Below, piece by piece: positions 1-64,000 of a stretch of 64,000 nucleotides of DNA. The stretch is from an uncultured Selenomonadales bacterium (GTDB lineage: Bacteria > Bacillota > Negativicutes > Acidaminococcales > Acidaminococcaceae). Position 1 is the stretch's first letter. The number at the start of each line of letters is the position of its first letter. A program made the position numbers and the translations under genes. The notes beneath the pieces are model-generated. The model saw only the letters and a program-made list of their open reading frames with translations, did not search any database and was not told the origin of the DNA. Where the stretch lies: positions 1-64,000 of the forward strand of contig ONAV01000013.1 in assembly GCA_900315925.1 (NCBI GenBank), given 5' to 3'.

Positions 1-36
1 TATCAGCTGGTATCGGGCGACGGTAAAAAGTTTTGA
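1..36 (+). CDS. C-terminal end of an upstream gene (unidentified)
   Basis: The first 36 bases read in frame 1 as eleven residues, YQLVSGDGKKF, followed by TGA. This could be the tail of a gene that starts outside the window, lying 48 bases before folP. The fragment is too short to assign to a family, and an open frame of this size can occur by chance. Confidence 0.3.
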   Translation, partial: YQLVSGDGKKF

Positions 37-84
37 AAGCATTCACAATCATAATGCGTTTGCCTGCGTGGAAAAAGGGTGGAA

Positions 85-1186
85 ATGATGCTGTACGAAG
101 TCAACCAGGACGCGCTGCGTTATGAAATGGAACATCTGGGCGTATATAAGCCCAGCGTGTCCATCATGCTGGGCAAAGGGAAAATAACGCCCCTGAAGGT
201 GCTGCATGTCAGGACGCCGGCCGCCAACATCATCAAGCAGGAAATGCTGGCGGCAGGAGGAGACTGCGCCACGCCAGGAACGACAATTACCTGTGCGGTT
301 CCCCATGTGGATATCCTATTGCTTGGTAATGCGAAGCATTATAAAACGCTGGTCTATAAACTGAAGCAGATGCCCTATTTCGGCATACCGGATATCGTAG
401 CAGATCTGGAAACGTATCTTGCAGCCGTTCCCAAATGCACGAAACTGGCAGATGGGCGCTTGCTGCATTACGATTCCGTAAAGGTGATGGGAATCATCAA
501 CGTGACGCCTGACTCCTTTTATGCCGGTTCACGCAAAAAAAGCGTTGACGAAGTGCTGGAACAGGCGGAACAAATGCTGGCGGAGGGCGCTGCCATATTG
601 GATATCGGCGGAGAATCTACCCGGCCCGGCAGCGATCCGGTTACCCCGGAGGAAGAACGGCAGCGGGTACTGCCTGCGGTGGCGGAAATCAAAAAGAGAT
701 TTCCGGAAAGTATTGTGTCTGTAGATACGTATCGCGGTCAATTGGCAAAGGAAGCCTTGGAGTGCGGGGGCGATATCATCAACGATATCAGCGCCATGAC
801 GGCAGACGATGCGATGATGGATGTGGTGGCGGAAGCACCTGCTTAACAGGGCTGTGCTTTTGCAGGAGCGACAGATCGGTCCGGATAGAATCATTCTGGA
901 CCCGGGCATCGGCTTTGCCAAAAATGATGAACAGAACCTGAGGCTGATGCAGAATCTGAATGCGCTGACCGTGAACGCCTGGCCGGTGTTGCTTGCGGCG
1001 TCACGCAAAACGACAATTGGAAATGTGTTGGGAGTTTCACAGCCTCTTCCTCCGGAAGAACGGCTGGAAGGAACCTTGGCGGTGACTGCTGCCGCAGTTT
1101 ATGCTGGCGCCAGTCTGGTTCGGGTGCACGACGTTAAGGAAAACGTGAGACTGATCCGTATGCTGGAAGCGATTCGTAAGGTGTGA
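85..1186 (+). pseudogene. folP: Dihydropteroate synthase, broken by an internal deletion
   Basis: DHPS joins p-aminobenzoate to the pterin pyrophosphate in folate synthesis. The first frame has an N-terminal extension of about 130 residues, then the DHPS barrel with the pterin-site motif MGIINVTPDSF, DIGGESTRPGS and INDISAM. It stops at TAA 844-846, just after VVAEAPA. Homology resumes at once in another frame with RIILDPGIGFAKN, SRKTTIGNVLG and a C-terminal VRVHDV. The segment between them, which normally includes the ILMHM strand and a helix (roughly 20-29 residues), is missing. The frame change implies a lost length of 3n+2 bases. The start is taken at ATG 85 (or 88) behind AAAAAGGGTGG; a GTG at 79 is also in frame. 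Everything else looks intact, so the lesion is recent or an assembly error. folK follows one base after the stop. Confidence 0.85.
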
Positions 1187-1187
1187 A

Positions 1188-1649
1188 ATGGCAATTTATA
1201 TTGCGTTGGGAAGCAACTTGGGCGACAAAGAAAATAATATGAAAGAAGCCCTGCAACGGTTAGCTCAAAAAGGAGTAACCGTCTGCAAGGTTTCTGGTTT
1301 TATGGCGACCCGGCCTTATGGCGTAACAGATCAGCCGGATTTTCTGAATGCGGTTGCGGAAATAGAAACAGACTGTTCTCCCACGGAACTTCTCCGGGTT
1401 TTATTACAGATTGAACAGGAGATGGGAAGGAAACGTATCCGCCGCTGGGGTGAACGGAATATTGATTTGGATCTGTTACTGTATGAAGACCGGATTATTA
1501 ATTTGCCGGATTTGCAGGTTCCCCATCCGGACATGCAGAACCGGGACTTTGTGTTGCGCCCGCTGGTGCAGATTGCACCGGAGGCGGTACATCCGATTCT
1601 GAAGAAGACGATCAGACAATTATGGGAAGAACTGTCTGACAAAGAATAA
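1188..1649 (+). CDS. folK: 2-amino-4-hydroxy-6-hydroxymethyldihydropteridine pyrophosphokinase (HPPK)
   Basis: This cytosolic enzyme transfers pyrophosphate from ATP to 6-hydroxymethyl-dihydropterin, giving the substrate of FolP. The 153-residue protein has the normal HPPK length. It shows the N-terminal YIALGSNLGDK, the pterin-side RPYGVTDQPDFLNAV, the loop RKRIRRWGERNIDLDLLLY with the metal-binding DLD, and the C-terminal VPHPDMQNRDFVLRPL signature. It starts one base after the folP stop, so the two genes are co-transcribed and probably translationally coupled. It looks fully functional although folP upstream is broken. Confidence 0.96.
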   Translation: MAIYIALGSNLGDKENNMKEALQRLAQKGVTVCKVSGFMATRPYGVTDQPDFLNAVAEIETDCSPTELLRVLLQIEQEMGRKRIRRWGERNIDLDLLLYEDRIINLPDLQVPHPDMQNRDFVLRPLVQIAPEAVHPILKKTIRQLWEELSDKE

Positions 1650-1723
1650 GAATTTACAATGTATCGGCTTAGATTTATGTTTTTACAAAATATAGTATAA
1701 CTCATGTACTTCCCGCCGTAAGC

Positions 1724-1752
1724 TTAACTTATGCAATTGTTTGTGTTATAAT
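1724..1752 (+). promoter_or_regulatory. Candidate sigma-A promoter of kup
   Basis: TTAACT (1724-1729) and TATAAT (1747-1752) are separated by 17 bases, about 55 bases before the kup start. The -10 box is perfect and the -35 is weak. Confidence 0.5.
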
Positions 1753-1807
1753 AATCATAATCAAATATTCTAAATTATTGTATATAATAAAAATTTTGGG
1801 GGAAATC

Positions 1808-3805
1808 ATGCAAAAGATTGAGGCTGAGAACAAACATAAATTCAGCTTGGGGATGTTCCTGGTAGCACTCGGTATAGTTTACGGCGATATTGGCACGTCC
1901 CCCATGTATGTTATGAAATCCATCGTCGAAGGCAACGGTGGGATTACCAACGTGGATCAGGATTTTATCGTGGGTTCCCTGTCGCTGGTCATCTGGACTA
2001 TCACTCTGCTGACGACAGTAAAGCATGTGCTGATTGCGCTGCGGGCCGATAACCACGGTGAAGGCGGCATCTTTGCGCTCTACAGTCTGATCCGCAATTG
2101 CGGAAAATGGCTGATTATTCCTACTATGATCGGCGGCTGTACCATGTTGGCCGATGGTGTCCTGACTCCTGCGGTTACCGTTACAACGGCCGTAGAAGGG
2201 CTGCGCAGTATCGATGCCGTGAATGATTTTCTCGGTAGCGGGCAGCATCTGGTGGTCGTGATTACGCTGGCGATTATCAGTCTTTTGTTTATAATCCAGC
2301 GGAGCGGAACCAGTTCTATCGGCAAGATGTTCGGGCCGGTCATGATGGTGTGGTTTCTGTTTCTGGGCGTCACGGGAATCTGGCTGACCCTAGGCGATCT
2401 TTCCATCTTGAAGGCCTTAAATCCGGTTTATGCTTTACAAGTCCTGTTCAGTCCTCACAACAAGGCGGGCTTTTTGATTTTGGGCAGCGTGTTTCTGTGC
2501 ACCACCGGTGCGGAAGCCCTGTATACGGACATGGGGCATGTGGGCCGGAGCAATATCTTCATCAGCTGGCCGTTTGTTAAAATCTGTCTGATTTTAAACT
2601 ATATGGGACAATGCGTCTGGATCATTCAAAATCAGAATAATCCCATTATACAGGTGATGGAAGATCTCAATCCATTTTATATGATGCTTCCAGAAGCAAT
2701 GCGGCCGTTGGCGATTCTGCTGAGTGCGCTGGCCGCAATCATCGCCAGCCAGGCTCTGATCAGCGGAAGCTATACGCTGGTGCGTGAAGCTTCCAGCCTT
2801 GACCTTATGCCTCATTTAAACGTGCAGTATCCGTCAGATACGAAAGGGCAGATTTATATCCCTTATGTAAATAATATCCTGTGGTTCTTCTGCGTGCTGG
2901 TAGTCCTTTACTTCCAAAGCGGGTCCCGGATGGAAAATGCATACGGTCTGGCCATTACAATCAGTATGCTGATGATGACGGTCCTGTTTTGTGTTTATAT
3001 CGGCGTGCTTCATAAACACCCGGTGGCTGCGGCGGTATTCGGTGTGATTTTCTTTGCTCTCGAGGGCGTGTTTTTCATATCAAGCCTCGGAAAATTTGTA
3101 GTGGGCGGCTATGTCGCGATTATCATTTCCCTTATGGTTCTTTTTATCATGATCGCCTGGTATCGGGGAACAGAAATCGAGCAGGAACAGAATATCTTTC
3201 TGAATATGCGGGAGCATTTGGATTCCATTAAAAAACTGCAGAACGATGAATCTATCCCTTTATGCAGCAACAATGTGGTCTATCTGGTCAAAGGAGACGA
3301 AACCGAAGTAATAGACCGGGATATCCTGTATTCGATTCTGGACAAAGATCCGAAACGGGCAGATGCCTATTGGTTTATCAGCGTCAATACGACGAATGAT
3401 CCCTATCAAAAACAATACGAAGTGGAAACCTTTGGAACAGATTATATCTTTCGTGTGAATCTGTATCTCGGTTATAAGGTAAGGCCCAGTGTCAATATCT
3501 ATCTCAGACAGGTTGTGCACGATTTGCTTGCGACGGGTGAATTGCCGAAACAGAACAAGCGGCATTCCATCTATGCGCCTTCTGATGTGGGTTCTTTCAA
3601 ATTCTGTATGATTCGAAAAACGATGCCGCAGGAAGGCGACATTGACGAAGTGGATGATTTGCTGATCCGTGCCAAGTACGTGATCCGTCGCATCTGCGGT
3701 AACCCGTTCCAGTGGTTCGGGCTTGAAAATTCCAATATGATCATCGAATACGTGCCGTTATTCCTGTTGCCGAGGCAGAAGGAAGACAGATTGGAACGAC
3801 TCTGA
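1808..3805 (+). CDS. kup: KUP/HAK/KT-family potassium uptake protein
   Basis: This inner-membrane permease takes up K+, probably by proton symport as known for the family. The 665-residue product has the N-terminal family signature (LGIVYGDIGTSPMYV), the conserved ALRADNHGEGGIFALY and ADGVLTPAV segments, and about twelve hydrophobic helices up to residue ~440. A hydrophilic cytosolic C-terminal domain of about 210 residues follows. The start at ATG 1808 is preceded by GGGGGAA; an upstream in-frame ATG at 1778 has no ribosome site. The gene has its own promoter and a strong terminator, so it is monocistronic. I saw no recognisable c-di-AMP riboswitch in the 158-base leader. Confidence 0.95.
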   Translation: MQKIEAENKHKFSLGMFLVALGIVYGDIGTSPMYVMKSIVEGNGGITNVDQDFIVGSLSLVIWTITLLTTVKHVLIALRADNHGEGGIFALYSLIRNCGKWLIIPTMIGGCTMLADGVLTPAVTVTTAVEGLRSIDAVNDFLGSGQHLVVVITLAIISLLFIIQRSGTSSIGKMFGPVMMVWFLFLGVTGIWLTLGDLSILKALNPVYALQVLFSPHNKAGFLILGSVFLCTTGAEALYTDMGHVGRSNIFISWPFVKICLILNYMGQCVWIIQNQNNPIIQVMEDLNPFYMMLPEAMRPLAILLSALAAIIASQALISGSYTLVREASSLDLMPHLNVQYPSDTKGQIYIPYVNNILWFFCVLVVLYFQSGSRMENAYGLAITISMLMMTVLFCVYIGVLHKHPVAAAVFGVIFFALEGVFFISSLGKFVVGGYVAIIISLMVLFIMIAWYRGTEIEQEQNIFLNMREHLDSIKKLQNDESIPLCSNNVVYLVKGDETEVIDRDILYSILDKDPKRADAYWFISVNTTNDPYQKQYEVETFGTDYIFRVNLYLGYKVRPSVNIYLRQVVHDLLATGELPKQNKRHSIYAPSDVGSFKFCMIRKTMPQEGDIDEVDDLLIRAKYVIRRICGNPFQWFGLENSNMIIEYVPLFLLPRQKEDRLERL

Positions 3806-3862
3806 TTTCAGGAGAACTATTCGATAACTGAACAGAGACTTTAATGCAGTATCTTTTAATAC

Positions 3863-3902
3863 AAAAAGGCGGTTACACCTTTTCCGGTGTAACCGCCTTT
3901 TT
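3863..3902 (+). terminator. Bidirectional terminator between kup and the DUF1858 gene
   Basis: A perfect 12-bp stem, GGCGGTTACACC (3868-3879) with GGTGTAACCGCC (3886-3897), has a six-base loop. It is preceded by AAAAA and followed by TTTTTAT, so it can end transcription from both converging genes. Confidence 0.93.
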
Positions 3903-3918
3903 ATATTGTCTGTACATA

Positions 3919-4158
3919 TTATTTTGCTGCGTTAGCCTTGATGCATTCGTTGATGTCTTTGATCAGGGCGGGTACATCCAGTCCGTGAGCACCGGCGCCT
4001 TCACCGATGGTTTCGAACTGTGCAGCCATACAGCCGATACAGCCCAGACCGTAATCGGCAAATACCTGCATGATCTCCGGATGCGCCTGAACGGCTTCGA
4101 TAATATTGGTGTCTGCCGTAATTACATCAGCAGCATTTTTAACGTCTTTTACTTCCAT
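3919..4158 (-). CDS. DUF1858 domain protein with a CxxC motif
   Basis: This 79-residue protein matches the DUF1858 / hybrid-cluster-protein-associated disulfide domain family. It has the leading ADTNIIEAVQAHPEIMQVFADYGLGCIGC pattern, in which the two cysteines (CIGC) end the helix after a conserved Gly. The family is thought to bind metal or act in redox chemistry, but its function here is unknown. ATG 4158 is chosen because the upstream in-frame GTG at 4167 forms part of the ribosome site GAGGTG. A TATAAT -10 box lies on the same strand at 4198-4193. It converges on kup and shares its terminator. Confidence 0.85.
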   Translation of the reverse strand: MEVKDVKNAADVITADTNIIEAVQAHPEIMQVFADYGLGCIGCMAAQFETIGEGAGAHGLDVPALIKDINECIKANAAK

Positions 4159-4270
4159 GTTATTCACCTCGTAGAAATTTTATTGCATTGCTATTATAGC
4201 ATTGTTGTAAAAAAAGGAAAAGACAGGAAATAAAAATTCATTCTTTTTTCAAAAAACATCAATAAAAGTA

Positions 4271-4333
4271 TTGCAAAATAGGAAAATAGTCTGTATAATG
4301 GTGAAAAGTGGTGAAAAGTGGGGGAAAGGGGTG
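4271..4333 (+). promoter_or_regulatory. dcw promoter with MraZ-type operator repeats
   Basis: TTGCAA (4271-4276) and TATAAT (4294-4299) are 17 bases apart. They are followed directly by 10-bp direct repeats: TGGTGAAAAG at 4299 and 4309, TGGGGGAAAG at 4319, and a partial GGGTGAAG at 4329. MraZ is known to bind such spaced GTG-containing repeats upstream of its own gene, so autoregulation of the cluster is the natural reading. Confidence 0.8.
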
Positions 4334-4339
4334 AAGAAA

Positions 4340-4768
4340 ATGTTCCTGGGTGAATACAGGCATTCTCTGGACGACAAGGGTCGTCTCTTCATTCCTGCCA
4401 AACTGCGGGATGCGTTGGGTAAACACTTTTTTATCAGCAAGGGCTTTGATCATTGTCTGATGATATATGATGAAGAACAGTGGAAGCTGTTTTCGGATAA
4501 ATTGAATGCACTGTCCATGGGACAGAAAACAAACCGGGATATTAAACGATTTTTCTTTTCCGGCGCCGATGAATTCTCCTGCGATAAACAGGGACGCGTG
4601 CTGTTGAGTGCCAGTCTGCGGGAACACGCAGGTATCGGTAAGGATACTGTGATCGTCGGTGTTGGCGACAAGGCGGAAATCTGGTCTGCAGAACGGTGGC
4701 AGGCACGGAATGCCGCTGCGGAACAGATGATAGAAGAAGGTCTGGATGACCTGAATCTGGACATTTGA
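4340..4768 (+). CDS. mraZ: Transcriptional regulator MraZ
   Basis: MraZ is the conserved first gene of the dcw cluster, a ring-forming SpoVT/AbrB-type DNA-binding protein. The 142-residue protein has two half-repeats: residues ~1-50 with [21 protein letters not shown] and residues ~75-125 with [21 protein letters not shown], each containing the DxxGR(V/L) core. The start at ATG 4340 follows AAGGGGTGAAGAAA; longer in-frame versions would run through the operator repeats. rsmH begins ten bases downstream. Confidence 0.96.
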
Positions 4769-4778
4769 CGAGGCGCTT

Positions 4779-5705
4779 ATGGAATTTTCTCATGTAAGCG
4801 TTCTTCTGAAAGAATGCATAGACTGGCTTGTTACGGATCCGGATGGTATCTATGTGGACTGTACTCTGGGCGGGGCGGGACACTCTTCTGAAATTGTTGC
4901 CCGCCTGTCGGAGAAAGGCCTGCTGGTTGGAATCGATCAGGATGACGATGCGCTGGCTGCGGCATCAGAACGCTTGCAAAACGCCCGGTGCAGGGTGGAT
5001 ATTGTCAAATCAAATTTTAAGGATTTAAAAGGCGTACTCCATAAGCTGGAAATAAATAGTGTTTCGGGTATCCTGTTCGATTTGGGGGTTTCTTCTTATC
5101 AGCTGGATATGCCGGAACGGGGCTTTTCTTATATGCATGAAGGTCCGTTGGACATGCGGATGAACCAAGAAGCCGCGCTGACTGCGGATACCATCGTGAA
5201 TACGTACACTGAAGCAGAACTGGCCGGTCTGATCTGGCGGTACGGGGAAGAACGCTGGGCGAAACGGATTGCGCAGTTTATCGTTGCAGAGCGGCAGAAA
5301 AAACCGTTGCATACTACCGGCGAACTGGTAGAAGTTATCAAAAAAGCGATTCCCAAAGGTGCCCGTAAAGACGGTCCTCATCCTGCGAAACGGACGTTTC
5401 AGGCGCTTCGGATCGAAGTAAATGACGAATTGAACATTCTGGACCAGGTAGTAGAAGATGCGGTGAACGCATTGAAACCGGGAGGGCGAATCGGCGTCAT
5501 CACCTTTCAGTCGCTGGAGGACAGGATCGTAAAACAAAAGCTGGCGCAGCTGGCCAAAGGTTGTGTCTGTCCGCCTCATATGCCTTGTGTCTGTGGCAGA
5601 AAACCGCTGATCGGAAAACCGGGAAATCTGGTTCCCGGGAATGAGGAAATAGAAATGAATCCCAGGGCACGCAGTGCAAGGCTGCGTTTTGCGGAAAAAA
5701 TATAG
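4779..5705 (+). CDS. rsmH: 16S rRNA (cytosine1402-N4)-methyltransferase
   Basis: RsmH methylates the N4 position of C1402 in the decoding centre of 16S rRNA using SAM. The 308-residue product is of typical length. It shows the SAM site [11 protein letters not shown] at residues ~27-37, the acidic GIDQDDDAL, the family segment [17 protein letters not shown]...LDMRM, and the C-terminal [18 protein letters not shown] and [12 protein letters not shown]. It follows mraZ closely in the standard dcw order. Confidence 0.98.
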
Positions 5706-5775
5706 TGGTGTTTTTTATTACAAAAAGTATTCTTTAACGGAAAGAATCAAATCATAAAATGAAAGTGGGCTTACA

Positions 5776-6159
5776 ATGTTAGCAAGAAAATATAATTACG
5801 AAGAACAATGGGCACAGTCGGAACAGGAACGGCTCAGAGAGCTGAAGGAACTTCAGGAACGCCGCCAGCGGATCCGAAAGGCCAATTATAAACTGTTCCG
5901 CCGCCGTCTGTTTGTTACGGTGGGATTTATACTGGTCATGTACGCTGTAACGGTTATGCGCAGCGCTGCCCTGGTTTCGGCAGGAAATCATCTGATTGCT
6001 CTGCAGACGCAGGAGTCTCAGCTGATAGCCAGGAATGCGGAACTGAAAATCGAGGTAGATCAGCTGAAAGGACCGGAACGGATCACATCCATTGCGGAAA
6101 AGCAACTTGGTATGAAAGTGGCCCGCAGCAACATTTATGTAAAAGCCGTCAGTCAATAG
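5776..6159 (+). CDS. ftsL: FtsL-like septum protein
   Basis: This 127-residue bitopic protein sits where ftsL normally lies. It has a basic, glutamate-rich cytoplasmic N-terminus (residues 1-45), one hydrophobic helix (~46-68) and a short periplasmic coiled coil (LIALQTQESQLIARNAELKIEVDQL). It ends with the ERITSIAEKQLGMK pattern common to FtsL/DivIC proteins. Such proteins bridge FtsQ to the FtsW-FtsI synthase. Sequence conservation in this family is low, so the name rests on position and topology. The expected ftsI does not follow. Confidence 0.8.
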   Translation: MLARKYNYEEQWAQSEQERLRELKELQERRQRIRKANYKLFRRRLFVTVGFILVMYAVTVMRSAALVSAGNHLIALQTQESQLIARNAELKIEVDQLKGPERITSIAEKQLGMKVARSNIYVKAVSQ

Positions 6160-6245
6160 GTTATAGCTAAGGGAAGATAGTAACAGATCTTGCGCTTATC
6201 ATAGCCTTTTAAAATTTTGAGTAAGGAAGAAAGAAGAGTTTTGAT

Positions 6246-6275
6246 AGGCAGCCTGGACAGGCTGCCTTTACTTTT
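6246..6275 (+). terminator. Terminator-like hairpin after ftsL
   Basis: AGGCAGCC (6246-6253) and GGCTGCCT (6260-6267) form an 8-bp stem with loop TGGACA, followed by TTACTTTT. The tail is interrupted by AC, so termination may be partial. It lies at the edge of the inverted-repeat element. Confidence 0.6.
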
Positions 6276-6439
6276 AAGGAAACGCTGATTCATTCGTCTG
6301 CACGCTGACCGGTGCTTTTTGTGACCGACTGCGTCAATGTTCCTCAACGTAGCTACGGCTACGCTTTCGGGCCATTTCCTTGCCAGTCGCAAAATCCCCC
6401 CGGTCATCGCACAAACTCATTTAATCAGCGTCTCCTTAA
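6274..6439. mobile_element. MITE-like inverted-repeat element, 166 bp (family 1)
   Basis: The left end reads TTAAGGAAACGCTGATT. The right end, reverse complemented, reads TTAAGGAGACGCTGATT, so the termini are 17-bp inverted repeats with one mismatch. There is no coding capacity. The left ~85 bp recur inverted at 35022-35105, and the right 22 bp recur exactly at 59614-59635. This dispersed pattern fits a non-autonomous mobile element. It fills the ftsL-murE gap, where ftsI is expected. Confidence 0.72.
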
Positions 6440-6510
6440 GAAATACTGTGGAACCGGGAGGATGAAAACAACCGGATACAAACTGAATTTCCGAAAAGGG
6501 GGATTTGATT

Positions 6511-7998
6511 ATGCAGAAGCAATTGCAGCAATTGATTGATCTGCTGCCGGAAGCTAACGTAATTGGCGGTGCAGATAAAACCATAACGGATATCACGGCA
6601 GATTCCCGCGTTGTGCAGCCGGGTAGTCTGTTTATCGCGTTAAAGGGCGTCCATGTAGATGGTCATACATTTCTTTCCAAAGCAGCGGAAGCCGGAGCGG
6701 CAGCAGCACTGGTGGAAGATGTCCCCTCCGAGATTCCTGAAGGGCTCACGCTGTTGCAGGTTAAGGATGTCCGCGAGGCGATGGAAATCGTTGCGCCGTT
6801 CTTTTTTGATTACCCCGGTAAAACCATGCGCATGATCGGTGTGACCGGAACCAACGGTAAGACTACCAGTACCAATATTATCCGACAGGTATTGAAAAGT
6901 GCAGGCTATAAGTGCGGCATGATCGGAACCATCAACGTATTGATTGACGAGGAGTCCGTCGTGTCCCACAATACCACACCGGATGTGGTCGATCTGCAGA
7001 AGTTTTTATATCGCATGAAAGAAGCGGGCTGTCAGTATGTGGTGATGGAAGTTTCCTCTCACGCGCTGGCGCTGAAACGTGTAGCCGGTATTGAATATGA
7101 TACGGCGGTGCTGACCAACATCACAGAAGATCATCTGGACTTTCATAAAACCATGGAAGCCTACCGGGATGCCAAAAGCCTCCTGTTTGAACATCTGACG
7201 GATGGTGAAAAACCAAACAAAACGGCGGTGTTTAATGCGGACGAACCGGCAAGTAAGATTATTGAAGCACGGACGAAAGCGCCTTATCTAACCTATGGCA
7301 TGGGAAAAGAAAACGATATCTGTCCGATTGCTTACGAAGTGGGAGCCAAAGGCATGCATCTGTGCCTGCATACGCCGGCAGGGGATATGGATCTGCACCT
7401 AAACATTACCGGTAAGTTCAATGTTTACAACGTTATGTGCGCGGTAGGCGCGTTACTGGCAGAAAAAATTGATAAATCGGAAATTGAAAAAGTGCTGAAC
7501 GGTTTTGCCGGAGTGCCGGGTCGTTTCCAATTGGTGGAAGCGGGACAGCCGTATACGGTAATCGTGGATTACGCTCACACACCGGACGGGCTGGAGAATG
7601 TACTGAATACGGCACGGCTGATTACCAAAGGCCGTCTTTGGGCTGTGTTCGGCTGCGGCGGCGACAGGGATAATAAAAAGCGCCCCATTATGGGAGGCAT
7701 TGCCCTGAACCTGGCGGATGATGTGGTTGTAACATCGGATAACCCGCGCAGTGAAGATCCGGAAAAGATCATCGACCAGATCGAGGTTGCGTTAAAACCG
7801 GTGCCGGAAGGGAAAACAGTAACAAGAATTGCGGACCGCAAAGAAGCAATCCACTATGCGCTGGCCCATGCAGGTGACAACGACGTGATCATGATTGCCG
7901 GCAAGGGACACGAAAACTACCAGATACTCAAAGACAGGACCATTCATTTTGATGATAAGGAAGTAGTAGAAGAATACTGGAAAGGAAAACTGGCATGA
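6511..7998 (+). CDS. murE: UDP-MurNAc-L-Ala-D-Glu: meso-DAP ligase
   Basis: MurE adds the third amino acid to the peptidoglycan precursor in the cytosol. The 495-residue protein shows the Mur ligase N-domain (DSRVVQPGSLFIALKG), the ATP site GVTGTNGKTTS at ~110, the central domain with VMEVSSHALALKR and TNITEDHLDFH, and the C-domain with VDYAHTPDGLENVL. The motif SDNPRSEDP indicates meso-diaminopimelate as substrate. ATG 6511 has AAAAGGGGGA in front; a TTG at 6505 is also in frame. A 25-codon open frame (6462-6539) with its own GGGAGG overlaps the start. Because of the upstream hairpin and element, it may have a separate promoter. Confidence 0.97.
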   Translation: MQKQLQQLIDLLPEANVIGGADKTITDITADSRVVQPGSLFIALKGVHVDGHTFLSKAAEAGAAAALVEDVPSEIPEGLTLLQVKDVREAMEIVAPFFFDYPGKTMRMIGVTGTNGKTTSTNIIRQVLKSAGYKCGMIGTINVLIDEESVVSHNTTPDVVDLQKFLYRMKEAGCQYVVMEVSSHALALKRVAGIEYDTAVLTNITEDHLDFHKTMEAYRDAKSLLFEHLTDGEKPNKTAVFNADEPASKIIEARTKAPYLTYGMGKENDICPIAYEVGAKGMHLCLHTPAGDMDLHLNITGKFNVYNVMCAVGALLAEKIDKSEIEKVLNGFAGVPGRFQLVEAGQPYTVIVDYAHTPDGLENVLNTARLITKGRLWAVFGCGGDRDNKKRPIMGGIALNLADDVVVTSDNPRSEDPEKIIDQIEVALKPVPEGKTVTRIADRKEAIHYALAHAGDNDVIMIAGKGHENYQILKDRTIHFDDKEVVEEYWKGKLA

Positions 7999-9362
7999 TT
8001 ACATTACAGGAAGTTGTAACCGCTACGGGTGGCAAATGCGCTTTTACGGGGAATTTGGATTTTACGGGTATCAATACAGATACACGTACCATTAAAAAGG
8101 GCGAATTGTTCATCGCACTGAAGGGTGAGAACTTTGACGGTCATGCCTATGCGGGAAAAGCAGCGGAAAGCGGAGCGGCAGGAATTCTCGCTTCCCGGAA
8201 GGTGGACGTGGAAAGGATTCCGGTGATTTATGTCGAAGACACTTTAAAAGGGTATCAGGATATTGCCCATGCGTACCGGATGAAATTTCCCCGTCTGAAA
8301 GTTGTGGCAATCACCGGTTCCAACGGCAAAACCTCAACGAAGGACATGGTGGCGACAGTATTGGCTTCCCGATATAACGTTGTGAAGACCCAGGCAAATT
8401 TCAATAATGAAATCGGTTTGCCCCGTACATTGTTGGGAATTCAGCCGGATACGGATATTGCAGTGGTGGAGATGGGTATGCGTGGCCTGGGCCAGATCAA
8501 AGCCATGTGCGCCATTGCCCGCCCGGATGTGGCCGTCATATCCAACGTGGGTTCTACTCATGTAGGGGAACTGGGTAGTCTGGATAATATTGCAAAAGCG
8601 AAAAGTGAAATTCTGGAAGATTTGCCGTCTGATGGTTTTGCGGTACTGAATGGGGATTTGCCCAGAGTACGTGCTATGGAGAAAAAATTGCATACCGGCG
8701 TAAGTTGGTTTGGGTTTACCGAAGCAGATGATGTGCGGGCAGAAAATGTAGAGATTACGGCGGACGGAAGCCGTTTTATCTGCAAAACGGCGGACGGTTC
8801 GGCAGAGTTTTTTATCCCGCAAATCGGCGAACATAATGTAATGAATGCCTTATCGGCTATTGCAGTAGGCAGGCATTTTGGTGTACAATTAAATAATATA
8901 AAAACTGCATTGCAGGGAACGGTACTGACTGGGAGTCGGCAGGAACTGCTTCATTTTGGAAGTTATACCGTGATTAACGATGCGTATAACGCCAGCCCTG
9001 CTTCCATGGAGGCGGCCTTTGCGACGCTGGCAAGACTGAAGCAGAGCGCGCAGCCACCATGCCGTACCATTGCGGTGGTGGCGGATATGCTGGAACTGGG
9101 CGACACCGCTGCGGAAGCACATCAAAGTGTGGGACGTATGGCAGCTAAAGCAAAAACTGATATCCTGTTAGGATATGGGGAAGAAACAAAAGCAACGGTG
9201 GATGCAGCTGCGGCGGAAGGCGTTCCGGCTTTCCATTTTGCAGACCGGCAGGGCGCGGCTAAAAAGCTGACTGAAATCCTGAAGCCGGGAGACATTGTGT
9301 TGCTGAAAGGTTCTCATTCCATGCAGGTGTCGGGGATCATTGACCTGGTTTTTAAAAAGTAA
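7995..9362 (+). CDS. murF: UDP-MurNAc-tripeptide:D-Ala-D-Ala ligase
   Basis: MurF attaches D-Ala-D-Ala to the UDP-MurNAc tripeptide. The 455-residue product has the N-domain signature INTDTRTIKKGELFIALKGENFDGH, the ATP loop AITGSNGKTSTKDM at ~105-118, NFNNEIGLPRTLL, EMGMRGLGQI, and the C-domain INDAYNASPASM and VADMLELG. It overlaps the murE stop by four bases (ATGA), so the two are translationally coupled and match the ligase order of the pathway. Confidence 0.97.
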   Translation: MITLQEVVTATGGKCAFTGNLDFTGINTDTRTIKKGELFIALKGENFDGHAYAGKAAESGAAGILASRKVDVERIPVIYVEDTLKGYQDIAHAYRMKFPRLKVVAITGSNGKTSTKDMVATVLASRYNVVKTQANFNNEIGLPRTLLGIQPDTDIAVVEMGMRGLGQIKAMCAIARPDVAVISNVGSTHVGELGSLDNIAKAKSEILEDLPSDGFAVLNGDLPRVRAMEKKLHTGVSWFGFTEADDVRAENVEITADGSRFICKTADGSAEFFIPQIGEHNVMNALSAIAVGRHFGVQLNNIKTALQGTVLTGSRQELLHFGSYTVINDAYNASPASMEAAFATLARLKQSAQPPCRTIAVVADMLELGDTAAEAHQSVGRMAAKAKTDILLGYGEETKATVDAAAAEGVPAFHFADRQGAAKKLTEILKPGDIVLLKGSHSMQVSGIIDLVFKK

Positions 9363-9427
9363 GAGGTAAATTGTAGCAGGATTCACAGAACAATTATTTG
9401 TAAATTGTCTGGGAATGCCAGGAATAT

Positions 9428-10459
9428 ATGATATTTCCTGCAAATATCTTGGAAAGTATGGTGTACAGTATGGATGTTACGGGCATGCAAGTCCTGGGGG
9501 CGTTATTTACCGCCCTGGTTGTATGCGCAGCGTTGGGACCGGTGATGATCCCGGCGCTTCATAAATTGAAGTTTGGGCAGAGCATTCGTGACGTAGGCCC
9601 GGCCAGTCATATGAAAAAAAGCGGCACGCCGACCATGGGAGGCATCATGATGCTGTGCGGTTTGTTTATCGCGATGCTGGTCTGGAACCGTTTTACGCCG
9701 CTGATCATAATTGCATTTGTGCTGACATTCGGGCATGCGCTGATCGGTTTTCTTGACGATTATATCAAGGTTGTAATGAAGCGGAATCTGGGTCTTACTG
9801 CAAAACAGAAACTGGCCCTGCAAATTGCGCTGGCAATGGCGTATATTTATTATGTGGAGCAGCATGCGGGAGCGTCCGGAACGGATTTATGGATTCCGGG
9901 AACCGCTGTTACGATTCATACGGGCTGGCTTTATTACGTACTTGTGCTGTTGCTTCTGGTGGGAACCACGAATGCGGTAAATCTGACTGACGGATTGGAC
10001 GGACTGGTTTCCAGTGTCAGCATACCGGTTATGCTGACATATTCGTATATAGCCTGGCAGGCAGGCGAAGGGGATCTGTGTCTGTTTGCGGCAGCCGTTT
10101 TGGGAAGCTGTCTGGGCTTTCTCGTCTGGAACCATCATCCTGCCAAAGTGTTTATGGGGGATACCGGATCCCTGGCATTAGGTGGTGCAGTGGCGGCATT
10201 GGCATTGCTGACTCATACAGAGATTCTGTTGGTTATCATTGGCGGCTTATATGTCTGTGAAGCGCTTTCAGTGATAATCCAGGTTGCATATTTCAAGCAT
10301 ACCGGAGGAAGAAGAGTTTTCCGGATGACGCCGATCCATCATCATTTTGAACTGGGCGGCTGGAAAGAAACAAAAGTCGTGGCGGTATTTACCCTGGCCA
10401 GCTGTGTTTTCTGTCTGGCTGGCATAGGGTTATGGTTCTTGGGAAAGGGTGGCATGTAA
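9428..10459 (+). CDS. mraY: Phospho-N-acetylmuramoyl-pentapeptide transferase
   Basis: MraY moves phospho-MurNAc-pentapeptide onto undecaprenyl phosphate, forming lipid I in the inner membrane. The 343-residue protein has about ten hydrophobic helices. It carries the diagnostic HMKKSGTPTMGG, the catalytic FLDDYIKV, NAVNLTDGLDGL, VFMGDTGSLALGG and the histidine motif MTPIHHHFELGGWKE near the C-terminus. ATG 9428 has AGGA in front; in-frame ATGs at 9458 and 9470 are possible alternatives. Confidence 0.97.
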   Translation: MIFPANILESMVYSMDVTGMQVLGALFTALVVCAALGPVMIPALHKLKFGQSIRDVGPASHMKKSGTPTMGGIMMLCGLFIAMLVWNRFTPLIIIAFVLTFGHALIGFLDDYIKVVMKRNLGLTAKQKLALQIALAMAYIYYVEQHAGASGTDLWIPGTAVTIHTGWLYYVLVLLLLVGTTNAVNLTDGLDGLVSSVSIPVMLTYSYIAWQAGEGDLCLFAAAVLGSCLGFLVWNHHPAKVFMGDTGSLALGGAVAALALLTHTEILLVIIGGLYVCEALSVIIQVAYFKHTGGRRVFRMTPIHHHFELGGWKETKVVAVFTLASCVFCLAGIGLWFLGKGGM

Positions 10460-10460
10460 T

Positions 10461-11825
10461 ATGTCCGGAATAGAAAAAGTAATGGTATTTGGCGCCGGCA
10501 TCAGTGGAAAAGGTGCGGCTATGGAACTGGCGGATCAGGGGAAGACCGTTTTCCTGTATGACGATATGCCGAAGGACCTGGAACCCGAACTGACGGAGAT
10601 GCTGGCGCGGAATGGCGGAGGATTTGTCAGCGGCAATATCGAAGAAATCCTTCAACAGGTGCAGCAGATCGTTTTATCACCGGCAGTTCCATATAATCTT
10701 TCTGTTTTGCAGAAAGCACGGGAAAACGGTATCGAGGTAATTGCGGAAATCGAATCGGCTTGGCGTAATTATACAGGGCATATGGTTGCCATTACAGGAA
10801 CCAATGGGAAAACCACAACCACGACGTTGGTTGGAGAAATGCTGAAGACGCTGCCGGTGAAAACTGCGGTTGGCGGAAATATCGGCCTGGCCCTTTCCAG
10901 AGAAGTAAAAGGACTGGATGAGAACAGCTGGGTTGTGGCGGAAGTTTCCAGCTATCAGTTGGAAGGCATTAAAGATTTTCGCCCGGACGTGGCGGCAATC
11001 CTCAATCTGACGCCGGATCATATGGAACGTCATAAGACCATGGAGGAATATGCCCGTTGCAAACGGAATATCTTTGCCAACCAGAATGCAAAACAGATTA
11101 CGATTTTGAACTATGACGATCCGGAAGTCCGTACATGGGGGAAGTATTCGAAAGGTACGTTATGTTATTTCAGCCGTAAGGCGGTTTTACCGGAAGGCGT
11201 TTATATGAAAGACGGCAGTTTTTTCATTAATTGGAAAAATGCTGTGAAAGAAATCTGCCACAAGGATGAACTTCGGATTTTTGGCGCCCACAATGAAGAA
11301 AATGTGCTGGCGGCAATTGCCTGCGGCTTTTTTGCCGGAGTGACCCCGGAAAAAATGCGGGAGACGTTGCTGGGATTTAAGGGCGTAGAACATCGTATCG
11401 AGTATGTGACGACGATTCATGGCGTTCCGTATTACAATGATTCCAAGGCGACCAATACAGATTCCGTGATCAAGGCGTTGGAAGCGTTCCCCAGCGGACA
11501 CATCATTCTGCTGGCCGGAGGGCATGATAAAATGACCCCGTTGGGTCCCATGATGTATCTGATTCGGGAAAAGACAGACCTGTTGATTTTACTGGGCGAG
11601 GCAAAGGAACGGTTTTATCAGGCAGCAACGGCGGCTGGTGTAGAAAATATCATGGTGGTGGAAACGTTTAAAGATGCGGTCGATGCGGCGTATGCTCATG
11701 CAAAAACGCCCCAGGTGGTGCTGTTGTCACCGGCCTGTTCTTCTTTCGATATGTTCCATGATATGGGCGAACGGGGACGCTATTTTAAGAAACTGGTAAT
11801 GGATTTAAAGAAAAACGCTGACTGA
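10461..11825 (+). CDS. murD: UDP-MurNAc-L-alanine:D-glutamate ligase
   Basis: MurD adds D-Glu to UDP-MurNAc-L-Ala. The 454-residue protein starts with a Rossmann-like VMVFGAGISGKGAA and contains the ATP motif AITGTNGKTTTTTL, VVAEVSSYQLE, LNLTPDHMERH, and the C-domain YYNDSKATNTDS and LLSPACSSFDMF. ATG 10461 lies one base after the mraY stop behind GGGTGG. In most dcw clusters ftsW follows; here only a 120-base gap separates it from murG. Confidence 0.97.
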   Translation: MSGIEKVMVFGAGISGKGAAMELADQGKTVFLYDDMPKDLEPELTEMLARNGGGFVSGNIEEILQQVQQIVLSPAVPYNLSVLQKARENGIEVIAEIESAWRNYTGHMVAITGTNGKTTTTTLVGEMLKTLPVKTAVGGNIGLALSREVKGLDENSWVVAEVSSYQLEGIKDFRPDVAAILNLTPDHMERHKTMEEYARCKRNIFANQNAKQITILNYDDPEVRTWGKYSKGTLCYFSRKAVLPEGVYMKDGSFFINWKNAVKEICHKDELRIFGAHNEENVLAAIACGFFAGVTPEKMRETLLGFKGVEHRIEYVTTIHGVPYYNDSKATNTDSVIKALEAFPSGHIILLAGGHDKMTPLGPMMYLIREKTDLLILLGEAKERFYQAATAAGVENIMVVETFKDAVDAAYAHAKTPQVVLLSPACSSFDMFHDMGERGRYFKKLVMDLKKNAD

Positions 11826-11945
11826 CTGTTCTTATTTCAAATGAGTCGTACAGGAATGGACCGGACGACTGCAGGCTTGGTCATCAGTGTTGATTTAAAC
11901 AATACAGACTGCCTTTACAGGCAGCGGAATGGAGACAACTGTCAG

Positions 11946-13058
11946 ATGAAGATTATCGTATCCGGCGGTGGCACCGGTGGACACATCTATCCGGCGCTTA
12001 CCATTGCGGATACTATAAAAAAACTGTATCCGGAAGCGGAAATACGTTTTGTTGGCACGACCCACGGATTGGAAAAGGATTTGGTGCCCCGTGCGGGTTA
12101 TCCTATTGATTTTATTGATGTGCAGGGTTTTAAACGCAGCCTGAGCGCGGACACGTTCCGTTCGGTTTATAAGCTGTTCACCGGGCTGAGGGAGGCAAAA
12201 AAGCTTTTGGATACGCATAAGCCGGACCTGGTTATCGGTACCGGCGGCTATGTTTGCGGCCCAATCGTATTCCTGGCGGCGATGAAGGGGATTCCGGCCT
12301 GTGTGCAGGAACAAAACGCACTGCCGGGTGTGACCAACAAGATTTTATCGTATTTTGTAAAAACGATTTTTCTTGGATATAAGGAAGCGGACAAGTATTT
12401 TAAAGGAAAAGCGCAGAAGATTTTTACGGGCAATCCGATTCGGGAGGAGATTTTAAGCCATACACGCTGGGAAGCATTGCGTTTTTTCCAGCTGGATGTC
12501 CAAAAAAAGACCATCCTGATTACCGGCGGAAGCCTGGGGGCTGCGTCTTTAAACAAAGCGGCGTTTCAGCTGGAAAAGGAACTGTCCGGCAGAGACGATG
12601 TGCAGGTTCTGCATGCTACCGGGAAAAATCATTACGAAGCATATAAAAAGCAAATTGAGGAAGCCGGTGGATTCCAATCGAATATTCGCGTTGCTCCCTA
12701 CTTATACGATATGCCGATGGCGCTGGCGGCGGCTGATCTGGCGGTGTTTCGGGCCGGGGCAATCGGATTGGCGGAACTGACTGCCCGTGGCATCCCTTCT
12801 ATCCTGGTTCCCTTTCCGTATGCAACGGCCAATCACCAGGAATTCAATGCCAGGGCATTGGAAGCAGCCGGTGCAGCGCTGGTGATTTTGGACAGGGAAC
12901 TGAACGGGGATATTCTGCAGGAAAAAGTGGAACGGCTTCTGCAACACGACGAAGAATTACGGCAGATGAGGCTTGCTGCAGGCAGGGCCGGACGGCCTGA
13001 AGCTGCCGTGGATATTGCAAAACAGGCAGTTGCTTTGATTAATACAAAGAAACGCTGA
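11946..13058 (+). CDS. murG: Lipid II synthase (UDP-GlcNAc:lipid I GlcNAc transferase)
   Basis: MurG is a GT28-family transferase that converts lipid I to lipid II on the cytoplasmic membrane face. The 370-residue protein begins with MKIIVSGGGTGGHIYPAL. It contains GTGGYVCGP, EQNALPG, the second glycine loop TGGSLGA, and the C-terminal donor motif FRAGAIGLAELTARGIPSILVPFPYATANHQ. ATG 11946 is chosen because it starts the conserved glycine loop; an upstream in-frame ATG (11841) would add an unconserved 35-residue stretch. The usual 'SRAGA' has F in place of S here. Confidence 0.97.
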   Translation: MKIIVSGGGTGGHIYPALTIADTIKKLYPEAEIRFVGTTHGLEKDLVPRAGYPIDFIDVQGFKRSLSADTFRSVYKLFTGLREAKKLLDTHKPDLVIGTGGYVCGPIVFLAAMKGIPACVQEQNALPGVTNKILSYFVKTIFLGYKEADKYFKGKAQKIFTGNPIREEILSHTRWEALRFFQLDVQKKTILITGGSLGAASLNKAAFQLEKELSGRDDVQVLHATGKNHYEAYKKQIEEAGGFQSNIRVAPYLYDMPMALAAADLAVFRAGAIGLAELTARGIPSILVPFPYATANHQEFNARALEAAGAALVILDRELNGDILQEKVERLLQHDEELRQMRLAAGRAGRPEAAVDIAKQAVALINTKKR

Positions 13059-13112
13059 TTACGCACAGAGATCTTAATTGGCGGTTCCAAAATGAAGGCG
13101 GAGGTAAAGCAG

Positions 13113-14498
13113 ATGTTGGACAAGTACAGACATATCCACTTTATCGGTATCGGAGGAGCCGGGATGAGCGCATTAGCCTATGTGCTGGTGAAACGAGGCT
13201 ATGATGTGACAGGCTCTGACCTGCAGGCCGGCCATATGGCATATGAGCTGGCAGAGGCAGGCGCTTTGGTTTATATGGGGCATGACGAATGCCAGATAGA
13301 AGGGGCGGAAGCGGTCGTTGTTTCCACGGCGATTCCGAAGACGAATCCGGAACTGGTGGCGGCCCGTGCAAAGAATATTCCTGTTTTGCATCGCAGTGAT
13401 GTGCTGATGGCGCTTCTGAACGGAACCGGAACGAAAGGGGTTGCTGTGGCAGGGGCGCATGGCAAGACGACGACCAGCGCTATGATCGGTGTAATTGCAG
13501 CGGAAGCCGGTATAGATCCCACGGTCGTAATCGGCGGCGATGTAGCGGCATTGGGCGGTAATGCGCGCAATGGGGCAAGCGAATGGGTCGTGGCGGAAGC
13601 GGATGAAAGCGATGGCTCTTTCTTAAAATTTTTACCTTTTATTCCTGTCATTACCAATATTGAAGACGATCATCTGGACCACTACGGGACGGAAGAAAAC
13701 ATTTACCAGGCCTTCAAAGAATATCTTTCCCATATGAAAGAGGGCGGAACTGCCGTGTTGTGCCTGGATAACGCAAAGGTGCGCCGCCTGTCGGAAGAAA
13801 CGGAGCGTGATTATGTTACCTACGGACTTACGGAAGATTGCGATTATTATGCGAAAGATATCTGTTACAGCGTAGACGGTACAGACTATGACGTGTATAA
13901 CAACGGCAAAAAGTTAGCCTCCGTGCATCTCATTGTGCCCGGTCGGCATAATGTGTTAAATTCGCTGGGGGCATTTGCGGCCTCTGTGCTGATGGGGATT
14001 TCCCCGGAAACGATTGTAGGCGCGCTGGCGAAATTTTCCGGTGCCAAGCGTCGCTTTGAAACCAAAGGGAAAGAAAACGGAATCTGGGTCGTTGACGATT
14101 ACGCCCATCATCCTACGGAAATCGGCGCCACGCTGCAGGCTGCGAAGGAAACCGGGGCCAAACGGATTGTGTGTGTATTCCAGCCCCACAGGTACACCCG
14201 CACAAAACTGCTGTATGAAGAATTCTGTAAATGCTTCGGTAACTGTGACAAGCTTATCCTTACGCACATTTATTCTGCCGGCGAGGATCCGATACCCGGT
14301 GTCAGCGGGAAAAATCTTGCGGAATCGATAAAGGTCACAACCGGGAAAGATGTAACGTATATTGACAGCTTTGCACGGCTGGAAGAGTATCTGTTCAAAA
14401 ACTGCAAACCGGGCGATCTGGTTATCACCATGGGGGCCGGCGATGTGTTCCGGATTGGGGAAGAACTGGTAAAAGAATTTCGGCAAATTGAAAAATAG
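13113..14498 (+). CDS. murC: UDP-N-acetylmuramate:L-alanine ligase
   Basis: MurC makes UDP-MurNAc-L-Ala, the first peptide step. The 461-residue protein carries the N-terminal HFIGIGGAGMSALA, the ATP site AVAGAHGKTTTSAM, EADESDGSFL, NIEDDHLDHYG and the C-domain VDDYAHHPTEI followed by FQPHRYTRT. ATG 13113 has an ideal GGAGGTAAAGCAG in front; the in-frame ATG 13092 lacks one. murB normally stands next to murC but is absent here; ddl follows after 14 bases. Confidence 0.97.
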   Translation: MLDKYRHIHFIGIGGAGMSALAYVLVKRGYDVTGSDLQAGHMAYELAEAGALVYMGHDECQIEGAEAVVVSTAIPKTNPELVAARAKNIPVLHRSDVLMALLNGTGTKGVAVAGAHGKTTTSAMIGVIAAEAGIDPTVVIGGDVAALGGNARNGASEWVVAEADESDGSFLKFLPFIPVITNIEDDHLDHYGTEENIYQAFKEYLSHMKEGGTAVLCLDNAKVRRLSEETERDYVTYGLTEDCDYYAKDICYSVDGTDYDVYNNGKKLASVHLIVPGRHNVLNSLGAFAASVLMGISPETIVGALAKFSGAKRRFETKGKENGIWVVDDYAHHPTEIGATLQAAKETGAKRIVCVFQPHRYTRTKLLYEEFCKCFGNCDKLILTHIYSAGEDPIPGVSGKNLAESIKVTTGKDVTYIDSFARLEEYLFKNCKPGDLVITMGAGDVFRIGEELVKEFRQIEK

Positions 14499-14512
14499 AA
14501 TGGGGAAATACT

Positions 14513-15454
14513 ATGGATAAAGACATTACGGTAGCCGTCGTTATGGGCGGGCCTTCAGCGGAAGAGCAGATATCACTGTCCACGGGGCATGCTATGGCAG
14601 AAGCATTACGCGGCAAAGGGCATCAGGTAAAGGAGATTCGGCTGGTACCGCATAATTTTTTCGAACAGGTAAAGGAAAGCGGTGCGGACGTGGTGGTAAT
14701 TGCCGTACACGGTTTATATGGCGAGGACGGAAGACTGCAGAGTGCGCTGGAGATGATGGGGATTCCCTATACAGGCTCCGGAGTGCTGGCCAGTTCTCTC
14801 AGCATGAATAAACTGGCTGCTAAACGGGTATTCCTTGGAAGCGGTATTCCTACTCCGGATTATATTTTTCTCCATCGCAGGAACCGCGGAAAGCAGGATA
14901 TGATCAAGGCAATCACGGAAAAATTCTCTCTGCCTGTTGTTGTTAAACCGGTATCCCAGGGCAGTTCTCTGGGTGTTACCATTGAAAAAGACGTTTCCGG
15001 ACTTCAAAAAGCTCTGGATGAAGCGTTCCGATATGATGAAGAAGTGCTGGTGGAGCAGTATATTGCAGGACAGGAAACCTCTGTGTGCATGATCCGCCGG
15101 AAAGACGGAACGGTTAAAGTCTGGCCGGTTGTGCTGATTCATCCTCATGCCGAGTGGTACGATTTCAATGCCAAATATTCGGTGGGCGGCGTGGAACATC
15201 TTGTACCGGCGCCGTTGCCGGAAGAAATAATACAGAAGCTGAAAGATATTTCTGTCAATGCTTATGAGGTACTGGGCTGTTCTGGTGTAGCCCGTACAGA
15301 CTGCATGATCGACAAGGATGGAAACTGTTATGTGCTGGAGATGAATACAGTTCCCGGTATGACGCCTACCAGTCTGGTACCGGATGCGGCAAGGGCGGAT
15401 GGCACGGACTTTGGCGAGTTGTGTGAAATGATATTGGAAACAGCGCATTTGTAA
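14513..15454 (+). CDS. ddl: D-alanine:D-alanine ligase, Y-type
   Basis: This ATP-grasp enzyme makes the D-Ala-D-Ala dipeptide used by MurF. The 313-residue protein has VVMGGPSAEEQISL (catalytic Glu), HGLYGEDGRLQ, PYTGSGVLASSLSMNK, VVKPVSQGSSLGV (the serine of the triad), and the C-terminal EMNTVPGMTPTSLVP. The omega-loop reads YDFNAKY: the tyrosine equivalent to E. coli DdlB Tyr216 is present, predicting D-Ala-D-Ala rather than D-Ala-D-Lac. It sits between murC and ftsQ as in many Firmicutes. Confidence 0.97.
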   Translation: MDKDITVAVVMGGPSAEEQISLSTGHAMAEALRGKGHQVKEIRLVPHNFFEQVKESGADVVVIAVHGLYGEDGRLQSALEMMGIPYTGSGVLASSLSMNKLAAKRVFLGSGIPTPDYIFLHRRNRGKQDMIKAITEKFSLPVVVKPVSQGSSLGVTIEKDVSGLQKALDEAFRYDEEVLVEQYIAGQETSVCMIRRKDGTVKVWPVVLIHPHAEWYDFNAKYSVGGVEHLVPAPLPEEIIQKLKDISVNAYEVLGCSGVARTDCMIDKDGNCYVLEMNTVPGMTPTSLVPDAARADGTDFGELCEMILETAHL

Positions 15455-15469
15455 GGAAATGTTGGTCAA

Positions 15470-16240
15470 ATGAGTTCTTCTCATGAAAAATTGCAGGAAG
15501 ACCGCCGCCGCAGACGGCTGGACAATATAATATGGCTTTTGGGGCTCCTTATTTTTGCCGTTGCTGCAGTGGCAGGCTGGAATCATATACACCGGCCTGA
15601 CTTTGCATTTGGCGATATTGTGATTCATGGAAGCAAGCAGTTTACCCGGGGAAAAATCCTGCAGATGGCTGGATCCGGGGAGCCGGTTAATTTGTTTCGG
15701 GTCTCAAAGAGTAAAATTGTAACGGCACTGCAGGGGGATGTCAGAGTAGAGAGCGCGGAAGCGCATTATGATTTTCCTTCCACTCTGAATGTTTATATCA
15801 AAGAGCGCCAGCCCGTTCTATACGTGGTAACGGATTACGGCAATTATGCCAAAGTGGATAAGACGGCGCTGGTCATGGATATGACAGATGGAATCAGGGA
15901 TGCTTCGATTCCCCGTCTGGCCGGCGTTGCCTGCGGCAATGCCTTTATCGGAGATACCCTGCAGAATGACACGATCCGGGAAGTGTTACAGTTTTTGGAT
16001 AAACTGAAGCCGGACGCAAAAGAACAGATTGCAGACCTGAGCGTAGATGCGGAAAACAAACTGATTATCCATATGCGGTACGGCTTTCCGGTGATTTTAG
16101 GGCCTGTGAACGAACTGGCCGGGAAAGCGGAACTGTTCATGACAGTATTTAATGAGATAAAAGGGAAAAAAGTGCAGGTTGAATATATGGATCTTCAATA
16201 CACCAAGCCCTTCGTCCGTTTGAAAAATCTGGAACGGTAA
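15470..16240 (+). CDS. ftsQ: Cell division protein FtsQ/DivIB
   Basis: FtsQ is a bitopic septal protein that links early and late divisome parts. The 256-residue product has a basic cytoplasmic tail (KLQEDRRRRRLD), one membrane helix (~19-40), a POTRA domain (FGDIVIHGSKQFTRGKILQMAG...NLFRVSKSKI) and the beta domain with VYIKERQPVLYV and a C-terminal MDLQYTKPFVRL. It is 15 bases downstream of ddl, within the same run of genes. Confidence 0.93.
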   Translation: MSSSHEKLQEDRRRRRLDNIIWLLGLLIFAVAAVAGWNHIHRPDFAFGDIVIHGSKQFTRGKILQMAGSGEPVNLFRVSKSKIVTALQGDVRVESAEAHYDFPSTLNVYIKERQPVLYVVTDYGNYAKVDKTALVMDMTDGIRDASIPRLAGVACGNAFIGDTLQNDTIREVLQFLDKLKPDAKEQIADLSVDAENKLIIHMRYGFPVILGPVNELAGKAELFMTVFNEIKGKKVQVEYMDLQYTKPFVRLKNLER

Positions 16241-16345
16241 AGAAAAATACTGTAAATGTTGACAGGTTTGTAGTATAATATAGCGGAAGTAAACTGCAAT
16301 GATGCCTGGCGTCTGCACAGGCTTGCAGAAAAGAGGATATTACAG

Positions 16346-17188
16346 ATGATAACAGCAATCAATAAACATACCAGAATATTAATTTTTCTGGTATGTATTA
16401 TTTTGGGATTTATGATCACGATGCAGCTGAAGTCTCATAACCAGTACCAGAACCTGGCGGTGCAGCGCGCAGAAGATCTGACGGTTCGGCTGAAAGAGGT
16501 ACAGGAAGACCGGGACAAGCTGGTCAAAGAACTGGATGAGTACCGGGCAGGCCGTATCTCGGGCGCGGCAAAAAAAGAAATGGACGCACTGAAGGCCCGG
16601 GCCGGTGAAACCGAAATGGAAGGGAAGGGGATTGTTTTTACCCTTGACGACAGCAAACAGGCTGCCAAGGCAGGGGAGAACAAGAATCTTTACATCATTC
16701 ACGATGATGATCTGCTGCGCGTAGTCAATGAACTGCGTTCTGCCGGTGCGGAGGCAATTTCCCTGAATGGCCAGCGACTCATCGGTTCCAGTGAAATTCG
16801 CTGTGTCGGTCCTACGGTCCTTGTTAATGAAAGAAGGCTGGCAGCGCCTTTTGTGATTTCAGCGATCGGGAATCCCCAGACGCTGGAGAGTTCCCTGAAG
16901 CTCCGGGGCGGCGTAATTGAAAACTTTAAATTCTGGGGCATTAAGGCCGATATTGTACAGTCAGATAAAGTCAGGATTCCTGCTTTTAAGGGAAAACGTA
17001 CTTTTGAGTTCGCGAAAATGGTAACCGAAGAAGAGAAGAAGGAAGATAATAAAGAATCCGTGCAAGCTGCTGAAAATAAAAAGGAAACTGCCGGAAAAAC
17101 GCAAGCGCAGGATAACAAAGTAACTGCGGATGCAGGTAAGGAACAGCCGGCAGACCGGCAGAATAATGCCGGAGGTGGCGCTCAATGA
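16346..17188 (+). CDS. DUF881 family protein
   Basis: The 280-residue protein has one N-terminal membrane helix (~10-26), a coiled coil (~35-85) and the DUF881 core: GIVFTLDD, NLYIIHDDDLLRVVNELRSAGAEAISLNGQRL, and a C-terminal beta region. It ends in about 60 low-complexity, charged residues rich in Lys, Glu, Gln and Ala. DUF881 genes usually lie between ftsQ and ftsZ beside sbp, as here. A division or envelope role is inferred from this context only. ATG 16346 follows AGAGGATATTACAG. Confidence 0.9.
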   Translation: MITAINKHTRILIFLVCIILGFMITMQLKSHNQYQNLAVQRAEDLTVRLKEVQEDRDKLVKELDEYRAGRISGAAKKEMDALKARAGETEMEGKGIVFTLDDSKQAAKAGENKNLYIIHDDDLLRVVNELRSAGAEAISLNGQRLIGSSEIRCVGPTVLVNERRLAAPFVISAIGNPQTLESSLKLRGGVIENFKFWGIKADIVQSDKVRIPAFKGKRTFEFAKMVTEEEKKEDNKESVQAAENKKETAGKTQAQDNKVTADAGKEQPADRQNNAGGGAQ

Positions 17189-17514
17189 TCTATGCAATAA
17201 TCGGTCTGGTCTTCGGTATTATCGGCGGCATTCTGACTCCGGGGTTTGTGCCTAAAGTGTATGCACCGTATTTTTCTGTGGCGCTGATGGCGGGTCTGGA
17301 TACCGCCTTCGGGGGATTACGCGCGGCGATGGAGGGAGACTACGATAACGTGGTGTTCCTGTCAGGCTTTCTTGTTAATATTATGTTGTCTGTTTTTTTC
17401 TGCTATGCGGGCATCATGATGGATATCGATTTTTATATGGTTGTCATCCTGGTATTGGGCATGCGTATCTTTAATAATCTGGCTATTATCCGGCGGCTGT
17501 ATCTGAAGAAATAA
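17185..17514 (+). CDS. sbp: Small basic protein Sbp (DUF1290), membrane protein
   Basis: The 109-residue integral membrane protein has three hydrophobic helices. It carries the conserved GGILTPGFVPKVYAPYFSVALMAGLDTAFGGLRA motif typical of DUF1290/Sbp, with a basic C-terminus (RRLYLKK). Its start overlaps the DUF881 stop by four bases, so it is translationally coupled. Its exact function is unknown. Confidence 0.93.
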   Translation: MIYAIIGLVFGIIGGILTPGFVPKVYAPYFSVALMAGLDTAFGGLRAAMEGDYDNVVFLSGFLVNIMLSVFFCYAGIMMDIDFYMVVILVLGMRIFNNLAIIRRLYLKK

Positions 17515-17548
17515 TTGTGAACTTTTTTGTTAATCTGCCGGAATGTAC

Positions 17549-17577
17549 TTTTTTATTTTTGCATAGAATGTTATAAT
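17549..17577 (+). promoter_or_regulatory. Candidate ftsZ promoter
   Basis: A perfect TATAAT (17572-17577) lies 38 bases before the ftsZ start, with a weak T-rich -35 region 17 bases upstream. This suggests ftsZ can be transcribed separately from the rest of the cluster. Confidence 0.45.
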
Positions 17578-17615
17578 AACAATAGGTAGTATTATAAAGC
17601 AGGGGGAAACCGAAT

Positions 17616-18818
17616 ATGTTTGAAGATATTTTGAATAGTCCGGATAGTTCCGGAATTGTTCCTGAGACGTTGGCAAAGATTAAAGTTGTTGGTGTAGGCG
17701 GCGGCGGCAACAATGCCGTAAACCGCATGATCGTTGCCGGCTTGCAGGGCGTGGATTTTATTTCGGTGAACTGTGATGCGCAGGCTCTGTTGCTTTCCAA
17801 AGCGCAGAACCGCATTCAGATTGGTGAAAAACTGACCAAAGGATTAGGCGCCGGCGCCAATCCCGAGATTGGACAAAAAGCGGCGGAAGAATCCAGAGAA
17901 ATTATAATCGAGCAGCTGCGGGGCGCCGATATGGTCTTTGTAACCGCAGGCATGGGCGGCGGTACAGGAACCGGTGCAGCTCCCATCGTTGCAGAATGTG
18001 CCCGGGAGGCTGGCGCGCTGACTGTTGGTGTAGTTACCAAACCGTTTTCTTTTGAAGGAAAGCGCCGGATGAATCAGGCGGAAGCCGGTATTGTTACGTT
18101 AAAGGAACGCGTTGATACACTGATCACCATTCCCAATGACCGTTTGTTACAGGTGATCGATCGCAGGACCAGTATGATAGATGCATTCCGTATTGCGGAT
18201 GATGTATTGCGTCAGGGCGTTCAGGGTATTTCCGATTTAATTTCCGTGCCCGGCCTGATCAACGCTGACTTTGCGGATGTTAAGACGATTATGTCCAACG
18301 CAGGTTCCGCTTTGATGGGTATTGGTACCGCCACAGGCGACAACGGTGCAGTGGCTGCAGCGGAAGCGGCAATCAAGAGCCCGTTACTGGAAGCTTCCAT
18401 TGAAGGCGCAAGGGGCGTACTGTTCAACATTACCGGTGGTAAGGACCTGTCTCTGTTTGATGTTACGGAAGCTTCCAACATCATTACAGAAGCCGTGGAT
18501 CCGGATGCCAATATTATCTTTGGCGCGGTTATCGACGAAAAACTGGATGACGAAATCCGCGTGACCGTTATCGCTACCGGCTTTAACGGAAAAAATCCGG
18601 CTTTATATCCGGAAAAAACCGGACAGTCTACAATTAAGACTCCCGGATGGAACACTCCTCGTCAGCGCGGCGGTGCAACGGAAGTTAAAGCGAACCCTCC
18701 TAAACAACAGGCTGTTGCTGATGCTCCGGCAAAAGAGGAACCGTCCCACGGCAGTATTATTACTGGATTTCCCAAAGATACCGGAAATGATATCCCACCC
18801 TGGATGCAGGGCCGTTGA
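17616..18818 (+). CDS. ftsZ: Cell division GTPase FtsZ
   Basis: FtsZ polymerises into the cytokinetic ring. The 400-residue protein shows [15 protein letters not shown], the tubulin signature [12 protein letters not shown] (~110), the T7 loop [13 protein letters not shown] and NVGSAL-like [12 protein letters not shown] variable acidic/proline linker follows, and a short C-terminal tail ([11 protein letters not shown]) corresponds to the FtsA/SepF-binding peptide. sepF is present downstream at 48187 while ftsA is not in the window, so SepF may be the main membrane tether. Confidence 0.98.
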
Positions 18819-18836
18819 TTGATTTCATAAAACGAT

Positions 18837-18863
18837 GCGGCAGTGAGAAACTGCCGCTTTGTT
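18837..18863 (+). terminator. Terminator after ftsZ
   Basis: GCGGCAG (18837-18843) pairs with CTGCCGC (18851-18857) around loop TGAGAAA, followed by TTTGTTAT. This marks the end of the dcw cluster. Confidence 0.8.
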
Positions 18864-18919
18864 ATATCTGTTACTGACGTTGTTCTGTTGTTTTCTGTGG
18901 ATGAAAGGAATGTGTACTT

Positions 18920-19396
18920 ATGAGATGCCCGTTTTGTTCGTTTGAAGACAGTCGCGTCGTTGATTCCCGTTCCGTTGAAAATGGCGCATCGATTCGTCGC
19001 CGCAGGGAATGCCCCCAATGCAATCGGCGTTTTACTACATATGAGAAGTATGAAGAAACGCCGCTGGTGGTCAACAAAAAGGACGGAAGGCGGGAACTGT
19101 TTGACAGCTCGAAATTGTTTAACGGTTTGCTGAAAGCGTTTGAGAAACGTCCTGTATCTGTGGAAACCATTCAGGATATGGCTCATGAAATCGAACGGGA
19201 ACTGCGCCTGAAAGGGGAATCGGAAGTGACCAGCCGGGAAATCGGAGAGCTGGTAATGGAGCATCTGGAAAAGACGGATCAAATCGCTTATGTCCGTTTT
19301 GCTTCTGTGTATCGGCAGTTTGCAGATGTGCAGAATTTCATGCAGGAACTGCAGCGGATTATGGCCAACAATAAGTCGGAAGAGGCGAAGAAGTAA
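18920..19396 (+). CDS. nrdR: Transcriptional repressor NrdR
   Basis: NrdR represses ribonucleotide reductase genes in response to (d)ATP. The 158-residue protein has the N-terminal zinc ribbon (MRCPFCSFEDSRVVDSR and ECPQCNRRFTTYE, four cysteines) followed by an ATP-cone domain (VNKKDGRRELFDSSKLFNGLLKAFEKRPV). Its length is typical. It ends at a bidirectional terminator shared with rpsT. Confidence 0.97.
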   Translation: MRCPFCSFEDSRVVDSRSVENGASIRRRRECPQCNRRFTTYEKYEETPLVVNKKDGRRELFDSSKLFNGLLKAFEKRPVSVETIQDMAHEIERELRLKGESEVTSREIGELVMEHLEKTDQIAYVRFASVYRQFADVQNFMQELQRIMANNKSEEAKK

Positions 19397-19420
19397 ATTT
19401 GCACCGATTCAGGAAACAAA

Positions 19421-19456
19421 AAAACCTGCTTACTCAGTAAGCAGGTAATTTTTTTG
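19421..19456 (+). terminator. Bidirectional terminator between nrdR and rpsT
   Basis: CCTGCTTA (19425-19432) pairs with TAAGCAGG (19438-19445), flanked by an A-run on the left and AATTTTTTT on the right. It serves the convergent genes on both strands. Confidence 0.9.
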
Positions 19457-19461
19457 TGCTG

Positions 19462-19725
19462 TTATTCAGCAGCGTTTACTTTTTTGGCCAGTTTAGATTT
19501 TTTGCGGGCTGCGGCATTTTTGGAAATAACACCGCTCTGTGCCGCTTTATCCAGCAAGCTGGAAGCTTTCTTTAAGGTAACTTCGGCTTCCGCTTTATTT
19601 CCTTCGGCAACCTGTGCTTCTACTTTTTTAGCAGCAGTACGAACTGCGCTCTTTTCAGCTGCATTTTTGGCGCGACGTTCTGCGTCGGTCTTTACGCTGC
19701 GGATAGAAGATTTAATGTTAGGCAA
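19462..19725 (-). CDS. rpsT: 30S ribosomal protein S20
   Basis: S20 is a primary binding protein of 16S rRNA. The 87-residue product is Lys/Ala-rich and begins MPNIKSSIRSVKTDAERRAKN, as S20 proteins do. The start is TTG 19725: AGGAGGTG lies seven bases upstream, and the only other in-frame start, GTG 19734, is part of that ribosome site. A UUG start is also known for E. coli rpsT, where it limits translation and allows autoregulation. Confidence 0.95.
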   Translation of the reverse strand: MPNIKSSIRSVKTDAERRAKNAAEKSAVRTAAKKVEAQVAEGNKAEAEVTLKKASSLLDKAAQSGVISKNAAARKKSKLAKKVNAAE

Positions 19726-19759
19726 TGGATTCACCTCCTACTTTAACTTTTACCATAGT

Positions 19760-19788
19760 ATTTTACCACGTGAGTTTAGTTTATGCAA
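19760..19788 (-). promoter_or_regulatory. rpsT promoter
   Basis: On the - strand, TTGCAT (19788-19783) and TAAAAT (19765-19760) are separated by 17 bases, with an extended -10 TG. The position fits rpsT, 35 bases downstream. Confidence 0.7.
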
Positions 19789-19817
19789 GATGATTTTATA
19801 ATTACGGAAATAATTCT

Positions 19818-19845
19818 TTTACAAAAAATGAATATCGTATATAAT
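19818..19845 (+). promoter_or_regulatory. Candidate lepA promoter
   Basis: TTTACA (19818-19823) and TATAAT (19840-19845) are 16 bases apart, upstream of lepA and divergent from rpsT. Confidence 0.55.
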
Positions 19846-19902
19846 AACTAAGAAATACTAAATCAGATTATGGAAAGGAACGGCGTAAGCTGTAAAAAAT
19901 AC

Positions 19903-21708
19903 ATGCAAAAAGACCATATTCGCAACTTTTCAATTATTGCCCATATCGATCATGGCAAATCCACGCTGGCCGACCGGCTCATTGAGATGACCGGTACCCT
20001 GTCCAAACGGGAAATGGAAGAACAGATCCTGGACTCCATGGACCTGGAAAAGGAACGGGGCATTACGATCAAGGATCAGGCGGTGCAGAGCATCTATCGT
20101 GCCAAAAACGGCGAAGACTACATGCTGAATTTTATTGATACCCCCGGTCATGTTGATTTCAATTATGAAGTGTCCCGTGCGCTGGCAGCCTGTGAAGGGG
20201 CGCTGCTGGTTATCGACGCCAGCCAGGGCATTGAGGCCCAGACGCTGGCTAACACATACCTGGCGTTAGATAATAATCTGGAGATTATTCCGGTCATCAA
20301 CAAAATCGATTTGCCCAGCGCCGACCCGGATAAGGTCCGGAAAGAAATTGAGGACGTTATCGGCATTGACGCCAGCGAGGCGGTGTTGTGCAGCGCTAAG
20401 ACCGGGGAAGGCGTAGATGAAATACTGGAAGCTATCGTCCAGCGGATTCCCGCTCCGGACTGCGATGACGACAAACCGTTAAAAGCATTGGTATTTGATT
20501 CTAAATTTGATTCCTACAAAGGTGTGCTTTTATATTTGCGTGTTTACGACGGAACGATCCGAAAAGGCATGAAGATAGAGATGATGGCTACCGGAGCCAC
20601 CTACGAAGTAACGGAAGTAGGCGTGTTTAAACCGGCGCCGGTGAACGTAGATGTGCTGCGGGCCGGTGAGGTAGGTTTTCTGGCGGCCGCCATTAAAACG
20701 GTAGGCGAGGCCCGGGTAGGCGACACGGTAACGGATGCCAACCATCCGGCCGGGGAACCGTTGCCCGGTTACCGGAAAGCTACGCCGATGGTGTTCTGCG
20801 GATTGTATCCGGTGGAAAATACGGATTATGACAATTTGCGGGATGCTTTGGAAAAGCTGCATTTGAATGACGCGTCACTGCTGTTTGAGCCGGAAACGTC
20901 TACTGCGCTGGGCTTTGGTTTCCGCTGCGGATTTCTGGGCCTGCTTCACATGGATGTCATCAAGGAACGGCTGGAACGGGAATACAAACTGGATCTGATC
21001 ACTACGGCGCCTAACGTTGTGTATCAGATTAATAAAACCAACGGGGACATCGAGCTGGTGGATAATCCCTCTGCATTTCCGGATCCGACTGTGATTGCAG
21101 AGGTTGCAGAGCCCTACGTTACAGCGACGATCATCGTTCCAAAAGATTACGTTGGCGCTGTAATGGAACTGTCACAGGAAAAACGGGGCGAATACCAGAA
21201 CATGACATATCTGGACGAAGACCGCGTTATGATTCATTATTCACTGCCCCTGTCCGAAATTATTTACGATTATTTTGATCGCCTGAAAAGCTGCAGCCGG
21301 GGTTATGCTTCCCTGGATTACGAATTGGCCGGCTATAAGCCCAGCGATCTGGTGAAGGTGGATATTCTGCTGAACGGCGACCAGGTTGACGCGTTATCGG
21401 CCATCGTGCACCGGGAGAATGCCCAGGTACAGGGGCGTCGGCTGGTGGAACGGCTGCGGAGCCTGATTCCCCGTCAGCAGTTCGCCATTCCCGTACAGGC
21501 GGCTATCGGCAACAAGGTCATCGCCCGGGAAGATGTGGCGGCGCTGCGCAAAGATGTGCTGGCCAAATGCTATGGCGGCGACATCACTCGGAAACGCAAG
21601 CTGCTGGAAAAACAGAAAGCCGGTAAAAAACGCATGAAGCAGGTAGGCACGGTAGAGCTGCCTCAGGAAGCGTTCATGGCGATTTTAAGCATGGAGAAAA
21701 AGAAATAA
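19903..21708 (+). CDS. lepA: Elongation factor 4 (ribosome back-translocase)
   Basis: LepA/EF4 is a translational GTPase that remobilises stalled ribosomes. The 601-residue protein carries [21 protein letters not shown] (P-loop), [34 protein letters not shown], then domains II, III and V, and the LepA-specific C-terminal domain with the basic [25 protein letters not shown] 19903 begins the conserved N-terminus; an in-frame ATG at 19870 would add 11 residues. Neither has a clear Shine-Dalgarno. hemW usually follows lepA closely; here about 6.4 kb of accessory genes intervene. Confidence 0.97.
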
Positions 21709-21800
21709 AAAAGTAATTCTTTAAGTGTCAATTTTAACGTATCAGTTTTGTATATATAATAAAGGGTTTCATAGTTTTGTGGTTTGGGAGGGATTTTACT

Positions 21801-22079
21801 ATGCCAATCAACAAGGATGTAATCACGAAAGAAATGTTTTTAAAAGCTTTGCAATGTAAGACTGCAGACGAATTGATTGCGTTAGCCAAGGCTGACGGAA
21901 TCGAATTGACGAAAGAGGAAGGAGAAGCCTACATGGCGGAACTGGCTGACGTCGAATTGGATAAGGAGGTCCTACAGAAGGTTGCCGGTGGCGTCTGCTG
22001 GGATAACTGCCCGACGGAAGGCCAGTGCGGACATCATGTCTGTGGTACCGTAGGCTGGGAAAATTTCAAGGGATGCTGA
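21801..22079 (+). CDS. Nif11-like leader peptide, RiPP precursor 1
   Basis: This 92-residue protein has the Nif11-type leader (MPINKDVITKEMFLKALQC..., then ELIALAKADGIELTKEEGEAYMAEL). It ends in VAGG, the double-Gly site expected to be cut by a C39-type peptidase. The core that follows has 28 residues with five cysteines, two histidines and two tryptophans. This layout is that of a ribosomally made, modified peptide. Start ATG 21801 follows GGGAGGG. It is the first of four paralogues; no LanM, YcaO or rSAM maturase is nearby. Confidence 0.85.
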   Translation: MPINKDVITKEMFLKALQCKTADELIALAKADGIELTKEEGEAYMAELADVELDKEVLQKVAGGVCWDNCPTEGQCGHHVCGTVGWENFKGC

Positions 22080-22100
22080 CGGATTGAGAGGTAAGATGAT

Positions 22101-22337
22101 ATGGCAATCAACAAAAATGAAATTACAAAAGAAATGTTGGAAAAGGCTATGCAGTGCAAGTCTGTCGACGAACTGATGGCGCTGGCTAAGGCGGAAGGGT
22201 TTGAGATTACGAAAGACGAAGCGGAAGCCTATTTCGCGGAATTTGCCGACGTTGAGCTGGATGAAAAAGCGCTGCGAAACGTAGCGGGCGGTACTTGCAA
22301 CCTGGAGGGCACCAGTTGCTGGACGCTGAGCAATTAG
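22101..22337 (+). CDS. Nif11-like leader peptide, RiPP precursor 2
   Basis: The 78-residue paralogue of the gene 21 bases upstream has the same leader (MAINKNEITKEMLEKAMQC, ELMALAKAEGFEITKDEAEAYFAEF) and cleavage site VAGG. Its core is only 14 residues, TCNLEGTSCWTLSN, with two cysteines and three Thr plus two Ser. Thr/Ser together with Cys would suit thioether formation, but this is only inference. GAGAGGT precedes ATG 22101. The leader shares a nearly identical stretch of DNA with precursor 3, indicating recent duplication. Confidence 0.85.
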   Translation: MAINKNEITKEMLEKAMQCKSVDELMALAKAEGFEITKDEAEAYFAEFADVELDEKALRNVAGGTCNLEGTSCWTLSN

Positions 22338-22410
22338 TGAAATATTCAGGTTTCAAAAAATAAACTGGCGTTATTTCAATTACGTGTTTTTACGAGGGGG
22401 ATTTTTCATC

Positions 22411-22659
22411 ATGCCGATCAACAAAAAGGAAATCACAAAAGAAATGTTGGAAAAGGCTATGCAGTGTAAAACAGCGGAAGAGTTAATAGCGCTGGCAAAG
22501 GCTGAAGGCATTGAGGTTACCAAAGCCGAGGCAGAAGCATACTTGGCGGAGTTATCCGACGCTGAACTGGACGATAAAGTGCTGAAGAATGTTGCCGGCG
22601 GTGGCTGCTGGAATTGCCTGGATAATTGCGGGGTTGATAACTGTCCTTGCAGGGATTAG
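22411..22659 (+). CDS. Nif11-like leader peptide, RiPP precursor 3
   Basis: The 82-residue paralogue has leader MPINKKEITKEMLEKAMQC..., ending VAGG. Its core of 18 residues, GCWNCLDNCGVDNCPCRD, has five cysteines and no Ser or Thr. This differs strongly from core 2, so a dehydratase-type lanthipeptide enzyme could not act on it alone; disulfides, sactionine-type links or metal binding are alternatives. ATG 22411 has GAGGGGGA upstream. Confidence 0.85.
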   Translation: MPINKKEITKEMLEKAMQCKTAEELIALAKAEGIEVTKAEAEAYLAELSDAELDDKVLKNVAGGGCWNCLDNCGVDNCPCRD

Positions 22660-22720
22660 GTAAAGTACCCTGTGGTTAAGTTATACAAGTCCCGATTTGC
22701 AAAAAGTGAAAAACGGTGAA

Positions 22721-22761
22721 CTGTCAATGACAGATTGCCAAAACAAAAGCTGTCAATGACA
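22721..22761. promoter_or_regulatory. Paired palindromes, possible operator
   Basis: The 12-mer CTGTCAATGACA occurs at 22721-22732 and 22750-22761, 29 bp apart. Each copy contains the palindrome TGTCA-A-TGACA. Two spaced dyads between precursor 3 and the FAD oxidoreductase gene look like a regulator site, but no regulator gene is present nearby. Confidence 0.45.
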
Positions 22762-22768
22762 CTTTGCA

Positions 22769-22800
22769 ACAGCCGTGGACTTTTCTGCGGCTGTTTTGTT
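22769..22800 (+). terminator. Terminator after the three Nif11 genes
   Basis: ACAGCCG (22769-22775) pairs with CGGCTGT (22788-22794), followed by TTTTGTT. A closely similar hairpin ends the fourth Nif11 gene at 24894, suggesting that both gene ends derive from one duplication. Confidence 0.75.
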
Positions 22801-22857
22801 CATATTTGTCGTGCATGTTGAAACGTTATGCAGGACTCAACTATGTGGGGGCTGGTT

Positions 22858-23889
22858 ATGAAACGAATTCGTGTTGATTTTTTGATTGTCGGGGCCGGGC
22901 TTGCCGGTTCTGTCGCGGGATTTTTGCTGAAAAAGGCCGGCGCTGATGTGCTGGCCCTTGAACTGCTGGACGCGAAGACGAAGGAAAAGCTCTGCGGCGG
23001 TATCATGAATAAAAGGGCGCTTACGCAGGTTGCGGAGGTGTTTGGCGAAGACTGCATGGATACATTGCGGCCTATGCATATCGAAAAAGTATGGGACCGG
23101 TATGCAGGGCTTGAAATACTCATAGAGTCGGATGTTTATTACGCCTTACCCCGCAAACGTCTGGACGATTACTGCCTGGAACGGTATCTGCAAGCGGGCG
23201 GAATGCTGCAGGACCGGACGACGGTACGCGAGATCGATGACAGCGCCGGCGTTGCCATATGTGACGATCTTCGCACCGGGGAGACGTTCGAAGTTGAATT
23301 TGGCCGCATCATTGGAGCGGACGGGGCCATGTCGGCAGTACGCCGCCTGCTTACCGGAAGAAACCAGCGGGTTGGGATTACGCTGGAAGGAGTGGTTCCG
23401 CTGACAAGCCGGGACGGAGTATTTGAATATCTTTCCCGGGAGGTGGGATACAGCTGGTATATTCCACGGGGAGAGGATGCCGTTGTTGGCTGCGGCATTC
23501 ATCCCGGCAATGCGGAAACTTGCCGGGAAGGGATGAATGCGCTTTGCCGGGGTCTGCAGATAGAAGAACCGCATAATGTGCGCGGAGCAGCCATCCCCAC
23601 GGGAGACGACATGTTGTTGGAATACGGCAGGCGAACCTGTTTTGTGGGAGATGCTGCCGGTCTGATTGCAGCATCCTCCGGGGCAGGAATCGAACTGGCA
23701 GTAATATCGGCGCGGCTGTTGTCCGAATCGCTGCTGAACGGAAATTCCTATACAGAAGCCATGAAACCCAAAACGGATTATATTGCGAGGTTGGCTCAGG
23801 ATGCAAAGAAAAGTTACTTTGTGTACCGGTTTTTCATTATGCGTAAAGGAAGACCCGCAAAGCCGTTTGTTTCTGAAAAGACGCGCTGA
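22858..23889 (+). CDS. FAD-dependent oxidoreductase, geranylgeranyl reductase family
   Basis: The 343-residue protein starts with an FAD-binding Rossmann motif (DFLIVGAGLAGSVAGFLLKKAGADVLALE) and has a PRKRLD motif typical of this family. A second dinucleotide contact is in GADGAMSAVRR, and the flavin-binding FVGDAAGLIAASSGAGIELA lies near the C-terminus. This places it among geranylgeranyl-reductase-like flavoenzymes. The substrate is unknown; family members reduce prenyl chains or oxidise varied small molecules. It stands between Nif11 precursors 3 and 4, so a peptide-tailoring role is possible but unproven. ATG 22858 has GGGGG upstream; ATG 22828 is an in-frame alternative. Confidence 0.85.
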   Translation: MKRIRVDFLIVGAGLAGSVAGFLLKKAGADVLALELLDAKTKEKLCGGIMNKRALTQVAEVFGEDCMDTLRPMHIEKVWDRYAGLEILIESDVYYALPRKRLDDYCLERYLQAGGMLQDRTTVREIDDSAGVAICDDLRTGETFEVEFGRIIGADGAMSAVRRLLTGRNQRVGITLEGVVPLTSRDGVFEYLSREVGYSWYIPRGEDAVVGCGIHPGNAETCREGMNALCRGLQIEEPHNVRGAAIPTGDDMLLEYGRRTCFVGDAAGLIAASSGAGIELAVISARLLSESLLNGNSYTEAMKPKTDYIARLAQDAKKSYFVYRFFIMRKGRPAKPFVSEKTR

Positions 23890-23996
23890 AAAATGCAGCT
23901 GCAGTTTTACTTCGCAAAGTTTTTAATGATATAATTATTAAAAATCCATCAGCGTCAATCTGGATGAATCTGTCTTGTTTATATAATAAAACACAC

Positions 23997-24398
23997 ATGA
24001 AAACAATAAGAGTTGTTGCTGCAGTAATATGCGATTCTATTTGTGAAAAGAAAAAAATATTTGCTACGGCAAGGGGCTATGGCGATTTTAAAGGCCAGTG
24101 GGAATTTCCCGGCGGAAAGATTGAAGAAGGAGAAACTTCCCAGCAGGCGCTTGTCAGGGAAATCTGGGAAGAACTGGAAACAAAGATTACAGTAGGAGAT
24201 TTGATCACCACAATTGAATATGATTATCCTGCATTCCATTTGTCCATGGATTGTTTTTGGTGTGAGGTTGCGGAAGGTGAACTGAAATTGTTGGAAGCGG
24301 AAGAAGCCCGGTGGCTTACAAAAGATACACTCTTTGATGTTGAATGGCTTCCGGCTGACATAACCATAGTGGAGGAAATTAAAAAACAATTGAAGTAA
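23997..24398 (+). CDS. NUDIX hydrolase, MutT-like
   Basis: The 133-residue protein contains the NUDIX box GGKIEEGETSQQALVREIWEEL (GX5EX7REVXEELT form). MutT-like proteins hydrolyse oxidised (d)NTPs such as 8-oxo-dGTP; EARWLTKDTL and the C-terminal region fit this group. The start at ATG 23997 matches family N-termini but has no Shine-Dalgarno. A TATAAT at 23982-23987 lies only ten bases before it, suggesting a near-leaderless mRNA. The in-frame ATG 23964 also lacks a ribosome site. Confidence 0.88.
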   Translation: MKTIRVVAAVICDSICEKKKIFATARGYGDFKGQWEFPGGKIEEGETSQQALVREIWEELETKITVGDLITTIEYDYPAFHLSMDCFWCEVAEGELKLLEAEEARWLTKDTLFDVEWLPADITIVEEIKKQLK

Positions 24399-24581
24399 TT
24401 CTTTATTCAGATGCTTAATATGATAATGCAGGCAAACTGAATCATTATATAAAGACAGGAAGCGAAAAGAATGATAGCAATGGCTTTTCAATAAAAACAG
24501 AGGTTGCTTACATTTCGTTTTTCGTTTAAAATGTATAATATAGGCACTTTGGATATTGTTTTGTGAAAGGTGGTAGTTGTT

Positions 24582-24830
24582 ATGCCGATCAACAGAAATG
24601 AACTGACAAAAGAAATGGTCATAAAAGCCCTGCAGTGCAAGGATGCCGATGAACTGATCGTGTTGGCGAAGACCGGCGGCATCGAGTTGACGAAAGAAGA
24701 GGCCGAAACCTACATGGCGGAACTGGCTGATTTCGAACTGGATGGCGAAAACCTGAAAAAAGTCTCCGGAGGCATTTTCGAATGCTATATGAGAAATGAT
24801 TGCATGTATGCGTTTGACGATTGGAAATAA
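24582..24830 (+). CDS. Nif11-like leader peptide, RiPP precursor 4
   Basis: The 82-residue paralogue has leader MPINRNELTKEMVIKALQC..., ending in VSGG. Its core is 18 residues, IFECYMRNDCMYAFDDWK, with two cysteines and several aromatic residues. It lies about 1.9 kb from the other three precursors, with its own upstream TATAAT (24534-24539), ribosome site AAAGGTGG and terminator. The core differs from all the others, while the leader is well conserved. Confidence 0.85.
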   Translation: MPINRNELTKEMVIKALQCKDADELIVLAKTGGIELTKEEAETYMAELADFELDGENLKKVSGGIFECYMRNDCMYAFDDWK

Positions 24831-24893
24831 CGCGGATTAACGTGGATTGTTTTATCCGATATATTTCAGGATTCATCATTCATATTGAGCGAA

Positions 24894-24928
24894 ACAGCTG
24901 TGGAGTTATTTTCTGCAGCTGTTTTTTA
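24894..24928 (+). terminator. Terminator after Nif11 precursor 4
   Basis: ACAGCTG (24894-24900) pairs with CAGCTGT (24916-24922), followed by TTTTTTAT. It resembles the hairpin at 22769 in stem and loop. Confidence 0.8.
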
Positions 24929-25001
24929 TAATGAAGATAGACGGGACAGTTGCTAATAACGTAATAAAATGCGGCAGTTCTGCAGAAAGGGGAGTAAGGG
25001 A

Positions 25002-25148
25002 ATGGATAAGCAGAGCAAGAAATATGATATAAAAGATAAGAAGGTTATCGTAGACCTGTTCGTTCTATGGCTCGCGTTGACCGCGCTTTCCTGCGCGGCG
25101 ATCAATCTTCATATCTCGTTGAATAAGCTGGGGAAAAAGGAAGAATAG
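25002..25148 (+). CDS. Small single-span membrane protein
   Basis: The 48-codon frame begins at ATG 25002 behind GAAAGGGGAGTAAGGG, an unusually strong ribosome site. It encodes a basic N-terminus (MDKQSKKYDIKDKK), a hydrophobic stretch (VIVDLFVLWLALTALSCAA) and a basic/acidic tail (LNKLGKKEE). The layout suggests a small membrane protein with an N-in helix. I recognise no family. It lies between the Nif11 block and the GlcD-type gene. Confidence 0.6.
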   Translation: MDKQSKKYDIKDKKVIVDLFVLWLALTALSCAAINLHISLNKLGKKEE

Positions 25149-25195
25149 CGTAGAGGAGTAACTTGCGTTAAATTTTTTATATTTTCAGAAGGTTG

Positions 25196-25298
25196 TTGCG
25201 TTATGGAATTAGAGTGTGATACAATAAAAATGATTTTAAGATGGAAATTACTATGAAATTTGAACAAAAATATAGTATTACATCTTTACGTAAAGATG
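25196..25298 (+). promoter_or_regulatory. glcD-type gene promoter and palindromic operator candidate
   Basis: TTGCGT (25196-25201) and an extended -10 TGATACAAT (25217-25225) have an 18-base spacer. In the leader, CATCTTTACGTAAAGATG (25281-25298) is a perfect 18-bp palindrome, 28 bases before the start codon. It may bind a repressor. Confidence 0.5.
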
Positions 25299-25326
25299 AT
25301 CATTCTTTGATTAAAAGGAGGATATT

Positions 25327-26751
25327 ATGTCTTTTCAATCCCTGACCCCTGAAGTACTTGCACAACTTACCGCCGCGCTCCCCGAAAGCGTTCTGACCGG
25401 GGACCAGATCAGCGAAGACTATGCCCACGATGAGATGGTGTCCGCCGGTTTCCGTATGCCGGACGCTGTAGTGATGGCGCGGTCGACAGAAGAGGTTTCA
25501 AAAGCCTGCAAAATTCTGTACGAGAATAACATCCCCATCATTCCCCGCGGAGCCGGAACCGGGCTCAGCGGCGGATGTGCGCCAATCTGCGGCGGTGTGG
25601 TCATTGATACGACGAAGATGAATCATATTCTGCGCTGGGATTTGGACAATGGCCTTGTTCACATTGAAGCCGGCGTCCTGTTGGCTGACCTGACTGCCGC
25701 CTGCACGGAACGCGGCATGTTCTATCCGCCTGACCCCGGCCAACGGTTTGCTGCGGTGGGTGGAAACGTGGCCACCAATGCCGGTGGGATGCGTGCCGTG
25801 AAATACGGCTGCACCCGTGAATATGTCCGCACCATGACGGTGGTGCTTCCCGACGGCCGTGTGGTGAAGCTGGGCGGTGAACCCAGCAAAAACAGCTCCG
25901 GGTATTCCCTCCTGCATCTGCTGATTGGTTCTGAAGGGACATTGGGAATCATCACGGAAATTGGACTGAAACTCATCCCCCAGCCAAAATTCCAGGTTTC
26001 CCTTCTGGGAATGTTTGAGGATTTGGAGGCCTGTATCCGTTGCGTGCCTGTGGTCAAGCATTCCGGGCTGGATCCCCAGTCTCTGGAATTTATGCCCCGT
26101 TCCAATGTAGAACGGGCGGAGAAATTCACGGAAAAGGTGGTCTATCCTGCCGTGAGTGAGGGGACAAACGTGGGAGCATATCTTCTCACTACCTTTGATT
26201 GCCGCCGGGAAGAGGAGATGGAAGAGACCATGGAGGCGGCCGCTGAGGTTATGCTGGAAGGCGGTGCGCTGGATGTGCTCGTATTTGATAATGCCAATGC
26301 GATGAAAGCGGCCTGGGATATGCGCAGAGCCGTGCCGGAAGCCATCCTTGAAACCTATGACAAGGTAGAGGAATGCGACATCGTGGTTCCCATCAGTTAC
26401 ATCGCGGAGATTGTGGAATATGCCCAGAGCCTGGCAGATGAAGTAGGTCTGGATATTAATACCTACGGACACGCCGGGGACGGCAACATCCATATCAAAC
26501 TCTGTGCTAATGGCATGGAGGAACAGGAATTCCGCGCCCGTTCGGATAAGTTCCTGGATCTGATTTATGCGAAAGGCAAGGGAATGAACGCCCTGATCTC
26601 CGGAGAACACGGTATCGGAGCTGTTTCCGTCCGGCGTCTGGAGGACTATGTAGGCAGTGATGTGATGCAGCTGATGCAGGGCATCAAGGCGGTATTCGAT
26701 CCGAAAGGTCTTTTGAATCCGGGCAAGGTCTGCACGTATGTGAAAGACTGA
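25327..26751 (+). CDS. FAD-binding 2-hydroxyacid dehydrogenase, GlcD family
   Basis: The 474-residue protein is a PCMH-type FAD enzyme of the GlcD / D-lactate dehydrogenase family, oxidising a D-2-hydroxyacid (glycolate, D-lactate or D-2-hydroxyglutarate) to the keto acid. It has the FAD-binding PIIPRGAGTGLSGGCAP, VGGNVATNAGGMRAVKYG and GSEGTLGIITE, and the C-terminal YGHAGDGNIH and SGEHGIGAVSVRRL. The substrate cannot be read from the sequence; no GlcE/GlcF, lactate permease or Etf gene adjoins it. AAAGGAGGATATT precedes ATG 25327. Confidence 0.92.
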   Translation: MSFQSLTPEVLAQLTAALPESVLTGDQISEDYAHDEMVSAGFRMPDAVVMARSTEEVSKACKILYENNIPIIPRGAGTGLSGGCAPICGGVVIDTTKMNHILRWDLDNGLVHIEAGVLLADLTAACTERGMFYPPDPGQRFAAVGGNVATNAGGMRAVKYGCTREYVRTMTVVLPDGRVVKLGGEPSKNSSGYSLLHLLIGSEGTLGIITEIGLKLIPQPKFQVSLLGMFEDLEACIRCVPVVKHSGLDPQSLEFMPRSNVERAEKFTEKVVYPAVSEGTNVGAYLLTTFDCRREEEMEETMEAAAEVMLEGGALDVLVFDNANAMKAAWDMRRAVPEAILETYDKVEECDIVVPISYIAEIVEYAQSLADEVGLDINTYGHAGDGNIHIKLCANGMEEQEFRARSDKFLDLIYAKGKGMNALISGEHGIGAVSVRRLEDYVGSDVMQLMQGIKAVFDPKGLLNPGKVCTYVKD

Positions 26752-26781
26752 CATGACAGTTTAGTTAGTTTCAGTAAACAA

Positions 26782-26811
26782 GGCCGGTATTTCAGGTACC
26801 GGTCTTTTTTT
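26782..26811 (+). terminator. Terminator after the GlcD-type gene
   Basis: GGCCGGTA pairs with TACCGGTC around TTTCAGG, followed by seven T. Immediately after it an extended -10 (TGGTATAAT, 26811-26819) probably starts the next gene's transcript. Confidence 0.85.
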
Positions 26812-26858
26812 GGTATAATAATCTTGTAACAGCAAGAAGAAAAGGAAAGAATAGTAAC

Positions 26859-27515
26859 ATGAGCTACAGAACAATCGACAGGGAATCGTATTACCGGAAA
26901 GGCGTTTTTCGTCATTTTTCCGAAGACTGCAAATGTTCTACATCGATGACAGCCCGGATTGATGTCACCGATCTCGTGGAGTATTCCCAAAAAACGAAGA
27001 CTAAATTTTATATCAATTTCCTTTACATCCTCACAAAAGTGATGAACTCGAGAGAGGATTACAGAATGGGTTATCTCTGGCAGACAGAAGAACTGGTCTG
27101 CTATGATGTAATCAATCCAACACAGTATGTTTTCCATGACGATACGGAAACCTTCACGCTTGTTTACACAGAATACTGTGCGGATTACGCGGCATTTTAT
27201 TCCAATGCACTTCAGGATGTGGAACAGGCAAAGAAGACACGGGACTATGGACTGGATTTGGAACATCATCCGAACTGGTTTGATGCTTCCTGTATTCCGT
27301 GGCTTTCCTATGATTCGCTGCATGTTGAATTGCCGGACGGGTACTTATTCTTCGCACCTATTGTCAACTGGGGAAAATATCGCAGGGAAAACGGGAGGCT
27401 GTTAATGCCGGTGACCGTACGCCTGAATCATGCGATCGCCGACGGGTATTTAGTTGCCAATGTGTTTCGTCTGCTGCAGCAGGAAATGGAATTGTTTGTA
27501 CAGCAAGAGTCGTAA
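26859..27515 (+). CDS. Chloramphenicol acetyltransferase-family protein
   Basis: The 218-residue protein has the CAT fold sequence pattern: an N-terminal RKGVFRHFSEDCKCSTSMTARIDVT, the middle IPWLSYDSLHVEL, and the catalytic HxxxDG motif as NHAIADG near residue 194. The canonical motif is HHxxxDG; here the first His is Asn, while the catalytic His is present. It may acetylate chloramphenicol or another acceptor; resistance cannot be assumed. It has its own promoter and terminator and sits in the accessory block. Confidence 0.85.
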   Translation: MSYRTIDRESYYRKGVFRHFSEDCKCSTSMTARIDVTDLVEYSQKTKTKFYINFLYILTKVMNSREDYRMGYLWQTEELVCYDVINPTQYVFHDDTETFTLVYTEYCADYAAFYSNALQDVEQAKKTRDYGLDLEHHPNWFDASCIPWLSYDSLHVELPDGYLFFAPIVNWGKYRRENGRLLMPVTVRLNHAIADGYLVANVFRLLQQEMELFVQQES

Positions 27516-27537
27516 AGTAAGGAGTTGCGGTCAAAAG

Positions 27538-27571
27538 TCACCGGGCGTGTAAAAGCGTCCGGTGATTTTTG
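27538..27571 (+). terminator. Terminator after the CAT-family gene
   Basis: TCACCGGGCG (27538-27547) pairs with CGTCCGGTGA (27556-27565, one mismatch), followed by TTTTTGTG. Confidence 0.85.
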
Positions 27572-27649
27572 TGTTGTCTCTTTTGGCCGGATTTTCCGGG
27601 TCGGCGTAATGGCAGCTCTCTCGAACAAACAATAGAATGCTGGCATGTT

Positions 27650-28059
27650 AAGTTACAAAGAGACAAACAAATAGTCTGTCTATATTTATAACAGAGAGCA
27701 GGCTCCAAACCTGCGCCATCACTGGCCTGACGAAAATTTTCCGGTCACTAAACTGACCGGATGCAATGCCAGCCCGGCAAGTTGCCGTGAAATTGGATAA
27801 AAAATGTAAAACTTCAGAAACCTGCATAAGTAGTGGCGTGGCGAGGTGAATCTGTAAATGATTGATTATTGATTACGTTTATACTGATATATGGTATAAT
27901 TAAATTGAGTTTTAATATTTTTTTTCGCGCAAATTGTTGATTGGGAAAGAACGTATTTCCTGACCAATTATTATATGCCTTGAAGAAGGAATAAAGTTCT
28001 ATTATTAAAAAATGAATCCTGATGCAGCTGGTAGGTCATTCTGAATCAGGAAAGTTGCA
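27650..28059. other. Long intergenic region with several strong hairpins
   Basis: This gap has no convincing gene. Between 27700 and 27800 several stems occur in a row: GCAGG/CCTGC around CTCCAAA; CCGGTCA/TGACCGG around CTAAAC, nested inside CTGGC/GCCAG; and CGGCAA/TTGCCG. It may be a structured RNA, but I could not match it to a known riboswitch. An extended -10 (TGGTATAAT, 27892-27900) follows and could start the hemW transcript. A further stem, TCCTGAT/ATCAGGA, lies near 28017-28050. Confidence 0.4.
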
Positions 28060-28149
28060 ATGCTGATGGAGGACACTGCCTGCGTGGATCAGTATGCCGC
28101 GGCGCATGGGCTGAGCCTTTTTTCCTCCGGCAGCGTGGTGAAAGTGTAA
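28060..28149 (+). CDS. Small open frame directly before hemW
   Basis: A 29-codon frame starts at ATG 28060 behind CAGGAAAG and ends at TAA 28147-28149, ten bases before the hemW ATG. hemW itself has a poor ribosome site, so this could be a coupling leader. The peptide (MLMEDTACVDQYAAAHGLSL, then nine more residues) matches no family I recognise. It could also be a gene remnant. Confidence 0.3.
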   Translation: MLMEDTACVDQYAAAHGLSLFSSGSVVKV

Positions 28150-28158
28150 GTGATCAAT

Positions 28159-29439
28159 ATGATGGAACGGTGGGAACAATTCCAAGGGGTGTATGTTCAT
28201 ACCCCTTTTTGTTTGCAAAAATGTTTATATTGTGATTTTCCGTCCTATGCCGGGTTCACGGAAGCAGTGCGACAGCAGTATGTGGATGCGCTCTGTAGGG
28301 AAATAAAATTTCGTTCCTTACAGCGTGAGCTGCCTGTTGCGGAAAACGCGACGGTGTATTTCGGGGGAGGGACGCCGACGGTTCTTTCCGTGGGACAAAT
28401 TCAAAATATTGTTGCCGGCCTGAAAGAATACGGCTGGTGGAAAGAACCGGCGGAAGCAACCATTGAAGCTAATCCCGGAACGGTAGACGCTGAAAAACTG
28501 AAGGCACTGCGCGAAATTGGCTTTGACCGGATCAGCTTAGGGGTGCAGTCTCTGCAGAACAACGAATTGCGGGCGCTGGGGCGGATCCATTCGGCGGAAG
28601 AGGCGTTGCGCGCGATTGAAGAAGCAAAGCTGGCAGGCTTCCAACGTGTCAACGCGGATCTGATGTCCGGCATTCCCTGCCAGACGGTGGAGTCTTTCCG
28701 CGACACAATGAATCAGATTTTGCAGATGAACCTGTCGCACATTTCTGCGTACAGTCTGATTCTGGAAGAAGGAACGCCGATGGAACGGTTGGTTGCGTCA
28801 GGACGGGTTACTTTGCCGGATGAAGACATTTCTTATTTAATGTATGAGATGACCACGGAGATTTTGGCGCAGGCAGGTCTGCGACGCTATGAAATATCCA
28901 ATTACGCGAAACCCGGCCAGGAGTCTCTTCATAATATTGTGTACTGGCATTATGAACCTTACGCGGCCTTCGGGGTGGGCGCCTGTACCTTTAACGGAAA
29001 AGAACGGCGGACGAATACGGCAGATGTGCAGGAATATATAAAAGGCTGGAGGAAGGAAGGGCCTGTACCGCAAAACGATGATAATACAATGAACGGGAAG
29101 GATACTTCTTCTGTTCCTATGCTTTCTGCAGAAAAGGAAAAGAAAGGAGTAACTGACCTTTTACTCTCTTCTGTCAATGAGTACAGGGGTCTGTGGCAAA
29201 CGGAATCCCTTGACCGCAGAACCCAGATCAGCGAAGCGATGATCATGGGTCTGCGTATGACGGAAGGCGCAGATATAAACAAAATGGAAAAACGGTTTGA
29301 TATAAACATAATGAACTATTATGGAAAGGAAATCCAAACGCTGCTGGATAAAAAACTGGCTGAGTGCGAAGATGGAAAGCTGCGGCTGACAGCTTATGGT
29401 ATGCGGTTCGGTAACCGCGTGTTTGAAAAATTTATATGA
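28159..29439 (+). CDS. hemW: Heme chaperone HemW (radical SAM family)
   Basis: HemW binds heme and a 4Fe-4S cluster and inserts heme into respiratory proteins; it was long called an oxygen-independent coproporphyrinogen oxidase homologue. The 426-residue protein has VYVHTPFCLQKCLYCDFPSY (CxxxCxxC), YFGGGTPT, IEANPGTVD, RISLGVQSLQ and the HemW-type C-terminal domain. Around residues 290-340 it carries a low-complexity insertion (PVPQNDDNTMNGKDTSS...) not usual for the family. Starts at GTG 28150 or ATG 28162 are alternatives. Confidence 0.93.
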   Translation: MMERWEQFQGVYVHTPFCLQKCLYCDFPSYAGFTEAVRQQYVDALCREIKFRSLQRELPVAENATVYFGGGTPTVLSVGQIQNIVAGLKEYGWWKEPAEATIEANPGTVDAEKLKALREIGFDRISLGVQSLQNNELRALGRIHSAEEALRAIEEAKLAGFQRVNADLMSGIPCQTVESFRDTMNQILQMNLSHISAYSLILEEGTPMERLVASGRVTLPDEDISYLMYEMTTEILAQAGLRRYEISNYAKPGQESLHNIVYWHYEPYAAFGVGACTFNGKERRTNTADVQEYIKGWRKEGPVPQNDDNTMNGKDTSSVPMLSAEKEKKGVTDLLLSSVNEYRGLWQTESLDRRTQISEAMIMGLRMTEGADINKMEKRFDINIMNYYGKEIQTLLDKKLAECEDGKLRLTAYGMRFGNRVFEKFI

Positions 29440-29597
29440 GCTGCATGGAGGGAAGTGGATGCCGTTGATTGATTGTGTCAACCGTCTTTTGCAAGTTTCA
29501 TTTCCACTCGGCGGGTAGTAGTTACCCGGCCGGCGTTTAAACAGCATCGGTCGGCACATTTGAATTGATTCGTGTTTTCTTACTTCATAACCATCGG

Positions 29598-29633
29598 GAG
29601 TCGTTCACTGAAAAGAGTGTAACGGCTCTTTTT
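29598..29633 (+). terminator. Terminator after hemW
   Basis: GAGTCGTT plus CACT pairs with AGTG plus AACGGCTC around GAAAAG, followed by TTTTT. It separates hemW from the heat-shock operon. Confidence 0.8.
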
Positions 29634-29689
29634 AATTTTGAAGTTTGTGTGAATTGTGCGGAAAAAATAAAAATTTTACTTTTTGACTA

Positions 29690-29761
29690 TTGACATTGTT
29701 GGCAAAGGGTGCTATTCTTACATTGTGAAAGATGTTAGCACTCTGTGTACGTGAGTGCTAA
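29690..29761 (+). promoter_or_regulatory. Heat-shock promoter with CIRCE operator
   Basis: TTGACA (29690-29695) and TATTCT (29713-29718) are 17 bases apart. Downstream lies a perfect CIRCE: TTAGCACTC (29735-29743), nine bases, GAGTGCTAA (29753-29761). CIRCE is the binding site of HrcA. A further hairpin, AGGAGGC/GCCTCCT (29780-29804), lies in the leader before hrcA. Confidence 0.95.
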
Positions 29762-29825
29762 CAAAAAACAGAAACACGAAGGAGGCCTGCAGCAAAAGCC
29801 TCCTGAACAAAGATGAGGTGGGATT

Positions 29826-30834
29826 ATGTTAAACGACCGTAAACGGAAAATCCTGCAGATCATCATCGAAGACTACATTGAAACTGCAACATAATCTGGG
29901 ATTGAGTCCGGCCACCATCCGTAACGAGATGAGCGATCTGGAACTGTTAGGCTACCTTGAGCAGCCTCATACCTCGGCAGGGCGTGTTCCTTCTGCGCAG
30001 GCGTACCGCCTGTATGTGGATTCCATGGTGGATTCCATGAAGGAAGAACCCGGCGTGCTGACGGAAAACGACAGGGCGCTGATCAACAGCTGGTACAAAG
30101 AACGCATCCGTAACATGGATGACATTTTTAAATCCACTGCCAAGATTCTGTCACGCATGACCCAGAATGTTTCTCTGGTGCTGGCCAATAAAAAATCCAC
30201 GGCCCGATTCAAGTATCTGAAGTTTTTACCCCTGAGCGATACCCAGGCGATTATGTGCATCGTTACGGATGACGGAGCCATGGATAACGGGCTGATCGAT
30301 ATCCCGGCGGGGATGAGCAGCGCCGAAATGGATTACCTGTCCGGCAAGATGAGTAATCTGCTGGAAGGCAGAAGGCTCACGGAAATTACCGGCGATTTGC
30401 TCCAGGAAGTGTACTCCGCCGTATCCGAGGATGAAGTGATGCTGGCTTCCCTGAAGAAAGCTATCAGCAACATCGTCGCGAAGAATAGCGAGCAGAAAGT
30501 GTTCCTGGGCGGCGCCAAGCAGCTGCTGAACCAGCCGGAATTCCAGGATGTGGGCAGGGTGAAAAACCTGCTGGGGATTTTGGAAGAGGAAAAAGTGGTG
30601 AAGGATATCCTGAACGCCGGGGATGATTCCGGACTGAAGGTGACCATCGGCAGCGAGAACAAGTTCACCGGCATCAAGGACTGCAGCATGGTGCAGGCCA
30701 CCTACCGGCTGAACGGACAGATCGTAGGGACTATGGCGGTGCTGGGGCCTACCCGGATGGAATACCGCAAGGTCATCGCGGTGATGAATTATCTGCACAA
30801 GTATCTGGAAACCATATTGAAAGACCCGAAGTGA
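29826..30834 (+). pseudogene. hrcA: Heat-inducible repressor HrcA, frameshifted near the N-terminus
   Basis: HrcA represses chaperone operons through CIRCE. ATG 29826, behind GATGAGGTGGG, opens the usual N-terminus (MLNDRKRKILQIIIEDYIET), but this frame ends at TAA 29892-29894. Homology continues in another frame from HNLGLSPATIRNEMSDLELLGYLEQPHTSAGRVPS to the normal C-terminus at 30834. About eleven residues of the winged helix, where homologues have a PVGSRT motif, are missing; the frame shift implies a loss of 3n+2 bases (about 32). A restart at TTG 29878 would give a protein without the first DNA-binding helices. Either the repressor is dead or the assembly is wrong here. Confidence 0.88.
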
Positions 30835-30974
30835 TTTCCCAACAGCACCTGCTTCCGGAGAGTTTGTAAAAATAAATCAGGAAGCGCGGACGGATTGCGG
30901 GAGAACGTTTCGTAAGAAATCATCATTTATAATATAGATTGTTTGAACAGACAAGAAACCCAAAAGGAGGAACC

Positions 30975-31661
30975 GTGTTGTTTAAGAGGAAGAGTGAGGA
31001 AGAAATCCGGGAAGAGGTTGATCCGAACCGGAACGCAACTATGCAGACCGAAGAGGAAACCGTAACCGGAAGCGCGCCGGGACAGGCGGAAGCCCCGGGA
31101 ACCGGAAACGGGGACGGGACGGCAGGAGATCCTGTTGAGGAAACAAAGCAGGAGGAAGCTGCGGAAGAAACGCTGGAAGATGTACAGGCTAAACTGACAG
31201 CCGCGGCGGCTCTGCTGAAAACAAAAGAGGAAGAAGCGACGGAAACCAAAAACCGGCTGCTGCGCCTCCAGGCGGATTTCGATAATTTCCGCCGCCGCAA
31301 CACAGCGGAGCGGGAAGAGCTGGCTACGTATGTGACCATCAGCGTGGTCAACAAGTTTTTACAGATTCTGGATAACTTCGAACGGGCGGAAGCCGCGGCG
31401 GAAAACGCGACGGACGTACAGAGTGTGGTGGACGGCATGGCCGGCATCCAGAAACAGTTTGTAAAAACACTGGAAGATTTGGGGGTAAAGGAGATCCCCG
31501 CCCAGGGCGAAAAGTTTAACCCCAATTTCCACGAAGCGGTGATGCGGGGGCAGAACCCGGAGATGGAAGACGAGACCATCGACATGGTTTTTGAAAAAGG
31601 CTACCAGCTCCACGACAAAGTGGTGCGCCACAGCAAGGTGCGCGTCATCAGCAACGAGTAA
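30975..31661 (+). CDS. grpE: Nucleotide exchange factor GrpE
   Basis: GrpE releases ADP from DnaK. The 228-residue protein has a long acidic, disordered N-terminus (~1-75), a coiled coil (~75-130, with LLRLQADFDNFRRRN) and the beta domain (GVKEIPAQGEKFNPNFHEAVMR, DMVFEKGYQLHDKVVRHSKVRV). GTG 30975 lies four bases after AAAGGAGG; TTG 30978, at a better spacing, is the alternative. It follows hrcA in the standard hrcA-grpE-dnaK-dnaJ order. Confidence 0.95.
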   Translation: MLFKRKSEEEIREEVDPNRNATMQTEEETVTGSAPGQAEAPGTGNGDGTAGDPVEETKQEEAAEETLEDVQAKLTAAAALLKTKEEEATETKNRLLRLQADFDNFRRRNTAEREELATYVTISVVNKFLQILDNFERAEAAAENATDVQSVVDGMAGIQKQFVKTLEDLGVKEIPAQGEKFNPNFHEAVMRGQNPEMEDETIDMVFEKGYQLHDKVVRHSKVRVISNE

Positions 31662-31806
31662 CGGTTTTAAGCAAAAGCGAGTGGCCGGTGCTGCAATAAA
31701 AAGAGCAGGCGCCGGCAACGTAAAAATGTTTAAGTTATGAACCGAAAGGTTCAAAGATTTATAAAGTGTTTATGAATTCAGTTTAAAATTTAAGGAGGAA
31801 TACATC

Positions 31807-33657
31807 ATGTCTAAAGTAATTGGTATTGACTTAGGTACTACGAACTCTGTTGTTGCAGTAATGGAAGGTGGCGAACCCACCGTTATCACGAACCCGGAAG
31901 GCAGCCGCCTGACTCCTTCTGTAGTTGGTTTCACGAAAGACGACCAGCGTCTGGTCGGCCAGATGGCAAAACGTCAGGCGATTTCCAATCCGGCCCGTAC
32001 CGTAAGCTCCATTAAACGGCACATGGGCGAAGCCGGTTACCGTGTGGAGATCGGCGACAAGAAATTCTCCCCGGAAGAAATTTCCGCTATGATCCTGCAG
32101 AAGCTGAAAGCGGACGCGGAAAAATATCTGGGAGAAACCGTAACCCAGGCGGTTATCACTGTTCCGGCGTACTTCTCCGATTCCCAGCGTCAGGCTACCA
32201 AAGACGCAGGCAAGATTGCCGGTCTGGAAGTACTGCGTATCATCAACGAACCGACGGCGGCTTCCCTGGCTTACGGCATCGACAAGACCGACGACCACAC
32301 CATCCTGGTGTATGACCTGGGCGGCGGCACCTTCGATGTCAGCATCCTGGAACTGGGAGACGGCGTATTCGAAGTAAAAGCGACTAACGGCGATACCCAT
32401 CTGGGCGGCGACGATTTCGACGACCGCATCATGAACTGGATGGTTGCGGAATTCAAGAAAGAAAACGGCATCGACCTGTCCAACGACAAGATGGCAATGC
32501 AGCGTCTGCGCGAAGCAGCGGAAAAGGCCAAGATCGAACTTTCCAGCATGGTAACCACCAACATTAACCTGCCGTTCATCACGGCTGGCGCTGACGGTCC
32601 GAAACATCTGGATATGAACCTGACCCGCGCCAAATTCGAAGAGATGACGGCGGATCTGGTAGAACGGACCATTGGACCGACCAAACGGGCACTGAGCGAC
32701 GCAGGCCTGTCCGCCAGCGATATCAACAAAGTAATTCTGGTTGGCGGTTCTTCCCGTATCCCGGCTGTACAGGAAGCTATCAAACGGGTGATGGGCAAAG
32801 AGCCTACCCGCAACGTTAATCCGGACGAATGCGTAGCCATCGGCGCGGCTATCCAGGCCGGCGTACTGGCAGGCGAAGTAAAAGATGTACTGTTGCTGGA
32901 TGTAACGCCGCTGTCTCTGGGCATTGAAACCCTGGGCGGTGTGTTCACCCGCATCATCGACCGCAACACCACCATTCCGACTTCCCGGAAGCAGGTATTC
33001 TCTACAGCTACGGATAACCAACCTTCCGTTGATATCCATGTGCTGCAGGGCGAACGCGATATGGCGGCAGACAACAAGACCCTGGGCCGTTTCGAGCTGG
33101 GCGGCATCCCGGCAGCTCCCCGCGGAGTTCCGAAGATTGAAGTTGCGTTCGATATCGATGCCAACGGTATCGTAAACGTAAGCGCCAAGGATCTGGGCAC
33201 CGGCAAGGAACAGAAGATCACCATTACTTCTTCCGGCACCCTGAGCAAAGACGAAGTAGACCGCATGGTGAAAGAAGCGGAAGCCAACGCGGAAGCGGAC
33301 AAGAAACGCAAGGAAGGCGTAGAGGTTCGCAACCAGGCCGACTCCCTGATCTACCAGGCGGAAAAGACCATCAAAGATATGGAAGGCAAAGGCAAGGACG
33401 ACCTGATTGCCAAAGTTAAATCCGCAATGGATACCCTGAAGGCAGACCTGAAGGGCGACGATAATGAAAAGATCAAAGCTTCCACCGAAGCGCTGACCAA
33501 ACCGTTGTATGAACTGTCCGCCGAACTGTACAAGCAGGCGGAAGCCAACAAGGGCGATGGAGGGGCTGCCGGTGCAGCCGGTGCGCAGGACGCAGGCGAA
33601 AGCAAAAAAGCCGACGACGATGTGGTTGACGCGGAAGTTGTTGACGATAAGAAATAA
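31807..33657 (+). CDS. dnaK: Chaperone protein DnaK (Hsp70)
   Basis: DnaK is the ATP-driven Hsp70 chaperone. The 616-residue protein shows [59 protein letters not shown], the linker [16 protein letters not shown], and the substrate-binding domain. It ends with a Gly/Ala-rich tail and the acidic [23 protein letters not shown] precedes ATG 31807. No second CIRCE lies before it, so it depends on the promoter upstream of hrcA or on an unseen internal one. Confidence 0.99.
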
Positions 33658-33680
33658 AATCAGCGGGATGGGATGAAACA

Positions 33681-34847
33681 ATGGCTGAAAAAAGAGATTT
33701 TTATGAGGTGCTTGGCGTTTCCAAAGACGCCAGCACCGATGATATCAAAAAAGCATATCGTAAGCTGGCACGCAAGTACCATCCTGATTTAAACAAGGAT
33801 AATCCGGAAGCCGCTGAAAAGTTCAAGGAATGCAGCGAAGCGTACAGTGTCCTTTCGGATGATCAGAAGCGTGCCCAGTATGACCAGTTCGGCATGGCGG
33901 CTTTTGAAAACGGCGGCGCGGGTGGCGCCGGCGGCTTCGGCGGATTTGAAGGGTTTGGCGGTTTTGGCGCCGGCGGCTTCGGCAATGGCATGGAGGACAT
34001 TTTCGATATGTTCTTCGGCGGCGCCGGCGGACGCCGGGGCAGTCAGGCTGATAAAGGTCCCCAGCGGGGCAGTGATTTGCGCTTTGACCTGAACCTGACC
34101 TTTGAGGAAGCGGCCTTTGGTGTAGAGAAAGAAATTTCCCTGTACCGGGATGAGACCTGCGAGCATTGCCACGGCAACTGCGCGGAACCCGGTTCCAAGG
34201 TGGAAACCTGTCCGGACTGCCACGGTACCGGTCAGATCCGCGTGGTGCAGAACACTGTGCTGGGGCAGATGCAGACCGTACGGCCCTGCCCGAAATGCCA
34301 TGGAGAAGGCAAGATCATTTCCGACCCCTGCCATGAATGCCGCGGTACAGGAACGGTTAAAAAGCAGAAGAACCTGAAGGTGAAAGTTCCGGCCGGCGTG
34401 GCCGACGGTTCCCGTTTACGTGTGGCCAACGAAGGCGCTGCCGGTCCCAAGGGAGGACCGAACGGCGATTTGTACGTGTACCTGTTCGTGAAACCTCACA
34501 AGTTCTTTGAACGGGACGGCAACGATGTGTACTGCGAAGTGCCTATCAACATTGTGCAGGCATCTTTGGGCGCCGAGGTAGAAGTGCCTACTTTGGACGG
34601 CAAGGTTGTTATGAAGGTTCCGGAAGGAACGCAGCCGGGCCGGGTGATGCGCCTGCGTGGCAAAGGGATTCCGCGTTTGCGGGGAACCGGCCGGGGCGAC
34701 CAGTTGGTGCGTATCAAGGTCGTGGTGCCTACGAAGCTGACGGAACGGCAGAAAGCGGTGCTGCGTAATTTTGCCGATGTGGCCAAGGATAATATTAATC
34801 CGGAAGAGAAGAGTTTCCTGAACAAGATCAAGGATTTGTTTAAGTAA
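33681..34847 (+). CDS. dnaJ: Chaperone protein DnaJ (Hsp40)
   Basis: DnaJ delivers substrates to DnaK and stimulates its ATPase. The 388-residue protein has the J domain with HPD ([12 protein letters not shown]), a Gly/Phe-rich region (~75-130), a zinc domain with four CxxCxGxG-like repeats and the C-terminal substrate domains ([23 protein letters not shown]). The first zinc repeat reads CEHCHGNC, with Cys in place of the last Gly. It follows dnaK after 23 bases. Confidence 0.98.
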
Positions 34848-34909
34848 GAGAGCAACGGTTTGATTACGTCAGGGAACTGAGGAAAAGTTAAAAAGAGAGA
34901 AGGCTTTCG

Positions 34910-34944
34910 GTGCGGCTTGCAGAGAATGCAGGCCGTACTTTTTT
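34910..34944 (+). terminator. Terminator of the heat-shock operon
   Basis: TGCGGCTTGCA pairs with TGCAGGCCGTA (imperfect) around GAGAA, followed by CTTTTTT. Confidence 0.75.
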
Positions 34945-35021
34945 GTGTTCAGTGCAAAGCACCGTATTTTGTGATAAAATATAATATAGGCTAAGCATTA
35001 TTTTTAAACCTGTCGTCATCC

Positions 35022-35105
35022 TGTAGCTGCGTTGAGGGACATTGACGCAGTCAGTCACAAAAAGCACCGGTCAGCATGCAGACGAATGAATCAGTGTTTT
35101 CTTAA
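35022..35105 (-). mobile_element. Half copy of MITE-like family 1
   Basis: Read on the - strand, this begins TTAAGAAAACACTGATTCAT and follows the left half of the 6274-6439 element with few differences, including GCTGACCGGTGCTTTTTGTGA and TGCGTCAATGT. The right half with its inverted end is missing. It ends 18 bases before ATG 35123 of the fused frame, so it is adjacent to a rearranged gene. Confidence 0.75.
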
Positions 35106-35122
35106 AAATCAGAGGGGATATT

Positions 35123-35230
35123 ATGGCACAGTTTATAACAGATATTTTTGCACAGTTAGACAAAAAGCGGGCGCTGCTCTGTGCCGGGACGAAAGAAAAA
35201 CATGACACCATGACCGTCAGTTGGGGCGGT
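35123..35230 (+). pseudogene. N-terminal fragment of a flavin reductase-like protein
   Basis: ATG 35123, behind AGAGGGGATATT, opens 36 codons. They include KKRALLCAGTKEKHDTMTVSWGG, which matches the N-terminal signature of flavin reductase-family FMN-binding proteins (the xxLLTAGxxxKxNTMTVSWGG pattern). The rest of that family, including its FMN-binding barrel, is absent. The frame runs without a stop into the phytase at 35231. The fragment supplies a strong ribosome site for the fused frame. Confidence 0.7.
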
Positions 35231-36229
35231 ATGCTGCATAATAAGAGCGTCTTTTTGCTTCGTTCAGTTATCCTGTGCCTGTTTGTGTCGTTTCTGTTTT
35301 CTGTAGCATGTACAGCTTGTGGTGAAGCCGCAGTACCGTTTGTCAGGATAGACAGGGACAAACTGAACGGTTGGAATGGCAAACTGGCCAATGTGAGACT
35401 GCTGGCGGATCACCGGTATCAATTTAAGAAAGTGAACCCCAAGTACAGATTTGATCCGGATTTTAAACCTTCCACAGAAGGGCTGGATACACTGTGTATT
35501 TCGGGCAGCGCGCAATTTTCGGGGCCGCAGTTCCGGAGACTTGCTTCTGTCTTGCGGGAATGCGCCAAGGGCAAGGACATATATGTTATTGATTTGCGGC
35601 AGGAAAGCCATGTTTTTGTTAACGAGGGAATCCCCCTCTCCTGGTACGGGTCTCACAACTGGGCAAATGAAGGAATGACGCTTACGGAGGTTGAGGCTGA
35701 CGAAGCAAAGCGCTTTGGGGCAATGATTGGGAAAACAATTCAGGCGTACACCAGAAAAGGCAATAGGCCCATTGCCCGAATGGAAATCAATGTTAAAAGC
35801 GTTATGACGGAAAAGGAACTGGTTGAAAGCGAAGGATTTAAATACCTGAGGATTCCGATTCGGGATCATATCTGGCCCCCGGCGAAAGATATCGACGGTT
35901 TTATATCCTTTGTAAACAGAATGGGTCCGGGTCAGGCCTGGCTGCATTTCCACTGTCATGCAGGTAAAGGACGCACGGGTATCATGATGATGATTTACGA
36001 TATGATGAGGAATCCGGGCGTGCCTATGAAGGACATTGTTATCCGTCAGACGATGGCGGGAAGCAGTTATCCCCTTTACACCGAGAAATCCAACAGCTAT
36101 AAAGTACCTCTCTATGAGGAAAAAGCCAGGATGATGCCCTTGATCTATGAATATGTGCAGGAAAACCGTAAAACGAACTATAAAGTCCCCTGGAGTTTAT
36201 GGTTGAAAAAGAAGAAACAGATTGAGTAG
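35231..36229 (+). CDS. PTP-like (cysteine) phytase / inositol polyphosphate phosphatase
   Basis: The protein has the P-loop HCHAGKGRTG (Cys 278 in the fused numbering) and the general-acid segment IPIRDHIWPPAKDIDGF, which matches the TDHVWP region of Selenomonas-type phytases. These enzymes dephosphorylate inositol phosphates through a cysteinyl-phosphate. From ATG 35231 (MLHNKSVFLLRSVILCLFV...) it has its own signal peptide, possibly with a lipobox-like cysteine (SVACTAC), so export to the periplasm is likely. If translation starts at 35123 instead, the signal would lie inside a 368-residue fusion. The start is therefore uncertain; 35231 has only a weak GGGGCGG in front. Confidence 0.85.
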   Translation: MLHNKSVFLLRSVILCLFVSFLFSVACTACGEAAVPFVRIDRDKLNGWNGKLANVRLLADHRYQFKKVNPKYRFDPDFKPSTEGLDTLCISGSAQFSGPQFRRLASVLRECAKGKDIYVIDLRQESHVFVNEGIPLSWYGSHNWANEGMTLTEVEADEAKRFGAMIGKTIQAYTRKGNRPIARMEINVKSVMTEKELVESEGFKYLRIPIRDHIWPPAKDIDGFISFVNRMGPGQAWLHFHCHAGKGRTGIMMMIYDMMRNPGVPMKDIVIRQTMAGSSYPLYTEKSNSYKVPLYEEKARMMPLIYEYVQENRKTNYKVPWSLWLKKKKQIE

Positions 36230-36273
36230 TTTAATTTGATTAAAAGACATACGAAGTTTTAAGCGAGGTTTGT

Positions 36274-37008
36274 ATGCATCGTTTTTTCATTCCGAAGCCT
36301 TATAAACAGGAAATGCAGATTACCGGCAGGGACGCCCACCATATTATGGATGTGCTGCGTATGGGTACGGGAGATCAATTGCAGGTGGTAGCGGATGACG
36401 GCATCAGTTTTGTGGGGGAGATTACGGCTGTCAGTATGAATACAGTGACGGTTTCGGCAAAAGAAATCCTGCGGGAGACCCATGAGCCGGATGTGCGGAT
36501 CTCCCTGCTGCAGGGTCTGGCCAAAGGCGAGAAGATGGAGTTGATTATACAGAAGGCTGTGGAGATTGGCGTTGTTGAAATTTTCCCGCTTGCCATGGAT
36601 CATTCGGTGGTGGTGCTGGACCGTTCCAAAGCGGGAAAGAAAACAGAGCGCTGGCAGAAAATTGCGGAAGCAGCGGCCAAGCAGAGCAAACGGGATGTGA
36701 TTCCGGCGGTGCATGAGGTTATAAAGTTGTCGCAGGTTTTGCAGGAAGAGAATTGGGATTTGCTGGTGATTGCGTATGAAAGCGAAAACCGGATCAGTCT
36801 GAAGGAAGTGCTGCAGGCTCACAAAAACGCAAAGAGCATCGGCGTGATCATCGGGCCGGAAGGCGGGCTTTCCAATGAAGAGGTAAAAGCTGCGCAGGAA
36901 GCAGGCGGCATCGCGGTAAGCCTGGGGCGGCGGATTTTGCGAACGGAAACGGCCGGGCTGGTGGCGGCTGCGGCGATTTTGTATGAAACGGATAATCTGG
37001 GGATATGA
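36274..37008 (+). CDS. rsmE: 16S rRNA (uracil1498-N3)-methyltransferase
   Basis: RsmE is a SPOUT-type methyltransferase acting on U1498 of 16S rRNA. The 244-residue product begins with a PUA-like domain (MHRFFIPKPYKQEMQITGRDAHHIMDVLRM). It contains LLQGLAKGEKMELIIQKAVEIGV, and the knot motifs IGVIIGPEGGLSNEEV and SLGRRILRTETAGLVA. It stands before prmA, as is common in Firmicutes, where the order is the reverse. Confidence 0.97.
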   Translation: MHRFFIPKPYKQEMQITGRDAHHIMDVLRMGTGDQLQVVADDGISFVGEITAVSMNTVTVSAKEILRETHEPDVRISLLQGLAKGEKMELIIQKAVEIGVVEIFPLAMDHSVVVLDRSKAGKKTERWQKIAEAAAKQSKRDVIPAVHEVIKLSQVLQEENWDLLVIAYESENRISLKEVLQAHKNAKSIGVIIGPEGGLSNEEVKAAQEAGGIAVSLGRRILRTETAGLVAAAAILYETDNLGI

Positions 37009-37014
37009 ATAGAA

Positions 37015-37079
37015 AACAGTAGCTGGAAGTCAGTATAAAAGTGAAACATGAAGCGGAAGAAGTAACAGCGGAAATAGTT
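37015..37079 (+). repeat. Degenerate duplicate of the 5' end of prmA
   Basis: Bases 37015-37079 match the first part of prmA (37097-37160), offset by 82 bases. Differences are few: one turns the TGG codon into TAG, and most others fall at synonymous third positions. The copy has no usable start codon. It is a decaying partial duplication, or the scar of recombination between two prmA alleles. Confidence 0.85.
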
Positions 37080-37092
37080 TGGGGACAGGAAC

Positions 37093-38037
37093 ATGGAACA
37101 GTGGCTGGAAGTCAGCATAAAAGTAAAACATGAAGCGGAAGAAGTAACGGCGGAAATTTTGCGGGAGGCCGGCGCCCGGAACGGAGTGGCCATAGAGGAC
37201 CCGGTGCTGTATGAAACGGTGCGCAAGTCATTGCCTTTTGAACTTTGCGACCCGCTGCCGGAAGAGACGGATTTGTCTGTGGTGACGGTAACGGCATATT
37301 ATCCGGAAGATGAAGAACTGCAGAAAAGGCTGCAGCGAATCGAAGCGGAACTGACCGCGGTGGAAAAACGGATTGGACGCTTTCGTATCGGGCCCACGCT
37401 GTTCCGAAAAGTCAGTGAAACGGACTGGTCGGATGAATGGAAGCAGTATTTCCATGTGACCCGGGTGGGGAAACATATTGTAGTGAAACCCTCATGGGAA
37501 AGTTACGAGCCGGAAGCGGAGGACATCGTGTTGGAACTGGATCCCGGTATGGCTTTCGGTACGGGGACGCATCCGACGACGGTTCTTGTGTTGGAAGCCC
37601 TGGAAAAAACGGTTCATCGCGACACCACGGTGTTTGACGTGGGAACAGGCAGCGGCATTTTGGCCATGACCGCGGCAAAGTTAGGCGCAAAAAGTATCAA
37701 AGCAGTGGATATAGACGGAGTTGCAGTGCGGACGGCAATGGAAAATATTGCAAAAGCCGGACTGGCAGACCGCATCGAAGTAAAACAGGGCGACCTGCTT
37801 CACGGTACGGAAGGCAAAGCCGATGTGATCGTAGCCAATATTTTGGCGGACATCATTATCCTGCTGCTGCCGGATATTCCCGGTAAGCTGAAGGAGGGCG
37901 GCCTGTTCTTCGCCAGCGGTATCATTGAAGATTATCAGCAGGACGTAACCGAAGCCGCAGAAAAAGTTGGACTGCGTGTGAAAGAAGTGACCCGCATCAA
38001 AGACTGGGTGGGACTGCTGATGGAAAAAGCTTACTAA
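37093..38037 (+). CDS. prmA: Ribosomal protein L11 methyltransferase
   Basis: PrmA methylates lysines and the N-terminus of L11 using SAM. The 314-residue protein has the N-terminal substrate domain (VSIKVKHEAEEVTAEILREAG), the linker DPGMAFGTGTHPTT, the SAM motif VFDVGTGSGILAM (~178), VDIDGVAVRTAMEN and NPPY-like VANILADIII. GGGGACAGGAAC precedes ATG 37093; the duplicated copy of its 5' end lies just upstream. Confidence 0.97.
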   Translation: MEQWLEVSIKVKHEAEEVTAEILREAGARNGVAIEDPVLYETVRKSLPFELCDPLPEETDLSVVTVTAYYPEDEELQKRLQRIEAELTAVEKRIGRFRIGPTLFRKVSETDWSDEWKQYFHVTRVGKHIVVKPSWESYEPEAEDIVLELDPGMAFGTGTHPTTVLVLEALEKTVHRDTTVFDVGTGSGILAMTAAKLGAKSIKAVDIDGVAVRTAMENIAKAGLADRIEVKQGDLLHGTEGKADVIVANILADIIILLLPDIPGKLKEGGLFFASGIIEDYQQDVTEAAEKVGLRVKEVTRIKDWVGLLMEKAY

Positions 38038-38148
38038 TGGAAAGAGTTTCCGATTGGCCGGCGGCTACTCCGTTGAGATACAATATGAATTGCGACAGCA
38101 ATACATTTTAACATTGTAAATGGATTGAGAGTTAGGAAAGATAATATA

Positions 38149-39579
38149 ATGAACAAAATTGCGTTTATGACATTGGGTTGCAAAGTAAATCAGGCGGATA
38201 CGGCCAGCATGCAGGAACTGTTCCGGCAGGCGGGATACATCGTTTGCGATTTTACGGAAGAGGCCGATGTGTATGTGGTAAATACCTGTGTGGTGACCAA
38301 CACGGGACAGCAGAAGTCAAGGCAGATGATTCGGCGGGCCATCCGCAAAGAGAATGATGCGCTGATCGTGGTGACGGGCTGCTATCCCCAGACCGCCGCG
38401 GAAGAAGTGAAATCCATCGACGGGGTAGACCTGATCATTGGCACCCAGGACCGGGCGAAAATCGTGACGCTGGTGGAAGCGGCGCTGGACAGAAAACAGG
38501 CAATGAAAAGAGCTTCAGTTGTTTCTGATTCTGTGGCTGAAAGAATAAAGGCAGATGATGATTCCAATGAGCCGGCAATTGTACAAAAACAATTTGCACA
38601 GTTACGCACTTCTGCAGTGGACGACGAAGTACACCCCTGGGAACAGGGCGTGCAGTTTGAGGAAATGTCAGGGGGCAATGAAGCGGACAAGACCCGGGCC
38701 TACCTGAAAATTCAGGAAGGCTGCAATCAGTATTGCTCCTACTGCATCATTCCCTACGCACGGGGACCGATTCGTTCCCGGAGCCTGCAAAGTATAAAAG
38801 AAGAAGTGCAGCGCCTGACGAAAGCGGGATACAGGGAAATTGTCCTGATCGGCATTCATCTTGGCTGCTACGGGAAAGAGACGAAAGACGGAACGACGTT
38901 ATATGATGCGGTCCGGGCAGCGCTTTCCGTCCCGGACTTGCAGCGCCTGCGTCTGGGTTCCCTGGAATCGGTAGAAGTGGAACCGCGTCTGCTGGATTTG
39001 ATGGCAGAGGACAAACGCCTGTGTCCTCATCTGCACTTGCCCCTGCAGAGCGGGTGCGATAAGGTTTTAAAAGATATGCACCGCCCGTATGATACGAAGC
39101 GATTCGCAACACTGTTGGAACAGATTCGCAACAAAGTTCCCGGCGTTGCGATTACGACAGATGTCATCGTGGGTTTCCCCGGCGAAACGGAAGACGACTT
39201 TGCCGCAACCTGCCATTTTGTGAAACAATGCGGCTTCGCCAAGATGCACATCTTCCCGTACTCCAAACGAAAAGGCACACCGGCGGCAGCAAGGCAGGAC
39301 CAGATTCCGGAAACCGTAAAGAAATACCGGGCGGAAAAACTGGCAGAGCTGGACCGCGAAATGCAGCAGGCATATTTTGCACAAAATGTGGGAACAAATC
39401 ATGCGGTGCTGGTGGAACAACCGATAATAACAGACAAGAAAGCCACGGGATATGTAGAAGGTTTAACGGAAAACTACATCCGGGTGGAATTTAAAGGCGA
39501 ACCGGACTTATGCGGTAAAATGATTGATGTCAAAATCACGGAAGCCTTAATTGACAACTGCAAAGGCATCATTTTATAA
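38149..39579 (+). CDS. mtaB: tRNA (N6-threonylcarbamoyladenosine37-C2)-methylthiotransferase
   Basis: MtaB converts t6A37 to ms2t6A37 in tRNA. The 476-residue protein has the UPF0004 domain (TLGCKVNQADTASM, VVNTCVVTNTGQQKSR, VVTGCYPQ; three cysteines), the radical SAM motif GCNQYCSYCIIPYARGPIRSR, and a C-terminal TRAM-like region. Residues ~113-165 form an unusual acidic linker before the radical SAM domain. ATG 38149 begins at the conserved N-terminus with AGGAAAG upstream. Confidence 0.93.
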   Translation: MNKIAFMTLGCKVNQADTASMQELFRQAGYIVCDFTEEADVYVVNTCVVTNTGQQKSRQMIRRAIRKENDALIVVTGCYPQTAAEEVKSIDGVDLIIGTQDRAKIVTLVEAALDRKQAMKRASVVSDSVAERIKADDDSNEPAIVQKQFAQLRTSAVDDEVHPWEQGVQFEEMSGGNEADKTRAYLKIQEGCNQYCSYCIIPYARGPIRSRSLQSIKEEVQRLTKAGYREIVLIGIHLGCYGKETKDGTTLYDAVRAALSVPDLQRLRLGSLESVEVEPRLLDLMAEDKRLCPHLHLPLQSGCDKVLKDMHRPYDTKRFATLLEQIRNKVPGVAITTDVIVGFPGETEDDFAATCHFVKQCGFAKMHIFPYSKRKGTPAAARQDQIPETVKKYRAEKLAELDREMQQAYFAQNVGTNHAVLVEQPIITDKKATGYVEGLTENYIRVEFKGEPDLCGKMIDVKITEALIDNCKGIIL

Positions 39580-39641
39580 TTTGAAGTAGTTGCAGGTAAG
39601 AAAAAGAAATGAGCAAAACATAGTGAAGCATTTCGTTTGAA

Positions 39642-39745
39642 CGTTTACTGGGCAACCCGTGAGGGCCCCAGTTTGACGAGCGAGCAACGCGAAGCTTGCT
39701 GAGCGGGCGGAGTGAGGAAGTGGGAGACGGATTGCCCAGTAAACG
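39642..39745. mobile_element. MITE-like inverted-repeat element, 104 bp (family 2)
   Basis: The left end CGTTTACTGGGCAACCCGT (39642-39660) and the reverse complement of 39727-39745 (CGTTTACTGGGCAATCCGT) are 19-bp inverted repeats with one mismatch. It has no coding capacity. A shortened relative with TGCGTTTACTGGGC and GTAAACGCA ends lies at 62196-62239. It sits between mtaB and hinT. Confidence 0.65.
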
Positions 39746-39788
39746 CAACTTCGGGTTTTGATGCCACAGACGCATGAATCCATGGAAT

Positions 39789-39822
39789 AGCAAGCGTTTA
39801 CGGTTTTGCGAATTCTTTTCCT
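39789..39822 (+). promoter_or_regulatory. Repeated upstream motif, copy 1 (before hinT)
   Basis: This 34-bp stretch contains AGCAAGCGTTTACGGTTTTG and CGAATTCTTTTCCT. It recurs before floA (41238-41271) and, less exactly, before the radical SAM gene (44503-44535). The inner part, GCAA...CGTnTACGGTTTTGC, is a loose dyad. A protein-binding site or a shared RNA leader element is possible. Confidence 0.6.
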
Positions 39823-39850
39823 AACGAAGTATTTTAAAGGAGGCATTATC

Positions 39851-40198
39851 ATGAGTGACTGTATCTTTTGCAAAATCGCGGCAGGCGAAATCCCATCCAA
39901 CAAAGTGTACGAAGACGACAAGATGATCGCATTCAAAGATTTGGAACCGGCAGCCCCGGTCCACGTGCTTTTAGTACCCAAAACCCATGCGGACAATGTG
40001 ATGAAAGCAGAACCGGCATTGGTTGGTTACATGCTGGGCAAAGTGGAGGAGATTGCAGAAAAGCTTGGGATTAAAGAGGACGGATTCCGCCTGATCATCA
40101 ACACAGGGAAAGACGGCGGACAGACCGTACAGCACCTGCACATCCATCTGATCGGTGGGAAAGCCATGGGCTGGCCTCCCTTCCCGAAAGAATCATAA
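39851..40198 (+). CDS. hinT: HIT family purine nucleotide-binding hydrolase (HinT)
   Basis: HinT proteins hydrolyse adenosine phosphoramidates. The 115-residue protein begins MSDCIFCKIAAGEIPSNKVYEDD, continues with FKDLEPAAPVHVLLVPKTH, and has the catalytic histidine triad QHLHIHLIGGK. AAAGGAGG lies eight bases before ATG 39851. The gene lies between mtaB and rpsU. Confidence 0.97.
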   Translation: MSDCIFCKIAAGEIPSNKVYEDDKMIAFKDLEPAAPVHVLLVPKTHADNVMKAEPALVGYMLGKVEEIAEKLGIKEDGFRLIINTGKDGGQTVQHLHIHLIGGKAMGWPPFPKES

Positions 40199-40329
40199 TC
40201 AAATACCGTGGCATGATTCCGCTGCCGTAAGTCGGATTGGCGGTAAGACACCGGAATTTTGCGCTGGATTTCTTTTTCTGTTTTTCATAAAAAACTGTGA
40301 AAAGAATGGAATTTTGCGGCGCGGATTTG

Positions 40330-40358
40330 TTGACAGATTCTGCCATTTGCGATATAAT
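40330..40358 (+). promoter_or_regulatory. Consensus promoter of rpsU-yqeY
   Basis: TTGACA (40330-40335) and TATAAT (40353-40358) are separated by exactly 17 bases, a full consensus promoter, about 95 bases before rpsU. Confidence 0.92.
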
Positions 40359-40452
40359 CTACTGGTAAAATTGTGTGCAGGTGTTTTGTGACGCCTGTGC
40401 GTAATGAAATAAATGGAACACTTCCCTAAGTGTGTGGAGGGAGGGAGATCAG

Positions 40453-40629
40453 ATGGCAGAAGTTAAAGTTGGCAAGGGCGAGTCCCTGGAAAGCGCGCTG
40501 CGCCGTTTCAAACGTGCGACCCAGAAGGCTGGCATTCTTTCCGAAGTAAGAAAACGCGAACACTACGAAAAACCCAGCGTTGCGCGTAAGAAAAAATCCG
40601 AAGCAGCCAGAAAACGTAAATCCAGATAA
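40453..40629 (+). CDS. rpsU: 30S ribosomal protein S21
   Basis: The 58-residue, strongly basic protein has the S21 signature [40 protein letters not shown] and a Lys/Arg tail. ATG 40453 has GGAGGGAGGGAGATCAG upstream. It is followed by yqeY after 15 bases, the usual Firmicutes pair. Confidence 0.98.
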
Positions 40630-40644
40630 TTGGAGGCGGGTCGG

Positions 40645-41100
40645 ATGACCACAAAAGAAAAACTGTTGGCTGATATGAAGCAGGCGATGAAGGACAGAGA
40701 AGCGGGCAAGCTTCGTCTCGAAGTGATCCGTATGGTTCGGTCCGACATCCGCAATGCGGAAATCAACGGAAAAAACAAAGAAGAGCTTACTGAAAATGAA
40801 GTATTAGCTGTAATCATGAAGGCAGTCAAGATGCGGGAAGACTCTCTGGCTGAATTCATCAAGGGCAAACGCGAAGATTTAATCGACCAGACCAATAAGG
40901 AACTGGAGATTCTGAAAGCGTATCTGCCGGCAGCTATGAGCGATGAAGAATTGACGGCGATTATTAAAGAAGCAATTGCTTCCGTCGGCGCGACAGGTCC
41001 GAAAGAAATGGGGAAAGTCATGAAAGCGGTGATGCCCCGGGTACAGGGCCGGGCCGATGGCAAGCGCATCAATACAATCGTGAAAAACTTATTACAGTAA
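40645..41100 (+). CDS. yqeY: GatB/YqeY domain protein
   Basis: The 151-residue protein has the YqeY pattern (LLADMKQAMKDREAGKLRLEVIRMVRSDIRNAEI, EIEILKAYLP-like LEILKAYLPAAMSDEEL, GPKEMGKVMKAVMPRVQGRADGKRIN). The domain is shared with the tail of GatB, which binds tRNA; the function of the free form is unclear. It is co-transcribed with rpsU and ends at a strong terminator. Confidence 0.95.
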   Translation: MTTKEKLLADMKQAMKDREAGKLRLEVIRMVRSDIRNAEINGKNKEELTENEVLAVIMKAVKMREDSLAEFIKGKREDLIDQTNKELEILKAYLPAAMSDEELTAIIKEAIASVGATGPKEMGKVMKAVMPRVQGRADGKRINTIVKNLLQ

Positions 41101-41106
41101 ACAACG

Positions 41107-41139
41107 AATAACAGTGTCGAAAGGCACTGTTATTTTTTT
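41107..41139 (+). terminator. Terminator after yqeY
   Basis: AATAACAGTG (41107-41116) pairs with CACTGTTATT (41125-41134) around TCGAAAGG, followed by a T-run to 41139. Confidence 0.92.
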
Positions 41140-41237
41140 GGAAAAATTCGTGAATTCTATGTGGAAAATGACATTTTTTGTGGCGTCCGGGCTGATATCA
41201 TAGTATAATAATAGCTAAAGAATTCCTGTTTATTAAT

Positions 41238-41271
41238 AGCAAACGTGTACGGTTTTGCGAAGCCTTTTCCT
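41238..41271 (+). promoter_or_regulatory. Repeated upstream motif, copy 2 (before floA)
   Basis: AGCAAACGTGTACGGTTTTG followed by CGAAGCCTTTTCCT differs from copy 1 at few positions and ends 25 bases before the floA start. A TATAAT box lies at 41204-41209, so the motif would lie in the 5' leader of the mRNA. Confidence 0.6.
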
Positions 41272-41296
41272 GATAGTAAAAATTGGAGGAATTATT

Positions 41297-42277
41297 ATGT
41301 CAAAATTATTCGTGGGCGGCAGCGCCAGCCTTTTTCTGATTATAATCGGCGTGTTCATCTTTCTGCAGTTTGTGCCGGTGGGACTTTGGATTTCGGCCAT
41401 ATCCGCAGGCGTCAGCATCAGCATTTTCAATCTGGTGGGGATGCGGCTGCGCCGGGTGCCGCCGGATAAAATCGTACTTCCTCTGATCAAGGCAAACAAG
41501 GCAGGCCTTAATGTGAATTCCGACCAGCTGGAAGCTCATTACCTGGCAGGGGGTAACGTGGACCGGGTCATCGACGCCCTGATTGCAGCGCATCGGGCAG
41601 CCATTAACCTTACCTTTGAACGGGCCTGCGCCATTGATCTGGCCGGCCGCGACGTGCTGGAAGCGGTACAGATGAGCGTTAACCCGAAAGTCATTGAAAC
41701 GCCGGTCGTTGGCGCGGTGGCGAAAAACGGTATCGAATTGCGGGTTAAAGCGCGGGTTACCGTGCGCGCCAACATTGAACGACTGGTTGGCGGCGCCGGG
41801 GAAGCGACTGTAATCGCCCGCGTCGGGGAAGGCATCGTTTCCACGGTAGGTTCTTCGGAAATGCACACCGATGTGCTGGAATCACCGGAACATATTTCCA
41901 AAACGGTTTTGGATAAAGGGCTGGACGAAGGCACTGCCTTTGAGATTCTGTCCATTGATATTGCGGATGTTGACGTGGGACGTAACATCGGCGCGGCCCT
42001 GATGACCGATCAGGCGGAAGCGGACAAACGCATCGCCCAGGCGAAAGCGGAACAGCGTCGTGCCATGGCAGTTGCCAAGGAACAGGAGATGAAAGCATAC
42101 ACTCAGGAGATGAAGGCCAAGGTCGTGGAAGCGGAAGCCAAAGTGCCGGAAGCCATGGCGGATGCGTTGCGGCAGGGGAATCTGGGCGTGATGGATTATT
42201 ACCGTATGAACAATATCAACGCGGATACCCAGATGCGCAAGGCTATTTCCGGGACGGACACGCCGGAAGAAGTGTAA
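41297..42277 (+). CDS. floA: Flotillin-like protein FloA (SPFH domain)
   Basis: FloA organises functional membrane microdomains. The 326-residue protein has one N-terminal hydrophobic segment (~8-45), then the conserved [23 protein letters not shown], a SPFH-like core ([25 protein letters not shown]) and a Glu/Ala-rich coiled coil ([29 protein letters not shown]). AATTGGAGG precedes ATG 41297. A charged hypothetical gene follows. Confidence 0.96.
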
Positions 42278-42366
42278 TGAGAGGTTGCGAAGCAGAGTTG
42301 TTGCAAGTGTTAGGCAACGGTATTCGTAGTGTCAGAGTTGTCAGGTAATGTTTCAGGAGCTTTACC

Positions 42367-42981
42367 ATGTTTTTTAACCGTAATTATATACCGGCTGTTC
42401 CCATTCGGGAGGAACAGCGCCTTTCGGAAGAAGAGGAACTGGCGAGACAGTTGAAACGGGAAGCCAGGATTTTTTTCCCGGACAGGAAGCTTCCGGATTT
42501 TGATACGCCAGACCTGCCGGACCTTCCCAACGAGCAGCAGGAAGCGGATACCACCCTGTCGTCGGATACGGTCTTTGGACAGAAGTCGCAGTTTCCGGAA
42601 AGAGGACGCGGAAGACAACGGCCGGAACCGCGTGATACTGTGCCGGATCCGGAAGAACGATCAGTGGTTTTGAAGGACCACGATGATATCTGTCGGGAAG
42701 AGGACAGCATGTGGCGCAAACCGGATGGAACCTTTTCTCATCATGAAGTTGAAGCCGCGCGGGAGGAAGCGGAACAGATTGCAAAAAACAGACAACGGTT
42801 GCAAACCAGCGGACAAAGCAATTTACAGCTGGCTGAAAATGAAATCGAGTTACAAATGGGGGGAACGAGCCAAAGTGTTCAACCCCGCTTAAAAAAACAG
42901 GACGTAAAACGGGGCATCCGCTTACAGGTCATACTGGATAAGCCCCGGGCTATCATGCCTTGGAAGGGGGATATTTTCTAA
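42367..42981 (+). CDS. Hypothetical charged protein between floA and ppk2
   Basis: The 204-residue product is hydrophilic, rich in Glu, Arg, Asp and Pro, without signal peptide or membrane helix, and probably largely disordered. It contains EEQRLSEEEELARQLKREAR and an acidic PDFDTPDLPDLPNEQQ. CAGGAGC lies six bases before ATG 42367. Its stop overlaps the start of the PPK2 gene by one base (TAATG), which supports real translation and coupling. I recognise no family. Confidence 0.7.
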   Translation: MFFNRNYIPAVPIREEQRLSEEEELARQLKREARIFFPDRKLPDFDTPDLPDLPNEQQEADTTLSSDTVFGQKSQFPERGRGRQRPEPRDTVPDPEERSVVLKDHDDICREEDSMWRKPDGTFSHHEVEAAREEAEQIAKNRQRLQTSGQSNLQLAENEIELQMGGTSQSVQPRLKKQDVKRGIRLQVILDKPRAIMPWKGDIF

Positions 42982-44465
42982 TGTTAAACAAAGTAAATCT
43001 CGATGCAAAATTGAAAAAATCAGATCTGAAAAAGCTGTTGGACGAGAAACTGGGCTATGAACTGGGTAAAGCACAGCGTGCGGCAAGAGATGCAGGCATG
43101 CCGGTGATCATGGTCTTTGAAGGCTGGCGTCATTCCCGCCGCAGTGAAATCGTCGGGAAGATGATGCAGTATATGGATGCCCGCGGATTCCGGGTTTTCA
43201 CTTCCACTAGAGTTACGGAGCAGGAGAGGCAGCAGCCTTTCTTTACCACGTTTTGGAAACGACTTCCGCCTCCGGGGAATATCTTTGTTTACCGTCACAG
43301 CTGGTACTACCTGAAAAATGATATTGAAGTAAAGAATGAAGCAAAATCCACCCGGGTTACTTTTGATCAGATCAACGCGTTTGAAAAGATGCTGACAGAC
43401 GGACATTATTGCCTGCTGAAATTCTTCGTTCATGTTTCGGAAAAGCAGCAGGAAAAAAATAAGAAAGCCATCATCAAGGAAACGGGCAAGGCCTGGAAAC
43501 CTGTCCATGAAATTTATACCGAAGAAGGGAACTATGACAAGTTCTACAAACGGTATGACGAGATGCTGAAGGCTACCGACACGGAGAATGCTCCCTGGAA
43601 CCTGATCAGCGGGGATGACGTGGACGTGGCGGAATACGAAATCTTCAGCGCAGTGGTGGATGGCATCAACAAAGCGGTAAAGGCGTTTACCACATATAAA
43701 GAAGCGCAGCGCCTGTCCACGAATGTCAGCGACAGCAAGCGCAAGTATGATATTCTCAGCAAAGTGGATTTAAGCAAGGATGTTTCCAAGGACGAATATA
43801 AGGAGAAGCTGAACGAATATCAGAAACGGCTCCGGGAATTGCAGGTAGAAGCGTTCAACAAAGGCATAGCCACGATTCTCGCATTTGAAGGCTGGGACGC
43901 CGGCGGCAAAGGCGGCGCCATTAAACGTGTGGCGGAAGCGTTGGATCCGTTGGATTTCAGCGTGCATCCGTACTCTGCTCCCAATCAGGTGGAAAGGTTG
44001 TTCCATTATATGTGGCGTTTCTGGTTCAATATTCCCGAACCGGGACATATTGCCCTGTTTGATCGCACCTGGTACGGGCGGGTCATGGTAGAACGCATTG
44101 AAAAAATTACGCCGGACGTGGATTGGCGCCGGGCTTACGACGAAATCAACGAAACGGAGAAAGAATGGGCGGACGCCAATATAGTTGTCCTGAAATTCTG
44201 GCTCCAGATTGATAAGGACGAACAGGCCCGCCGGTTCAAAGAACGGGAGAACAATCCGGAAAAACTGTGGAAGATTACCGACGAAGACTGGCGCAACCGG
44301 GCCAAGTGGGCGGAATATGAAGACGCCGTCAACGAAATGCTGGGCCGCACCAATACGGACTACGCGCCCTGGATTATTGTGGAAGCCAACAGCAAGTATT
44401 ACGCGCGGCTGAAAGTGTTGAAGACCATCATCGACGCGTTGGAGAAAAAGCTGAAAGCAAAATAA
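42981..44465 (+). CDS. Tandem-domain PPK2, polyphosphate:AMP phosphotransferase type
   Basis: The 494-residue protein holds two PPK2 domains. The C-terminal one is intact, with the Walker A FEGWDAGGKGGAIKRV (~303) and Walker B FDRTWYGRVMVER. The N-terminal one is degenerate (FEGWRHSRRSEIVGKM; YRHSWYYLKND), as known for class II PPK2, which makes ADP from AMP and polyphosphate. ATG 42981 has GGAAGGGGGA upstream. It follows the hypothetical gene by one-base overlap. Confidence 0.92.
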   Translation: MLNKVNLDAKLKKSDLKKLLDEKLGYELGKAQRAARDAGMPVIMVFEGWRHSRRSEIVGKMMQYMDARGFRVFTSTRVTEQERQQPFFTTFWKRLPPPGNIFVYRHSWYYLKNDIEVKNEAKSTRVTFDQINAFEKMLTDGHYCLLKFFVHVSEKQQEKNKKAIIKETGKAWKPVHEIYTEEGNYDKFYKRYDEMLKATDTENAPWNLISGDDVDVAEYEIFSAVVDGINKAVKAFTTYKEAQRLSTNVSDSKRKYDILSKVDLSKDVSKDEYKEKLNEYQKRLRELQVEAFNKGIATILAFEGWDAGGKGGAIKRVAEALDPLDFSVHPYSAPNQVERLFHYMWRFWFNIPEPGHIALFDRTWYGRVMVERIEKITPDVDWRRAYDEINETEKEWADANIVVLKFWLQIDKDEQARRFKERENNPEKLWKITDEDWRNRAKWAEYEDAVNEMLGRTNTDYAPWIIVEANSKYYARLKVLKTIIDALEKKLKAK

Positions 44466-44502
44466 GGATTTGTACATGAATCAGAAGGCAAGGGAAGACG
44501 TG

Positions 44503-44535
44503 AGCAATCGGTTTCGGATTTGCGAAGTTTTTCCT
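44503..44535 (+). promoter_or_regulatory. Repeated upstream motif, copy 3 (before the radical SAM gene)
   Basis: AGCAATCGGTTTCGGATTTG followed by CGAAGTTTTTCCT is a more diverged, one-base-shorter copy of the motif at 39789 and 41238. It ends 47 bases before the start codon. Confidence 0.5.
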
Positions 44536-44582
44536 TTGCCATCAGAAATTATGGATAGTTGCATTGAAGTGAGGTCAGTTGT

Positions 44583-46304
44583 TTGAGCTGGAATCTGCAA
44601 AAAGAGATTAAGGAAATCCTTGCAACAGAAATCGGAACCCAGATATTTGCCCCGGGGCGAAGAACCCCGGTGGCTTTTTTATACCCGAATACCTACCATC
44701 TGGGAATGTCCAATCTGGGCCTGCATATTTTGTACCAGATCCTGAACCGGGACGGCTGGGCCTGTGAACGTGTTTTCCTTCCGGAAGAAAGGAAGCGGGA
44801 GGAGTATGCCAAAACGAAAACAGCCCTGTTTTCCATGGAGACCCAGCGATCTTTGGCAGATTTTCCGTATATCTGTGCCACCCTCTCCTTTGAGATGGAT
44901 TACCTTAATTTTCTGATTCAGCTGCAGATGGGGCACATTAAACTGCTCTCAGAAGATCGGGGAGAAAAGGATCCCTTTGTCATCATCGGCGGTCCCTGCG
45001 CCACCTTTAATCCGGAACCGCTGGCAGATTTTGCAGATTTTGTAGTCATCGGCGAAGGGGAGGAGACGCTGCCGAAACTGCTGCGGCTTTTGGAACAGCT
45101 TCGTATGGAAAAGAAAACGCGCAGGGAAAAACTGCTGGCAGCGGCACAACTGCCCGGCGTGTATGTTCCGCAGTTTTATGCGCCGAAATATGATGAGACC
45201 GGTTCTGTGACCGGAATGGAACGGTTGGAAACAGTACCGGAAAAAATCAGCCGACAGTGGGTAAAAGATTTGGATGCCTATCCCCATACTTCGGCTATCG
45301 TTTCCCCTTATACGGAATTTGCCAACATGTTTATTGTGGAAGTGGCCCGGGGCTGCGGGAGACATTGCCGGTTCTGCATGGCAGGCTACTGTTTCCGCAG
45401 ACCCCGTAACCGCAATCTGGATCTGTTGCTTCAGGATATCCGGCAGCGTCCTGAACAGACGGCCAAAGTGGGACTGATGGGAGCCGCGGTGTCCGATTAC
45501 CCGGGCATGGAACCGTTGACAAGGACATTGGAGGAAGAACAAATACCTTTTTCCTGTGCATCCCTGCGGGCCGATTCTCTGGACCTGCCCCTGGTGGAGG
45601 CGCTGGCCGGAAGCGGACAGCGTACCATGACGGTAGCGCCGGAAGCGGGCAGTGTCCGGATGCGTGCGGCTATCAACAAAGGAATTACGGAAGAGCATAT
45701 CTATCAGGCAATGGAGTATGCTGCACGAGCCGGGATGCCAAACATCAAGTTATATTTTATGATTGGTCTTCCGGGAGAAGCTGACGATGACATTAATGAG
45801 ATGATCGAACTGGTGCACCGTGTGCGCAGCCGCATGAACGAACTGGGGCATAAAGGCGACCTGATCCTTTCCGTCAATGCCTTTATTCCCAAACCTTTTA
45901 CACCGTATCAGTGGTCACCGCTGGAAGATATAAAAGTTTTGAAACGCAGAGTTAAGATGCTGCAAAACGGCTTCAAAAAGGACAAGCGTATCCGCCTGCT
46001 TACTGAGTCGTTGAAAGAGACGGTGTTACAGGCTGTCCTAGCACGGGGAAACAGACAGATTGGTAACGTTTTACTCTGGGCGGCAGAAAACCGGACGGGA
46101 TTGAAAGAAGCCTTTCAGTTCCATCAGATACGGACGGAAGAGATGGCCTGCTGTGAAATCCGGACAGAGGCAATCCTGCCATGGGATCATCTGGACATGG
46201 GTGTAACCAAAGCATACCTGTTAAAAGAAATGGAAAATTCCCAAAAGGGAAAGTTTACGCCGGGCTGTTTCGAAGGCTGTAAACGTTGTGGAATTTGCAA
46301 ATAA
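44583..46304 (+). CDS. B12-binding radical SAM protein, TIGR03960 type
   Basis: The 573-residue protein has an N-terminal cobalamin-binding-like region (VAFLYPNTYHLGMSNLGLHILYQILN, FVIIGGPCATFNPEPLADFADFVVIGEGEE) and the radical SAM motif VARGCGRHCRFCMAGYCFRRPRNR. SPOTS-like TVAPEAGSVRMRAAINKGI and IKLYFMIGLPGE follow, and the C-terminus is Cys-rich (CFEGCKRCGICK). The substrate of the family is not known. TTG 44583 is eight bases after GTGAGG and starts at the conserved N-terminus. The DUF2344 partner often fused or adjacent is not seen here. Confidence 0.85.
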   Translation: MSWNLQKEIKEILATEIGTQIFAPGRRTPVAFLYPNTYHLGMSNLGLHILYQILNRDGWACERVFLPEERKREEYAKTKTALFSMETQRSLADFPYICATLSFEMDYLNFLIQLQMGHIKLLSEDRGEKDPFVIIGGPCATFNPEPLADFADFVVIGEGEETLPKLLRLLEQLRMEKKTRREKLLAAAQLPGVYVPQFYAPKYDETGSVTGMERLETVPEKISRQWVKDLDAYPHTSAIVSPYTEFANMFIVEVARGCGRHCRFCMAGYCFRRPRNRNLDLLLQDIRQRPEQTAKVGLMGAAVSDYPGMEPLTRTLEEEQIPFSCASLRADSLDLPLVEALAGSGQRTMTVAPEAGSVRMRAAINKGITEEHIYQAMEYAARAGMPNIKLYFMIGLPGEADDDINEMIELVHRVRSRMNELGHKGDLILSVNAFIPKPFTPYQWSPLEDIKVLKRRVKMLQNGFKKDKRIRLLTESLKETVLQAVLARGNRQIGNVLLWAAENRTGLKEAFQFHQIRTEEMACCEIRTEAILPWDHLDMGVTKAYLLKEMENSQKGKFTPGCFEGCKRCGICK

Positions 46305-46338
46305 AAAATTAAAATTTAAATCCAAATGAGGAAAATGA

Positions 46339-47148
46339 ATGCAAAACGATTTCAGGTTGACGTCATATAATAATATCTGGTTCGGATACTTTGACCGCTT
46401 TGAGCAGGCCGGTTTTACTACCGCCTGTTCCTGTCGGCTGCATGGGGAAAGCGACATGGTTCCCGGTACGCTGAACCTGGCGCTGCATGTAGGAGACAAT
46501 CCTCAAAAAGTTCTTCGCAACCGGCAAAAATTTGCGGCGGCGATCGGTGTAAAACCGGAACGGTTTACTACCTGTGCCCAGGTACATGGAAGCCATGTGC
46601 AGGTGATTACGGAAGATAGGATTGGCAGCGGCGCGTTGTCTTTTGCCGATACGATTCCGGAAACGGATGCGCTGATCACCAATCTGGCAGATGTACCTCT
46701 GCTGTTGTTTTATGCAGATTGCGTTCCGGTTCTGCTGGCAGATCCCAAAACGGGAGCTATCGGTCTGGCACATGCAGGCTGGCGGGGAACTGCAGCGCAG
46801 ATTGCAAAGAAAACGGTGGCTGCCATGCAGAAGGCTTTTGGCGTTCAGCCGGAAAATCTGCTGGCGGCCATCGGTCCTTCCATCGGCGATTGCTGTTATG
46901 AAGTGGATGATGTTGTGAGAATCCAAATGCAGGAATATGCAAGCTGCTTTACAGAAAAATGTAACGGGAAATACTGGTTGGACCTTTGGCAGGTCAACCG
47001 GCAGCAGTTGATGGAAGTGGGTGTTGCTCTTTCTAACATTTCAACCGCCGGCGTCTGTACCAATCATAACCCTGAATTGTTCTGCTCTTATCGTTATGAG
47101 AATGGGAAAACGGGACGTATGGGCGTCTGTCTGTGCCGGAAAGAGTGA
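46339..47148 (+). CDS. pgeF: Purine nucleoside phosphorylase / laccase-domain protein YlmD
   Basis: The 269-residue protein belongs to the DUF152/PgeF family of zinc-dependent adenosine and inosine processing enzymes, also linked to peptidoglycan editing. Visible metal-site residues are in CAQVHGSHV, YADCVPVLLAD, GLAHAGWRGT and GPSIGDCCYEV, with CTNHNPELFCSYRYENGKTGRMG at the C-terminus. GAGG precedes ATG 46339. It leads the ylm-type block (pgeF, yggS, sepF, proC, ylmH, divIVA). Confidence 0.95.
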   Translation: MQNDFRLTSYNNIWFGYFDRFEQAGFTTACSCRLHGESDMVPGTLNLALHVGDNPQKVLRNRQKFAAAIGVKPERFTTCAQVHGSHVQVITEDRIGSGALSFADTIPETDALITNLADVPLLLFYADCVPVLLADPKTGAIGLAHAGWRGTAAQIAKKTVAAMQKAFGVQPENLLAAIGPSIGDCCYEVDDVVRIQMQEYASCFTEKCNGKYWLDLWQVNRQQLMEVGVALSNISTAGVCTNHNPELFCSYRYENGKTGRMGVCLCRKE

Positions 47149-47248
47149 AACGCAGGGTTGCATCAGTTCACCTGTAAGGTTCGGTTTCAGAGCCTGATAC
47201 AGTTCATTTTTACTTGCTGAAAATCTGCTTTTCTGTTATGCTTTATTG

Positions 47249-47257
47249 TGGTATAAT
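47249..47257 (+). promoter_or_regulatory. Candidate promoter of the yggS-sepF block
   Basis: An extended -10, TGGTATAAT (47249-47257), lies about 100 bases before yggS. No good -35 is visible, as usual for extended -10 promoters. Confidence 0.5.
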
Positions 47258-47355
47258 TTCTATTATTTATGTAAGTTGATTTTTGATACATTTTTAATAT
47301 ATTAAATTCGAAAATCGAAAATCAGAAATATTGATTTATAAAGAGGGTTTGTTTT

Positions 47356-48057
47356 ATGTTGGCAGATAATCTGCATAACGTGAAGGAAACGATTGCATCG
47401 GCATTGGCACGACGTACTGAGCGGAAAGAGACCGGCGATGAGGTTTGTCTGGTTGCCGTCACGAAAAATCATCCGGCTGCTGTGGTAACGGAAATACAGT
47501 CGCTGGGTGTTGGGAATATCGGTGAGAACCGGGTTCAGGAAGCCCGGGAAAAACAGCAACAGGTAGGACATCCGGGAAAGTGGCACCTGATTGGTCATCT
47601 GCAGACCAATAAGGCAAAACAGGCTGTGGAATTTTTTGATTTGATCGAATCTGCGGACAGCGAGCATCTGCTGCGGGCGCTGGAAAAGGAAGCCGCGAAG
47701 CAGGGCAAAGTCATGGATGTGCTGTTGCAGATCAATGTGGCTCGGGAACCGCAAAAGACCGGTTTTTTGCCGGAAGACTATGAGGCTGTATTGCCGTTGC
47801 TGGATTCGTTTCCCCATATCAGGGTAAGAGGTATTATGGTCATCGCGCCCAATACACCGGATCAAACCGTATTGCATTCTGTGTTCCGGCAGGGTTACGA
47901 TTATTTTTGCAAGTTGAAACGGCAGCGTAAGGATATCGACTTCCTTTCCATGGGCATGACCAGTGATTATGCGATTGCCGTGGAAGAGGGGGCTAACATG
48001 GTGCGAGTGGGTACTGCACTGTTTGGTGCCAGGGATTACAATAATCGGGGGTACTGA
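47356..48057 (+). CDS. yggS: PLP homeostasis protein, YggS family
   Basis: The 233-residue protein is the single-domain PLP-binding barrel of the YggS/PLPBP family, which controls pyridoxal phosphate balance without known catalysis. It has VCLVAVTKNHPAAVV (PLP lysine), IGENRVQEAREK, WHLIGHLQTNKAKQAV, VLLQINVAREPQKTGF and the C-terminal SMGMTSDYAIAVEEGANMVRVGTALFG. It precedes sepF and proC as in Gram-positive bacteria. Confidence 0.96.
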   Translation: MLADNLHNVKETIASALARRTERKETGDEVCLVAVTKNHPAAVVTEIQSLGVGNIGENRVQEAREKQQQVGHPGKWHLIGHLQTNKAKQAVEFFDLIESADSEHLLRALEKEAAKQGKVMDVLLQINVAREPQKTGFLPEDYEAVLPLLDSFPHIRVRGIMVIAPNTPDQTVLHSVFRQGYDYFCKLKRQRKDIDFLSMGMTSDYAIAVEEGANMVRVGTALFGARDYNNRGY

Positions 48058-48098
48058 TTCGGAGACAACCTGACTTCTTTTACCACCTGTACCACAGG

Positions 48099-48130
48099 GA
48101 TGCTGGCCCGGGGTTCCGGGCGGCAGCATC
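48099..48130. other. Strong GC-rich hairpin between yggS and sepF
   Basis: GATGCTG plus CCCGG pairs with CCGGG plus CAGCATC around GGTT. No T-run follows in either direction, so it is not a typical terminator. It may stabilise or process the mRNA. Confidence 0.45.
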
Positions 48131-48186
48131 GTAAGCATAGCACATGTAATATGACATTTGAGCATAATTATACAAGGAGACGCAAC

Positions 48187-48768
48187 ATGGGGAAAAAGAA
48201 ATTTTTAGAACGTATTTCGGACGCGTTAGGCTTATATGATCCGGATGATCCGAACCGCGAGATGGATGAGGAAGAGGACGACGAAGAAGAGGAAGAAGTA
48301 GTGGAGAAACCGGCAAAGAGAGGTTTCCCGAAAGCAGTCCGCCAGGCTCCTGTTCCGGTAGCAAAAGAAGAACCGGAATCTGTTCCTGCGGATAAAGAAG
48401 CAAAAGGAAAAAAGCCGGGTCTGTTGTCACGGATGCGGAAAAGCAAAAAAGAAAACCGTACAATTCAGATGAAGACAACGACAGAGGTCCGGGTAGTAGT
48501 CATTGAACCCACCAGCTTTGATGATTCCCAAAAAGTGGCAGATTTCCTGCGGAACGACCAGCCGGTGGTGGTAAACTTTGAAACAACGGAACCTGCTGTA
48601 CGGAAACGTATGACAGACTTTATCAGCGGAACGATTTACGCGTTAAACGGTACGGTCCGGACAATTGGACCGAATATTCTGGTCTGTGCGCCACGTAATG
48701 TGGATATTGACGCAGAGGCCGAGGTGTATAACGGAGAAAGAGGGGGATCCCCGTGGCCGAAAAACTGA
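48187..48768 (+). CDS. sepF: Cell division protein SepF
   Basis: SepF binds membrane and FtsZ filaments. The 193-residue protein has the membrane-binding N-terminal helix (MGKKKFLERISDALGLYD), an acidic linker (MDEEEDDEEEEEVV) and the SepF core (VVVIEPTSFDDSQKVADFLRNDQPVVVNFETTEPAVRKRMTDFISGTIYALNGT...). ACAAGGAGA precedes ATG 48187. It overlaps proC by 16 bases. Confidence 0.95.
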   Translation: MGKKKFLERISDALGLYDPDDPNREMDEEEDDEEEEEVVEKPAKRGFPKAVRQAPVPVAKEEPESVPADKEAKGKKPGLLSRMRKSKKENRTIQMKTTTEVRVVVIEPTSFDDSQKVADFLRNDQPVVVNFETTEPAVRKRMTDFISGTIYALNGTVRTIGPNILVCAPRNVDIDAEAEVYNGERGGSPWPKN

Positions 48769-49580
48769 ATTTGCACAAGCTTGCTTTTATCGGCGGCGGC
48801 GCTATGGGTGAGGCAATCATAAAAGGAATTACCGGCGCCGGGCTGATGGATCCGGCGGCGATCTTTGTGGGAGCACATCGGCAGGAACGCGCGGATTATC
48901 TGCACGAAACGTATGGCGTAACCGGACTCGTTGATAATTGTGAAGCGGTAAAAGATGCAGACATGGTCGTATTGGCAATCAAACCGCAGATGGTGGACAG
49001 TGTGCTTCGCGGCGCGCTGGTTTCCGCTGTTCCTGCAAAAGCAGTCATCCTTTCCATCATGGGTTCTGTGACGATGGAAAAGATTGCCGGGATATTCAAC
49101 GGGCATCCCGTGATCCGTACCATGCCCAACACACCGCTGGCAGTGGGGGCCGGCATGACGGCCATCGCGCCCGGTACCGGGGTGAGTGAAGAAGCGGTGA
49201 AAACAGCGGAGCAGATTTTTGGCTGCTGCGGAGAAACGCTGCGGATTCAGGAAAAGGATATTGAAGCAGTCACGGCGGTCTCAGGCTGCGGGCCGGGATA
49301 TGTATATGTGATGATCGATGCGCTGGCGGATGCAGGCGTGATGGCCGGACTGCCCAGGGCGGCAGCCATCAAACTGGCGGCTCAGACGTTTGCCGGTTCG
49401 GGTAAAATGGTACTGGAAACTGGGAAGCATCCTGCTGTACTGCGCGACATGGTGACATCGCCCGGCGGTACTACCATCGCCGGTATCAAAGCACTGGAAA
49501 ACGGTGCGGTTCGCGGCGCTCTGTACAACGCGGTTCAGGCTGTTCTGGACCGAAGCGAAGAGTTAAAGGGAAACAAATAG
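48753..49580 (+). CDS. proC: Pyrroline-5-carboxylate reductase
   Basis: ProC reduces pyrroline-5-carboxylate to proline with NAD(P)H. The 275-residue protein shows the dinucleotide fold LAFIGGGAMGEAIIKGI, VLAIKPQMVDSVL, VIRTMPNTPLAVGAGMTAI, VTAVSGCGPGYVYVMIDALADAGVMAGLPR and the C-terminal DMVTSPGGTTIAGIKALE. The GTG 48753 start follows AGAGGGGGA and lies inside the end of sepF. Confidence 0.96.
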   Translation: MAEKLNLHKLAFIGGGAMGEAIIKGITGAGLMDPAAIFVGAHRQERADYLHETYGVTGLVDNCEAVKDADMVVLAIKPQMVDSVLRGALVSAVPAKAVILSIMGSVTMEKIAGIFNGHPVIRTMPNTPLAVGAGMTAIAPGTGVSEEAVKTAEQIFGCCGETLRIQEKDIEAVTAVSGCGPGYVYVMIDALADAGVMAGLPRAAAIKLAAQTFAGSGKMVLETGKHPAVLRDMVTSPGGTTIAGIKALENGAVRGALYNAVQAVLDRSEELKGNK

Positions 49581-49582
49581 GC

Positions 49583-50368
49583 ATGGCAGACAGAGATAAA
49601 ATATTACGTTACTTCAAAGCAAGCGGGGATGAAGAACTGGCGGCGCGGTTGGTGGATCTGGCAGAAGCGGCCCGGAAAACAGCCAGGTACAAGGTCAGCG
49701 AGTTTCTGGATCCCCATGGCAGAAATGTGGCGGAAATCGTGGCGGCAAATTTTGAAGGCATTCGTCTGGAATCGGATGGCGGGTTTGCCAACGCGGAAAG
49801 ATCCAGGATTGCGTTTGTGGCAGAGGATTTTTACAGTACACCGGATTTTGGACTGGTCTGCTATCTCGTTTCCTGGGATAAGCGGTATTATACATTAGGT
49901 CACAGGGATATCTTGGGCGCGTTCATGGGCATGGGCTGCGAGCGCGAAATCATGGGGGATATCGTACTGGTGCCGGAAGGCGCCCAGTTTGTGGCGGACA
50001 AATCGTTTGCTAACTATATTGAAAGCAATCTGTGCCAAATCGGTGCGGCCCATGTGAGTCTGCAGCAGATTGGCAGAGAGGAATTGAAGGAAAAGGAAGA
50101 AAAAGTTAAAATTATTTCGGCTACCGTAGCAGCATTGCGGCTGGACGCGGTGGCGGCAGCGGGATATGGCATCAGCCGTTCCCGGATGGCAGAGGAGATT
50201 AAAAGCCAGAACGTGAAGCTGAACTGGAAAGAAGCAAAGAGTGCATCCCAAACTGTAGCAGAGGGCGATGTAATGTCATTTCGCGGACGGGGCCGGGTGG
50301 AGCTTTCCGAAATTCGCGGTACTACAAAAAAAGGACGCTGCGCGATTACGCTGAAGCGGTATATATAA
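49583..50368 (+). CDS. ylmH: YlmH-type S4-domain RNA-binding protein
   Basis: The 261-residue protein fits the YlmH family, located between sepF and divIVA as in Bacillus. It has an N-terminal domain (DPHGRNVAEIVAANF, ALGHRDILGAFMG-like TLGHRDILGAFMGMGCEREIMGDI) and a C-terminal S4 RNA-binding domain (LRLDAVAAAGYGISRSRMAEEIKSQNVKLNWKEAK). YlmH has been linked to ribosome-associated quality control and division, as known elsewhere. It begins three bases after proC stops. Confidence 0.93.
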   Translation: MADRDKILRYFKASGDEELAARLVDLAEAARKTARYKVSEFLDPHGRNVAEIVAANFEGIRLESDGGFANAERSRIAFVAEDFYSTPDFGLVCYLVSWDKRYYTLGHRDILGAFMGMGCEREIMGDIVLVPEGAQFVADKSFANYIESNLCQIGAAHVSLQQIGREELKEKEEKVKIISATVAALRLDAVAAAGYGISRSRMAEEIKSQNVKLNWKEAKSASQTVAEGDVMSFRGRGRVELSEIRGTTKKGRCAITLKRYI

Positions 50369-50469
50369 CTGTTGTGACGAGATTTGCATGGCACTGCCAT
50401 GATTATCAATACAGATTGGACAATGTGATCTGGTAATGATTATTCAGTATTATAGCAGGAGGAATAAAT

Positions 50470-52119
50470 ATGCTTACACCATTGGACTTAAATGGGAAAA
50501 CTTTTTCCAAGAGTTTTCGCGGTTATGACACAGACGAAGTTAACCAGTTTTTTTTGCAGATATCCAAAGAATATGAACGGTTATATCAGGATAATGTGGA
50601 ATTAAAGGATTCTGTAGAACGGGTCAGCGCCAAACTGGAGTATTATCAGCGGATGGAAAGCACCATGCAGAGCACGCTGGTAGTTGCGCAGGAAGCTGCG
50701 GATGAAGTAAAGAAAAACAGTCAGCAGAAAGCGGAAGTGCTTACAAAAGAAACGGAACTGGCATGCAATAAGCAAAAGGACACAGTTGCTGCATTTTGTA
50801 ATAAACTGCGGGCTGATACAGAAGCGGAAATCACCCGCATGAAATCCGAGGCGGAGGCGTATTCGGAGGAGGTCCGGAAGCAGGCGGATGCCTATGCAGT
50901 CAAGACCCGGGCTGAAGCAGACGATTACGGAAAGTCCACCCGTACGGACGCGGACTCCTATGCGATGGGGCTGCGCAGCAAAACGGATTCCAGCACCAGT
51001 AAGCTGCGGGAAGAGGCCCAGTCTTTTGTGGAAAAGATGAAGAGCCTTGCTGAAATTGAAGTAGCTAAAATGAAAGTGGCGGCGCAGGACAGTTGTAAGT
51101 CGCAACTGGCAGACAGCCGGGAGCAGGCCCGTACCCTGACAGCAGAGGCTTCGGCTCATGCCAATCAGGTGATGGCGGATGCAAACCAGCAATCCCAGAA
51201 TATCGTGGCAAAAGCGACGCAAAGGGCTAATGAAATGATTGCCAGGGCTCAGAAACAATCTCAGGATATGATTGCGGAAGCGACACAGAAATCCCGTCAG
51301 ATGATTTCGGAAGCCACGGAACAGAGCCGTACGATGATACATGAGGCAACTGAGCGCAGCCAGAAGATGGTCTTTGTGGCAGAAACAAAAGCGGCGGCGG
51401 CCATAGATACCTACAGCACAATGATCAACAAGGCCAATTCCCAGAGCAAACAGTTTAAAAGCCTGCTTCAGTCTCAACTGGCATTGTATGAGAATTTTGA
51501 CGCTGATTTTGCCGTGGATCAAATGGTACAGGCAAAATTGCAGGCTGTGAAAAAAGCGGAACCGGTTCTGGAAACAAAAGCAGAAGATGTGGCAGCCAAA
51601 GCAGAAGATGTGGCAGCCAAAGCAGAAGATGTGGCAGCTAAAACAGAAGCTGATGTGGCAGGTGTTGACACTGAGGTGACGGAGAGTCGTGAGGAACCTG
51701 TACGTGAGGTTGAAATGCAGGACGTTGCACCGCAGGATATTGCGAAAACAGAGAGTGTTTCAAAAACAGAGCAAGAACCGGTGAAGGAAGCTGCCGAACC
51801 GGATCGTGTAGAGGAGCAGAGTATTGAAAAGAATAAGGAAAAATCCGTAGAGCCTGAAAATATGAATGTTGCCGATGAAGTGGCAGAAAGCTCTCCCAGA
51901 CCTTTGTTTTCGCGTTTCAGACCTCGCAACTCCGTAATCTTTAATCGGAACGGATTTCCGCGTAAGAACGCGGATCTGCGTGTCGCGTTGAGCGAGCTGC
52001 AAAAATCAGTGGAAGCAAAGTCCCCAAGCAGCGATGCAAAGCCGGAATCCGCAGGGGAGACTGATAAAACGGAATCACAGACCGTTGGTCCGAAACCGGA
52101 GGAGAATAAGGAATCCTGA
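50470..52119 (+). CDS. divIVA: DivIVA domain protein, very long variant
   Basis: The N-terminal ~60 residues (MLTPLDLNGKTFSKSFRGYDTDEVNQFFLQI) are the DivIVA membrane-curvature-sensing domain. A coiled coil of some 300 residues follows, rich in Ala, Glu, Lys and Gln, with quasi-repeats such as QSQNIVAKATQRANEMIARAQ. An acidic, unstructured tail (~365-549) contains a 21-bp tandem repeat. At 549 residues it is about three times the length of B. subtilis DivIVA. ATAGCAGGAGG precedes ATG 50470. Confidence 0.92.
   Translation: MLTPLDLNGKTFSKSFRGYDTDEVNQFFLQISKEYERLYQDNVELKDSVERVSAKLEYYQRMESTMQSTLVVAQEAADEVKKNSQQKAEVLTKETELACNKQKDTVAAFCNKLRADTEAEITRMKSEAEAYSEEVRKQADAYAVKTRAEADDYGKSTRTDADSYAMGLRSKTDSSTSKLREEAQSFVEKMKSLAEIEVAKMKVAAQDSCKSQLADSREQARTLTAEASAHANQVMADANQQSQNIVAKATQRANEMIARAQKQSQDMIAEATQKSRQMISEATEQSRTMIHEATERSQKMVFVAETKAAAAIDTYSTMINKANSQSKQFKSLLQSQLALYENFDADFAVDQMVQAKLQAVKKAEPVLETKAEDVAAKAEDVAAKAEDVAAKTEADVAGVDTEVTESREEPVREVEMQDVAPQDIAKTESVSKTEQEPVKEAAEPDRVEEQSIEKNKEKSVEPENMNVADEVAESSPRPLFSRFRPRNSVIFNRNGFPRKNADLRVALSELQKSVEAKSPSSDAKPESAGETDKTESQTVGPKPEENKES
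51580..51642 (+). repeat. 21-bp tandem repeat in divIVA
   Basis: Three consecutive 21-bp units (GCAGAAGATGTGGCAGCCAA plus A) encode AEDVAAK three times. Units 1 and 2 are identical; the third ends GCTAAA. The length is a multiple of three, so copy number can vary without a frameshift. Confidence 0.9.
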
Positions 52120-52120
52120 T

Positions 52121-52807
52121 ATGATCATTCTTGTACGACATGGAGAGGCGACGCACCATACGGAGCATTTTACCGGCGGCTGGACGGATTCGAACCTGAC
52201 GGATAAAGGGCGCAGGCAGATCGAGGCGGCCGCGGAAAAACTGGCGACGGATTTTTCGGGTAAGATGCCGCACTTTCGGATTCTGTGCAGCGATTTGAAA
52301 CGGGCCCATGAATCGGCGGTTATCTTTGCAGAAAAACTGGGTATAGAAAAAGTGGAGGACTTTGCGTTCCTCCGGGAAAAAAATAACGGAAAAGCAGCAG
52401 GACTGAAGGAAAGTGAAGCGAGGAGCATCTACTGTCCGCCTCCTACGCTAAAGGAACTGGATCACCGGAATTATCCCGGAGGAGAGACAAGGCGTGAGTT
52501 TTTCCGGCGTTCTGTGGACGGACTGCATGAAGCGGCTGACTGGGATAAGGAAAATCTGATCATCATCTCCCATAAGGGGACGATACAGAATATTATCTTC
52601 GACTGGCTGGGGATGGACATTGAGGATGTGAACCGTCTGAATTTTTCAGTGGATATTCTGCCTTCCAGTTTGTCCGTGCTGGGTATCAATAAATGGAAGG
52701 AACATGCCATATTCCGTCTGAACGACCTGTCTCATTTACAGGCACAGGAAGGATACGGCATCCATAAATTTAAGCTGGGCGGTATTGACGCGCTTTATCA
52801 AAAGTAG
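52121..52807 (+). CDS. Histidine phosphatase / phosphoglycerate mutase-like protein
   Basis: The 228-residue protein starts with the catalytic IILVRHGEATHH (RHGE), continues with SDLKRAHESAVIFAEKL, and has the second histidine in LIIISHKGTIQNII. This is the two-histidine phosphatase fold. The substrate is not evident; it could be a general phosphatase rather than a glycolytic mutase. ATG 52121 is one base after the divIVA stop, with AAGGA nearby. Confidence 0.85.
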   Translation: MIILVRHGEATHHTEHFTGGWTDSNLTDKGRRQIEAAAEKLATDFSGKMPHFRILCSDLKRAHESAVIFAEKLGIEKVEDFAFLREKNNGKAAGLKESEARSIYCPPPTLKELDHRNYPGGETRREFFRRSVDGLHEAADWDKENLIIISHKGTIQNIIFDWLGMDIEDVNRLNFSVDILPSSLSVLGINKWKEHAIFRLNDLSHLQAQEGYGIHKFKLGGIDALYQK

Positions 52808-52837
52808 TAAAATAGCTTCATTACAGGCGCGGTTCTA

Positions 52838-52866
52838 TTGCGTCGGATAAAAGCATAGTTGATAAT
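52838..52866 (+). promoter_or_regulatory. Promoter of the T-box/ileS unit
   Basis: TTGCGT (52838-52843) and GATAAT (52861-52866) are 17 bases apart; transcription would start near 52873, at the beginning of the T-box leader. Confidence 0.6.
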
Positions 52867-52872
52867 AGCTAA

Positions 52873-53105
52873 GAAAAAGACAGTAACCTGCAGAAAAGGT
52901 AAAGCGAACCGGGGAGGGTGGAAGCCCGGACGAGTATTTCGGCAGTGTGAATATCACTTTGGAGCAGCCGGCTGAACAAAATAGTAAGCATGGACGGATT
53001 GGCGCACGTTATCGCGCTGAACGAGTGGCAGAAGATTTCTGTCATGAGGGTGGTACCACGGGTTAAGTATAGTCTCGTCCCTTTTTGGACGAGGCTTGTT
53101 TTTTT
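52873..53105 (+). promoter_or_regulatory. T-box riboswitch controlling ileS
   Basis: The leader contains the T-box core GGGTGGTACCACG (53048-53060), which pairs with the uncharged tRNA end. Just before it is the GAGTGGCAGAAG...CTGTCATGAG antiterminator region. A terminator follows: CTCGTCC (53074-53080) with GGACGAG (53087-53093) and a T-run. An ATC in GAATATCACT (~52951-52960) is a plausible isoleucine specifier. Uncharged tRNA-Ile would favour read-through into ileS. Confidence 0.93.
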
Positions 53106-53159
53106 ATACGGGAAAATTAGTTTTTTCCTTGCACAGAAACAAATCAGGAGGAGAAAAAA

Positions 53160-55949
53160 GTGGATTACAGTAAAACTCTGAATTTACCGGAAACCGAGTT
53201 TCCAATGCGGGGAAACCTGCCGAAACGTGAACCGGAATTTTTAAAATTCTGGGAAGAAAACAAGATTTATGAAAAGAAACAGAAATTGCATGAAGGGCAT
53301 ACCAAGTGGGTACTCCATGACGGACCTCCTTATGCCAACGGCCATATCCATATGGGGCATGCGCTGAATAAAGTATTGAAAGATATCATCATTAAATATA
53401 AATATGCCAAGGGCTATGATACTCCGTATATTCCCGGCTGGGATACGCACGGCATGCCGATTGAACATGCCTGTCTCAACGCTATGGGTGTGGACCGTCA
53501 CAGCATGACGGCGTTGGATCTGCGGGCAAAATGTGATGCCTACGCCCATGAGTTTGTGGATATCCAGCGGGAAGAATTCAAACGGCTGGGAGTGCTGGGC
53601 GACTGGGATCATCCCTATCTGACCCTGCAGCATTCTTTTGAAGCGGAGCAGATTCGCGTATTTGGCGCCATGGCCAACAAGGGTTACATTTATAAAGGAT
53701 TGAAACCGGTTTACTGGTGCCCCCATTGCGAAACCGCATTGGCGGAAGCGGAAATTGAATATGCAGACCAGAAGACACCGACCATTTATGTCAAATTCCC
53801 TCTGACCAAAGACAATGGCAAGACTCCGGAAGGCGTGAACGGCCGGCCGGTTTATGTTGTAATCTGGACCACCACGCCCTGGACTATTCCCGGCAACATG
53901 GCGGTCACCCTGCATCCTGATTTTGAGTATTCCTTTGTGGAAAACGGCGACGAAGTGTTGTTCATGGCCAGCGAGCTGGTCAATAATGTAGCGGCGGAAG
54001 CAGGCCTGACCCTGGGCAACGTGCTGGGCACGGTAAAGGGCCGTGAAATGGAATTTGCGGAATGTGAGCATCCGTTCCCGGAATACAATCATCGTAAATC
54101 CATGATTTGTCTGGCAGACTATGTTGATCTGGAAACCGGTACCGGCTGTGTACATACGGCCGGCGGTCACGGCGACGTGGACTACCTGACCTGCCTGAAA
54201 TACAATGTACCTATTGTCTGCCCCGTAGACGAACAGGGCAAGATGACGGCAGAAGCCGGCGAGCGCTTTAAAGGCCTGTTTGTGTTTGATGCCAATGTAC
54301 CGATCCTGAAATACCTGGCGGAACTGGGATTCCTGTTGGGTAAAAAGAATATCCATCACCAGTACGCCCATTGCTGGCGTTGCAAGAACCCCATCATCTA
54401 CCGGGCTACCGAGCAGTGGTTTGCTTCCGTGGACGGATTCCGCGATGCGGCCCTGCATGCGATTCATAATGAAGTAAAATGGATTCCCGCCTGGGGCGAA
54501 CCCCGTATCCATAACATGGTGGCAGACCGTCACGACTGGTGTATCAGCCGTCAACGCGTCTGGGGCGTACCGATTCCCATCTTCTATTGTGAAGAATGCA
54601 ACGAGCCGTTGGTTAATGAAGCGACGATTGAAAAAATTGCCAATATTTTTGAAGAAGAGGGCAGTGATGCCTGGTGGAAATATGAAGCGGACCAGCTGCT
54701 GCCGGAAGGGACGAAATGTCCCAAGTGCGGTCACACCCATTTCCGGAAGGAAAAAGATATCATGGATGTGTGGTTCGATTCCGGGTCCAGCCATATGGGT
54801 GTCATGACCAAACGTCCGGAACTGGAATGGCCCTGCGCCATGTATCTGGAAGGCAGCGACCAGCATCGCGGCTGGTTCCAGTCTTCCCTGTTGACATCTG
54901 TGGCAGTGACCGGGCATGCACCGTATCATTCTGTACTGACCCACGGGTATGTAGTAGACGGCGAAGGCCGCAAGATGTCCAAGTCTGTAGGTAACGTTAT
55001 TGCGCCTCAGGATATCATCAAGCAGTATGGCGCGGATATCGTCCGGTTGTGGGTGGCCTCGGCCGATTACAAGCAGGATATCCGTATCTCCAAAGAGATT
55101 CTGAAACAGCTGTCGGATGCGTATCGCAAGATTCGCAATACCATCCGCTACATTATGGGCAACACCAATGATTTTGATTATGCAACGGACAAAGTGGCCT
55201 TTGCCGATATGCAGGAACTGGACCAGTGGGCGCTGATGCGTCTGCAGCAGCTGAAAAAAGAAGTGGAAGCTGCCTATGAAGCATATGATTTCCATGTGCT
55301 GTTCCATGCCGTTCATAATTTCTGCACGGTAGAAATGTCCAGCTTCTATCTGGATATCATTAAGGATCGTCTGTATGTATCCAAACCGGATGATCCGGCC
55401 CGCCGCAGTGCCCAGACCGCTATGTATGAGATTCTGAACGATCTGATCGTCATGCTGTCCCCGGTGCTGAGCTTTACCATGGAAGAAGTATGGCAGTTCA
55501 TGAAGAAACCGGCCAATGCGCCGGAATCCGTACAAATGCTTCCCTGGCCAGAAGTGAAGACGGAGTACATTGATGAAGCGCTGGAAACAAAATACGATAA
55601 TTTCATTGCGATCCGCAGTGAAGTGACAAAAGTGCTGGAAGGTCATCGCCAGAACAAGACCATCGGTAATTCCCTGGAGGCCAAAGTAGTGCTGTATGCA
55701 GAAGGGGAAGCCCTGGAGATTCTGAAGTCTGTGGAAAAAGACCTGCCTACGCTGATCATTGTTTCCCAGGTGGAAGTACATGAAGGCGCCGCGGAAGGTG
55801 AAGAAGCTACCGGACGCAATGACCTGAAAGTAACCGTAAAGCCGGCTGACGGTCATAAGTGTGAACGCTGCTGGACTTACAGCGAGAGCGTGGGACAGAA
55901 CGCAGCCCATCCGGACCTGTGCGACCGCTGCGCGGCAGTGGTGGGATAA
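53160..55949 (+). CDS. ileS: Isoleucine-tRNA ligase
   Basis: IleRS charges tRNA-Ile. The 929-residue class Ia synthetase has the HIGH motif as GHIHMGHALNK, PYIPGWDTHGMPIEH, the editing-domain TTTPWTIPGN, the KMSKS loop GRKMSKSVGN, and a C-terminal zinc site CERCWTYSESVG...CDRCAAVV. The GTG 53160 start follows CAGGAGGAG. The T-box leader directly upstream confirms the amino-acid link. Confidence 0.98.
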   Translation: MDYSKTLNLPETEFPMRGNLPKREPEFLKFWEENKIYEKKQKLHEGHTKWVLHDGPPYANGHIHMGHALNKVLKDIIIKYKYAKGYDTPYIPGWDTHGMPIEHACLNAMGVDRHSMTALDLRAKCDAYAHEFVDIQREEFKRLGVLGDWDHPYLTLQHSFEAEQIRVFGAMANKGYIYKGLKPVYWCPHCETALAEAEIEYADQKTPTIYVKFPLTKDNGKTPEGVNGRPVYVVIWTTTPWTIPGNMAVTLHPDFEYSFVENGDEVLFMASELVNNVAAEAGLTLGNVLGTVKGREMEFAECEHPFPEYNHRKSMICLADYVDLETGTGCVHTAGGHGDVDYLTCLKYNVPIVCPVDEQGKMTAEAGERFKGLFVFDANVPILKYLAELGFLLGKKNIHHQYAHCWRCKNPIIYRATEQWFASVDGFRDAALHAIHNEVKWIPAWGEPRIHNMVADRHDWCISRQRVWGVPIPIFYCEECNEPLVNEATIEKIANIFEEEGSDAWWKYEADQLLPEGTKCPKCGHTHFRKEKDIMDVWFDSGSSHMGVMTKRPELEWPCAMYLEGSDQHRGWFQSSLLTSVAVTGHAPYHSVLTHGYVVDGEGRKMSKSVGNVIAPQDIIKQYGADIVRLWVASADYKQDIRISKEILKQLSDAYRKIRNTIRYIMGNTNDFDYATDKVAFADMQELDQWALMRLQQLKKEVEAAYEAYDFHVLFHAVHNFCTVEMSSFYLDIIKDRLYVSKPDDPARRSAQTAMYEILNDLIVMLSPVLSFTMEEVWQFMKKPANAPESVQMLPWPEVKTEYIDEALETKYDNFIAIRSEVTKVLEGHRQNKTIGNSLEAKVVLYAEGEALEILKSVEKDLPTLIIVSQVEVHEGAAEGEEATGRNDLKVTVKPADGHKCERCWTYSESVGQNAAHPDLCDRCAAVVG

Positions 55950-55992
55950 AATTGTTGCGCGTTTGGCGAAAAGAATCGTTGCGTAACATGAA

Positions 55993-56030
55993 AACACCTG
56001 TATCTGCAAAATCGGATACAGGTGTTTATT
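55993..56030 (+). terminator. Terminator after ileS
   Basis: AACACCTGTATC (55993-56004) pairs with GATACAGGTGTT (56015-56026), a perfect 12-bp stem, followed by TTATTTGT. Confidence 0.9.
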
Positions 56031-56041
56031 TGTAAATAGAG

Positions 56042-56161
56042 AAAACGCCCGCGCATATCCCGGAAAGGCTTGCCCCATCGAAAAACTTTAGGCGGCGACA
56101 GCAAGTTTTCTGGATGCCGCCGTAGTTTCGCGGGGGAGGGTGGGAGATGCGCGGGCGTTTT
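56042..56161. repeat. 120-bp extended hairpin element
   Basis: AAAACGCCCGCGCATATCCC (56042-56061) and the reverse complement of 56142-56161 match over 20 bp with one mismatch. Inside, GGCGGC/GCCGCC, CGAAA/TTTCG and CCCC/GGGG can stack further, giving one long branched stem. It lies between the ends of ileS and a - strand gene. It may be a bidirectional terminator, a small structured RNA or a mobile repeat. Confidence 0.6.
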
Positions 56162-56187
56162 GACTTAAAAAAATATGGCGCGGTTTA

Positions 56188-56433
56188 TCAGTCCCAGCGA
56201 TTCAGAATATCTTCAATAATCTGCTTTTCGGATTTTCGCTTTTTCTTCTGTTGTGTACGGAAATTGTTGTCTTCTTTGCCGGTGGAGTAGTCGGCGTAAT
56301 CGAAATCATCGTAGCCTTTATCATAGCTGCGATTATAATCGCCGTGTCCGTCGTCGCAGGAAAGAGGGAAAAATAAAAAAGGACTGGGTGAGGTGTTGCT
56401 TTCGTTACTGGCGTATAAAACAAATTGATTCAT
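56188..56433 (-). CDS. Small hydrophilic hypothetical protein
   Basis: The 81-residue - strand protein begins MNQFVLYASNESNTSPSPFL and has an Asp/Tyr-rich middle (DYNRSYDKGYDDFDYADYS). It ends in a basic, helical tail (QQKKKRKSEKQIIEDILNRWD). AAGGAGAAC lies ten bases before the ATG, and an extended -10 (TGATATAAT) is on the same strand at 56542-56534. No family is recognised. Confidence 0.6.
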   Translation of the reverse strand: MNQFVLYASNESNTSPSPFLFFPLSCDDGHGDYNRSYDKGYDDFDYADYSTGKEDNNFRTQQKKKRKSEKQIIEDILNRWD

Positions 56434-56533
56434 TGTGATGTGTTCTCCTTACAATTTAATAAAGCGGTTTGCATCTTCAGATAACAGATGAGATAAAAAA
56501 GTACGCATAACGTATTATGGCTTTCATTACATA

Positions 56534-56575
56534 ATTATATCATAAATTGACAAAAGCGACGTAACGTAATAAGAT
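56534..56575. promoter_or_regulatory. Divergent promoters
   Basis: On the + strand, TTGACA (56547-56552) and TAAGAT (56570-56575), 17 bases apart, lead to the thioesterase. On the - strand, TATAAT (56539-56534) with an extended TG serves the small hypothetical gene. The two overlap. Confidence 0.65.
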
Positions 56576-56634
56576 TAAAAAAGTATGAAACGAAAGACTG
56601 CTTTAAGCAGTTTCGGGAATGGGAGAGAAGCAGT

Positions 56635-57138
56635 ATGAAAGAACAGGAACAGAAGCATAACGGATTTCCACCTTCCAACCTGCCGCGGGATCCGGAGACG
56701 GGATATTTTCTGGACGTACCCGCGCGCATCCGGGAAATTTATAAGCACAATTGCTTTATGTCGGATTTTTTCCACATCAGCATTGATGAGATTTATTGCG
56801 GTGGCGCCCAGGTCAGCCTGCATATTGAACATGACAAACATGCCAACCACCGGAATGTAACCCATGGCGGCGTGTTGACGGCGCTGGCAGATTCCGTACT
56901 GGGAGTGACCGGCGCTTCTGTCGGAGAAGCTGTAGTAACTGTAAACTTTTCTATGGATTTCATCAGTAACGTAAGTATGGACGGCACAGTGCGTATGATC
57001 AGCAATATCAAACATCACGGCCGGACTACCATGGTCATCGTAGGTGAGATGTATGACAACAAAAACCGCCTGCTGGCCACCATGATGGCATCCATGGTGA
57101 ATGTAGATAAAATCGAAGGAATACCCAGCAAGTGGTAA
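56635..57138 (+). CDS. PaaI-type hotdog-fold acyl-CoA thioesterase
   Basis: The 167-residue protein has the hotdog signature of the PaaI family, HGGVLTALADSVLGVTGASVG, preceded by an acidic helix and followed by the beta strands VTVNFSMDFISNV and MVIVGEMYDNKNRLLATMMASMV. Such enzymes hydrolyse acyl-CoA thioesters; the acyl group is unknown. It overlaps the upstream in-frame extension of the aminotransferase-like gene, and the two probably form one transcript. Confidence 0.85.
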   Translation: MKEQEQKHNGFPPSNLPRDPETGYFLDVPARIREIYKHNCFMSDFFHISIDEIYCGGAQVSLHIEHDKHANHRNVTHGGVLTALADSVLGVTGASVGEAVVTVNFSMDFISNVSMDGTVRMISNIKHHGRTTMVIVGEMYDNKNRLLATMMASMVNVDKIEGIPSKW

Positions 57139-57152
57139 TAACGGAGGCTCAC

Positions 57153-58016
57153 ATGAAAACCAATCTGATTTTAATCAATAATGATATTGTGGATGCAGAA
57201 GAAATCAATGTGCATCCTTTTAACCGGGGTCATCAGTTCGGGGACGGCGTGTATGAAATTGTCCCCGTCTATAATGGAAAGGCCCTGCATGCGGAAATGC
57301 ATATGGAAAACCTGCTGAATGCACTGGTGCAGATTAAGGTTCCCGGCTTCTATATGGTAGAAGAAATGGTGGAATTTACAAGCCGGATGATCGAAGCGGC
57401 TGAAGTGACTGACGGTCTGCTCTATACGCAGGTGACCCGTGGAATCGGACCGTATGAGCTGGATTTTCCGGAACAGTGTGAACCGGAACTGATCATGCAG
57501 GCTGTGCCGCTGAACCGGGACACGCTGGCGGAACAGAGAAAGACCGGCGTAAACCTGATTACAGTTCCGGACGAACGGGCTGTCAAGTGTGAACTGAATA
57601 CATTGAACCGTCTGCCGGAAATTTTGGCGAAGAACAAAGCCCGCATCGGGAAATGCTATGATGCGTTGTTTGTGCGGGATGAAAAAATAACGGAAGCAAC
57701 CGAAGCTGCGTTTATGATTGTGAAAGATGAACTGCTTTGGACGTATCCCATGAAGCTTGGCAGTGTACATCAAAATGTGACACGGCAGCTGGTTAAAGAA
57801 AAACTGGCGGCGACACTGGACATGCAGGTAATCGAAAAAGCATTTACTAAAGAATTTGCGCTGGAAGCGGAAGAAGCGTTCCTGTGCGGTTATCGCTGCG
57901 AAATCATGCCGGTAGCAAAAATTGACCGGAGACCGGTGGCAGATGGCAAACCGGGTAAAGTAACCCTTCAGTTGCAGACGGCTTTTGAAGAGTATATTCA
58001 GGAACAGACGAAATGA
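57153..58016 (+). CDS. Class IV aminotransferase homologue lacking the PLP lysine
   Basis: The 287-residue protein matches D-amino-acid and branched-chain aminotransferases of fold type IV: HPFNRGHQFGDGVYEIVPVYNG, YTQVTRGIGPYEL, LFVRDEKITEATEAAFMIV (the conserved Glu) and EIMPVAKIDRRPVADGKPG. Where family members have the Schiff-base lysine (DIKSLNLL in Bacillus D-amino acid transaminase), this protein reads ELNTLNRL, putting Asn 149 (codon AAT 57597-57599) in its place. The SSN loop is also changed. It may be a non-catalytic or altered-function paralogue. ATG 57153 has ACGGAGG in front. Confidence 0.82.
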   Translation: MKTNLILINNDIVDAEEINVHPFNRGHQFGDGVYEIVPVYNGKALHAEMHMENLLNALVQIKVPGFYMVEEMVEFTSRMIEAAEVTDGLLYTQVTRGIGPYELDFPEQCEPELIMQAVPLNRDTLAEQRKTGVNLITVPDERAVKCELNTLNRLPEILAKNKARIGKCYDALFVRDEKITEATEAAFMIVKDELLWTYPMKLGSVHQNVTRQLVKEKLAATLDMQVIEKAFTKEFALEAEEAFLCGYRCEIMPVAKIDRRPVADGKPGKVTLQLQTAFEEYIQEQTK

Positions 58017-58531
58017 CAGATCCGCAACGTAACCGTGCGCTGGTGCGGGCTGCGCTGTGTCTGGCCATCGCGGTTGTGGTACAGGCTCTGCGGGTATTCC
58101 TGCCATTGCCGCCCATCGCATCCATGCTGCTGATCGGTACAGTGGTGAACCTCTGTCTGTGCTTCGCGGTATGGGGGAGTGGGATCCTGTATGCGGGAAT
58201 TATCTGCCTGCTCCTTCCGGTTTTCGCATTCTTACAGGGGCATTTGCCCGTATTGCCGATGGTGGCAGTGGTGTTTTTGGGAAATCTGGTGTTTTGCGTT
58301 GTAGTACAGCAGAAAAAACGGTGGAAGCATTATGTGTTTGCGCCATTGCTGAAAGCGGTAACGCTGTGGTCCTGTACGGGTATCGTGTGCAACCTGTTCC
58401 GGCTGCCCCAGCAGGCAAAGTATCTGCTGCAGGTTTCCATGGGGATTCCCCAGTGGACAACGGCGTTGCTTGGTGTTATTGCTGCTGCGTTTTTGTGGAA
58501 ACGGTTGCGGAAGAGCGGAAGCATATTGTGA
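58013..58531 (+). CDS. Integral membrane protein, possibly ECF transporter S component-like
   Basis: The 172-residue protein has about five hydrophobic helices (ALCLAIAVVVQALRVFLPLPP..., VAVVFLGNLVFCVVV and others) and a short basic C-terminus. The opening helices, with a proline-rich turn, recall substrate-binding subunits of ECF transporters, but no family motif is certain. It overlaps the aminotransferase homologue by four bases (ATGA), so the two are coupled. Confidence 0.7.
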   Translation: MTDPQRNRALVRAALCLAIAVVVQALRVFLPLPPIASMLLIGTVVNLCLCFAVWGSGILYAGIICLLLPVFAFLQGHLPVLPMVAVVFLGNLVFCVVVQQKKRWKHYVFAPLLKAVTLWSCTGIVCNLFRLPQQAKYLLQVSMGIPQWTTALLGVIAAAFLWKRLRKSGSIL

Positions 58532-58540
58532 AAAAACCCA

Positions 58541-58569
58541 TTGACAAACCGAAACACCAATGATAATAT
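58541..58569 (+). promoter_or_regulatory. tRNA-Leu promoter
   Basis: TTGACA (58541-58546) and TAATAT (58564-58569) are 17 bases apart, 22 bases before the tRNA. Confidence 0.8.
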
Positions 58570-58591
58570 AGTTTTGTTCCGTTTTTTACGT

Positions 58592-58678
58592 GCCGCTGTG
58601 GCGGAATTGGCAGACGCACTTGACTCAAAATCAAGCGCCTTTGCGGGCGTGCCGGTTCGACTCCGGCCAGCGGCACCA
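58592..58678 (+). tRNA. tRNA-Leu (anticodon CAA)
   Basis: The 87-base tRNA has acceptor arms GCCGCTG and CAGCGGC, an anticodon stem CTTGA/TCAAG with loop CTCAAAA (anticodon CAA, reading UUG), a long variable arm as in tRNA-Leu, the T arm GCCGGTTCGACTCCGGC and encoded CCA (58676-58678). Confidence 0.97.
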
Positions 58679-58697
58679 AATAGTAATAAATGTGAGA

Positions 58698-58727
58698 AGA
58701 TCATCCTGATGGGATGGTCTTTTTTTG
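58698..58727 (+). terminator. Terminator after tRNA-Leu
   Basis: AGATCATCC (58698-58706) pairs with GGATGGTCT (58712-58720, with one G-T pair), followed by seven T. Confidence 0.88.
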
Positions 58728-58913
58728 TGCAGCAAAAAGAAAAGCTGTATGGACATGTTACCGGTAGAACGGCTCTTTGGATTACCTGTTCTAAAATATT
58801 TTGCGGATGCAATGCAAAAATAACAGGTGCTTATGGTATAATACAATATATTAGTTTATGAATAGTTAATAACGTTGATTTCAATAACATGGATTGTCTG
58901 ATGGAGGGATAAC

Positions 58914-59567
58914 ATGAAAAAGCTTATCCTGGTAATGGCATTGTTTGTCACAGTGTTTATGAATGGACTGACTGCAGAAGCATTTCCCAAGGGGCAGCAG
59001 GCGGTGGTTGGACAGACATATTTTATTACCGGCCGTAATGTGTGGATCCGGGACGAGCCAAACACAAATATTGCCCCTGTGGCAGCGTATCGGTTTGGGG
59101 AACCGGTCAGACTTCTGGAAGTGAAAGGGAACTGGGCCCGTGTAAAAATGGTCAACGGCTGGGAACGGTATGCACATATTGATTATGTCGGCACCCAGGA
59201 GGTTTTACTAAGTAAAATGAAAGCATCAACGGAATGTATGATGGAACTGGACCGGATCTACGATGACGTAGAACGGTTGATGGAATCCATGTATCCGAAC
59301 GGTCCTGATGCAAAGGCGCCGACCCCTGCGGAACGCAAGACTTCCTGCGCAAAACTGACAGACCGGCTGAATGCGATGCGAAAATTGCTGGAAGGTACTG
59401 TTATGCCGGGTGAAGTCCGAAATGAAATTCGTTCCCTGACGAATAAAGTGGAAACTCTCATAGGTTTTCTGAATGAGTGGGAACATGGAGGAGAAGCCAA
59501 ATATACGCCTTATTTCCTTGAGAAATTTATGCCGGAATATGACCGGATCGGTGAATTGTATCGGTAA
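58914..59567 (+). CDS. Exported protein with bacterial SH3 domain
   Basis: The 217-residue protein starts with a signal peptide (MKKLILVMALFVTVFMNGLTAEA). An SH3b domain at ~30-90 (VWIRDEPNTNIAPVAAYRFGEPVRLLEVKGNWARVKMVNGWERYAHIDYVG) is followed by a helical C-terminal domain of about 120 residues with no match. SH3b domains often bind peptidoglycan, so a periplasmic, wall-linked role is likely. An extended -10 (TGGTATAAT, 58834-58842) lies upstream. Confidence 0.85.
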   Translation: MKKLILVMALFVTVFMNGLTAEAFPKGQQAVVGQTYFITGRNVWIRDEPNTNIAPVAAYRFGEPVRLLEVKGNWARVKMVNGWERYAHIDYVGTQEVLLSKMKASTECMMELDRIYDDVERLMESMYPNGPDAKAPTPAERKTSCAKLTDRLNAMRKLLEGTVMPGEVRNEIRSLTNKVETLIGFLNEWEHGGEAKYTPYFLEKFMPEYDRIGELYR

Positions 59568-59585
59568 AAAGAATGAATTTTGAGG

Positions 59586-59613
59586 AAGACTGCGGTTTAT
59601 ATCGCAGTCTTTC
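59586..59613 (+). terminator. Terminator after the SH3 protein gene
   Basis: AAGACTGCG (59586-59594) pairs with CGCAGTCTT (59603-59611) around GTTTATAT; the T-tail is short. The family 1 repeat end begins right after it. Confidence 0.7.
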
Positions 59614-59635
59614 CATTTAATCAGCGTCTCCTTAA
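59614..59635 (-). repeat. Solo right end of MITE-like family 1
   Basis: These 22 bases are identical to the right terminus of the element at 6274-6439 (CATTTAATCAGCGTCTCCTT plus AA). No left half is present, so it is a solo end or remnant. The rest of the 250-base gap before recJ holds only a TATAAT box (59686-59691). Confidence 0.7.
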
Positions 59636-59817
59636 AATAAATATGAAAAAACTATTCACAGATTACGTGTTTTTAGATACAATAATATAATAGGCAAAAG
59701 TTTTAAAAAAATCAGTTGCTTCACCCTGGCAGAAAATAGCAAGTCTATAACAGACAGGAAACTTGGCACAAAGGCCGCAAGAAGGGTGGGCGTACGGAGA
59801 GGATTTTGTAAACAGAG

Positions 59818-62187
59818 ATGAAACGATACAAGTATTGGGATTTAAAGACCTATGATAAGGAAGAGATAAAAGCACTGGCCGCGAAACTGGAAATATCCCC
59901 GGTCACTGCAGGGATATTATGGAATCGGGGGCTGAGGGAAGAAAACAGGATCAGGGATTTTTTATTTGGGAAAAAGGATACGTACTATGATCCTTTTCTT
60001 ATGAAAGATATGAGGCTGGCGGCAGAGCGGATCCTGCAGGCGGTGGAGGGCCGCGAGAAGATTGCCGTATATGGGGATTATGACGTGGACGGCATAACTG
60101 CCAGCTCTTTGCTGTATTTGTATTTGACCGGATTACAGGCGAATGTTTCTACCTATATTCCCAAACGGGAGGGCGAAGGATACGGCCTGAATAATGAAGC
60201 GCTGCAGTATTTGTATGAGGAAGGCATTACGCTGGTAATTACGGTAGACTGCGGCATCAGCGGAGTAAAAGAAGTGGCGGAAGCGCCGCGGGGAATGGAT
60301 ATTATTATTACAGACCATCACCGCCCGCCGGAACTGTTGCCGGCGGCATTTGCTATCGTCAATCCCAAGCAGGCGGACTGTATGTATCCGTTCAAAGGAT
60401 TGTCCGGCGTGGGTGTGGCGTTTAAGGTCTGTCAGGCGTTGGAAAAGCTGCGTAACCCGGCGGCCCCGTTCTGGGAACAGTATACAGAACTGGTTGCCCT
60501 GGGTACGGTGGCGGATATTGTACCGTTGCAGGATGAAAACAGGGCGCTGGTAAAACGGGGGATGAAAGCCATGGAAACTACATCCCTTACAGGCTTGCGC
60601 AAACTGCTGGAGGTATGCCGCTGCTACCGGGAAACGATTACTACAGAAAAAATCGGATTTATTCTGGCGCCCCGATTGAATGCGGTGGGGCGATTAGAGC
60701 ATGCGCAGCTGGCTGTAGAACTTCTGACCACAAAGGACGAAGAAGCGGCGGAACGCATGGCGAACAATCTGAATGATGAAAATGCAGTGCGTCAGGAAAT
60801 CAGCCGCCAGATTTTTACGGAAGCGGAAGCTTTGCTGGCAAAACAGGATTCCATCGGCCCGGCAATTGTGCTGGCAGGGCAATGGGATTCAGAAGCCCAG
60901 AAAGGCTGGCATCCCGGAGTAATCGGTATTGTGGCATCAAGACTGGTAGACAAATATTACCGTCCGGTTATTCTGATCAGTATCAGCGGGGAGATTGCCA
61001 AAGGCTCCTGCCGCAGCATCCCTCCGCTGGATCTGTATGACACTATTGATGCCTGCTCCGCCGATCTGGTACAGTTTGGAGGTCACAGTCAGGCCGCGGG
61101 CCTGACGCTGGAAAGCAGTAAGATAGAAGATTTCAGGAAACATTTTACGGACGTGGTCAGCAACAGCCTGCAGCCGGAAGATTATCAGCCGCATCTGGCT
61201 GTGGATGTTGAGTGGGAACGTCATGAGGAACTGACACTGTCCTTTTTACATGAACTGCAGTTGCTGGAACCCTTTGGCTGTGAGAATCCGGTTCCAATCT
61301 TCATGCTTCGCAATGCGGAACTGCATAATCCGCGTCTGTTTGGGCAGGAGCTGACGCACCTGCGATTCTTTGCCGATATCGGTTCCCGGTCCTGTCACTG
61401 TATTATGTGGCAGGGCGCCCAGTATCAGTTTTGTCTTTGCAATAATGCCCAGGCCGATATTGCCTTTAAGCCCCGCATCAATTTCTTTAACAATACGGAA
61501 AGCATTAATCTGGATATTGTTGCTTTTCGCATGGATATGGAACTGCATGACTACCGCAGGAATTCTGAATTTAAAGAAACAGTGCTGGCACGGCTTCTGC
61601 ATTCGGGGCAGCAGTTTACCGTGTTTATTAATCAAAACAGCAAGGAAGAAGCGGAACTTGCGTCATGTGCCAACGTGAAGATCCGATATTACGGGGAACA
61701 GTGCGAGGCTTCCGAAAAGCAGATCATCTTTTACGAATTGCCGGAAGAGAATATCTTCCAGTGGGGCAAATTCCCTGTATATGGGAATGGTGGAACGGTT
61801 TTGTACATCCTGTATAATATGGATGATTTATATATGCAGAAGAAACGGCTTCAGGAGGAATATCCGGATCGGAATCATCTGGTCGATGCCTACCGGTTGA
61901 TTAAACGGGTGTTGCAATCCCAGGCTGTCGCCAAGCTAGATCAGTTGAAATATCAGGCGGAAAAGCATCAGTTGTGTTTAAAGGAACATGATTTGCGTAT
62001 TTTCCGTGAACTGGATTTTTTCCGGATCGAGGGAGATAATCTGATGATGGGAAGTATGGAACGCAAACAATTGGAAGCGTCTCCCACCTACATCGGATTG
62101 TGTGCAAAGAAAGATACGCTGCTGGAAATGTATCATAACAGTTTACGGATAGCCGGCGCCAGGATCCAGAGCTTACGGAAACGCTGA
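59818..62187 (+). CDS. recJ: Single-stranded-DNA-specific exonuclease RecJ, long form
   Basis: RecJ degrades 5' single strands in repair and recombination. The 789-residue protein has the DHH core (AVYGDYDVDGITASSLLYLYL, LVITVDCGISG, DIIITDHHRPPE, GVGVAFKVCQAL), the DHHA1 domain with QFGGHSQAAGLTLE, an OB-like domain, and a C-terminal extension of about 200 residues seen in many Firmicutes. GGAGAGG lies about 15 bases before ATG 59818. Confidence 0.95.
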   Translation: MKRYKYWDLKTYDKEEIKALAAKLEISPVTAGILWNRGLREENRIRDFLFGKKDTYYDPFLMKDMRLAAERILQAVEGREKIAVYGDYDVDGITASSLLYLYLTGLQANVSTYIPKREGEGYGLNNEALQYLYEEGITLVITVDCGISGVKEVAEAPRGMDIIITDHHRPPELLPAAFAIVNPKQADCMYPFKGLSGVGVAFKVCQALEKLRNPAAPFWEQYTELVALGTVADIVPLQDENRALVKRGMKAMETTSLTGLRKLLEVCRCYRETITTEKIGFILAPRLNAVGRLEHAQLAVELLTTKDEEAAERMANNLNDENAVRQEISRQIFTEAEALLAKQDSIGPAIVLAGQWDSEAQKGWHPGVIGIVASRLVDKYYRPVILISISGEIAKGSCRSIPPLDLYDTIDACSADLVQFGGHSQAAGLTLESSKIEDFRKHFTDVVSNSLQPEDYQPHLAVDVEWERHEELTLSFLHELQLLEPFGCENPVPIFMLRNAELHNPRLFGQELTHLRFFADIGSRSCHCIMWQGAQYQFCLCNNAQADIAFKPRINFFNNTESINLDIVAFRMDMELHDYRRNSEFKETVLARLLHSGQQFTVFINQNSKEEAELASCANVKIRYYGEQCEASEKQIIFYELPEENIFQWGKFPVYGNGGTVLYILYNMDDLYMQKKRLQEEYPDRNHLVDAYRLIKRVLQSQAVAKLDQLKYQAEKHQLCLKEHDLRIFRELDFFRIEGDNLMMGSMERKQLEASPTYIGLCAKKDTLLEMYHNSLRIAGARIQSLRKR

Positions 62188-62195
62188 GAGACCTG

Positions 62196-62239
62196 TGCGT
62201 TTACTGGGCCGGTGGGTAACCGGCGGTTTTGTAAACGCA
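62196..62239. repeat. Short inverted repeat related to family 2
   Basis: TGCGTTTAC (62196-62204) and GTAAACGCA (62231-62239) are inverted repeats around a second small stem (GCCGGT...AACCGGC). The left end, GCGTTTACTGGGC, matches the end of the 39642-39745 element. It lies between recJ and rel. Confidence 0.5.
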
Positions 62240-62258
62240 GATAAGGAAGGAATAGAGT

Positions 62259-64000
62259 ATGTCCGATAAAGAGAACCAGAATGTAACCATTGAAGAATTC
62301 TTTGAGTTTTTAAAAACCTATCTTGATGAAAAGCAGATCGCCTTCGTTAAAAAAGCCTATGACTTTGCTGCTAAGATGCATGCAGATCAGAAGCGGCGTT
62401 CCGGCGAGCCGTATATTATTCATCCAATCCAGGTTGCCAATATCCTCGCCCAGATGAAGATGGACGAGGAAACGCTGGCTGCCGCGTTTTTGCATGATGT
62501 GGTGGAGGATACGGATACTACTCTTCAACAATTGAAAGAAATGTTTGGCACGAAAGTAGCCATGCTGGTAGACGGCGTGACCAAGCTGGGAAAAATTGAG
62601 TATATTTCCAAAGAAGAACGGCAGATTGAAAATTACCGTAAGATGTTCCTGGCCATGGCCCAGGATATCCGGGTGGTTATCATAAAACTGGCGGACCGTT
62701 TGCACAACATGCGGACCATGAAATACATGCCGGTTCACAAGCAGCAGTCCATTTCCAAGGAAACCCTGGAGATTTACGCGCCCCTGGCTAATCGTCTGGG
62801 CATTTATACAATCAAGTGGGAATTGGAGGACATGGCCTTCCGGTATCGGGATCCGGAACTGTATTACAATCTGGTAGAGCAGGTTAAGACAAAACGGAAA
62901 GAACGGGAAGCCATGATCAACGACGCCATGGAGACCCTGCGCCAGGAACTGGACAGGGTTAATATCCGTTGTGAGATCCAGGGTCGTCCCAAAAATTTCT
63001 ACAGTATTTATAAGAAAATGATGCGGGATCATAAAGAACTGAATGAGATTTATGACCTGCTGGCCATCCGTGTACTGGTGGATACAGTAAAGGACTGTTA
63101 CGGAACGCTGGGGATTGTGCACGGATTGTGGCGCCCGATTCCGGGACGGTTCAAAGATTATGTTGCGGTACCTAAGTCCAACATGTATCAGTCCCTGCAT
63201 ACTACCGTGGCCTTTACCAACGGCCAGCCGCTGGAGATCCAGATTCGTACATTCGAGATGCACCGTATCAGCGAATTCGGTATCGCTGCTCACTGGCGGT
63301 ATAAGGAAAGCGGCGGTTCCAATCCGGCTACCGGGTCGGACAAAAGCTATGCGGAGAAACTGTCCTGGCTGCGTCAGCTGCTGGAATGGCACAATGACAT
63401 GAGCGATTCCAAAGACTTTGTCAATACCGTAAAAATGGATGTCTTTGCGGACGAAGTCTTTGTGTTCACCCCCCGGGGCGATGTCATCGACCTGCCGGTG
63501 GGCTCCGTGCCCATCGACTTTGCGTACCGGATCCATACGGATGTAGGCAACCGTTGTATTGGCGCCAAGGTAAACGGACGTATTGTGCCGTTGGACTATA
63601 AACTGTCCAACGGCGATATTGTGGAAGTCATCACCAGCAAGCAGGCTTCCGGTCCCAGCCGTGACTGGATCAACATTGCCGGCTCATCCGATACCCGCAA
63701 TAAGATCAAGTCCTGGTTCAAAAAGGAACGCAAGGAAGAGAACATTGAGCGCGGCCGCGACATGCTGGAAAAAGAATGCAAGCGGCTGGGTTATAACCAT
63801 AAAGAATTTGCCAGTCAGGATAAACTAAAATCCGTGGCAGAGAAACTGCGCCTGCCGGATGTGGACGGACTGCTGGCTTCCCTGGGATACGGGGGAACGA
63901 CCCTGACGGCTATCATGTCCCGGCTGGTGGACATTTACAAGCAGGAACAGCAAAAGCAACTGCAGAGCAAAAAAGATCTGTCCCAATTGCTGGCGGAACT
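62259..64000 (+). CDS. rel: Bifunctional (p)ppGpp synthetase/hydrolase Rel, 3' end outside the window
   Basis: Rel makes and degrades (p)ppGpp in the stringent response. The open frame gives 580 residues. The HD hydrolase domain contains AAAFLHDVVEDTDTT and KLADRLHNMRTMKYM, so hydrolysis looks intact. The synthetase domain has RPKNFYSIYKKMM, DLLAIRVLVDTVKDCYG and DYVAVPKSNMYQSLHTTV. The TGS domain (VFVFTPRGDVIDLPVGSVPIDFAYRIHTDVG) follows. The ACT-containing C-terminus runs beyond position 64000. AAGGAAGG lies eight bases before ATG 62259. Confidence 0.96.
   Translation, partial: MSDKENQNVTIEEFFEFLKTYLDEKQIAFVKKAYDFAAKMHADQKRRSGEPYIIHPIQVANILAQMKMDEETLAAAFLHDVVEDTDTTLQQLKEMFGTKVAMLVDGVTKLGKIEYISKEERQIENYRKMFLAMAQDIRVVIIKLADRLHNMRTMKYMPVHKQQSISKETLEIYAPLANRLGIYTIKWELEDMAFRYRDPELYYNLVEQVKTKRKEREAMINDAMETLRQELDRVNIRCEIQGRPKNFYSIYKKMMRDHKELNEIYDLLAIRVLVDTVKDCYGTLGIVHGLWRPIPGRFKDYVAVPKSNMYQSLHTTVAFTNGQPLEIQIRTFEMHRISEFGIAAHWRYKESGGSNPATGSDKSYAEKLSWLRQLLEWHNDMSDSKDFVNTVKMDVFADEVFVFTPRGDVIDLPVGSVPIDFAYRIHTDVGNRCIGAKVNGRIVPLDYKLSNGDIVEVITSKQASGPSRDWINIAGSSDTRNKIKSWFKKERKEENIERGRDMLEKECKRLGYNHKEFASQDKLKSVAEKLRLPDVDGLLASLGYGGTTLTAIMSRLVDIYKQEQQKQLQSKKDLSQLLAE

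Follow-up and report, generated by a model that had tools for sequence, protein, structure and literature searches.

PLP enzymes are defined by the lysine that forms the Schiff base with their cofactor. In the DAAT of Bacillus sp. YM-1 (PDB 1DAA family), this residue is K145, and its replacement has reportedly been studied in two ways: Bhatia (cited in PMC8105722) is said to have described the kinetics of a Lys-to-Gln mutant in 1993, and a Lys-to-Asn mutant is said to carry out slow partial reactions. Loss of the lysine alone need therefore not end the chemistry. Such mutants lack the same residue as the protein described below, but they are single laboratory mutants in which the rest of the active site is intact. 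Another possible parallel is PDX1.2 of Arabidopsis (subject of a title cited in PMC6522883), reportedly a pseudoenzyme of B6 metabolism that works with active paralogues. It would resemble the present case in being a catalytically inactive relative that has been retained for a role of another kind, but its fold is unrelated, and active paralogues are absent from the system described here. From the YM-1 structure, we take E177 to contact the PLP ring nitrogen N1 and L201 to be an active-site residue. K145, E177 and R50 form the core catalytic set of both DAAT and aminodeoxychorismate (ADC) lyase (PMC8105722), the carboxylate trap of DAAT includes, besides Y31, the residues R98 and H100, both of which act across the dimer interface (PMC10003956), while L149 of the YM-1 enzyme is an O-pocket residue (PMC8401098). 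For class IV proteins devoid of the lysine, the open-licence literature yielded nothing relevant.

The DNA analyzed here (the window) is a stretch of 64,000 nucleotides from a metagenome-assembled genome (MAG) of a Succiniclasticum-related bacterium (Acidaminococcaceae, Negativicutes). It contains, at 57153..58016 on the plus strand, a gene for a Lys-less class IV aminotransferase homologue of 287 amino acids, referred to below as pseudo-DAAT. As the first-pass annotation of this DNA had stated, the frame is intact, running unbroken from the ATG at 57153 to the TGA at 58014-58016, and it is preceded by a good ribosome-binding site (GGAGG, 57143-57147). The stop codon overlaps the start of the next gene in an ATGA at 58013-58016, so the description of a coupled gene set was correct, too. 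The protein matched the whole PF01063 profile with 93 bits (cut-off 28.5) and thus belongs by sequence to the class IV superfamily. It also gave full-length matches to a solved D-alanine aminotransferase (E = 1.6e-46) and to YM-1 DAAT (E = 2e-43), with which it shares the domain order, the motifs RGxxFGDGVYE and TRG, and E177. The best NCBIfam model was TIGR01121 (DAAT), and the score of 212.5 bits, unlike that of the YM-1 group, lies under the equivalog cut-off of 277.45. In the YM-1 sequence that served as the alignment reference, K145, R50, R98, H100 and E177 carry the numbers used in the published papers and are placed as in the alignment to the PDB entry.

In the alignment with YM-1 DAAT, Asn149 (codon AAT, 57597..57599, plus strand) occupies the position of K145 without any gap (CELNTLNRL versus CDIKSLNLL), and this lies within a homology that spans the full length of both proteins. 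The two earlier observations, namely that asparagine stands at the PLP lysine position and that the following SSN loop is altered, were therefore confirmed, the latter by the changed SSSN motif (179-182). The lysine with which PF01063 proteins form the Schiff base is thus replaced by a residue that is invariant in the Acidaminococcaceae proteins read. Could another lysine have taken over its role? Only K191 and K256 are invariant across the Asn-type clade, and their invariance is what would be expected if either of them carried PLP in a working transaminase. However, K191 (YM-1 K187) is also present in most Lys-type enzymes, which use K145, K256 replaces E250 of YM-1 outside the reported pocket-lining residues, and both R50 and the carboxylate trap have been lost along with K145. 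We therefore consider a transaminase operating through K191 or K256 to be very unlikely.

Asparagine was found at this position in 44 of the 44 distinct Acidaminococcaceae genomes read, which represent 14 genera and include two isolates, S. ruminis DSM 9236 and P. faecium DSM 14760. The homologues in question are 45-88% identical to the window protein, and both AAT and AAC codons occur among their genes. The first-pass annotation had raised the possibility that close homologues would carry lysine, and this did not prove to be the case: every Acidaminococcaceae homologue read has asparagine, and lysine appears in most of the order- and class-level relatives, at 37-43% identity. In a tree calculated with the active-site columns masked, the Asn-type genes formed one clade (SH-aLRT 99) arising from Lys-type ancestors. 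As judged from these sequence comparisons, Asn149 is a family-wide feature with a single origin: a Lys-type DAAT gave rise to it in the line of the Acidaminococcaceae.

The dN/dS ratio among nine Succiniclasticum genes was about 0.06, which is a rough figure because dS exceeds 1, and it indicates that the gene is under strong purifying selection. Cross-genus identity of pseudo-DAAT (45-59%) is close to that of RecJ (57-59%), that is, divergence is ordinary. A protein that is conserved and kept by selection has hence lost a catalytic residue, as is expected of a pseudoenzyme. A point mutation or a sequencing error is ruled out by the 44 genomes, two isolates among them. The broader notion of a decaying relic or an assembly error draws on the fact that loss of catalysis often comes before loss of the gene, on the origin of the window from a MAG contig and on the lack of the gene in one genus of the family (g13). 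Yet the same residue in isolates and in 44 genomes, the dN/dS of 0.06 and the intact frames refute it at the sequence level, and we give it hardly any credence.

The loss of the lysine is accompanied by a rebuilding of the surrounding pocket (all positions below are on the plus strand and were derived from the alignment). The phosphate-binding arginine R50 is replaced by Asn53 (57309..57311), and the carboxylate-trap residues R98 and H100 by Tyr101 and Leu103 (57453..57461), so that the trap Y31, R98, H100 reads Tyr, Tyr, Leu in the window protein. L149 of the O-pocket corresponds to Arg153 (57609..57611), an arginine in 26 of 27 non-redundant clade members. The segment at 57693..57704 extends from Glu181, which is equivalent to E177 and invariant in the clade, to Glu184, where YM-1 has S180 and the clade has Glu or Asp throughout. 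His206 and Asn208 (57768..57776), standing for L201 and G203, are clade-specific pocket residues, and Gly246-Tyr247-Arg248 (57888..57896) takes the place of the S240-T241-T242 turn, the sequence being GPR in most of the clade. Compared with YM-1 DAAT, the window protein therefore lacks K145, R50, R98 and H100, and its SSSN and STT turns are rebuilt. Across the Asn-type clade, R50, R98, H100, S180, L201, G203 and the S240-T242 turn have all been replaced, mostly by fixed new residues, and type-II divergence is seen in the pocket at H100 (to L), K145 (to N), L149 (to R), L201 (to H) and G203 (to N), with R50 changed to N in most members. Taken as a set, the pocket columns are strongly conserved in Lys-type enzymes (fewer than 0.00005 of random column sets were as low) but only marginally more conserved than other columns in the Asn-type clade (0.057 of random column sets), a point against the reading preferred below. 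A structure prediction from 12 homologues reached a pLDDT of 37, too low for use.

The family-wide asparagine, together with the replacement of R50, R98 and H100 by conserved residues, lends good support to the original suggestion of a pseudoenzyme or a changed reaction. On the basis of the sequence comparisons, it is highly probable that this is a conserved protein that is not a PLP-lysine transaminase. E177 and, in most members, T205 are retained and leave room for residual cofactor binding. An enzyme that dispenses with the lysine, using a non-covalent cofactor or none and employing N149, R153, E184, H206 and R248, would be in line with several pocket residues being frozen on new identities and with the reported behavior of the K145 mutants of YM-1 DAAT. 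It has to be set against the loss of R50 and S240/T241 in Acidaminococcaceae, which makes PLP binding itself look impaired, and neither a reaction nor a substrate can be named for it; we consider such an enzyme unlikely.

Further support for such an enzyme comes from a census of homologues in a sample of 300 Negativicutes genomes, in which most matches above E = 1e-40 were read (codes with f, g, G and L are internal labels for families, genera, genomes and loci). Outside Acidaminococcaceae, most homologues have lysine at the K145 position. The nearest relatives of pseudo-DAAT are Lys-type DAATs of Acidaminococcales and other Negativicutes (L057, L051, L061; 37-43% identity), which differ from it in having complete catalytic residues and in passing TIGR01121 with 310-334 bits. 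Lysine is missing, however, in three other groups, which resemble pseudo-DAAT in that the gene has been kept and H100 has usually been lost: all nine DAAT homologues of family f35 (L187-L195) have leucine, a subclade of f15 (L162-L165, L167, L183-L185) has Asn, Ala, Gly or Pro, and one genome of f23 (G059, L062:3843-4697) has Arg, with Cys at H100. They differ from pseudo-DAAT in the residue found (L, A, G, P, N or R) and, for f35 and f15, in their separate origins. In L187-L195, R98 is changed to His (with one exception) and H100 to Phe. The Gly and Pro types of f15 also carry L149R, the identical change seen in Acidaminococcaceae. A further apparent loss, Glu in G150:C3, was discarded as a BCAT-type gene misaligned at the K145 site, and beyond Negativicutes no Lys-less relative was encountered, the 20 best Bacillota outgroup matches all having lysine. 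The well-supported branches of the tree require a minimum of three switches between Lys and non-Lys within Negativicutes; the lysine has been lost independently at least three times, and the gene was retained each time. The Lys-less proteins of f15, f35 and f23 keep E177 and mostly also R50 (with one exception) and T205, so PLP could still bind there.

Since the loss is fixed in nearly the whole family and has occurred at least three times in the class, pseudo-DAAT has, on this comparative evidence, probably been kept for a different job than transamination. Whether that job could be to assist an active relative was judged from the gene content of the genomes. Enzymes of fold type IV mostly form dimers whose active sites are shared, and R98 and H100 act across the interface (PMC10003956), so a structural or regulatory subunit in a heterodimer with an active class IV paralogue would be conceivable. 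However, no other PF01063 gene is present in the genome of the window or in most Acidaminococcaceae genomes, nor did the four f35 genomes checked contain a second class IV gene (4/4), and this makes a role as partner of an active paralogue scarcely tenable. Genus g13 of the same family (G025, G036, G112, G116, G126 and others) has no pseudo-DAAT; several of its genomes harbor a different class IV gene. Of the 11 genomes checked, every one had glutamate racemase (MurI), and 10 had an alanine racemase (Alr) match above the cut-off. These racemases supply D-amino acids, and DAAT activity is therefore dispensable for the cell wall. No match to PabB was obtained in four Succiniclasticum genomes, G014, G028 or G213. 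An identity as ADC lyase was rejected in view of Asn149 in place of the catalytic lysine and the missing PabB in Succiniclasticum. The status of pseudo-DAAT as the sole class IV gene in most genomes, the presence of MurI and Alr, and the lack of PabB together favor a binding or regulatory role for the protein as a pseudo-transaminase. We put such a non-catalytic role at somewhat better than even.

The neighboring genes were inspected as well. Upstream lies a gene for a hotdog-fold (PaaI-like) thioesterase (56635..57138, plus strand; PF03061, 46.7 bits; TIGR00369, 50.9 bits) that ends 14 nucleotides before pseudo-DAAT and is presumed to share its transcript; among the loci inspected, the two genes are neighbors in Succiniclasticum and in one further genus only. 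A sigma-70-like promoter match (TTGACA-17-TAAGAT, 56547..56575, plus strand) precedes the three-gene set; this is a consensus match only, and nine such matches were found versus 5.0 +/- 2.1 in shuffles. The overlapping downstream gene (58013..58531, plus strand) encodes a 172-amino-acid membrane protein with a distant likeness to ECF transporter S components. It received no Pfam or NCBIfam name above the cut-off, and PF12822 was matched by 2 of its 15 homologues, the best of them with 30.6 bits versus a cut-off of 30.7; EcfT is present in the genome. The membrane protein family has invariant Q24, R27, N46, Q75, K114 and Q147 and is linked to dat genes across Negativicutes. Just downstream is tRNA-Leu(CAA) (58592-58678), with a promoter-like site at 58541-58569.

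By a hand count, the membrane gene lies immediately 3' of about 35 of 41 Asn-type loci. It also adjoins Lys-type DAATs (f4, f25, f19), directly downstream in some of the Lys-type Negativicutes enzymes, and it is not directly adjacent to the Lys-less genes of f35, the f15 subclade and f23. The linkage is thus older than the loss of the lysine and no specific proof of partnership, which weakens the candidacy of the membrane protein as a specific partner. Because of this and of the weak ECF-S assignment, a functional link with the protein encoded at 58013-58531 is a lead only, and a doubtful one. The shared neighborhood of Lys-type and Asn-type genes would fit a second, lysine-free function common to all these proteins and exposed once transamination became dispensable, as would three or more losses within one class with the gene kept every time. 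The clade-specific rebuilding of the pocket, however, suggests that the site itself has changed in Acidaminococcaceae, beyond an old role being exposed, and we find this moonlighting explanation rather improbable.

Our preferred reading, a binding or regulatory pseudo-transaminase, may be formulated as follows. Pseudo-DAAT would be a DAAT-derived protein of fold type IV that no longer forms the internal aldimine with a PLP-binding lysine. We infer that the old active site now accommodates a small molecule without a covalent bond, or else keeps a shape that another protein recognizes; pseudo-DAAT would then serve in binding, in regulation or as a scaffold, and no longer in transamination. Its partner might, speculatively, be the membrane protein whose gene overlaps its own and which may be the substrate-binding subunit of an ECF importer. 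With the ring-nitrogen glutamate retained and no phosphate site left, an unphosphorylated molecule of the pyridine type, for example a B6 vitamer, is a speculative candidate for the ligand. A DAAT-fold protein working without the PLP lysine, as a new lysine-independent enzyme or an importer-coupled ligand receptor and with this step repeated in Negativicutes, is rather less likely than not.

With K, N, A, G, P, L and R found at this position, the repeated, selected loss of the lysine offers a natural series in which to ask what a transaminase scaffold does after transamination has ceased. It also bears on genome annotation: two Lys-less proteins, L062 of f23 and L163 of the f15 subclade, just exceed the TIGR01121 cut-off, and this model is therefore no test for the lysine. 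As Lys-less genes score near or above the DAAT equivalog cut-off, annotation may over-predict D-amino-acid metabolism, and this may apply to common rumen and gut genera such as Succiniclasticum and Phascolarctobacterium.
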